This document shows, one piece after another, positions 1 through 32,917 of a stretch of 32,917 bases of DNA (position 1 is its first letter; each line of letters starts with the position of its first letter). The DNA lies in assembly GCA_902571005.1 (NCBI GenBank), contig CACGAG010000012.1, positions 1-32,917 of the forward strand. The letters are read 5' to 3'. The position numbers and the translations under genes were made by a program. This DNA comes from an uncultured Pelagibacteraceae bacterium. GTDB taxonomy: Bacteria; Pseudomonadota; Alphaproteobacteria; Pelagibacterales; AG-422-B15. The notes under the pieces are model-generated. The model made no database searches. It saw only the letters and a list, made by a program, of their open reading frames with translations, and was not told the origin of the DNA.

Positions 1-1
1 T

Positions 2-229
2 GACCGTCTAGCCTATGAGGCAGGTGAACCAAATGAAAAGATCGTTAGAGATAAAAGTAAATTACATTTCATTGATAAATGGAACATTGCAATATTTACC
101 GGTGGTAGCAATGGTATACTTCATCGCACACCTGATTCTGCTCTAAATGGTCCTTCAATATTAATGAAACTTGATCATCCGGAGTATTTAAATTCTGTAT
201 ATTCTTCAGAAGTTCTTAAATTAAATTAG
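2..229 (+). CDS. 3' end of an unidentified protein (partial)
   Basis: An open frame runs from the window edge to TAG at 227-229 and gives the last 75 residues of a protein. The codons look normal for this genome and there is no internal stop, so I take it as a real gene whose 5' part lies outside. The tail contains FTGGSNGILHRTPDSALNG and ends in EVLKLN. I do not recognise the family and see no catalytic motif or membrane segment in this piece. It converges on the carbonic anhydrase gene with a single base between the two stop codons, and no terminator is visible there. Confidence 0.7.
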   Translation, partial: DRLAYEAGEPNEKIVRDKSKLHFIDKWNIAIFTGGSNGILHRTPDSALNGPSILMKLDHPEYLNSVYSSEVLKLN

Positions 230-230
230 A

Positions 231-854
231 TTAAATTAAATCAAACTTTTTTTTCTCAAAATCATACGTCTCTATAGATCCAGATCCAATATCATTCCAA
301 ACCCCATAAAGCATAATTTCACCTGACTTTACTTCAGTATTTATAAAGGGATATTTACTTAAGTTCTCTAATGATACGATAATGCTTTCTTTCTCCATGT
401 ACTTAACTTTCACATCGTTTCCTTCACCTGAAATGTTATCGTATACTGGTTTTAGTAACTTAAGCCAATTAGAAATTGATGAGTTATCATCAAAATTATT
501 TTCATGACACATATGATACCCATTCTTTATACCTCCACATCCTGAGTGCCCAATTATAATAATATTTTTAATATTTAATGCCGTTACACCAAATTCGATA
601 GCTGCAATTGTTCCGCTATGTTCCGTTAATTGACTATAGGGTGGCACTATATTAGCAATATTTCTATGAACTAGCATTTCACCAGCTTTTGATTTGAATA
701 TAGCATTCGGATCAACCCTTGAGTCTACGCACGATATGATCATGTATTTAGGTGACTGACCTTCTTTTGCAAGTCTTTCAAAGTGATCTTTTTGTTGCGC
801 GAAAGAGCTTTCTTTCCAGTCTCTGTATTTATTGATGAGATCTTTTGGTAACAT
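231..854 (-). CDS. beta-class carbonic anhydrase
   Basis: Zinc enzyme that interconverts CO2 and bicarbonate in the cytoplasm. The 207-residue length fits the beta class. Zinc ligands and the Asp-Arg dyad are visible: C42-x-D44-x-R46 in SCVDSR, and H103-x2-C106 in GHSGCGG. The conserved HSGTIAAIEFGV stretch follows the first motif. It has no signal peptide. It lies 4 bp downstream of the DUF3604 gene on the same strand, so the two are probably co-transcribed, although no functional link is known. The role is probably bicarbonate supply for carboxylases or pH balance; this is inference. Confidence 0.93.
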   Translation of the reverse strand: MLPKDLINKYRDWKESSFAQQKDHFERLAKEGQSPKYMIISCVDSRVDPNAIFKSKAGEMLVHRNIANIVPPYSQLTEHSGTIAAIEFGVTALNIKNIIIIGHSGCGGIKNGYHMCHENNFDDNSSISNWLKLLKPVYDNISGEGNDVKVKYMEKESIIVSLENLSKYPFINTEVKSGEIMLYGVWNDIGSGSIETYDFEKKKFDLI

Positions 855-858
855 TCAC

Positions 859-2787
859 TTATTTATTTTTTATCCAAATAGGTGAAGACCATGCCATCTC
901 ACGCGTAATTTTTGGATAATTTTTAGCAGGTTTTTCATCAATTCTAATACTATCATAAGTTGACCAACGACATGTAGGATTTTCGATAGCTCTTGCATAA
1001 TAAAATGTATTTTGATCAGGTGTATACTCAGTATCAGTCCAAATTACTTCTAATCGATCAGATCCATAGTTTTCATCGAAAGAACAATTTTCAAAATTTA
1101 CACTTGCTTTAGTTTCCTTACATTTGTTGTTTCTATTATTTATATCTCTATCATCACTACAAATCACGTCGTAAACAACTTCATTTATTTTTCCATTCTC
1201 AGACCACCCTTTGATAATTTGAATTTTGTCTAAAGGTGCACTCAACGTGTCTCTCTCAGCAGTGATATAAAATTTAGGTTGCTGCATCGAACCATTCATT
1301 ACTGTACTTCCCATTGGATGACCATTTTTATAAGACTCAGCTATTGGGTCTAATGAGTTTAGTAATTCTTCGGTACCATTGAAATTTAGAAAAAATCTTA
1401 ATTTAATTCTCGTACCACTGGTCGCATACACTTCTTTTTTTTGCATTGCCTCAAACAATGTATCTCTATTATTTTCCTCAGCCCAAATTGCGGCTAGTCC
1501 GCCTGGATTATTTACTAGTTGAGTTAAAAGTAAACCATCCTTCACTCTCACTTTAGATGGTCCAACAAAACTAGTGCGACCTCTGTAATCCCATTCCTCA
1601 GTATCCCCAGGATTTGAATTATGTGAGTCAGAACTACCAATCATACCAAAATCAAGTGGATTAAAGCCTATTTTATCTTCGAGGGTCAGTCCAATTTTTA
1701 GACCATCGCGCGCCATAGAAGTTTCCTGAATACAAAGAGTATCATTTTCTTTTTTACACTTTGGATAAAACTGCTCAATATCGCATTCTTCATCTGTGCT
1801 TCCAAAAAATGTACTGCACTCAGAACTTCCTTTATCTTGAAAAATTTCAACTAACGGTTCGTTATCATTTCTGAGTTTCCAATCATCAATTGTATATTTA
1901 TCATTGTCTATGGTGTGATTTGCAAACGCATATCCCCATGATCTATTACCGTTGTGCGGTATTGTCATAAATTCACATGGATGATTGCAGTTTTCTATCA
2001 ATTTTTTCCACAAATCAATGGCAGTATGTGCATCAAACAGCGAATAAGCTTTTTCTGGAACTGTATTATTTTTAAATATGACGTTCCTGTGATTGTATCC
2101 ACCATCAGGTAATGTAGGTGAATATTCGTATGCAACGAAAGTTGTAAATTTTCCAGGCTCATAATGAAGATCTGCAGCTTTTATAATTTTATCCCATGTT
2201 GATCTTACAAAACGCTTTTCTTTTTCCTTATCTCCTATTGCTTCGGACATGATACTGACCGGTGGTCGCGCAACAGAAGTATCACGCAGACCAATAAAAA
2301 AACGATAGCTAGGAGACTCGAGTCTTTCACATGTAAGTCGTGACTCATTAGTAATTTCTGGGTCAGCACAACTTTCTTGAAGGCCAAATGTTTCGGCGTG
2401 ATCAGTAACAGCTGCAAAGTCAAGTGGTCTTGAAATTTGCATTTTTTCGCCAAACATATTCTGCATTGGTTCACCTTTTGCAAAATTATAAGTCTCTTCT
2501 AGGCCGTAACGATTTCCAAAAATATATGAGTCGAATGATAAACTGGAGTGAACATGAAGATCACCAAAGTATACATTTTTATTTTTACTTGGCTTTTTAA
2601 ACTCAAATGGTTCAAAAACGGTTTGCTTAGTAATATTCTCTCTTTGCTCTTTTGCCTCTTCGGATAGTTTTTGAATATCTTCCTTTGATAAGACAGGTAC
2701 ATTGTATAAGTTGTATAAATAAAGAGAACCAATTAAAATCAAAAAACCTAATGTACTGAGTAGAATAATCCAATGAATTTTTCTCAT
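859..2787 (-). CDS. DUF3604 family protein, membrane-anchored
   Basis: 642 residues. A short basic start (MRKIH) is followed by one hydrophobic segment at residues 7-28, so it is probably a signal anchor with the rest in the periplasm. The body matches DUF3604, a PHP/metallohydrolase-like family of unknown substrate. It has GDLHVHSS with H78 and H80, an Asp-His pair in AAVTDHAE (D129, H130), a PHNGNRSWGY block and a late GSSDSHNSNPGD block, all plausible metal ligands. Several cysteines lie in the C-terminal third. The gene is divergent from the Rieske gene (45 bp between starts) and heads a two-gene unit with the carbonic anhydrase. The family call is strong; the activity is unknown. Confidence 0.85.
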   Translation of the reverse strand: MRKIHWIILLSTLGFLILIGSLYLYNLYNVPVLSKEDIQKLSEEAKEQRENITKQTVFEPFEFKKPSKNKNVYFGDLHVHSSLSFDSYIFGNRYGLEETYNFAKGEPMQNMFGEKMQISRPLDFAAVTDHAETFGLQESCADPEITNESRLTCERLESPSYRFFIGLRDTSVARPPVSIMSEAIGDKEKEKRFVRSTWDKIIKAADLHYEPGKFTTFVAYEYSPTLPDGGYNHRNVIFKNNTVPEKAYSLFDAHTAIDLWKKLIENCNHPCEFMTIPHNGNRSWGYAFANHTIDNDKYTIDDWKLRNDNEPLVEIFQDKGSSECSTFFGSTDEECDIEQFYPKCKKENDTLCIQETSMARDGLKIGLTLEDKIGFNPLDFGMIGSSDSHNSNPGDTEEWDYRGRTSFVGPSKVRVKDGLLLTQLVNNPGGLAAIWAEENNRDTLFEAMQKKEVYATSGTRIKLRFFLNFNGTEELLNSLDPIAESYKNGHPMGSTVMNGSMQQPKFYITAERDTLSAPLDKIQIIKGWSENGKINEVVYDVICSDDRDINNRNNKCKETKASVNFENCSFDENYGSDRLEVIWTDTEYTPDQNTFYYARAIENPTCRWSTYDSIRIDEKPAKNYPKITREMAWSSPIWIKNK

Positions 2788-2832
2788 AATATCTAGTCAT
2801 AGACAATATAAGGGTATAAAATTTTTACAAGC

Positions 2833-3975
2833 ATGTCAGAAGGATATATTTTAAAAAAAACTGAAAAATCTCTACCTTTAAATTGGTATTTCAATCAAAA
2901 GCAATTTGATAGAGAGATTTCAAAAGTTTTGTCTAAAGAGTGGTTATATGTTTGCCACGTGGATACTATTTCAAAACCTTTATCTTTTCACACAGTTGAA
3001 ATTAGCAAATTTAATATACTTATTGTTCGTGATAAAGAAGGAGAAATAAATGCTTTTTATAATTCATGTAGTCATCGAGGTTCAATTTTAAAAAAAGAAA
3101 AAAGTGGCAAACTAAAATCAAATTTATTGATTTGCCCATATCATCAATGGTCATATAACGCTAGCAATGGAAATTTAGTTAGAACTACATCTATTATTGA
3201 TCCTAAAAATTTTAGAAAAGATGAAAATTGTCTAACAAAAGTAAAAATTAAAGTTTGGAATGGGTTAGTTTTTATTAACATGAATAAAAACGCTAAATGG
3301 AATGCAAAAAAAGTATTTCCAGATTACAGTGATGCTTTTTCTCAATTGAATGTCAGTGACTACCAAATTGGCCATACCTGGAAGAAAAAAATAAAGTGTA
3401 ATTGGAAAATATTTTGGGAAAATTATAGTGAATGCTTACATTGTCCCAACCTTCATCCTGAACTATCTGACCTAGTCCCTATTTATGGAAGAAGGTTAGT
3501 AGATATTAAAGATGATCCAAACTGGAAACGTTTTACTCATCATGATGATCCAAAGTACAAAGGTGGAATGAAAAAAGGTACTGAAACTTGGTCAATGAAT
3601 GGAAGCGCACAAGGTCATCGAGTAGAGTACTTGGAAAATCAAACCGATTTTCCTGGTTACATTTACATGACTACTTGGCCTTCTATGTTTTTAGCAATAT
3701 TTACTGACCATATAAGAATGGTTCGTATTCTTCCTTTGTCAGAGGAACTTACAGAAGTTACGGCAGAGTGGGTATTTAGAAAAGAAACTCTCAAAGATAA
3801 AAAATATTCAATGAAAAATGTTGTTGATTTTGCTGTATTAGTCATGAAACAAGATGCAGAAGCTTGCGAACTGAATCAAAAAGGCATACATAATCCAACA
3901 AGAAAAAATGGAACATTAATGCCTGAAGAGTATGAAATTAAAAGGTTTCACAGCTGGCTAAGAAAAAAACTATAA
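2833..3975 (+). CDS. Rieske non-heme iron oxygenase, alpha subunit
   Basis: 380 residues with the standard layout. The N-terminal Rieske domain has C79-x-H81 (NSCSHRGS) and C101-x2-H104 (CPYHQW) as [2Fe-2S] ligands. The C-terminal catalytic domain has the bridging acid E200 and iron ligands H203 and H208 in NYSECLHCPNLHPEL, with D341 (KQDAEAC) as the likely third ligand. The ENYxECxHCxxxHPEL form resembles GbcA-type monooxygenases of quaternary amines more than ring-hydroxylating dioxygenases. No reductase or ferredoxin partner is encoded nearby. It is first in a tight unit with the M20 and DoeA-like M24 genes (10 bp, then a 1-bp overlap), which suggests a substrate related to ectoine or hydroxyectoine. 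That substrate is inference. Confidence 0.88.
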   Translation: MSEGYILKKTEKSLPLNWYFNQKQFDREISKVLSKEWLYVCHVDTISKPLSFHTVEISKFNILIVRDKEGEINAFYNSCSHRGSILKKEKSGKLKSNLLICPYHQWSYNASNGNLVRTTSIIDPKNFRKDENCLTKVKIKVWNGLVFINMNKNAKWNAKKVFPDYSDAFSQLNVSDYQIGHTWKKKIKCNWKIFWENYSECLHCPNLHPELSDLVPIYGRRLVDIKDDPNWKRFTHHDDPKYKGGMKKGTETWSMNGSAQGHRVEYLENQTDFPGYIYMTTWPSMFLAIFTDHIRMVRILPLSEELTEVTAEWVFRKETLKDKKYSMKNVVDFAVLVMKQDAEACELNQKGIHNPTRKNGTLMPEEYEIKRFHSWLRKKL

Positions 3976-3985
3976 ATTATTCCAA

Positions 3986-5149
3986 ATGAATTCAGTTACA
4001 CAAAATTATGAGAAGGAAATGCTTGAGTGGCGTCATGATTTTCATGCGCATCCTGAGCTAAATTTTGACTTAGATATAACCTCATCAAAAGTTGCAGATA
4101 TTTTAAAGAGTTTTGGACTGGAAGTACATGAAGGCATAGGTAAGACCGGAATTGTTGCTGTTCTCAAAAATGGAAACAGTAATAAAAGTATTGGTATTCG
4201 TGCAGATATGGATGCATTACCGGTAACAGAGGAAAATGACTGCACGTATAAGTCCAATCACGAAGGTAAAATGCATGCGTGTGGTCACGATGGTCATACA
4301 GCAATGGCTCTAGGTGCAGCTAAATATCTAAGTAATACAAAAAATTTTAACGGAACTGTTTATTTTATTTTTCAACCTGATGAAGAAAAAACTCAGGGAG
4401 CTCAAGCAATGATAGATGATGGGCTGTTTGAAACGTTCCCAATGGATGAGGTATATGCTTTTCATAATTTGCCCGGTATGGAACTTGGAACCTTTGCAAC
4501 AAGAGCAGGAACTATCACTGCAAGCGAAAGTTTATTTAAAATTGAATTAAGAGGTCAGGGAGGTCATTCAGCCTTGCCACACATGGGCGTTGATACTATT
4601 ACAGTAGGTACTCAAATAATAACAGCTCTTCAATCAATTGTTTCGAGAAAAATTAATCCAGCTATGAATGGTGTTGTTTCAGTCACAAAATTTGAGTCTG
4701 ATGGCAATGAAAATATACTACCCGGTCATTCTATCATTTCAGGTGATGCACGTGCGTTGTCACCAGAAGCCAATCAAATTATTGAACGCAGCATGAAAGA
4801 TATTGTAGATGGAACGGCGAAAGCACATGGTGTCGATTATGATTTTAATTACCTCACAAGAACAAACATGACAATTAATTCTAGAGATCAAGCAGCTTTT
4901 GCAAGTAAGGTTGCAGCTGACCTATTTGGAGAGGATAAAGTAGATGGAAATTGTGATCCAAAATTATTTTCTGAGGATTTTGCCCAGATGCTAATGGTTA
5001 AGCCTGGATGCTATATTTTAATTGGAAATGGAACAGAAGGAACTCATGGACAATCTTTACATTCTTCAAATTATGATTTTAACGACAAGCTTCTTGTCAT
5101 TGGTTCATCATTTTGGTCTAAACTTGTTGAAGAAAGACTTAATGATTAA
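3986..5149 (+). CDS. M20 family amidohydrolase, possible N-acetyl-diaminobutyrate deacetylase (DoeB2-like)
   Basis: 387 residues, zinc-dependent amidohydrolase of the M20D (hippurate hydrolase/ama) type. Visible metal and catalytic residues are DMDALP near 74-79, C99 and H101 in HACGHDGH, the E133-E134 pair in QPDEE, H160 in FHNLP, and the C-terminal LHSSNYDF His. The central dimerisation domain has GQGGHSALPH. It is followed by the DoeA-like gene with a TAATG stop/start overlap, indicating translational coupling. DoeA opens ectoine to N-acetyl-2,4-diaminobutyrate, so this enzyme could remove the acetyl group in place of the usual DoeB. The family is certain; the substrate is inferred from context. 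It could also be a general N-acyl amino acid hydrolase. Confidence 0.82.
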   Translation: MNSVTQNYEKEMLEWRHDFHAHPELNFDLDITSSKVADILKSFGLEVHEGIGKTGIVAVLKNGNSNKSIGIRADMDALPVTEENDCTYKSNHEGKMHACGHDGHTAMALGAAKYLSNTKNFNGTVYFIFQPDEEKTQGAQAMIDDGLFETFPMDEVYAFHNLPGMELGTFATRAGTITASESLFKIELRGQGGHSALPHMGVDTITVGTQIITALQSIVSRKINPAMNGVVSVTKFESDGNENILPGHSIISGDARALSPEANQIIERSMKDIVDGTAKAHGVDYDFNYLTRTNMTINSRDQAAFASKVAADLFGEDKVDGNCDPKLFSEDFAQMLMVKPGCYILIGNGTEGTHGQSLHSSNYDFNDKLLVIGSSFWSKLVEERLND

Positions 5150-6318
5150 TGATATTTTCTATAAGTGAGTATATTGAAAGACTAAATAAAGTAAAAAAAT
5201 CAATGCAAGAAAAGGGTATTGATTTATTAATCTCTCAAGATACAGCAAACATAAATTACCTTACCGGTTATGATGCATGGTCTTTTTATTATGCTCAATG
5301 TGTAATAATACATATAGACTCAGAAGAACCTTTACTTTTCGTACGTGATCAAGATGCTGGAGGGGCATTCCTTCAAAACTGCTGGTCACAAGAAAATATA
5401 ATTGTATACGCTGAAAAATATATACATACATGGCCAAATCATCCTTATGATTATTTGATTGAAATAATTAAAAATAAAAATTGGGACAAACTTTCAATTG
5501 GACTTGAAATGGACAGTCATTATTTCACGGCATTTTGTTATAAAAAATTATTAGATGGGCTTCCTGATGCCACGTTGAAAGATTGTGAGCGCCTTGTGAA
5601 TTGGGTACGATTTGTGAAATCAGATGCTGAAATTGATCTAATGAAAAACGCCGCTTTAATTACTGATAAATCCATGCAAACTGCAATTGATGTTATCAAT
5701 CCAGGTGTTAGACAATGTGATGCAGTTGGAGAGATACAAAAAGCAATGTTTTATGGAACTCCAGAGTATGGAGGAGAATATTCAAGTATAGCAACTTTAC
5801 TTCCAACTGGAGCTGGGACTTCTGCCTCACATCTAACGGCTACGCAGGAAAGATTTGTTAAGGGCGAAGCAACAATAATTGAAATTGCCGGTGTTTATAA
5901 AAGGTATCATGCACCACTTGCAAGAACAGTTCTGCTTGGAAAAGCAGAACAAAAAAAAATTGACGCCATACATGCAACTAATGAGGCGCTAAATGAGGGT
6001 ATATCTGCCATAAAGCCAGGCAATACAGCAGATGATGTTGCGCAAAAATTTTGGGCAGTATTAGATAAATACGATATCAAAAAGGAATCTCGGACTGGAT
6101 ACTCTATTGGAATTGGTTATCCACCTGATTGGGGTGAGCACACAATAAACATATCAAAAGGTGATCCAACTATTTTACAACCAAATGTAACCTTTCATAT
6201 GATTGCTGTTATGCAATTTGGTGATTGGGGAGTAGAGGCAAGTCACTCATTACGTGTTACAGAAAGTGGCTCAGAAAAGTTTTCAGATTTCTCAAGTGAT
6301 TTATTCATAAAAGAGTAG
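5149..6318 (+). CDS. doeA: M24-fold ectoine hydrolase-like protein (DoeA/EutD type)
   Basis: 389 residues with a creatinase N-terminal domain (about 1-150) and a pita-bread domain (about 155-385). The stretch NYLTGYDAWSFYYAQC is close to what I recall of DoeA/EutD ectoine hydrolases. The usual M24 metal ligands are mostly missing: the first Asp site is E245 (IIEIAGVYKRYH), the second is in HAPLART, the GHG His site reads YSIGIGYPPDWGEH, and the PG-E motif is QPNVTFHMI. That is expected for the metal-free ectoine hydrolases, where a glutamate near this position is thought to act as nucleophile. The product would be N-acetyl-L-2,4-diaminobutyrate. Its start overlaps the M20 stop by one base. 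No ectoine uptake genes or EnuR regulator lie in the window. Creatinase-like or other C-N hydrolase activity is the alternative. Confidence 0.72.
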   Translation: MIFSISEYIERLNKVKKSMQEKGIDLLISQDTANINYLTGYDAWSFYYAQCVIIHIDSEEPLLFVRDQDAGGAFLQNCWSQENIIVYAEKYIHTWPNHPYDYLIEIIKNKNWDKLSIGLEMDSHYFTAFCYKKLLDGLPDATLKDCERLVNWVRFVKSDAEIDLMKNAALITDKSMQTAIDVINPGVRQCDAVGEIQKAMFYGTPEYGGEYSSIATLLPTGAGTSASHLTATQERFVKGEATIIEIAGVYKRYHAPLARTVLLGKAEQKKIDAIHATNEALNEGISAIKPGNTADDVAQKFWAVLDKYDIKKESRTGYSIGIGYPPDWGEHTINISKGDPTILQPNVTFHMIAVMQFGDWGVEASHSLRVTESGSEKFSDFSSDLFIKE

Positions 6319-6321
6319 CAG

Positions 6322-6350
6322 ATAACTGGGAATGAGCGTCCCTTGTTTTT
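6322..6350 (+). terminator. possible weak rho-independent terminator after the M24 gene
   Basis: GGGA at 6328-6331 pairs with TCCC at 6339-6342 across a 7-base loop. Flanking AAC and GTT can add three more pairs after a small internal loop, and the hairpin runs into TTGTTTTT. The stem is short, so this is a modest call. Its position just after the oxygenase-amidohydrolase-hydrolase unit is what one would expect. Confidence 0.35.
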
Positions 6351-6403
6351 ACTAGAGAATCCATTAAATATTGTATAAAGTAGCGCAATTCATGGAGTTA
6401 ATT

Positions 6404-6592
6404 ATGGGTATTCATCACGATTATAAATCAAAACGTGGGGAGAGAGCGATGGCCAAGCAGCAGAAACGTGAGGCTAAGTTTTCTGATAACACGGATAAAA
6501 AAGAAGAAGAAAAGCTCATCAAAGAATTAAAAAAAGCAGGGTTAAATAAAGATGAAATCAAACAATTCCTCGAAGGAAGAGCAAAAGGATAA
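6404..6592 (+). CDS. small charged hypothetical protein
   Basis: 62 residues starting MGIHHDYKSKRGERAMAKQQ and ending in a helix-rich acidic/basic tail (KKEEEKLIKELKKAGL). I choose ATG 6404 because GGAG at 6394-6397 sits six bases upstream; an in-frame TTG at 6371 has no such site. It has no signal peptide or membrane segment. It does not match a family I can name. It reads into the next small gene (41-bp overlap in another frame) and precedes dcd-murA, where small conserved basic proteins are common in Alphaproteobacteria. It may bind nucleic acid, judging only by composition. Confidence 0.6.
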   Translation: MGIHHDYKSKRGERAMAKQQKREAKFSDNTDKKEEEKLIKELKKAGLNKDEIKQFLEGRAKG

Positions 6593-6686
6593 AAAGCTCG
6601 ACAGCACAGAAAGGCTTGCTGAGGCACTAAGGCAAAATTTAAGAAAAAGAAAAGAGTTTCAAAGAAGGCAAAAGAAAGAAGATTAA
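6552..6686 (+). CDS. 44-residue basic protein upstream of dcd-murA
   Basis: The frame begins at ATG 6552 inside the 3' end of the preceding gene and stops at TAA 6684-6686, one base before the dcd ATG at 6688. The product has an acidic/basic start and then [20 protein letters not shown]. That RLAxALRxNLxxRK pattern is like short conserved alphaproteobacterial proteins found near murA, as far as I recall. It is strongly basic and probably one helix. There is no clear ribosome binding site, so translation is probably coupled to the overlapping upstream gene. The function is unknown. Confidence 0.6.
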
Positions 6687-6687
6687 T

Positions 6688-7242
6688 ATGACAATCATGT
6701 CGGATAACTGGATAAAGAAAAAAGCCTTGGAAGAAGGAATGATTGAACCGTTCGTTGATGGACAAAAAAAAGAAGGCACAATTTCTTTTGGTCTTTCATC
6801 ATATGGATACGATGCAAGAGTTTCAGAAGAATTTAAAATTTTTACCAATGTAGATTCTGCTTTAGTCGATCCAAAAAACTTTGATGATAAGGGGTTTGTA
6901 GATCGGCCAGGTAAAGAATGCATAATTCCACCTAACTCATTTGCATTAGCAAGAACCGTTGAGTATTTTAGAATTCCTCGCGATGTTCTTGTAATTTGTT
7001 TGGGAAAATCAACTTATGCAAGATGTGGTATTATCGTAAATGTTACTCCTCTCGAGCCAGAGTGGGAGGGTCACGTAACTTTAGAATTTTCTAACACAAC
7101 TCCATTACCTGCAAAAATTTATGCTAATGAGGGAGCGTGCCAGTTTTTATTCTATAAGGGAGAAGCGCCACCAGAAGTTTCATATAAAGATCGTAAAGGT
7201 AAATATATGATGCAAAAAGGGGTTACTTTACCTAAGCTTTAA
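6688..7242 (+). CDS. dcd: dCTP deaminase
   Basis: Converts dCTP to dUTP, the main bacterial route to dUMP for thymidylate synthesis. The 184-residue length is normal. The core has [10 protein letters not shown] near 37-46, the catalytic block [10 protein letters not shown] with S108 and R112, and [14 protein letters not shown] ending in the catalytic E133. The C-terminal [12 protein letters not shown] is the usual lid tail. A second ATG three codons in (6697) is also possible. murA follows after 7 bp, so this is probably one transcript with the small genes before it. Confidence 0.94.
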
Positions 7243-7249
7243 ATCGTTC

Positions 7250-8512
7250 ATGCAAAAAATATTGATAAATGGAGGAAACCTTCTCCAAGGTTCTGTTCCT
7301 GTCAGTGGATCAAAAAATGCATCTCTTCCAATAATGGCCGCAAGTATTCTTACTAATGATAATTTAGAACTCGAAAACGTACCAGATTTAGTTGATGTAA
7401 ATACAATGTCATCAGTTTTATCATCGCTAGGTGTCAATGTTATAAAAAAAGATGCTAAAACAAATCGTCTTACACTTTGTTATTCAGACTCAGAAAGTGC
7501 AATAGCGGAGTACGATTTAGTTAGAAAGATGAGGGCTAGTATATTAGTTCTTGGACCATTACTTGCACGCAAAAGACACGCTAGCGTATCTCTTCCAGGG
7601 GGGTGCGCAATTGGTGCTCGGCCAGTAGATTTGCACATAGATGCATTGACGAAACTTGGAGCATCATTTGAATTAGATAGTGGATATATAAAATGTAGCG
7701 CTCCTAATGGCTTAAAAGGAAATAAAATTAATTTTTCAAAAGTATCAGTAGGAGCTACTGAAAACATAATTATGGCTGCATCACTTGCTAGAGGAGAAAG
7801 TGAAATTAGGAATATCGCAGTTGAGCCTGAGGTTATGGATCTTATAAACTGTCTTAATAAAATGGGTGCTAAAATCGAATTAGGAGAAAATAGAAATGTT
7901 CACATTCAAGGTGTTGACCAACTCCAAGGCGCTGTTCACTCAATTATCCCTGATCGCATAGAGGCAATCACATATATAATTGGAGGAACTATAATTGGTA
8001 ACGATCTCAAGATTACAAATCTGAACCTTGAGCATATCAGCAATGTATTGGAATTATTGAATGAGCTATCTATTAATTACTCAATTAGTGAGAATAGCAT
8101 TGTTGTTAGTCAATCTGAGATCTCTGATGGTATTGATATTAATACAATGGAATATCCAGGGTTCCCAACTGATGTACAGGCACAAATGATGGTCTTATTA
8201 TCTCTTGGAAAATCCAAATCACAAATAACTGAAAATATTTTTGAAAACAGATTTATGCATGTTCCAGAATTAAACCGCATGGGCGCTAATATTGAAATCA
8301 ATGGTAAAACAGCAATTATTAATCCATGTAAAGAGTTTATTTCAGCTCAAGTCATGGCAACTGATTTACGGGCTTCGGTAAGTTTAATTTTAGCTGGATT
8401 GGTTGCTAAAGGTGAAACAATACTTAACCGAATTTATCATCTTGATCGAGGTTATGAAAAGATAGAGCAAAAATTGCAAGCTTGTGGTGCAGATATTCGG
8501 AGAATAAGTTAG
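7250..8512 (+). CDS. murA: UDP-N-acetylglucosamine 1-carboxyvinyltransferase
   Basis: First committed step of peptidoglycan synthesis: transfers enolpyruvate from PEP to UDP-GlcNAc in the cytoplasm. 420 residues, a normal length. It has SGSKNA with K22 and N23 near the N terminus, and the catalytic loop LPGGCAIGARPVDLH with Cys at 119, so it should be fosfomycin-sensitive. The two-domain EPT repeat is complete and ends with DRGYEKIEQKLQACGA. DUF2948 starts six bases after the stop. The murA-DUF2948-hisD order is a common alphaproteobacterial arrangement. Confidence 0.96.
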   Translation: MQKILINGGNLLQGSVPVSGSKNASLPIMAASILTNDNLELENVPDLVDVNTMSSVLSSLGVNVIKKDAKTNRLTLCYSDSESAIAEYDLVRKMRASILVLGPLLARKRHASVSLPGGCAIGARPVDLHIDALTKLGASFELDSGYIKCSAPNGLKGNKINFSKVSVGATENIIMAASLARGESEIRNIAVEPEVMDLINCLNKMGAKIELGENRNVHIQGVDQLQGAVHSIIPDRIEAITYIIGGTIIGNDLKITNLNLEHISNVLELLNELSINYSISENSIVVSQSEISDGIDINTMEYPGFPTDVQAQMMVLLSLGKSKSQITENIFENRFMHVPELNRMGANIEINGKTAIINPCKEFISAQVMATDLRASVSLILAGLVAKGETILNRIYHLDRGYEKIEQKLQACGADIRRIS

Positions 8513-8517
8513 GATAA

Positions 8518-8940
8518 ATGAATCTTAATGCAATCGATACAGATGAGCTAAAAATTATATCGACCATACTTCAGGACGGACTCATTGAAGTAAACGATAT
8601 TAAATATTTACCTTCAATTAGGTCATTTTTTCTTATGATTACTAGATTTATGTGGGAGGAAAAAATAGTAAATAAAGTAGATCAAAGAATAAAAGCAGTA
8701 CTAAGCTTTGAAGATGTTTTATCGGTTTACTCAAAAAATATAGATCAATTGAACAAAAACAAGACACTAGAACTCGTAACTTTTAATTATTATCCTAACA
8801 ATTCTAAAAATATAGAAATTGAATTGCTTTTCAAAAATGATGCAATTATAAAGCTCGAAACTGAAATAATAAGATGCAAGTTAGAAGATCAGGGTGAACC
8901 CTGGAATATTGAAAAAATAGAGAATGACAAAAATAATTAA
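8518..8940 (+). CDS. DUF2948 family protein
   Basis: 140 residues, cytoplasmic, no membrane segment. It is assigned to DUF2948 by its place between murA and hisD and by the family-like features DTDELKIISTILQDG at the N terminus, FMWEE near 45 and VLSFEDVLSVYSKNID near 62-78. AGGA at 8511-8514, partly within the murA stop, can act as ribosome binding site. Its 3' end overlaps hisD by 17 bp. The function is unknown, although the family keeps this position across many alphaproteobacteria. Confidence 0.75.
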   Translation: MNLNAIDTDELKIISTILQDGLIEVNDIKYLPSIRSFFLMITRFMWEEKIVNKVDQRIKAVLSFEDVLSVYSKNIDQLNKNKTLELVTFNYYPNNSKNIEIELLFKNDAIIKLETEIIRCKLEDQGEPWNIEKIENDKNN

Positions 8941-10219
8941 TTCTGTAGATCAAAATTTTGAGAATGATTTTAATAATCTTCTCACAATGAACAGATCAAG
9001 TGACTCGGACGTTACTCAGACTGTGGCAGCGATCATTGACGATATTAGAAAAAACGGAGATGAAGCGCTTTTGAAATATACTCATCAATTTGATAAAAAT
9101 AGCCTTGATATTAACAACATACTGCTTGAAGAAGATGAAATTGAAAGGCAATCACGTGACGTGCCGAGTGATCTTTGTGACGCGCTTAAAGTATCAATGG
9201 ATCGTGTTCGCACTTATCATGAAAAGCAATTACCGAATGATTTAGTTTATGAAGACAATCTTAACTCAAAGTTAGGATATGTTTGGCGTCCAGTTGAGTC
9301 AGTGGGTGTTTATGTCCCAGGTGGTACTGCAAGTTATCCAAGTACAGTAATTATGAACACAATACCAGCGGTTGTAGCCGGTGTTGAAGATATCACCATG
9401 GTTACACCAATGACTAATACCGCTATAAGTTCTTCAGTGTTATATGCCGCAAAAATTTGTGGAATAAAAAAAATATACTGTATAGGAGGTGCCCAGGCTG
9501 TTGCTGCTCTGGCATATGGAACCAAGACCATAAAACCTGTTAATAAAATTGTTGGACCAGGCAATATTTATGTTGCTGAAGCAAAAAGACAAGTTTCAGG
9601 TTTCATAGGCATCGATATGTTTGCCGGCCCATCAGAGGTAGTCATTATTGCTGATGAAAAAAATGATCCAAAAATTGTTGCAGCCGACCTCATTGCTCAA
9701 GCTGAACATGACCAAAGCGCACAAAGTATACTTTTAACAACCGATCAGAAATTAGGAGATGCTGTAAATAAAGAAGTCGAGAACCAGATAGATTCCCTTC
9801 CTCGAAAGGATATAGCGGCTTCAAGCTGGGAAAATAATGGAAAGATAATTATCACTCAAAATCTTGAAGAAGCTGTTTTATTATCTAATAAATTAGCACC
9901 AGAACACTTGGAATTATTAGTTGATAATCCGGAAGATATTCTTAAAAGAATAAAAAATGCTGGAGCAGTTTTTATGGGCCGTAACACACCTGAGGCACTT
10001 GGAGACTATTTAGCAGGTCCAAGCCATGTACTTCCCACTTCTAGAAGCGCTAAATTTTCTTCTGGACTATCTGTTTTTGATTTTCTCAAAAAAATATCAC
10101 TTGTTGAATTTTCAAAAGAAGGTATTGAACAAGTTGGAGATAGTGCTATTAAAATCGCAGATAATGAAGGTCTTGACGGGCATTCAAGATCAATAGAATA
10201 TAGGCTTACAAAAAAATAA
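8924..10219 (+). CDS. hisD: histidinol dehydrogenase
   Basis: Catalyses the last two steps of histidine synthesis, oxidising histidinol to histidine with two NAD+. 431 residues. The zinc ligands fall in the expected motifs: Q259 and H262 in AQAEHDQ, D361 in LGDYLAGPSH, and H420 in LDGHSRS. GPGNIYVAEAKR and FAGPSEVVIIAD are also present. It starts inside the DUF2948 gene (17-bp overlap) and is followed by infA after 3 bp. The UPF0262 and low-molecular-weight phosphatase genes that often lie between hisD and infA in relatives are absent. It is separate from the attenuator-controlled hisS-hisZ-hisG unit 3 kb away. Confidence 0.96.
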   Translation: MTKIINSVDQNFENDFNNLLTMNRSSDSDVTQTVAAIIDDIRKNGDEALLKYTHQFDKNSLDINNILLEEDEIERQSRDVPSDLCDALKVSMDRVRTYHEKQLPNDLVYEDNLNSKLGYVWRPVESVGVYVPGGTASYPSTVIMNTIPAVVAGVEDITMVTPMTNTAISSSVLYAAKICGIKKIYCIGGAQAVAALAYGTKTIKPVNKIVGPGNIYVAEAKRQVSGFIGIDMFAGPSEVVIIADEKNDPKIVAADLIAQAEHDQSAQSILLTTDQKLGDAVNKEVENQIDSLPRKDIAASSWENNGKIIITQNLEEAVLLSNKLAPEHLELLVDNPEDILKRIKNAGAVFMGRNTPEALGDYLAGPSHVLPTSRSAKFSSGLSVFDFLKKISLVEFSKEGIEQVGDSAIKIADNEGLDGHSRSIEYRLTKK

Positions 10220-10222
10220 TTT

Positions 10223-10441
10223 ATGTCAAAAGAAGAAATACTAGAGTTCAAGGGTAAGGTTACAGATTTACTTCCCAACGCAATGTTTAAGGTAGAGTTA
10301 GAAAATGGCCATGAAGTATTAGCACATACAGCAGGAAGAATGAGAAAAAATAGAATCAGAGTACTTGCCGGGGATGAGGTTCTTGTTCAGGTTACACCTT
10401 ACGATCTAACCAAAGGCAGAATAATATTTCGATATAAGTAG
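10223..10441 (+). CDS. infA: translation initiation factor IF-1
   Basis: 72 residues, the standard IF-1 size, a single S1/OB-fold domain. [20 protein letters not shown] at the start and the [19 protein letters not shown] core are diagnostic. IF-1 occupies the 30S A site during initiation. It lies 3 bp after hisD and 12 bp before maf, an order seen across Alphaproteobacteria. Confidence 0.97.
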
Positions 10442-10453
10442 TTTGAGATTATT

Positions 10454-11020
10454 TTGAAGCTAATTCTAGGCAGCGCATCTCCACGAAGACTTGAGTTATT
10501 GGCAAAACTTAACATTAATCCAAGTGAGATAGTTTCCCCAAATATAGATGAGTCCATTAAAAGTAATGAGCTACCTCTTCAATATTGTAAACGTATAGCA
10601 CATGAGAAACTAAAACATTTTCAAAATAAGTATAAAGACTCAGTAATTTTAACTGCTGATACGATTGCCTATACTGGTAGAAAACTCATAGATAAAACAG
10701 ATGACGAAAATATTGCTTATAATAACTTACTTCGACTATCGGGAAAAAGACATAGAGTCAGCACTTCCATTTGTATAAGAAATCTAGAAAATAGAATATT
10801 TAAAAAAACCGTTACGACAGTTGTTAGTTTTAAAGTATTAAGAGGTCAAGATATAGAAGATTATATGAAAACTAATGACTGGCAAGGTGTTGCAGGGTCA
10901 TATAAAATTCAAGGGATGGCAGAGTCTTTTATCAAATCCCTAAATGGATCTTACTCAAATGTAGTCGGTTTACCCTTATTTGAAGTCAAAAATCTCCTTA
11001 TTTCAGCTGGATATAAATGA
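10454..11020 (+). CDS. maf: Maf family nucleotide pyrophosphatase
   Basis: Hydrolyses dTTP/UTP or modified nucleoside triphosphates to monophosphates (house-cleaning). 188 residues. The N-terminal LGSASPRRLELL is the Maf signature. The catalytic acid lies in TADTIAY, and AGSYKIQGMAESFI and NVVGLPLFEV are the usual late motifs. The start is TTG at 10454; there is no ATG that keeps the essential SASPRR motif. Its stop overlaps the next gene's ATG (ATGA), so the two are coupled. The rne gene that often follows maf in Alphaproteobacteria is not here. Confidence 0.92.
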   Translation: MKLILGSASPRRLELLAKLNINPSEIVSPNIDESIKSNELPLQYCKRIAHEKLKHFQNKYKDSVILTADTIAYTGRKLIDKTDDENIAYNNLLRLSGKRHRVSTSICIRNLENRIFKKTVTTVVSFKVLRGQDIEDYMKTNDWQGVAGSYKIQGMAESFIKSLNGSYSNVVGLPLFEVKNLLISAGYK

Positions 11021-11373
11021 TTGAATTAATTTTTATTTATAATGCAAAAAGTGGTATCGGAAATGCCTTTATAGATTGGGCGCATAAAATAATATCGCCA
11101 AAAACTTATGACTGCAACTTATGCTCAATTACATACAATAATTTAGGTAAAGAAATAAAGTGGAAAGAATTTCTTAATAATATAAATGCACATAGCCGAT
11201 TTTACTATATTGATCATCTAAAAGAACTTGATTTTGTTGATGAGAAAACAGAGCTACCATGTGTTTTTATTAATGAGAAGGATGAATTTAAATTAATAAT
11301 TAATTCCCATGAGATGAATTCATTTGATAATGTTGACCAATTAATCAGTAGATTAAAGGTTTTTCTGGATTAA
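11017..11373 (+). CDS. conserved hypothetical protein
   Basis: 118 residues, translationally coupled to maf by a 4-bp ATGA overlap. It opens with IFIYNAKSGIGNAFIDWAHK and then has SPKTYDCNLCSITY. The NAKSG start and the CNLC pair look like a small thioredoxin-fold-like family I have seen only as hypothetical proteins. Four cysteines or fewer and no membrane segment are visible. I cannot assign a function. It is the last gene before the tRNA pair. Confidence 0.7.
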   Translation: MIELIFIYNAKSGIGNAFIDWAHKIISPKTYDCNLCSITYNNLGKEIKWKEFLNNINAHSRFYYIDHLKELDFVDEKTELPCVFINEKDEFKLIINSHEMNSFDNVDQLISRLKVFLD

Positions 11374-11442
11374 CTGTATTCAGAATATTTTCTTTGCACG
11401 AATTAATGTTATAGAATAAAAGACTAGGATCACTAATTAAAT

Positions 11443-11518
11443 GGCTCGATAGCTCAGTTGGTAGAGCAAAGGACTGAAAATCCTTGTGTCGGTGGTTCAA
11501 TTCCACCTCGAGCCACCA
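11443..11518 (+). tRNA. tRNA-Phe (GAA)
   Basis: 76 bases including an encoded CCA at 11516-11518. The acceptor arms GGCTCGA (11443-11449) and TCGAGCC (11508-11514) pair fully. The anticodon GAA is at 11476-11478 in the loop CTGAAAA, and the GGTTCAATTCC T-arm is normal. tRNA-His follows after five bases, so the pair is probably one transcript. Confidence 0.97.
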
Positions 11519-11523
11519 CTTAT

Positions 11524-11600
11524 GCAGCTGTAGCTCAGTTGGTTAGAGCGCCTGGTTGTGGTTCAGGAGGTCGGTAGTTCGAATCTACCCAGCTGTACCA
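11524..11600 (+). tRNA. tRNA-His (GTG), no encoded G-1, A73
   Basis: 77 bases with encoded CCA at 11598-11600. The acceptor GCAGCTG (11524-11530) pairs with CAGCTGT (11590-11596), the first pair being G-U. The anticodon GTG is at 11558-11560. The base before position 1 is T, not G, and the discriminator is A (11597). The otherwise universal G-1:C73 identity pair is therefore not encoded. This is the form known from one large clade of Alphaproteobacteria. Its last 16 bases overlap the convergent MFS gene. Confidence 0.96.
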
Positions 11601-12775
11601 GTAATTACTTTTTTTACAGGTAGAGTTAATACAATCAGAAACATAATTATCATCACAAACCCAAAAGCTAAGTAGAGTACACCAAATTCACCCGTTAAAT
11701 TATAGCTTCTCGAAATCATGATCAGTGCAATAGGACCAACTGTAAAAGATACAATAAATTTAATACCGTAGACTAGGCTTTGATATTTTTCAGGTGAAAA
11801 TTTTGCAAGTAATAAATTTTCTGCAGGCAGTATACTTGAATTAAAAGCAACGATTGCAAGACTTATTGCAATTAACCAGTAATTTGAAAGACTAACAATT
11901 AAGAGCAAGAGGAGTCCTTGGCCAACTATTCCAATTGAATAAATCAGCTTTTCAGAATATTTATCTGTTAAAATACCTCCAACATAATTCATTAAACCAC
12001 TTACAATATATATCGCGGCAACTATGTAGCCGATATCTGAAGTAGATAAATCAAGACTATCAGTAAGTCTGATATCAATTGCCTTTGGAAGACTTGTCTG
12101 AAGAATTTGATAAACAAAGCTTAAACATGTAATACTTAACAGCATAATAATTGCAATTTTTAGCATCTGATTTTTTTCAGGATTATCTTTAAACTGCTCT
12201 GAAGATATATTCTTTAATGATATTTTTCCTGATTTAAGATGATAGGTTAGACTTAGTCCAACTACTAATGAGATCAATCCGGGCAGCATAAAGGCAGCTT
12301 GCCAATTAAATTGTTCAATTAATACACCCGCAAAAAAGGCACCTAATCCAATACCTACTCCCCCAAAAATATTATTAAAGCCAAGCGCTTTACCAGTTTC
12401 CTTTGAAGTGTTAACAACCCATGAAATTCCAGCGGGGTGATAGATAGCGCAAAACAATCCAAGCAATGATAAACTGATAAATAAAGAAACTTTATTTCCG
12501 CTCAAGCCACATAATAATGAACTAATTCCCAAGCCAATGAACATAATTGCAATCATTCCAGAACGACTCCATCTGTCACTGATCCATCCAGCAGGAAGGG
12601 CTCCCAAACCCACAAGTAAAGATCCTAAAAACCAAAGATTTAGTAATTCATCGTAGCTAAGCTTCCAGTCGTCTTCAATTGCTAGAACTATAACAAAATA
12701 GAATGCAGCAAACATATGCATTAGTAAGTGACCTAAGGCGGCATACGTGACTGTTAATTTGCTATCATTTTCCAT
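11585..12775 (-). CDS. MFS transporter, fosmidomycin-resistance (Fsr)-like
   Basis: 396 residues with about 12 hydrophobic segments. The loop 2-3 motif is GALPAGWISDRWSR, and CAIYHPAGISWVVN is like the YHP block of Fsr-type major facilitator proteins. It is probably an inner-membrane proton-driven exporter or importer; the substrate is unknown. The stop TAG at 11585-11587 lies within the 3' arm of the tRNA-His gene, so the last five codons are antisense to that tRNA. It is divergent from the hisS leader region (12776-12994). The start ATG at 12775 fits the usual short N terminus before the first membrane helix. Confidence 0.85.
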   Translation of the reverse strand: MENDSKLTVTYAALGHLLMHMFAAFYFVIVLAIEDDWKLSYDELLNLWFLGSLLVGLGALPAGWISDRWSRSGMIAIMFIGLGISSLLCGLSGNKVSLFISLSLLGLFCAIYHPAGISWVVNTSKETGKALGFNNIFGGVGIGLGAFFAGVLIEQFNWQAAFMLPGLISLVVGLSLTYHLKSGKISLKNISSEQFKDNPEKNQMLKIAIIMLLSITCLSFVYQILQTSLPKAIDIRLTDSLDLSTSDIGYIVAAIYIVSGLMNYVGGILTDKYSEKLIYSIGIVGQGLLLLLIVSLSNYWLIAISLAIVAFNSSILPAENLLLAKFSPEKYQSLVYGIKFIVSFTVGPIALIMISRSYNLTGEFGVLYLAFGFVMIIMFLIVLTLPVKKVITGTAG

Positions 12776-12860
12776 AACTACTTTCGATAAAAATAGTGCA
12801 ATTATTATAAACTTTAAGAAAAATTTAAAATTATTTGACTTTTATTAATAAATAAGGCAT

Positions 12861-12946
12861 TTCAGCTCCATGTTTAAATTTAAACATCATCACTATCATA
12901 TCTAAGTTCGCTGAAAAAAACAATCAGCGGGCAATAACCCCTTTTT
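12861..12946 (+). promoter_or_regulatory. histidine leader-peptide transcription attenuator before hisS-hisZ-hisG
   Basis: Three competing pairings surround a His-codon-rich leader ORF. Segment 1, TTCAGC (12861-12866), can pair with segment 2, GCTGAA (12910-12915). Segment 2, CGCTGA (12909-12914), can instead pair with segment 3, TCAGCG (12924-12929), loop of nine, plus two outer G-U pairs. Segment 3 (AGCGGG, 12926-12931) can pair with segment 4 (CCCCTT, from 12938) with one C-C mismatch, followed by the U tract at 12942-12946. A ribosome stalled on the His codons leaves segment 2 free for the 2:3 antiterminator. One that reaches the stop at 12903 covers segment 2 and allows 3:4. The 3:4 stem is weak, so the terminator step is the least certain part. 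Confidence 0.65.
12870..12905 (+). CDS. hisL: his leader peptide MFKFKHHHYHI
   Basis: ATG at 12870, stop TAA at 12903-12905. The codons from 12885 read CAT CAT CAC TAT CAT ATC, giving four His in six codons after MFKFK. This resembles the enterobacterial HisL peptide, which also has FK before its His run. A weak AAGG (12854-12857) lies 12 bases upstream. The peptide itself is not expected to act; translation of its His codons would sense charged tRNA-His. It is 89 bases before the hisS start. Confidence 0.78.
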   Translation: MFKFKHHHYHI

Positions 12947-12994
12947 ATATTAAATAAACACACTTTGTAGTATCTTACTTACAGTGGGAGTAAA

Positions 12995-14383
12995 ATGAGT
13001 AAAATTAAAAATAATCCAAAGGCAATTTTGCCGAAGGGTTTTAAAGACAGTGACATTGAAATTTTAAATCTTAGAAAAAAAGTTTCTAAGATAATAGAGA
13101 AGGAATGTCTAAAGTATGGATTTATTGAATTAGATACATCCACAATTGAATATACTGAGAGCATTGGTAAGTTTCTTCCTGATGTAGACAGGCCTAGTGG
13201 AGGTGTATTTTCATTTCAAGACGATGATGAGAAATGGCTATCACTGAGATATGACTTAACGGCCCCCTTAGCAAGATACGTAGCTCAAAATTATCAAGAC
13301 CTCGTTAAGCCATTTAAACGTTATCAATCAGGACTAGTTTGGAGAAATGAAAAACCAGGACCAGGTAGATACAGAGAATTTTTTCAGTTTGATGCTGACG
13401 TAGTGGGAGTTGATTCAACACTAATTGATGCAGAGCTGTGTGTAATGGTATGTGATATTTTAATTGAGCTTGGCCTAAATACGTCACAATTTGAAATAAA
13501 ATTTTCAAATCGGGAAATTTGGACAGAACTTTTTTCGAACTTAGATGTTAAAGAGGACGATTTGCCAAAAATTCTTAGAGCAGTAGATAAAAAAGATCGA
13601 TTAGGTATAGAGGGCGTTAATGAGTTGCTTCAAAAAGGAAGAAAAGATGTATCTGGTGACTTCATGGAGGGCGTGGGCTTAAGCGAGACAGATGCTGATA
13701 AAATTATTTCTTTTATAACCAATTCAAACCAATCAAACGCCCAGATGGAAGAATTCAACTCCTATATAAAAAATTTCCCAGATTATCCAATTCGTTTTGA
13801 CTCATCAGTTGTTCGCGGTCTCGACTATTACACTGGAATGATTTTTGAAGCAGAGCTTCTTGTTGATATTAAAAATGAGAAAGGCGAAAAAATTGTATTT
13901 GGATCAGTTGCTGGCGGTGGAAGATATGACAGACTTATTTCAAGATTTGGGAAAGAGGATGTTCCAGCTACTGGTATATCTATAGGTGTTGATAGATTAA
14001 TTGTAGCGTTAAATCAATTAGACCTTTTAGATAATAAGAAAAATCCATTAGTGGTAATTGCAAATTTAGATAATCAAAATATGCCGGATTATATTTCAAT
14101 GGCTAAAGAAATTAGAAATGAAGGTATTGCATGTGAAATATCATTTGGATCTAAAAATCTTGGAAAGCAATTAAAGTATTGCGATCGCAAAGGTGCGGAT
14201 ATTGTGATCATTGCTGGTGATGAAGAGTTAAAAAAGGGTGAAATATCAATTAAGGATTTAAATAAAGGTAAAGAGGTTTCAAAAGATATTGTCGATAGAG
14301 ACAAATGGAAAGAGGCAAAAGCTGGACAACAAACAATTAATCGCTCTGACCTGATGACAGCATTAAATGAAATTTTGAATTAA
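12995..14383 (+). CDS. hisS: histidyl-tRNA synthetase, divergent alphaproteobacterial type
   Basis: Class II synthetase that charges tRNA-His. 462 residues. Motif 2 spans RYQSGLVWRNEKPGPGRYRE (residues 109-128). The His-specific motifs RGLDYYTG and SVAGGGRYDRL follow, with the C-terminal anticodon-binding domain from about 350. LSLRYDLTAPLARYVAQN is like the eukaryote-like/alphaproteobacterial subgroup rather than the E. coli type. In motif 2 the position of E. coli Gln118, which contacts G-1:C73, aligns with G122 here, matching the tRNA-His that lacks that pair. GGGAG lies just upstream of ATG 12995. It is first in a hisS-hisZ-hisG operon behind the His leader. Confidence 0.95.
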   Translation: MSKIKNNPKAILPKGFKDSDIEILNLRKKVSKIIEKECLKYGFIELDTSTIEYTESIGKFLPDVDRPSGGVFSFQDDDEKWLSLRYDLTAPLARYVAQNYQDLVKPFKRYQSGLVWRNEKPGPGRYREFFQFDADVVGVDSTLIDAELCVMVCDILIELGLNTSQFEIKFSNREIWTELFSNLDVKEDDLPKILRAVDKKDRLGIEGVNELLQKGRKDVSGDFMEGVGLSETDADKIISFITNSNQSNAQMEEFNSYIKNFPDYPIRFDSSVVRGLDYYTGMIFEAELLVDIKNEKGEKIVFGSVAGGGRYDRLISRFGKEDVPATGISIGVDRLIVALNQLDLLDNKKNPLVVIANLDNQNMPDYISMAKEIRNEGIACEISFGSKNLGKQLKYCDRKGADIVIIAGDEELKKGEISIKDLNKGKEVSKDIVDRDKWKEAKAGQQTINRSDLMTALNEILN

Positions 14384-14389
14384 AATAAA

Positions 14390-15517
14390 ATGTCACTTCA
14401 AGAATTAAATATCAATTTAAAGAATTATTTTATTAAGTCTGGATTTAATTATATTGAACTTCCATTGCTGTTTGATGCGGATATATTTTTTGAAACTTCA
14501 GGTGAAGAAATTAGAAGAAAGATGTATTCGTTTACTGATACTTCAGGAAAAGAAAAATGTTTGAGACCAGACATGACTGTACCAACATGTCAAAATTTTA
14601 TTGAAAGTAATAATAAATCCAGTGAGTCAAAGTTATGTTACAGCGGTCCTGTATTCAGATCATCCAATGAGTTATCAAATAATTCCATTGAATTAAATCA
14701 GTCTGGTATTGAGATCATTTTTTCTGAAAAAAATTTAAATAATATACATGAGATGGATGCGTACATTTTAAAGACAGCTGAAGATACAATGTGTCAATTA
14801 AATATTGATAACTATAAAATTAAAATTGGTAGCATTAAACTATTTAATCAGTTTATCAACAAATTAGAGCTGCCAATTAGATGGAAACAGAGATTAGTAA
14901 GACATTTTTTTAGAAGAAAATATTTCGGGAGTTTACTTGATAGGTTAGGTGAAGGTGTAGGGTATGATAATGAAAAAAAGCATAGCATGCTTCAAGAAAA
15001 ATTTAATATAGATGACGTATCTGACAAAGGCTTGACAGATTTAATTAATAAACAAAATGCTCGAGGATTAGGTGCTCGAACTGTTGAGGAAATAGTTGAT
15101 CGATTTCAATTAAAAAGCCTTAATGTAATAAGTCAGAAAGATGGAAAAAAAATTGTTGATTTAATAAATAATTTTTTAAAATTAAGTTGTAACCTTTCGG
15201 AATTTCCATCACTGCTTCGCGAATTTACTAAATCAAATAATGTTTCTTCGTTTGAGAGTGAAGTAGAGGAAATGAAGAATTTTGTGAATGCTGTATCAGA
15301 AAAAAGTAATATAGAAAAATATTATTTTGATAATGACTTTGGTCATTCAATTGAATTCTATGACGGCATGATGTTTGAAATTTATAATCCTGATAATCAA
15401 AGTGAATTAATTAGTGGAGGGCGGTATGATAAATTGCTTATAGATTTAGGCTCTAAATCGAACTTATCAGCAGTAGGATTTGCAACTAATAATAACAATA
15501 TAATTGAGCTGATTTAG
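14390..15517 (+). CDS. hisZ: ATP phosphoribosyltransferase regulatory subunit
   Basis: HisRS paralogue without aminoacylation activity; with short HisG it forms the first enzyme of histidine synthesis. 375 residues, shorter than HisS because the anticodon domain is missing. It keeps the catalytic-core fold: KCLRPDMTVPTCQNF in the motif region, SIEFYDGMMFEIY and LISGGRYDKLL as the counterparts of the His motifs. Motif 2 lacks the synthetase arginines (CYSGPVFRSSNEL). It starts six bases after hisS and is followed by hisG after two bases. Confidence 0.93.
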   Translation: MSLQELNINLKNYFIKSGFNYIELPLLFDADIFFETSGEEIRRKMYSFTDTSGKEKCLRPDMTVPTCQNFIESNNKSSESKLCYSGPVFRSSNELSNNSIELNQSGIEIIFSEKNLNNIHEMDAYILKTAEDTMCQLNIDNYKIKIGSIKLFNQFINKLELPIRWKQRLVRHFFRRKYFGSLLDRLGEGVGYDNEKKHSMLQEKFNIDDVSDKGLTDLINKQNARGLGARTVEEIVDRFQLKSLNVISQKDGKKIVDLINNFLKLSCNLSEFPSLLREFTKSNNVSSFESEVEEMKNFVNAVSEKSNIEKYYFDNDFGHSIEFYDGMMFEIYNPDNQSELISGGRYDKLLIDLGSKSNLSAVGFATNNNNIIELI

Positions 15518-15519
15518 GA

Positions 15520-16221
15520 ATGAATATACAAAATAAACTTCGGATTGCATTGCCAAGTAAAGGTAGATTGAGAACAGACATGGAAACTTTGTTTGAAGAA
15601 AAAAAAATAATTTTTAGTAATCTTGAAAATGATAGAGAGTATATTGCAGCAATAGAGGGTCTTGATAATGCAATTGTTTATTTCTTAAGTGCTAAAGAAA
15701 TTACAAATCGACTTGATGAAGGATCCATTCATGTTGGTTTAACTGGTGACGATTTAGTACAAGAAAAAATAACTAATTATAACCAGAAGGTTTCAAAAAA
15801 ACTTAAGTTAAATTTTGGTAAAGCAAATTTAGTTGTTGCTATACCAGAAATATGGATTGACGTAATGACAATGGCCGACTTAGAAGAAATCTGCCATTTG
15901 CACAGAACTAAATTCTCTAAAAGACTAAGAGTTGCAACAAAGTATAAGAATTTAACAAATGAATATTTTTCAAATTGTGGGGTTGTTGATTATAGGACTG
16001 TAGAAAGTGATGGATCAACCGAGAGCGCTCCATTCAATGGCTTTGCAGAAATAATTACTGACATCACATCATCAGGAGAAACATTAAGAGCTAATAATCT
16101 AAGAGTACTTGATGATGGACTTATACTAGAGTCGTCTGCAAACATTTTTACTTCAAATGTAGCTGAGTGGAATAAAAATTTAGAAAATACACTCAATTAT
16201 TTTATAGATAGGATTTCATAA
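15520..16221 (+). CDS. hisG: ATP phosphoribosyltransferase catalytic subunit, short form
   Basis: Joins ATP and PRPP to give phosphoribosyl-ATP, the committed step of histidine synthesis. 233 residues, the short HisG that lacks the C-terminal regulatory domain and needs HisZ. It has RIALPSKGRLR at the N terminus, HVGLTGDDLVQE, and the PRPP-binding ESDGSTESAPFNGFAEIITD region. AGGA precedes ATG 15520. Its stop codon TAA (16219-16221) runs into the A-tract of the terminator hairpin. Confidence 0.95.
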   Translation: MNIQNKLRIALPSKGRLRTDMETLFEEKKIIFSNLENDREYIAAIEGLDNAIVYFLSAKEITNRLDEGSIHVGLTGDDLVQEKITNYNQKVSKKLKLNFGKANLVVAIPEIWIDVMTMADLEEICHLHRTKFSKRLRVATKYKNLTNEYFSNCGVVDYRTVESDGSTESAPFNGFAEIITDITSSGETLRANNLRVLDDGLILESSANIFTSNVAEWNKNLENTLNYFIDRIS

Positions 16222-16248
16222 AAAAACCCGGCTGGGCCGGGTTTTTTT
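16220..16248. terminator. bidirectional rho-independent terminator between hisG and groEL
   Basis: A near-perfect palindrome: seven A, then CCCGGC (16227-16232), loop TGG, then GCCGGG (16236-16241) and seven T (16242-16248). It gives a 13-bp stem with a U tract on either strand. It lies between the convergent ends of hisG (+) and groEL (-) and can serve both. Confidence 0.93.
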
Positions 16249-16271
16249 AGATTAGCTTTAATGAGCTCAAC

Positions 16272-17936
<1,665 letters not shown>

Positions 17937-17943
17937 TTAATAT

Positions 17944-18258
17944 TTATTTTTTCTTTTTTGATTTAGATTTTGTATCTATAACGCCCATGATGTCTGACTC
18001 TTTCATAATACAGAGTTCTTCACCATCAACCTTTACTTCTGTTCCAGACCACTTACCAAAAAGAACGATATCGCCAACCTTTAGATCAAGCGGTGTTACT
18101 TTACCATCTTCACTTTTATTTCCATTTCCGACGGCTACAATTTGGCCTTCTTGAGGTTTTTCCTGAGCAGTATCTGGTATGATAATACCGCCTGCTGTTT
18201 TTTCTTCAGTATCCAGTCTTCTAACGAGTACACGATCGTGTAAAGGTCTAAAATTCAT
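17944..18258 (-). CDS. groES: co-chaperonin GroES
   Basis: 104 residues; the heptameric lid of the GroEL chamber. It has [15 protein letters not shown] at the N terminus, the mobile-loop region [18 protein letters not shown], and [22 protein letters not shown] lysine- and serine-rich tail (KSKSKKKK) extends past the usual end by several residues. AGGAG (complement of 18267-18271) sits eight bases before the start. It is first in the groES-groEL operon. Confidence 0.98.
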
Positions 18259-18303
18259 GTCTTAATCTCCTAAATATGTTTGCACAAAGCTTAATTACCT
18301 AGG

Positions 18304-18332
18304 CATATAGTGATCTAGGGCAAGTGTGTCAA
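18304..18332 (-). promoter_or_regulatory. groESL promoter, sigma-70/heat-shock sigma-32-like
   Basis: On the minus strand CTTGACA (its TTGACA at 18327-18332) is followed after 17 bases by TATATG (18304-18309); shifted by one base, CTTGAC-N17-CTATAT. The second reading fits the alphaproteobacterial RpoH form, the first a housekeeping promoter. The -10 ends 45 bases before the groES start. No CIRCE inverted repeat is visible between it and groES, so HrcA control is unlikely. Confidence 0.65.
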
Positions 18333-18394
18333 GGGGTGGAAAATATTTCGATTTTATTAGAATTAGCTAAAAAACGAGTATTTTCAATAATTTG

Positions 18395-19162
18395 CTATTG
18401 TTCTGACTCACCGCCATCAATTACGATGTTTTGACCAGTCATAAAAGATCCAGCTTCAGATGCCAAATATACTGCAGCGCCTGCAATTTCGTCAGGCATT
18501 CCTATCCTTTTTAAGGCTGCTTTGGCAGTCATAGATTTTAAAATACTCTCATTCTCCCATAAAGCTCTTGCAAAATCAGTTTTTATTAAACCAGGTGAGA
18601 TGCAATTTGCACGAATATTATCTCTTCCATATTCCACTGATATATTTCTTGCCAACTGGGAATCCGCAGCTTTTGATATAGCATAAGCACCCAACATGCT
18701 GTTGCCGCGCAAACCTGCGATCGAGGAAATAATTATAATTGAACCATTTTTCATTTTGATCATATCTGGGAGCACCTCATTACAGAGCCAAAAATTACTT
18801 TGCACGTTTGACTTCATTATTTTTTCAAACGCCTCGTCAGGTATATTATTTGATGGTCCAAAATATGGATTGATTGCAGCATTACATACAAGAGTGGAAA
18901 TATTGCCACAGAAGTCTAACGATTTTTTGTAAAGATTTTTTAATTGCTCTTTGTCCGAAATATTACATGAAATTGCCGTTGCATGTCCCTCTCCAAATGT
19001 ATCATTTATCTCTTTAGCGACTGCTTCACATGCATCAAGCTTTCGACTTGTGATAATGACTTTTGCACCATGCTCTGCCATTCTGTAGGCTATAGCTTTG
19101 CCTATTCCTCTCGAAGATCCTGTGATTATAGCATTTTTATCTTTTAAGTTAAAAAGTGTCAT
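18395..19162 (-). CDS. short-chain dehydrogenase/reductase (SDR)
   Basis: 255 residues, a classical SDR. It has the NAD(P)-binding TGSSRGIG at 14-21, NAA in CNAAINP, the catalytic Ser in IIISSIAGLRG, and the YxxxK pair in GAYAISKAA. The C-terminal MTGQNIVIDGGES is standard. The cofactor-loop residues ITSRK suggest NADP(H), though this is not firm. The family oxidises or reduces hydroxy/keto groups of many small molecules; the substrate is not known. It lies upstream of groES on the same strand but groES has its own promoter. It is divergent from the HAD-ribF-ileS operon. Confidence 0.88.
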   Translation of the reverse strand: MTLFNLKDKNAIITGSSRGIGKAIAYRMAEHGAKVIITSRKLDACEAVAKEINDTFGEGHATAISCNISDKEQLKNLYKKSLDFCGNISTLVCNAAINPYFGPSNNIPDEAFEKIMKSNVQSNFWLCNEVLPDMIKMKNGSIIIISSIAGLRGNSMLGAYAISKAADSQLARNISVEYGRDNIRANCISPGLIKTDFARALWENESILKSMTAKAALKRIGMPDEIAGAAVYLASEAGSFMTGQNIVIDGGESEQ

Positions 19163-19226
19163 TTAATTAAATATCATAATAATTTATAAGAAGATTATAA
19201 ATTTATAGGATAATTTCAATATAATT

Positions 19227-20081
19227 ATGGAAATTAAAAAAATCGTAAGCGCTACTGAATTTTCACTTTCTTATAGAATCATACTTTGTGATCTTTGGGG
19301 CGTTATTCATAATGGTGTTGAAGTATTCTCTGATGCAAAATCCTATCTTGAGGTAATGAAAGAACATAATATTGATGTTTATTTGATTTCTAATGCTCCG
19401 AGACCTGAGGCAGTAGTAAGAAATGGATTAATAAATAAACTTAATCTTAATCCTGAATTATTTAAAAAAATTTATACTTCAGGCGATACAGGTACACAGT
19501 ACATAAATTCTAAAGTTCATGGCCAATCATATTATCATTTAGGACCAGAAAAAGATTATGACTTGTTAGAAAATATAAATATTCAAAAAACTAATGACAT
19601 AGAGTCCTCAGATTTTGTTGTCTGCACAGGCTTATATAATGACAACGATGAACGCCCAGAAGACTATAAAAATATTTTTGAGGATTTTCTTAAACAAAAT
19701 TTAGAAATAGTATGTGTTAATCCAGATGAAATAGTCTACCGAGGTCAGGCACGCATATATTGTGCAGGTGCTCTTGGAAAATATTACGAAAAACTAGGAG
19801 GTAAAGTAACTTACTACGGAAAACCCTATCCAGAAATATATGATTTTGTAATGAATGATTTATTGTCTAAAGATACAACAATTAAAAAAGAAATATTAGC
19901 TATAGGCGATAGCCTTAAAACAGATTGCTTAGGGGCACACAAATCGGATTTAGATTTTTTATTTGTAAAAAATGGTATTCATAAAACTGAAATTGCAAAT
20001 GATGACGATTTAGTGAGAATATCAAAAGCTAATTTACCTGAAACTTGCGAAACTCTAATATATACTGAATTTTTAAAGTAA
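19227..20081 (+). CDS. HAD superfamily class IIA hydrolase (TIGR01459-like)
   Basis: 284 residues. HAD motif I is in LCDLWGVIHNG (nucleophile Asp near 22), motif II in YLISNAPRP, and motifs III/IV in GKPYPEIYDF and AIGDSLKTDCLGA. This is the class IIA (NagD-like) cap type. The family commonly lies before ribF-ileS in Alphaproteobacteria. It is probably a phosphatase of a small phosphorylated metabolite; a flavin-pathway substrate is suggested only by its neighbour ribF (7 bp downstream). Confidence 0.85.
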   Translation: MEIKKIVSATEFSLSYRIILCDLWGVIHNGVEVFSDAKSYLEVMKEHNIDVYLISNAPRPEAVVRNGLINKLNLNPELFKKIYTSGDTGTQYINSKVHGQSYYHLGPEKDYDLLENINIQKTNDIESSDFVVCTGLYNDNDERPEDYKNIFEDFLKQNLEIVCVNPDEIVYRGQARIYCAGALGKYYEKLGGKVTYYGKPYPEIYDFVMNDLLSKDTTIKKEILAIGDSLKTDCLGAHKSDLDFLFVKNGIHKTEIANDDDLVRISKANLPETCETLIYTEFLK

Positions 20082-20088
20082 TTAAAAA

Positions 20089-21048
20089 ATGAAAGTTTTT
20101 AAAAGTTTAAATAGAATAACATTAAATTATACAAAGAATTCTGTATTAATTATTGGAAATCTTGATGGAGTTCATAAAGGGCACCAATCAATAATTAATT
20201 CGGCAAAAAAAATTGCAAATAAACAAAAAACAAAAATAGGCGTGTTACTTTTTGATCCGCATCCACGGAAATATTTTAACAAAAATATTAAAAGTTTCTT
20301 ATTAACAGAGTTAAACGAACGTCTCGAAATCTTAAAATCTTACGGTATCGATTATGCAATAATAATAAAATTTAATAAAAGAATATCCTCTATGACACCT
20401 AATGACTTTTGTAAAAAAATATTACTTAGAGGAATATCAATGAAATATATTTTAGTTGGTAAAAATTTTAAGTTTGGTAATAAACGATCAGGCGACTATA
20501 AGTTTCTTCTGAATTTTGGAAAAAAAAATCAATTTTACGTAAACCCAGTGAAATTATTAAAAACACCAAATCATCTTTTTAATAAAACAAAGATGAAAAT
20601 ATATTCGTCTACAAATATTAGAAAACTTATTTCAAGTGGCAATGTAAAATTGGCAAAAAATTTTTTGGGAAACAATTTTAGTATAACGTCAAAAGTTATA
20701 AAAGGAGATCAACGAGGCAGAAAAATTGGCGTTCCAACTGCTAATCTAAATATAAATGAATACGTGGCACCAAAATATGGAGTATATGCTATTAAAGCTT
20801 CATTCCTTAAAAATTCAAAGAAAAGAACTCTTAAAGGAATTGCGAATTTTGGTATCAGACCAACATTTCATAAGAATTCTGAAATTTTGGAAGTTCATCT
20901 GTTTAGATTTAAATTGAATATTTATAATTCTTTGCTAAAAGTCGACTTTGTTGAATTTATAAGGCATGAAAAGAAATTTTCAGGAGTAGAGGCCTTAAAA
21001 AAACAACTAAAATCAGATATATCTAAAGCACAAAAAATTCTAAATTAA
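20089..21048 (+). CDS. ribF: bifunctional riboflavin kinase/FMN adenylyltransferase
   Basis: 319 residues, makes FMN and then FAD from riboflavin. The N-terminal FAD-synthetase domain has IIGNLDGVHKGHQSII and the STNIRKLISSG motif near residue 178. The C-terminal kinase domain has GDQRGRKIGVPTANL near 205-219 and the FIRHEKKFSGVEALKKQ end. The usual GFPTAN is GVPTAN and GxFDG is GNLDG, both mild changes. The protein is very lysine-rich, in keeping with A-rich codons here. ileS begins five bases after the stop. Confidence 0.93.
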   Translation: MKVFKSLNRITLNYTKNSVLIIGNLDGVHKGHQSIINSAKKIANKQKTKIGVLLFDPHPRKYFNKNIKSFLLTELNERLEILKSYGIDYAIIIKFNKRISSMTPNDFCKKILLRGISMKYILVGKNFKFGNKRSGDYKFLLNFGKKNQFYVNPVKLLKTPNHLFNKTKMKIYSSTNIRKLISSGNVKLAKNFLGNNFSITSKVIKGDQRGRKIGVPTANLNINEYVAPKYGVYAIKASFLKNSKKRTLKGIANFGIRPTFHKNSEILEVHLFRFKLNIYNSLLKVDFVEFIRHEKKFSGVEALKKQLKSDISKAQKILN

Positions 21049-21053
21049 GTAAA

Positions 21054-23867
21054 ATGAACACTAAAAATGATAAAATAGATTTTAGTGAAACTCTATTTTT
21101 ACCTAAGACATCCTTTGCGATGCGTGCTGGCCTACCCGAGCAAGAGCCAAAAATTCTAGATGGCTGGTCAAAGGATAATATTTATGAAAAATTAAGGAAA
21201 AAATCAAAAAGTAGAAAAAAATTCGTATTACATGATGGCCCCCCTTACGCCAATGGTCATTTACACATGGGGCACGCCCTGAATAAAATACTAAAAGACT
21301 TTGTTGTAAGATCGCAACAAATGCTTGGAAATGATAGTTCTTACATTCCTGGCTGGGATTGTCATGGCTTGCCAATTGAGTGGAAAATAGAAGAGCAATA
21401 TAGAGAACAGGGAAAGAATAAAGATGATGTCGATATTATAAAATTTAGAAAAGAATGTAGAGAATTTGCTGAAAAATGGATTGATATACAAAGAGAAGAA
21501 TTTATTCGCTTAGGAATAAATGGAGATTGGTACTCTCCCTATACTACAATGTCATATGAGGCAGAGTCTATAATTGTAAGAGAATTTTTTAAGTTTCTTG
21601 AGAACGAAAGTTTATATCGTGGGTCAAAGCCTGTTATGTGGTCAACTGTTGAAAAGACTGCATTAGCTGAAGCTGAGATTGAATATAAACAACATAAATC
21701 AACAACTATCTGCGTAAAGTTCCCAGTAAAAGAGAGTTCAGATACAAATTGTCAAGATGCATCCGTAATTATATGGACAACAACTCCATGGACAATTCCA
21801 GGAAACAGAGCAATTGCTTACAGTAAATCAATAACGTATTCAATGTTTGAAGTAGTAAGTTTAGAAGAACACAGTACTTTACAAGTTGGAGATAAAATTA
21901 TAATTGCAGATGAACTTTTAGATAATGTAAAAGTTCAATGCAAAATTAGAGAATTAAAAAAAATATCAGAAGTAAAAAACTTAGACAAAATTATTTGTAA
22001 TCACCCTTTTAAAAAATCTGGTTATGATTTTGAGGTAAGAATTTTTGATGCTGATTTTGTTACTTTGGAGCAAGGCACGGGTTTCGTTCACATAGCACCT
22101 GGCCATGGAGCTGATGACTATAATTTGGGTATTACAAATGGTATCGAAGTTCCTGATACAGTAGATGAAAATGGTGAATACTTTCCCCACGTACCATTAT
22201 TTAATGGTAAAAAGATTTTTAATGAAGATGGATCAGATGCTGATGCAAACGTAGCAGTTATCATTGAGCTAAAAAAGCATGAAAATTTAGCAGGCAAGGG
22301 TTCATTGCGTCATAGCTACCCTCATTCATGGAGATCAAAAGCTCCTGTCATCTTTAGAAATACTCCACAATGGTTCATTAGTATGGAAAAAAATCAATTG
22401 AGAGAAAAAGCGTTGAACGAAATTGAAAAGGTTAAATGGTATCCAAAACAGGGAAAAAATAGAATTTATTCAATGATTGAAGAAAGACCTGATTGGGTAG
22501 TGTCAAGACAACGGGCATGGGGCGTACCTTTATCTATCTTTTACAATATTAAAACAGGAAAGCCGCTGGTTGATAAAGAAATAAATGAAAAAATTATTAA
22601 ACTTTATGAAAAAGAAGGGTCAGATGCGTGGTTTAAATATTCAAAAGAAGAATTATTAGGTTCAAATTATAATCCAGAAGAATATAAAAAAGTTAATGAT
22701 ATTTTAGATGTATGGTTTGACTCAGGCTGTACACATGCATTTGTTTTAGATGGAAAAAATGATCAAATCTGGCCAGCATCTATTTATCTTGAAGGAACAG
22801 ATCAACACAGAGGTTGGTTTCATTCATCACTTTTAGAATCTTGTGGCACAAGAGGAGTTGCGCCTTATGAGTCTGTTTTAACTCATGGATTTATACTTCA
22901 TGAAGATGGCCTAAAGATGAGTAAATCATCATCCAATACTGTCTCGCCAGCAGAGGTCATTGAAAAATCAGGCGCTGACATACTAAGGCTCTGGGTAGCA
23001 AGCAGTGATTACTCCGAGGATTTAAAGATCGGGCCTGAAATCATAAAAAGCAACATTGATAGCTATAGAAGACTTCGCAATACACTTCGTTTTATTTTAG
23101 GTAATTTATTAGATTTTGATCAAGACGAGAAAGTGTCTGTGGATGAACTTGATGAATTAGATTTATATATTTTATCAGAATTAGAGAGTTTAAAAAAAGA
23201 AGTTATCTCAAACTATAAAATATTTGAGTATCAAAAAGTTTTTTCTGCGATATTTAATTTTTGTACAAACGACTTATCATCTTTCTATTTTGATGTAAGA
23301 AAAGATACTCTTTATTGTGATTCAAAAAATAACAAAGTAAGAAAATCTACTCGCACTGTTCTAGATATTTTATTTCATGATTTATTAAGTTTGCTTGCAC
23401 CAATACTCTGTTTTACCACTGAAGAAGCCTGGCAAAGTCGATTTGGATTTGAAAACAGCATACATGAAAAAGATTTTCCAAAATTAAATGATACTTTAAT
23501 AAATAAAAATTTATCAACAAAATGGGCAGTGTATAAAAAATTAAGAAAGATCATTAACGGAGCAATCGAAGTGAAGAGAAAAGAAAAAGTTCTTGGATCC
23601 AGCCTTGAAGCCTCTGTTAAACTTTACATATCTAAAGATGAAATCGAAAAGATTGACCAAAAAGTATTAGAAAATATTTCAATTATTAGTGAATTAGAAA
23701 TTGTAAATGAAAAGCCCTCAAGTGACAGCTTTATATCTGAACTAGATAAAAACATCGGAGTGCATGTAAGTAAAACCGATGGTGAAAAATGTGAGCGCTG
23801 TTGGAAATATTTTTCTAATTTAAAAGGTAACGTTTGCGATAGATGTCAAGAAGTGCTTAGTAAATGA
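21054..23867 (+). CDS. ileS: isoleucyl-tRNA synthetase
   Basis: 937 residues, class I synthetase charging tRNA-Ile. The HIGH motif is H71-M-G-H74 in PYANGHLHMGH, and KMSKS is at 621-625. The editing domain (about 190-400) includes WTTTPWTIPGNRA. The C-terminal zinc finger is complete with C913/C916 in CERCW and C928/C931 in CDRC, so it is the bacterial E. coli-like form. Its stop overlaps the lspA start (ATGA). The HAD-ribF-ileS-lspA order is conserved in many proteobacteria. Confidence 0.97.
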   Translation: MNTKNDKIDFSETLFLPKTSFAMRAGLPEQEPKILDGWSKDNIYEKLRKKSKSRKKFVLHDGPPYANGHLHMGHALNKILKDFVVRSQQMLGNDSSYIPGWDCHGLPIEWKIEEQYREQGKNKDDVDIIKFRKECREFAEKWIDIQREEFIRLGINGDWYSPYTTMSYEAESIIVREFFKFLENESLYRGSKPVMWSTVEKTALAEAEIEYKQHKSTTICVKFPVKESSDTNCQDASVIIWTTTPWTIPGNRAIAYSKSITYSMFEVVSLEEHSTLQVGDKIIIADELLDNVKVQCKIRELKKISEVKNLDKIICNHPFKKSGYDFEVRIFDADFVTLEQGTGFVHIAPGHGADDYNLGITNGIEVPDTVDENGEYFPHVPLFNGKKIFNEDGSDADANVAVIIELKKHENLAGKGSLRHSYPHSWRSKAPVIFRNTPQWFISMEKNQLREKALNEIEKVKWYPKQGKNRIYSMIEERPDWVVSRQRAWGVPLSIFYNIKTGKPLVDKEINEKIIKLYEKEGSDAWFKYSKEELLGSNYNPEEYKKVNDILDVWFDSGCTHAFVLDGKNDQIWPASIYLEGTDQHRGWFHSSLLESCGTRGVAPYESVLTHGFILHEDGLKMSKSSSNTVSPAEVIEKSGADILRLWVASSDYSEDLKIGPEIIKSNIDSYRRLRNTLRFILGNLLDFDQDEKVSVDELDELDLYILSELESLKKEVISNYKIFEYQKVFSAIFNFCTNDLSSFYFDVRKDTLYCDSKNNKVRKSTRTVLDILFHDLLSLLAPILCFTTEEAWQSRFGFENSIHEKDFPKLNDTLINKNLSTKWAVYKKLRKIINGAIEVKRKEKVLGSSLEASVKLYISKDEIEKIDQKVLENISIISELEIVNEKPSSDSFISELDKNIGVHVSKTDGEKCERCWKYFSNLKGNVCDRCQEVLSK

Positions 23868-24367
23868 TACAAACCATTGGAAGATTTATATTTTTAATAC
23901 TGGTTATTTTTGCAGCTGATCAACTCTCAAAGTTTTATGTAATCAATGTTTATAACATTGATGTATCAAATCTCAGTTCACAATATTTAACATCAATAAA
24001 TAAATATCTTAATTTTCACTTGATATGGAATAAGGGCTTTGCATTTGGAATATTTCAAAATGAAATTTCGATGGTTAATTATATTTATATGTTTGTTATG
24101 GCAATAATTGCTATAGCAGTATTTTTTTATGCAATAAGTATTAATAAAAAAATTTATTATTATGGATTTAGTTTAATTATAGGAGGAGCGTTGGGTAACT
24201 TGCTCGACAGATATCAATATTCTGCCGTATTAGACTTTATAGATTTACATTATAACAATTATCATTGGTATGTATTCAATATAGCTGATATAAGTATCAC
24301 GCTTGGCTGTATTTTGATTATTTTACTTGAGTTGTTCTCAAAAAAAGAAAATGATAAAACCGTTTAA
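23864..24367 (+). CDS. lspA: lipoprotein signal peptidase
   Basis: 167 residues with four hydrophobic segments; cleaves the signal peptide of diacylglyceryl-prolipoproteins in the inner membrane. The catalytic aspartates are in GNLLDRYQYSAVLDF and FNIADISITLG. The early NKGFAFGIFQ matches the N-x-G-x-A/S-F-G motif. Translation is coupled to ileS by a 4-bp overlap. The next gene encodes a probable lipoprotein, a fitting neighbour. Confidence 0.95.
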   Translation: MIQTIGRFIFLILVIFAADQLSKFYVINVYNIDVSNLSSQYLTSINKYLNFHLIWNKGFAFGIFQNEISMVNYIYMFVMAIIAIAVFFYAISINKKIYYYGFSLIIGGALGNLLDRYQYSAVLDFIDLHYNNYHWYVFNIADISITLGCILIILLELFSKKENDKTV

Positions 24368-24983
24368 AATGATACGTAACTATTTAATTATATTTTTTTT
24401 ATTAATTTTTGCTGCTTGTACTAACAATACAGTCAGAGATTACACATCATTAAAGCAAAAAGCACTAGAGATACCTCCTGATTTTGAACTAACCCCACCA
24501 GTTGTTGGAGAAGAGGAAGTAGAGGAGGCCGCGCCTAAAGGTGAGTCAGCTGAAGATATTCAAGATATCATTACACAAGACTCATCCACCAGCGTGCCTA
24601 GTAATGCTGATACATCATCCTTAGACGAATTTATTGATAATAATTTTGGAAACGAGGATCAAAATATAAATAATTCAACTTTACCTGAGGATCCTATTAA
24701 TGAGGTAATTGAGGAGTCACTTATTGAAAGTAATGAATTAGACGTTGTAACAAATGACGATAGCATTTTAGATACAACTGATAATATTGGGTTAAGCGAG
24801 GAAGAGTTTTTGGAAGGAATATCAAACACAGATGAAATTACAGCACTTCCTGAAGAAGATCAGCTTAAGCCAGAAATAATTGATGAAACAATGTATGATG
24901 ATGCTCCTAGTTTTGATGAAAACGAAGATTTGAATGATCTTCTTAACAGGGTGGATGACTTACTTAACTCATATCAAAATTAA
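24351..24983 (+). CDS. DUF3035-like lipoprotein
   Basis: 210 residues from ATG 24351; a second ATG at 24369 is in frame and just after the lspA stop. I prefer 24351, although it overlaps lspA by 17 bp. The N terminus MIRNYLIIFFLLIFAAC (from 24369) is a short lipoprotein signal with Cys as the likely lipid-bearing residue. After it KALEIPPDFELTPP resembles the PPDYNLRPP block of DUF3035 proteins, which usually follow lspA in Alphaproteobacteria. The rest is strongly acidic and low in complexity (Asp, Glu, Asn). The role is unknown, probably envelope-related. Confidence 0.72.
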   Translation: MIKPFKMIRNYLIIFFLLIFAACTNNTVRDYTSLKQKALEIPPDFELTPPVVGEEEVEEAAPKGESAEDIQDIITQDSSTSVPSNADTSSLDEFIDNNFGNEDQNINNSTLPEDPINEVIEESLIESNELDVVTNDDSILDTTDNIGLSEEEFLEGISNTDEITALPEEDQLKPEIIDETMYDDAPSFDENEDLNDLLNRVDDLLNSYQN

Positions 24984-24994
24984 TTATTCTATAA

Positions 24995-25993
24995 ATGTTT
25001 AAGTTTTTTAGAGATCCAAAATGGTTTTTATGGGCATACATCGGTTCAGCAATTATCTTATCATCTCTGTGGGTTCAGGTTCAAATTGATGTAAAAATTA
25101 ATGAATGGTTTGGTGAGTTTTACGACATGATACAGGAAGCATTGTCTGCTCCTTACGCCATTACAATTGAAGAATATTGGGCAAGTTTATTATCCTTTAT
25201 AACACTAGCGGGAATGTATGTAGCAGTTGCAGTCCTTGTAAGTTATTTTACTAATCACTTTTTATTTAGATGGAGAACTGCCATGGTTGAGTGGTATCAC
25301 TCTGTCTATGATAAGGCGCGTAAGATTGAGGGTGCGTCACAAAGAGTTCAAGAGGATACCATAAAGTTTTCAAGAATTATGGAGTCTCTTGGTACAAGTT
25401 TGATTGAAGCTTTAATGATCCTGGTAGAATTTATGCCAATACTGTTTGGCTTGAGTATTGGAATTCCAATATTTTTCTTTGGTGAATGGGAGTATGGTCT
25501 AGTCGTTGGTGCATTATTATGGTCTATAGGAGGAACATTATTTTTAATTGGACTTGGTTTAATTTTAAGGCTTGTTGGTATTGAATACGATTTACAAAAA
25601 CAAGAAGCGGCATACAGAAAAATGTTAGTAATTGCTGAAGATGATGAAACAGTAAGACCAAAAACCCTTGAAGAATTATTTGATGATGTAAGGCAAATTC
25701 ATTTTTTAAGTTATATAAGATATCTATATTTCGATATTGGTCGTATTGCATTTTTACAGGCAAATGTTTTATCAGCTTATGTATTTTTAGCCCCTGCAAT
25801 TGTTGCCGGGGTAGTTACTCTTGGTGTAATGCAGCAAATAATCAGGGCATTTGGAAGAGTTGAGGGGTCAATGCAATATCTTCTTAAAGCCTGGCCAACA
25901 ATTATTGAACTCGCAAGTGTTTATAAAAGATTGAGAGAGTTTGAAAGGCAAATAGATCAAGCAACCGTAACAGCTGGTCAGGAAGTGCGATGA
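24995..25993 (+). CDS. SbmA/BacA-like peptide transporter
   Basis: 332 residues with about six membrane segments. RWRTAMVEWYHSVYD and the block IEGASQRVQEDTIKFSRI (near 109-128) are characteristic of SbmA/BacA proteins, which import proline-rich peptides, bleomycin and similar compounds using the proton gradient and lack an ABC ATPase domain. E. coli SbmA is about 406 residues, so this protein is shorter, mainly at the N terminus. In rhizobia and Brucella BacA is linked to host persistence; here, in an apparently free-living organism, peptide uptake is the simpler idea. Its stop overlaps the pgi start. Confidence 0.86.
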   Translation: MFKFFRDPKWFLWAYIGSAIILSSLWVQVQIDVKINEWFGEFYDMIQEALSAPYAITIEEYWASLLSFITLAGMYVAVAVLVSYFTNHFLFRWRTAMVEWYHSVYDKARKIEGASQRVQEDTIKFSRIMESLGTSLIEALMILVEFMPILFGLSIGIPIFFFGEWEYGLVVGALLWSIGGTLFLIGLGLILRLVGIEYDLQKQEAAYRKMLVIAEDDETVRPKTLEELFDDVRQIHFLSYIRYLYFDIGRIAFLQANVLSAYVFLAPAIVAGVVTLGVMQQIIRAFGRVEGSMQYLLKAWPTIIELASVYKRLREFERQIDQATVTAGQEVR

Positions 25994-27015
25994 TGAATTA
26001 TCCATTTCTTGATTTTGATAAGCTTGAAAACTTATATTCCGAGTCGTTAGGGATACTGGAACAAAGCTTTAATAAAATTTTAGTAGTCGGTATAGGTGGC
26101 TCTTCTCAGGGATCAAAAGCAATTAATCATTTTTTAAATGAAAAACGTGTTCAATATGTTGATCATTTAAATTCTATTAAGATTAATGAATTGTTAGACA
26201 ATACTCAACTAGATGAGACTGGTTTCATTTTCGTATCAAAATCAGGACAAACATCTGAAACGTTAACCATATTTGAATATATGATTAAAAAACTAGATGG
26301 GAATATTGATTTTTCAAAAAATTTCTATTCGTTTACAGAAAATGTGTCTTCTCCACTAAGAGACTTGTCTATACAAAAATCAATAAAAACTATTGAACTA
26401 AGCAACGAAATTGGAGGCAGATTTTCAATTTTTAGTAATAATAGCCTTATCCCCAGTTTTTACTTTAATAAAGATCTGTGCACTGAGTTTTTAAATGGAG
26501 GAAGAAAAGCATTAGAAGATAAAGACCAAATAAAGAATATGGCTGAGGAAGATTTTAAAAGAATAAAAAATGGAAAGAATATATTTGCTTATTTGATTTA
26601 TGGTGATGAGCTTATTGAAATTGGTAATTGGCGAAAACAATTATATGCGGAGTCATTGGGAAAAAAAGCCAAAGGTGTTTTACCTGTAGTATCTGAAATG
26701 CCAAAAGACCAGCACAGTCTCTTACAATTATATCTAGATGGACCCAAAAATATTTTTTTTGAAATTATGGGTATGGAATACTCAAAAATGAATATGATTA
26801 ATATCACACTTTCAAATCATCTTGATGCCATGAGTAAATCGTTATCAAAAATAAATGAGAATACTAGTAAACATATTTTTAAAGATAAAGATATGAGTAA
26901 GATCGGCCATTTTTTTGGAACAGAAATGTTAAGGGTTATCTATCTTGCTCAATTATTAGAAGTTGACCCCTTTACTCAAGATGCAGTTGATATTCAAAAG
27001 GGTTATTTAAATTAA
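25990..27015 (+). CDS. pgi: glucose-6-phosphate isomerase, short form
   Basis: Interconverts glucose 6-phosphate and fructose 6-phosphate. It keeps the PGI/SIS motifs: GIGGSSQGS (34-42), SKSGQTSET (83-91), GGRFSIFSNNS, the QLYAESLGKKAKGVLP region with the catalytic Glu, DQHSLLQL with the catalytic His, and DAVDIQKGYL with the Lys near the C terminus. It is only 341 residues, against about 450-550 in most PGIs, with long gaps at the N terminus and after the second SIS domain. The start ATG 25990 overlaps the previous stop. The last nine bases overlap the convergent rsmD gene. Confidence 0.88.
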   Translation: MMNYPFLDFDKLENLYSESLGILEQSFNKILVVGIGGSSQGSKAINHFLNEKRVQYVDHLNSIKINELLDNTQLDETGFIFVSKSGQTSETLTIFEYMIKKLDGNIDFSKNFYSFTENVSSPLRDLSIQKSIKTIELSNEIGGRFSIFSNNSLIPSFYFNKDLCTEFLNGGRKALEDKDQIKNMAEEDFKRIKNGKNIFAYLIYGDELIEIGNWRKQLYAESLGKKAKGVLPVVSEMPKDQHSLLQLYLDGPKNIFFEIMGMEYSKMNMINITLSNHLDAMSKSLSKINENTSKHIFKDKDMSKIGHFFGTEMLRVIYLAQLLEVDPFTQDAVDIQKGYLN

Positions 27016-27576
27016 TTTAAAAAAACTAAATTTAGAATTACTTAATTCTTTTTCACGTAAAAGTATTATTTCTGAGAGTTCGATGTGTTTAGATTTTTTT
27101 TCTTCCTCTAAGATGATTATACTGTCTTTTTCTAATAAGTTTTTTTTAATAATATTTTTAATTGCTCTGAGTCCAAGATTTTTCCCATACGGTGGATCTA
27201 TATAAGCAAGATTGAACTTTGTTGCTTCAGAATACTCTTCAAATGAACAAGCATTTTCAGATATAACAGCTATCTTTTCTAAATACCCCAGCTTGTTTGC
27301 ACTTTTATAAATTATATCTATCATTTGTTGATTGTTCTCTACCATGGTTGCGTGTTTAGCACCACGTGACAAAGCTTCAAAGCTAAATGAACCGGTGCCA
27401 GCGAAAAGATCAATTACTTTTGCTTCTTCAAGACTAAAGTTAATTTTTACCAATTCTTTTCCATGCGTTAAAAGATTAAAAATGGTTTCCCTATTTTTGT
27501 CTGAAAGTGGTCTTACATCTTTACTTTTAAAGCTAAATATTGAATGACCTTTTCTTTCTCCGCTAATAATTCTCAT
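27007..27576 (-). CDS. rsmD: 16S rRNA (guanine966-N2)-methyltransferase
   Basis: 189 residues, SAM-dependent methyltransferase acting on the small ribosomal subunit. It starts MRIISGERKGHSI, has the SAM-binding VIDLFAGTGSFSFEALSRGA and the catalytic YIDPPYGKN. It begins one base after the stop of the pseudouridine synthase gene, so the two rRNA-modification genes form one unit. Its 3' end overlaps pgi by nine bases in the opposite direction. Confidence 0.94.
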   Translation of the reverse strand: MRIISGERKGHSIFSFKSKDVRPLSDKNRETIFNLLTHGKELVKINFSLEEAKVIDLFAGTGSFSFEALSRGAKHATMVENNQQMIDIIYKSANKLGYLEKIAVISENACSFEEYSEATKFNLAYIDPPYGKNLGLRAIKNIIKKNLLEKDSIIILEEEKKSKHIELSEIILLREKELSNSKFSFFKLI

Positions 27577-27577
27577 T

Positions 27578-28288
27578 TTAAGTAACTTTTTTTATTTCCC
27601 CTTTTTTCAGACTTCCAAGCTTAAATTCCCCATAAGTTATTCTAATTAATCTTGTGACTGTAATATTCAAAGAATCAAAAATATTTCTAATTTCTTTATT
27701 TTTACCTTCAGTAAGTGTCATTTTTATCCATGAGTAAGTATTTGTTTTGCTAATGAATGATGCTTTTATAGGTTTATATTTAACTTTTTTATACGTATAA
27801 CCCCTTAATAAGGTATTAATAAATTTATTATCAATAAAGCCTTGTATTTTTACCTTATAAACCCTTTCAAAATTATTTTTGGGTAATTCCATCTTTCTTT
27901 TAAAGCTACCGCTGTTAGTCAATAGTAATAGCCCCTCTGAATTGTAATCAAGTCGTCCAATTGAAATTAAATTATGATTTTGTTTAGGTATATATTCATA
28001 AATAGTTTTGCGATTTTTTGGATCTGATTTTGTTACCAAGCATCCTCTTGGTTTGTTGAAAATATATATGTCATTTAATTGCTGATCAGATTTTAGGTTA
28101 ATAGTTTTATTGTCTATTTTTACAATACTGTTGATACTTATTTGAATTCCTTGCTTTGTCACCAATTCGTTATCAACAACAACTCTTTGCTCATCGATGA
28201 GTTTATCTATTTCTCTTCTCGAAAAGTTTGTTGACTGTGCTAATAATTTATTAATTCTTACTAATTTTTGTTGTCTCAAAGTAGGCAT
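27578..28288 (-). CDS. rluB: rRNA pseudouridine synthase, RluB/RsuA family
   Basis: 236 residues. An N-terminal S4 RNA-binding domain (about 8-60, VRINKLLAQSTNFSRREIDKL-like) is followed by the RsuA catalytic domain with GRLDYNSEGLLLLTNSG, the Asp being the catalytic residue. EGKNKEIRNIFDSL is the family's late motif. The RluB assignment (23S rRNA) over RluE/F or RsuA rests on overall likeness and the rsmD neighbour, the usual alphaproteobacterial pairing. It is divergent from tadA with 32 bp between starts. Confidence 0.88.
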   Translation of the reverse strand: MPTLRQQKLVRINKLLAQSTNFSRREIDKLIDEQRVVVDNELVTKQGIQISINSIVKIDNKTINLKSDQQLNDIYIFNKPRGCLVTKSDPKNRKTIYEYIPKQNHNLISIGRLDYNSEGLLLLTNSGSFKRKMELPKNNFERVYKVKIQGFIDNKFINTLLRGYTYKKVKYKPIKASFISKTNTYSWIKMTLTEGKNKEIRNIFDSLNITVTRLIRITYGEFKLGSLKKGEIKKVT

Positions 28289-28320
28289 GAATTAGGATTG
28301 CTTATATTAATTAAATATTT

Positions 28321-28770
28321 ATGACACAAAATAAATTCATGGCAATGGCAATTGAGGAGGCAAAAAAAGGCTTAAAAACTGGAGAAATACCAATTGGATG
28401 CGTTATCACTAACAAGGAAGATAAAGTTTTAGCCCGGTCCCATAATTCAGTGGTTAGCAGAAAAGACCCGGTAGGTCATGCTGAACTAAACGCTATAAAA
28501 GAGGCGTGTGAAATGATTAACTCTGATAGATTGGTCGATTGTAATATTTACGTGACTTTAGAGCCATGTATTATGTGTGCCAGCGCTATATCAAAAGCTA
28601 AGCTTAAGAGGTTGTATTATGGTGCAGATGATTTAAAATATGGTTCGATAAATGGTAACTTAAATTTTTTTATATCAAAAAATTGCAATCATTTGCCAGA
28701 AATTTATGATAATATTTCAAAAACTGACTGTGAAAACTTAATAAATAATTTTTTTAAAGGTAAAAGATAA
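28321..28770 (+). CDS. tadA: tRNA adenosine(34) deaminase
   Basis: 149 residues, zinc deaminase converting A34 to inosine in tRNA-Arg(ACG). The zinc motif is H53-A-E55 (GHAELNAI) and C83-x2-C86 (PCIMC). [10 protein letters not shown] is the usual N-terminal core. The divergent rluB-rsmD/tadA arrangement is common in Alphaproteobacteria. The stop shares one base with the next start (TAATG). Confidence 0.94.
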
Positions 28771-29975
28771 TGAACATATCGCCAAAAGCAAAAGAAACTA
28801 CGGATAGATTGAATAATTTTATGGATAAGCACGTTTATCCAAACAACGAAACATATCATAGTCAGATCGAAAATTTTGGAGCTGACAGATGGCAGGTTGT
28901 GCCGGTGATTGAAGATCTTAAAAAGGAAGCAAAAAAAGAAGACCTTTGGAATTTATTTTTACCTGAAAGTGACTATGGGCATGGCCTTACAAACGCAGAG
29001 TATGCGCCAATGTGTGAAATCATGGGGAGAGCAATGTGGTCTGCGGAAGTTTTCAATTGTTCTGCTCCTGATACCGGTAATATGGAAGTTTTAGTTCGAT
29101 ATGGAACAGATGAACAAAAAGAAAAGTACTTAAAGCCATTATTAGAAGGTGAGATACGCTCTGCTTTTGCCATGACAGAGCCTGCAGTCGCTTCATCAGA
29201 CGCAACAAATATTGAAAGTGAAATAAAAAAAGAAGGAAATCAATATGTCCTTAATGGAACAAAATGGTGGACTTCTGGTGCAATGGATCCAAGGTGCCAA
29301 TTTTTTATCTTCATGGGAAAAACAGACCCTGATAATCCTGACAGACATAAGCAACAATCCATGATACTGGTTGATAAGGACACACCGGGTATCAAAATAA
29401 AGAGACATTTGCCTGTTTTTGGTTTTGACGACGCCCCTCATGGACATGCTGAGGTTGAATTTAAAGACGTCAAAGTTCCTCCAGAAAATATGCTTTTAGG
29501 CGAAGGCAGAGGATTTGAAATTGCACAGGGTAGGTTGGGACCTGGACGAATTCACCATTGTATGAGAACTATTGGCCTTGCTGAAGTTGCACTTGAAGCA
29601 ATGTGTAAAAGATTAATGAGTAGAAAGGCTTTTGGCAAAGAAGTGGTAAGGCACTCTGTTTGGCAAGAGAGAATTGCTGATGCTAGAATTAATATTGAGA
29701 TGACTAGACTACTAACATTAAAGGCCGCAACTATGATGGATGAAGTAGGAAACAAAGTTGCAAAAAATGAAATAGCCATGATTAAAGTAGCTGCACCAAA
29801 TATGGCATTAAAAATTATTGATGACGCAATTCAAGCGTTTGGAGGAGCTGGAGTAACAACAGACCCACACCTAGCACAAGCTTACGCAGGAATGAGAACT
29901 CTGCGATTAGCGGATGGGCCAGACGAAGTTCATCGACTTTCTATTGCAAGAAATGAATTAAAAAAATATTTATAA
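28770..29975 (+). CDS. acyl-CoA dehydrogenase, ACAD10/11 type
   Basis: 401 residues, FAD enzyme of the acyl-CoA dehydrogenase family. FAD and substrate motifs include [46 protein letters not shown] and [10 protein letters not shown]. These stretches are very close to the dehydrogenase domain of animal ACAD11 as I remember it, much closer than to short- or medium-chain enzymes. In ACAD11 that domain is fused to an aminoglycoside-phosphotransferase-like kinase. Here the kinase-like partner is a separate gene at 31382-32449 on the other strand. The substrates may be 4-hydroxyacyl-CoAs, as reported for the animal enzymes; this is inference. Translation is coupled to tadA. Confidence 0.9.
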
Positions 29976-29977
29976 TT

Positions 29978-30145
29978 TTGATAAAAAAGAAGAAAACCTA
30001 CCAGAAAGATAATTACGGAAGATACGTTAAGTCACACGAATTTGATCGCTATTGGGACGAGTACCACAATCTGGAAGATATTTCGATGAAAGAGTCAATA
30101 AGACAGAGGAAAGAGCGAGAAAAAAATATAAAAAATTCTAAATAG
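29978..30145 (+). CDS. 55-residue hypothetical protein
   Basis: An open frame begins at TTG 29978, two bases after the dehydrogenase stop, and ends at TAG 30143-30145. It includes DNYGRYVKSHEFDRYWDEYH and a basic, helix-prone tail (SIRQRKEREKN). The aromatic and charged composition looks like a real protein rather than random A+T-rich DNA. There is no ribosome binding site or ATG at the start, so expression would rely on coupling to the preceding gene. The last eight bases overlap the convergent aminotransferase gene. The function is unknown. Confidence 0.5.
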   Translation: MIKKKKTYQKDNYGRYVKSHEFDRYWDEYHNLEDISMKESIRQRKEREKNIKNSK

Positions 30146-31376
30146 TTTTATCCAAAAACCCTATTAATTTTCTTACCTCTTCTATGCTATTGTAATGAAC
30201 CATAGAGACTCTAACTACCCCATCATTTGGCTCAATGCCCAAACCCTGCAAACATCTCCATGCATAAAATTCACCATTTCTAATGCCAATATTATTTCTT
30301 CCAGCCTCCTGGGCTACATGCAATGAGCTTTTATCTTTAACAGTGAATGATACAGTTGGCATACGATCACATCTAGCATGTGTTTGTTTGCCAATCATTC
30401 TTATATTTTTTTTTGTTTTGAGGAATTCAATCAGTTCTTTCATTAATACCTCTTCATGTTTGGATACCAATTCAAAAACTTTTTTACCTTTGCGATGAAG
30501 ATCTAAATTATTTTCGCCAAAATGATGATCATATAAAGTTTCGTAGTAGTCAGTTATACCTGATAAACATCCAAGTTCCTCATGATTAGGACCACCTGGA
30601 TTAAGTGTATATGGAACACTTCCTTCCAAGAATTCATGATTAAGATTTTTTGTTTCAAGTAATAAATCTCTCTTACCATATAACAGTGCTAAATGTGGTC
30701 CATAAGTTTTGTATAGGCTAAAACCATAGAAATCTATATCGAGATCTTTTAAATCGGCAATATCATGTGCCATGTAAGCTACACCGTCTCCAACAACTTT
30801 GATATTATTCTGATGCGCCAATGTAATGATATCTTTTAGATTATTAATTGAAGCAACAACATTAGATGTGTGACAGACACAGATAAATTTTGTTTTTTCT
30901 GTTATGAGATTTTTTAATTCATCCAATTCTAGTTCAGCAGAGTCAGGGTTAAACTTCCATTCATTTATTTTGATACCGTGTTCTGATAATTTTCTCCATG
31001 CACCAATATTTGCTTCATGATCTTGATTTGTGACTATGATTTCATCCCCATCGTTAAGCCACGATCTCACAGCATTAGATAGTAAAAACATATTCATAGT
31101 TGTAGATGGTCCAATCATAAATTCATCATTATTGATATTTAGGAGTTCAGCAATTTTGCTTATGCTATTATCCATTTCATTACCTGCTTCAATCGACGGA
31201 CCAAAGTCGCCATACGGCTGTACTTTTTTAGTCGTCATAAAATCATTTAACTTTTCAATAACCTGTTTTGGCACGTATGTGCCACCAGCATTCTCAAAAA
31301 ATGCAAAGTTTGAAGTTTTAGGGTTTTGAAAAACAGGGAATTGTTCTCTTACAAAATTTATATCCAGCTCTTTCAT
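30138..31376 (-). CDS. class V aminotransferase, cysteine desulfurase-like (VC1184 subfamily)
   Basis: 412 residues from ATG at 31376; an upstream in-frame start would run into the preceding gene and is less likely. It is a PLP enzyme with FENAGGTYVPKQVI at the N terminus, the PLP-binding Asp in VVGDGVAYMAHD, and the Schiff-base Lys in GFSLYKTYGPH. It resembles TIGR01976 proteins, which are called cysteine desulfurase-like without proven activity. I see no mobile Cys loop like that of IscS, and no suf or isc genes nearby. It begins five bases after the phosphotransferase stop, so the two are co-transcribed. The substrate is unknown. Confidence 0.82.
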   Translation of the reverse strand: MKELDINFVREQFPVFQNPKTSNFAFFENAGGTYVPKQVIEKLNDFMTTKKVQPYGDFGPSIEAGNEMDNSISKIAELLNINNDEFMIGPSTTMNMFLLSNAVRSWLNDGDEIIVTNQDHEANIGAWRKLSEHGIKINEWKFNPDSAELELDELKNLITEKTKFICVCHTSNVVASINNLKDIITLAHQNNIKVVGDGVAYMAHDIADLKDLDIDFYGFSLYKTYGPHLALLYGKRDLLLETKNLNHEFLEGSVPYTLNPGGPNHEELGCLSGITDYYETLYDHHFGENNLDLHRKGKKVFELVSKHEEVLMKELIEFLKTKKNIRMIGKQTHARCDRMPTVSFTVKDKSSLHVAQEAGRNNIGIRNGEFYAWRCLQGLGIEPNDGVVRVSMVHYNSIEEVRKLIGFLDKTI

Positions 31377-31381
31377 ATTAA

Positions 31382-32449
31382 TTATTTTGCTGCCTCTTCC
31401 ACAATACTCCATCCTAATTTTCCTAATATTGGAACAAATTTCTCATAGTTTTTAGCCTCCGAACTTGAGGCTGTCCCATCTCTAACTCTACCAACAATTC
31501 CTTGCGCAATTCCAGCCAGGCGGAAAATATTATATGCCATATAAAAATCCCAGTTTTCAATTTTACTTCTGCCTGTTTTTTTGTAATACATTTCAGCGTA
31601 CTCATGTTCAGAGGGAATATTAAGCTCTTCTAAGTTTGATCCCATCATTCCGAGACCCTTCGCTGCAGCAGGCAGTCGCCATGACATCATGTGATAAGTA
31701 AAATCTGCGATAGGATTACCGAGTGTAGATAGCTCCCAATCCAGTATAGCCATAACTTTATTATTTCGTTTATCAAATATCATATTATCAAGACGAAAGT
31801 CTCCATGTACAATTGTAGTTTCATTATCTTCAGGAATATTTATTGGCAACCATTCTATTAAATTATCCATTTCATTGATTTTTTGTGTTTCAGAGTCTTT
31901 ATACTGTTTGGTCCAACGATGAATTTGTCTTGCCATGTAATTTTCGTGTTTTCCATATTCACTTAGCCCAATTTTTTGAAAATCAACGTTATGAAGTTTT
32001 GCAATCGTATCATTCATAGATAAGTAAATTTCACGGCGTTGATTGATATCTGAGTCTGGCAATAAAAGTTCCCAGTATATGTTTCCATCAACATGATCCA
32101 TTAAAAAAAATTGTGTTCCAATGACGTTTTCATCTTCACAAAAACAATAAGTTTCAGGAACTGGCACATCAGTCTTGCCAAGTGCAGTAATGACTTTATA
32201 TTCTCTATCTACCGCATGTGCAGATTTTAGTAATTTACCAGGAGGTTTACGCCTTAACACGTAGTTTTTTGTTTTATCCTCAATCAAATAAGTAGGATTG
32301 GATTGCCCCCCTTTAAATTGCTTTATACTTACAATATCAAACTCACTTCCAATTACTTTTTTTAAGTAATCATTGAGATTACCACTATTAAAAACTAACT
32401 TTTCATCAACCTCCTTAGTACCAGAAAATATTTCATCACGAGTAGTCAT
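31382..32449 (-). CDS. ACAD10/11-type aminoglycoside phosphotransferase-family kinase
   Basis: 355 residues, protein-kinase-like fold of the APH family. It has the glycine-rich loop FKGGQSNPTY, an ATP Lys in YVLRRKPPGK, the catalytic loop VHGDFRLDNMIF (Asp and Asn) and the metal-binding Asp in AILDWELSTLGNP. These match the APH-like domain of ACAD10/11, which in animals phosphorylates 4-hydroxyacyl-CoA so the dehydrogenase domain can remove the phosphate. Aminoglycoside resistance is therefore unlikely. Its ATG overlaps the purD stop (ATGA). The matching dehydrogenase is encoded 1.4 kb away on the other strand. Confidence 0.88.
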   Translation of the reverse strand: MTTRDEIFSGTKEVDEKLVFNSGNLNDYLKKVIGSEFDIVSIKQFKGGQSNPTYLIEDKTKNYVLRRKPPGKLLKSAHAVDREYKVITALGKTDVPVPETYCFCEDENVIGTQFFLMDHVDGNIYWELLLPDSDINQRREIYLSMNDTIAKLHNVDFQKIGLSEYGKHENYMARQIHRWTKQYKDSETQKINEMDNLIEWLPINIPEDNETTIVHGDFRLDNMIFDKRNNKVMAILDWELSTLGNPIADFTYHMMSWRLPAAAKGLGMMGSNLEELNIPSEHEYAEMYYKKTGRSKIENWDFYMAYNIFRLAGIAQGIVGRVRDGTASSSEAKNYEKFVPILGKLGWSIVEEAAK

Positions 32450-32917
32450 TTAATTGCCTTTTTTCCTATATCTCTTCTGTAATAACCATCCGGCCAATCC
32501 AACTGACCGATGTAAGCATAAATCATATTAAGAGCATCTCTTAGATTTTTATTTTTTGCTGTTACGGAAAGAACTCTGCCTCCGTTAGCTAGAAGGTTAT
32601 TTCCATCATGTTTTGTTCCTGCGTGGAATACTTGAAATAGATCATTACTCTCAAAATTTTCATAGCCAATAATCTTGGTATTTTTTTTATAGTCACCTGG
32701 ATAACCTTTTGCTGCCACAACCACTGTAGCACTATTATCATCTTCCCATTCTAATTTAGTTTTACTTAGACTGCCTTCCAAGCAATCAAGAATTAATTCA
32801 ATTAAATCATTTTTCATTCTAAGCATTAATACCTGACACTCTGGATCACCAAATCTAATATTATATTCAACCAATCGGGCATAACCATCTTTAATCATTA
32901 ATCCAGCATAGAGAATA
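32446..32917 (-). CDS. purD: phosphoribosylamine-glycine ligase, C-terminal part (partial)
   Basis: The gene runs off the right edge; the visible C-terminal ~156 residues begin ILYAGLMIKDGYARLVEYN. LVEYNIRFGDPECQVL is the ATP-grasp metal-binding region of PurD, and the C-terminal domain has VVVAAKGYPGDY, FHAGTKHDG, NGGRVLSVTA and a final AYIGQLDWPDGYYRRDIG. It makes GAR in purine synthesis. An in-frame ATG at 32896-32898 is an internal Met, not the start. The stop overlaps the next gene's ATG. Confidence 0.94.
   Translation of the reverse strand, partial: ILYAGLMIKDGYARLVEYNIRFGDPECQVLMLRMKNDLIELILDCLEGSLSKTKLEWEDDNSATVVVAAKGYPGDYKKNTKIIGYENFESNDLFQVFHAGTKHDGNNLLANGGRVLSVTAKNKNLRDALNMIYAYIGQLDWPDGYYRRDIGKKAIK

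Follow-up and report, generated by a model that had tools for sequence, protein, structure and literature searches.

A candidate histidine-sensing leader with one conserved hairpin ahead of hisS-hisZ-hisG in a family of the SAR11 order

The hisS-hisZ-hisG locus and its leader ORF

The 32,917-nt stretch of DNA analyzed here (the window) belongs to a 1.26-Mb genome of the SAR11 order, where it forms contig 12, and the closest named hisS loci come from the single-cell genomes Pelagibacteraceae bacterium AG-891-J04 and AG-894-I07, among others. We label the family of the window f1 and its sister family f2; in our reading, based on the size of f2 and its neighbours, the latter is Pelagibacteraceae proper. 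Three genes follow one another on the forward strand: hisS, encoding histidine--tRNA ligase (12995-14383; TIGR00442, 373.6 bits, cut-off 286.75), hisZ, encoding the regulatory subunit of ATP phosphoribosyltransferase (14390-15517), and hisG, encoding a 233-aa ATP phosphoribosyltransferase (15520-16221; TIGR00070, 164.8 bits, cut-off 75.75). The assignment of hisZ draws on the conserved gene order together with best matches that both fall below their cut-offs (NF008953, 281.5 bits against 384; TIGR00443, 156.9 bits against 271.65). A terminator of canonical form, CCCGGC tgg GCCGGG TTTTTTT, can be read directly from the forward strand 3' of hisG (16227-16248), so canonical terminators do occur in the genome of the window.

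The gene order around the leader is hisD, infA, maf, an unnamed ORF, tRNA-Phe, tRNA-His, an MFS transporter on the opposite strand, the leader, hisS, hisZ, and hisG. With hisD, infA, maf, tRNA-Phe, and tRNA-His occupying positions 8924-11600, just 5' of the leader region, histidine genes and tRNA-His are clustered here; at 11585-11600 the convergent MFS transporter gene runs at its end into the 3' end of tRNA-His. A tRNA-His gene also lies upstream of hisS in 9 of the 11 other f1 loci scanned. The order hisS, hisZ, hisG is kept in 41 of 43 loci compared, the 2 exceptions (L041 and L048) being loci where the fetched DNA stops before hisG, and in 3 loci (L051, L053, and L060) hisG has its best match displaced downstream by about 0.85 kb.

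An earlier note on this DNA proposed a histidine leader peptide in front of hisS-hisZ-hisG, and all of the elements that it listed are in the sequence: the ORF at 12870-12905, TTCAGC at 12861-12866, CGCTGAA at 12909-12915, TCAGCG at 12924-12929, GGG at 12929-12931, CCCC at 12938-12941, and TTTTT at 12942-12946. The ORF encodes MFKFKHHHYHI on the forward strand, from an ATG at 12870, near which a leaderless transcript is predicted to start, to a TAA at 12903-12905, 89 nt from hisS. Its His control codons are codons 6, 7, 8, and 10 (12885-12899), with Tyr at codon 9. As in ribosome-mediated amino-acid attenuators of the trp/his type, this leader ORF is rich in codons for the presumed regulated amino acid.

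The leader peptide holds up well in relatives. All 78 f1 loci scanned carry the ORF; many of these are repeat fetches of one genome, leaving 33 distinct sequences. Each of the 33 has an 11-codon ORF with an ATG, a His at codon 10, and a stop, in line with the conserved His-codon ORF that the note had suggested looking for in related genomes, and His occupies codons 6, 7, 8, and 10 in 32, 32, 29, and 33 of them. At codon 8, 13 sequences have CAC and 16 have CAT; 31 end with TAA and 2 with TGA. The alignment of the 33 sequences has no indels in the leader ORF, but they are present in the loop of the hairpin described below and in the stretch before hisS. The distance from leader stop to hisS ranges from 88 to 102 nt across f1. 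The leader persists in relatives whose HisS identity is as low as 57-58%, and among the f1 relatives examined that have the hisS 5' end, none lacks the His codons. No other short ORF of the window has four or more His in its final six codons. Dinucleotide shuffling of the whole window produced such ORFs in 5 of 300 replicates (mean 0.017), and shuffling of the 300 nt preceding hisS in 0 of 5,000.

Upstream of the leader, a probable -35 element of its promoter, TTGACT, lies at 12835-12840 on the forward strand. TTGAC is invariant in 33/33 aligned sequences and stands 35-36 nt from the ATG in every one (the ATG was sought 30-41 nt away). From this constant spacing we predict a leaderless leader mRNA, with transcription probably starting at or next to the leader ATG. 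A probable -10 element, CATTTC (12858-12863, forward strand), follows the -35 element after a 17-nt spacer and overlaps the TTCAGC segment; the form CAWWTC is found in 32 of the 33 sequences and CATTTG in 1, both CATTTC and CAWWTC being a poor match to TATAAT. A sigma-70 promoter scan did not list the TTGACT/CATTTC pair and did list another forward-strand site, CTTACA-TAAAAT, at 12978-13005. Nor is the combination TTGAC-N18-CAWWTC specific to the leader, with 33 matches in six genomes versus 22 for a reversed control. Downstream of the leader, the partly conserved forward-strand sequence TTTGTAGTATC (12964-12974), in which AGTA is invariant in the alignment, resembles a TAGTATAAA motif found before tRNA-His in part of f2 and is possibly a second promoter element.

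One conserved hairpin and the block that follows it

Directly after the leader stop codon, a 5' arm at 12906-12914 pairs with a 3' arm at 12924-12932 to form a 9-bp hairpin on the forward strand. The pairing holds in 292 of 292 alignment cells, with 5 gap cells set aside, and the hairpin begins at the base right after the stop in 33/33 rows. Not one of 500 shuffles reached its percentage paired, its covariation score (0.409 against 0.282 +/- 0.015), or its number of double-change cells (19 against 4.1), and versions of the hairpin slid along the alignment are 25-58% paired with a covariation of at most 0.196. Other measures are less distinctive: double changes occur at three pairs, a count reached by 174 of 500 shuffles, and the 8 further pair types fall below the shuffled mean of 10.2, in a set of 33 sequences that represents only about 7-8 clades by eye. 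In an alignment of 20 sequences, the hairpin is paired in 180/180 cells with four double-change pairs (four being reached by 33 of 500 shuffles). RNAalifold predicts the conserved hairpin as its sole helix.

The earlier note had read the region as a three-segment attenuator, in which TTCAGC, CGCTGAA, and TCAGCG could not all pair at once and GGG:CCCC with TTTTT formed a terminator. Of the covarying stems that it expected in relatives, CGCTGA/TCAGCG does covary and extends to the 9 bp above, but the other two pairings are not conserved. With the 5' arm masked in 11 representatives, RNAalifold returned no alternative consensus structure. TTCAGC:GCTGAA is paired in 79.1% of 187 cells with no double change, and TTCAGC lies in the probable -10 region, where the fixed TTGAC-to-ATG spacing places it. 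The GGG:CCC stem is paired in 57.6% of 99 cells with no compensation; with its 3' side displaced by +3 columns the pairing rose to 77.8%, which we take as chance. The GGG..CCCC stem and U-run are moreover missing in relatives that keep the remaining elements: rows from genus g2 (L039, L040, L174, and L175) and the similar L079 have CCCCCTATATAAA.. instead of CCCCTTTTT, and g2 has CCCCCTATATAAATT where the U-run would be. A scan of 12501-13100 found no terminator-like sequence. The two mutually exclusive conserved structures of a trp/his-type attenuator, antiterminator and terminator, are therefore not seen here, nor is an intrinsic terminator with a U-run before the first gene, a scan for which was negative and whose U-run is absent in g2. 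A weak GGG:CCC stem with U5 could form in the clade of the window itself.

The enterobacterial his leader family that the note had suggested searching for, RF00514, was listed neither at the gathering threshold in the window nor at E up to 10 in 12701-13100. At gathering, Rfam gave only tRNAs in the window and 10 relatives, with no leader family and no T-box, and three Rfam matches in 12701-13100 (E 1.4-6.4) are at chance level. Two further candidate structures are not claimed: a start-codon hairpin, AUGUUUA:UAAACAU, paired in 78.8% of 231 cells with no double change, and a small stem before hisS, which differs between clades.

Right after the hairpin comes a conserved block, AATAACCCCTTTTTATATTAAAT (12933-12955, forward strand), which we propose as a pause or Rho-sensitive stretch, a putative function. 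An AAYAACCCC-like sequence follows the hairpin with no indel in the 33 sequences, ACCCC being invariant, and a T stands 11 nt past the hairpin in 33/33, also at a distance free of indels. Hairpin pauses have a spacing of 10-12 nt, and the fixed distance from hairpin to block agrees with a signal that RNA polymerase reads. The 34-nt stretch that includes the block holds 6-9 C and 0-3 G. A rho gene scores above the cut-off in 7 of 8 genomes, and the eighth, 74% complete, has weak matches only. As a wider signal the block was rejected: ACCCCYTWTW matches the window a second time, on the reverse strand (7214-7223), and 7 of 100 shuffles have at least two; a longer pattern gave 7 matches in 6 genomes, of which two were extras in one genome (G022) with no His-rich leader by eye, and missed another genome (G043), where the block differs. 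The CCCC region as a heat-shock-type -10 element or second promoter was weighed by eye and dropped.

The leader appears to be a single element per genome. A covariance model (R2), built from 20 f1 leader sequences that all belong to the set later searched, matches once per genome in 44 of 53 f1 genomes (E up to 1, stricter filters), each match lying 28-46 nt upstream of that of hisS. In 46 of the 53 genomes hisS itself gave a match, limited in G002 and G007 to C-terminal fragments, and the nine f1 genomes with no R2 match are exactly those that lack the hisS 5' end. Across 397 genomes of the order at E up to 0.01, the same 44 match, plus G371 at 0.0054, a match that is an unrelated GGGGGC..GCCCCC-TTTTT terminator.

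Proposed mode of control and its alternatives

On the whole we favor, with some confidence, a leader that senses tRNA-His charging and controls hisS-hisZ-hisG through one ribosome-gated hairpin. The sensing part of this model is highly probable, and control at transcription rather than translation is reasonably likely. With transcription starting at or next to the ATG, a ribosome would load on the leaderless mRNA and read MFKFKHHHYHI, stalling at codons 6-8 (or 10) when charged tRNA-His is short and reaching the stop codon when it is ample, where its footprint would lie over the whole 5' arm of the hairpin. The hairpin would then be the one conserved RNA switch, free with a ribosome stalled upstream and melted with a ribosome at the stop, and starvation would be expected to raise hisS-hisZ-hisG expression. 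We infer the start site, the stalling, and this sense of the response.

A ribosome footprint reaches about 12-15 nt past the start of the A-site codon. By this measure, a ribosome with any of codons 6-8 in its A site would leave the hairpin free, one at codon 10 would cover part of it, and one at the stop would cover its 5' arm. This placement has the geometry of a classical attenuator with the hairpin as antiterminator and the terminator missing, and since there is no second conserved structure, the two-state logic depends on such general footprint sizes. Because a textbook terminator is not conserved, we think that hairpin and ribosome may instead influence how RNA polymerase pauses, and how Rho gains access, in the stretch after the hairpin, which contains C and almost no G. 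This output step is tentative, a guess drawn solely from composition and spacing. Among output steps we would tentatively rank Rho and pausing highest; direct occlusion would come next, ahead of post-transcriptional control and then a lineage-specific weak terminator.

Direct occlusion, which we regard as unlikely, would have the stop-codon hairpin itself promote termination or pausing, while a ribosome that stalls at the last His codon blocks the hairpin sterically, so that starvation would give readthrough with no need for an antiterminator. It would account for the last His codon being the only invariant one (33/33), 6 nt from the hairpin in f1, and for the inverted repeat that follows the last CAY codon in 28/28 f2 loci, a pattern noticed post hoc; however, by the footprint sizes above the hairpin would stay uncovered during a stall at codons 6-8, and the f1 hairpin has no U-run after it. 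Post-transcriptional control, in which the stalled ribosome or the hairpin would alter mRNA decay or hisS translation and not transcription, we consider improbable. The lack of a conserved terminator suits it, as do the small stem before hisS in the window's clade, which includes the hisS GGGAG, and the leaderless uORFs that are reported to affect translation in mycobacteria (Canestrari 2020, as cited in PMC13236596), but that stem varies by clade, the leader has no conserved pairing with the hisS start region, and the leader stop lies 88-102 nt away from hisS. We give least credence to the classical three-part attenuator, with the hairpin (2:3) as antiterminator and GGG:CCC plus TTTTT as an intrinsic terminator formed when a ribosome at the stop covers segment 2: the position of stop codon and 5' arm is classical, and with the arm masked the window and L023 fold a small G:C stem before the U-run, but the uncompensated GGG:CCC pairing, the missing U-run in g2, the negative terminator scan, and the missing arm-masked consensus all tell against it.

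SAR11 bacteria are among the most abundant cells in the ocean and have few regulators. If the favored, ribosome-gated reading is true, a charging sensor before hisS-hisZ-hisG would mean that they retain feedback on histidine and tRNA charging. With one stop-codon hairpin, no conserved terminator, and probably no 5' UTR, the leader was missed by Rfam and by the terminator scan used, so similar leaders elsewhere may be overlooked.

Known leaders and the sister family

The f1 leader shares with enterobacterial hisL (RF00514) a short ORF with His codons clustered before histidine genes, and a ribosome position that is expected to set RNA folding (PMC3896937). hisL has 18 codons with 7 consecutive His, whereas the f1 leader has 11 codons with 4 His and, unlike hisL, has no conserved terminator/antiterminator pair, is probably leaderless, precedes hisS-hisZ-hisG, and gives no RF00514 match. 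In bacilli, as described in PMC2965389, His leader peptides precede hisZ and a hisS paralog, and they too place a leader ORF with His codons before genes of the hisS family; they were found through rho-independent terminators, of which f1 has no conserved one, and the likeness drawn here is one of description. Sinorhizobium meliloti trpL (PMC7298713, PMC10117765) has a leaderless leader mRNA. Both are alphaproteobacterial leader ORFs with an mRNA starting at the ATG (only predicted in f1), likened here apart from RNA structure; trpL responds to Trp, has 14 aa and a measured start, whereas the f1 leader has His and a predicted start. A search of titles and abstract openings, with most subscription papers lying outside it, gave no histidine leader in SAR11 or before an alphaproteobacterial hisS, and a term search of PMC2704228 (Pelagibacter RNAs) gave no "histid," "hisS," or "leader peptide."

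Among 29 f2 genomes searched, 28 gave hisS loci (L041-L068), and in these, about 120-220 nt upstream of hisS, a His leader ORF and inverted repeat are followed by tRNA-His and then hisS. A GTG-anticodon-loop motif occurs shortly before hisS in 28/28 loci, and ARAGORN called tRNA-His in 6 of 8; the tRNA-His of L062 and L065 look unusual, ARAGORN calling neither and Rfam calling that of L065 a tRNA at 48.3 bits. In 25 of the 28 loci, a TTGHH motif is followed 33-40 nt later by a short ORF whose last 14 residues include at least 2 His; in the remaining 3 (L041, L044, and L047) an ORF with His, read by eye, is spaced differently. The peptides end in HRHHFHAG.., HTHIHAG, STHRICFHSH, and similar sequences, some with only 2 His. 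An inverted repeat begins right after the last CAY codon in all 28, a pattern chosen after seeing the sequences, and the tail after it is A/T-rich and not a steady U-run. The leader peptide of L065 has repeated Thr/Arg/Gly/Asn motifs before its His codons, as if reading more than His, and L055, L061, and L063 show this to a lesser degree.

Like f1, the f2 leader combines a His-bearing short ORF, a similar distance from a TTG-type -35 element, and a hairpin at its end, ahead of the same operon; unlike f1, it has another peptide, its hairpin lies within or across the stop, a tRNA-His gene intervenes, and R2 matched none of the 28 loci. The f2 tRNA-His gene possibly sits behind the leader peptide. 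If so, the tRNA gene itself would be behind a leader peptide, and tRNA, synthetase, and histidine synthesis would fall under one shared charging sensor. It is conceivable, if doubtful, that the two families carry two forms of a minimal attenuator class of the SAR11 order, a leaderless His-rich ORF abutting a single stop-codon hairpin that would gate pausing or Rho with no conserved terminator/antiterminator, ahead of synthetase and committed-step genes in one family and also of the tRNA-His gene in the other.

No comparable leaders were seen by eye before ilvB, trpE, or pheS in 8 genomes (the G022 ilvB locus, with no match over the cut-off, was left out, and the G000 trpE match is partial). 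Among 70 loci from other alphaproteobacteria (L079-L148), some with little upstream sequence, 5 carry a short ORF in which 8 residues include 3 His: L079, which belongs to f1, the chance-like L097, L110, and L136, and the plausible L112. In this last locus, from a Rhizobiaceae MAG, the ORF MNICLHHHCFHRHTGT lies 161-110 nt upstream of hisS and is possibly a separate His leader.
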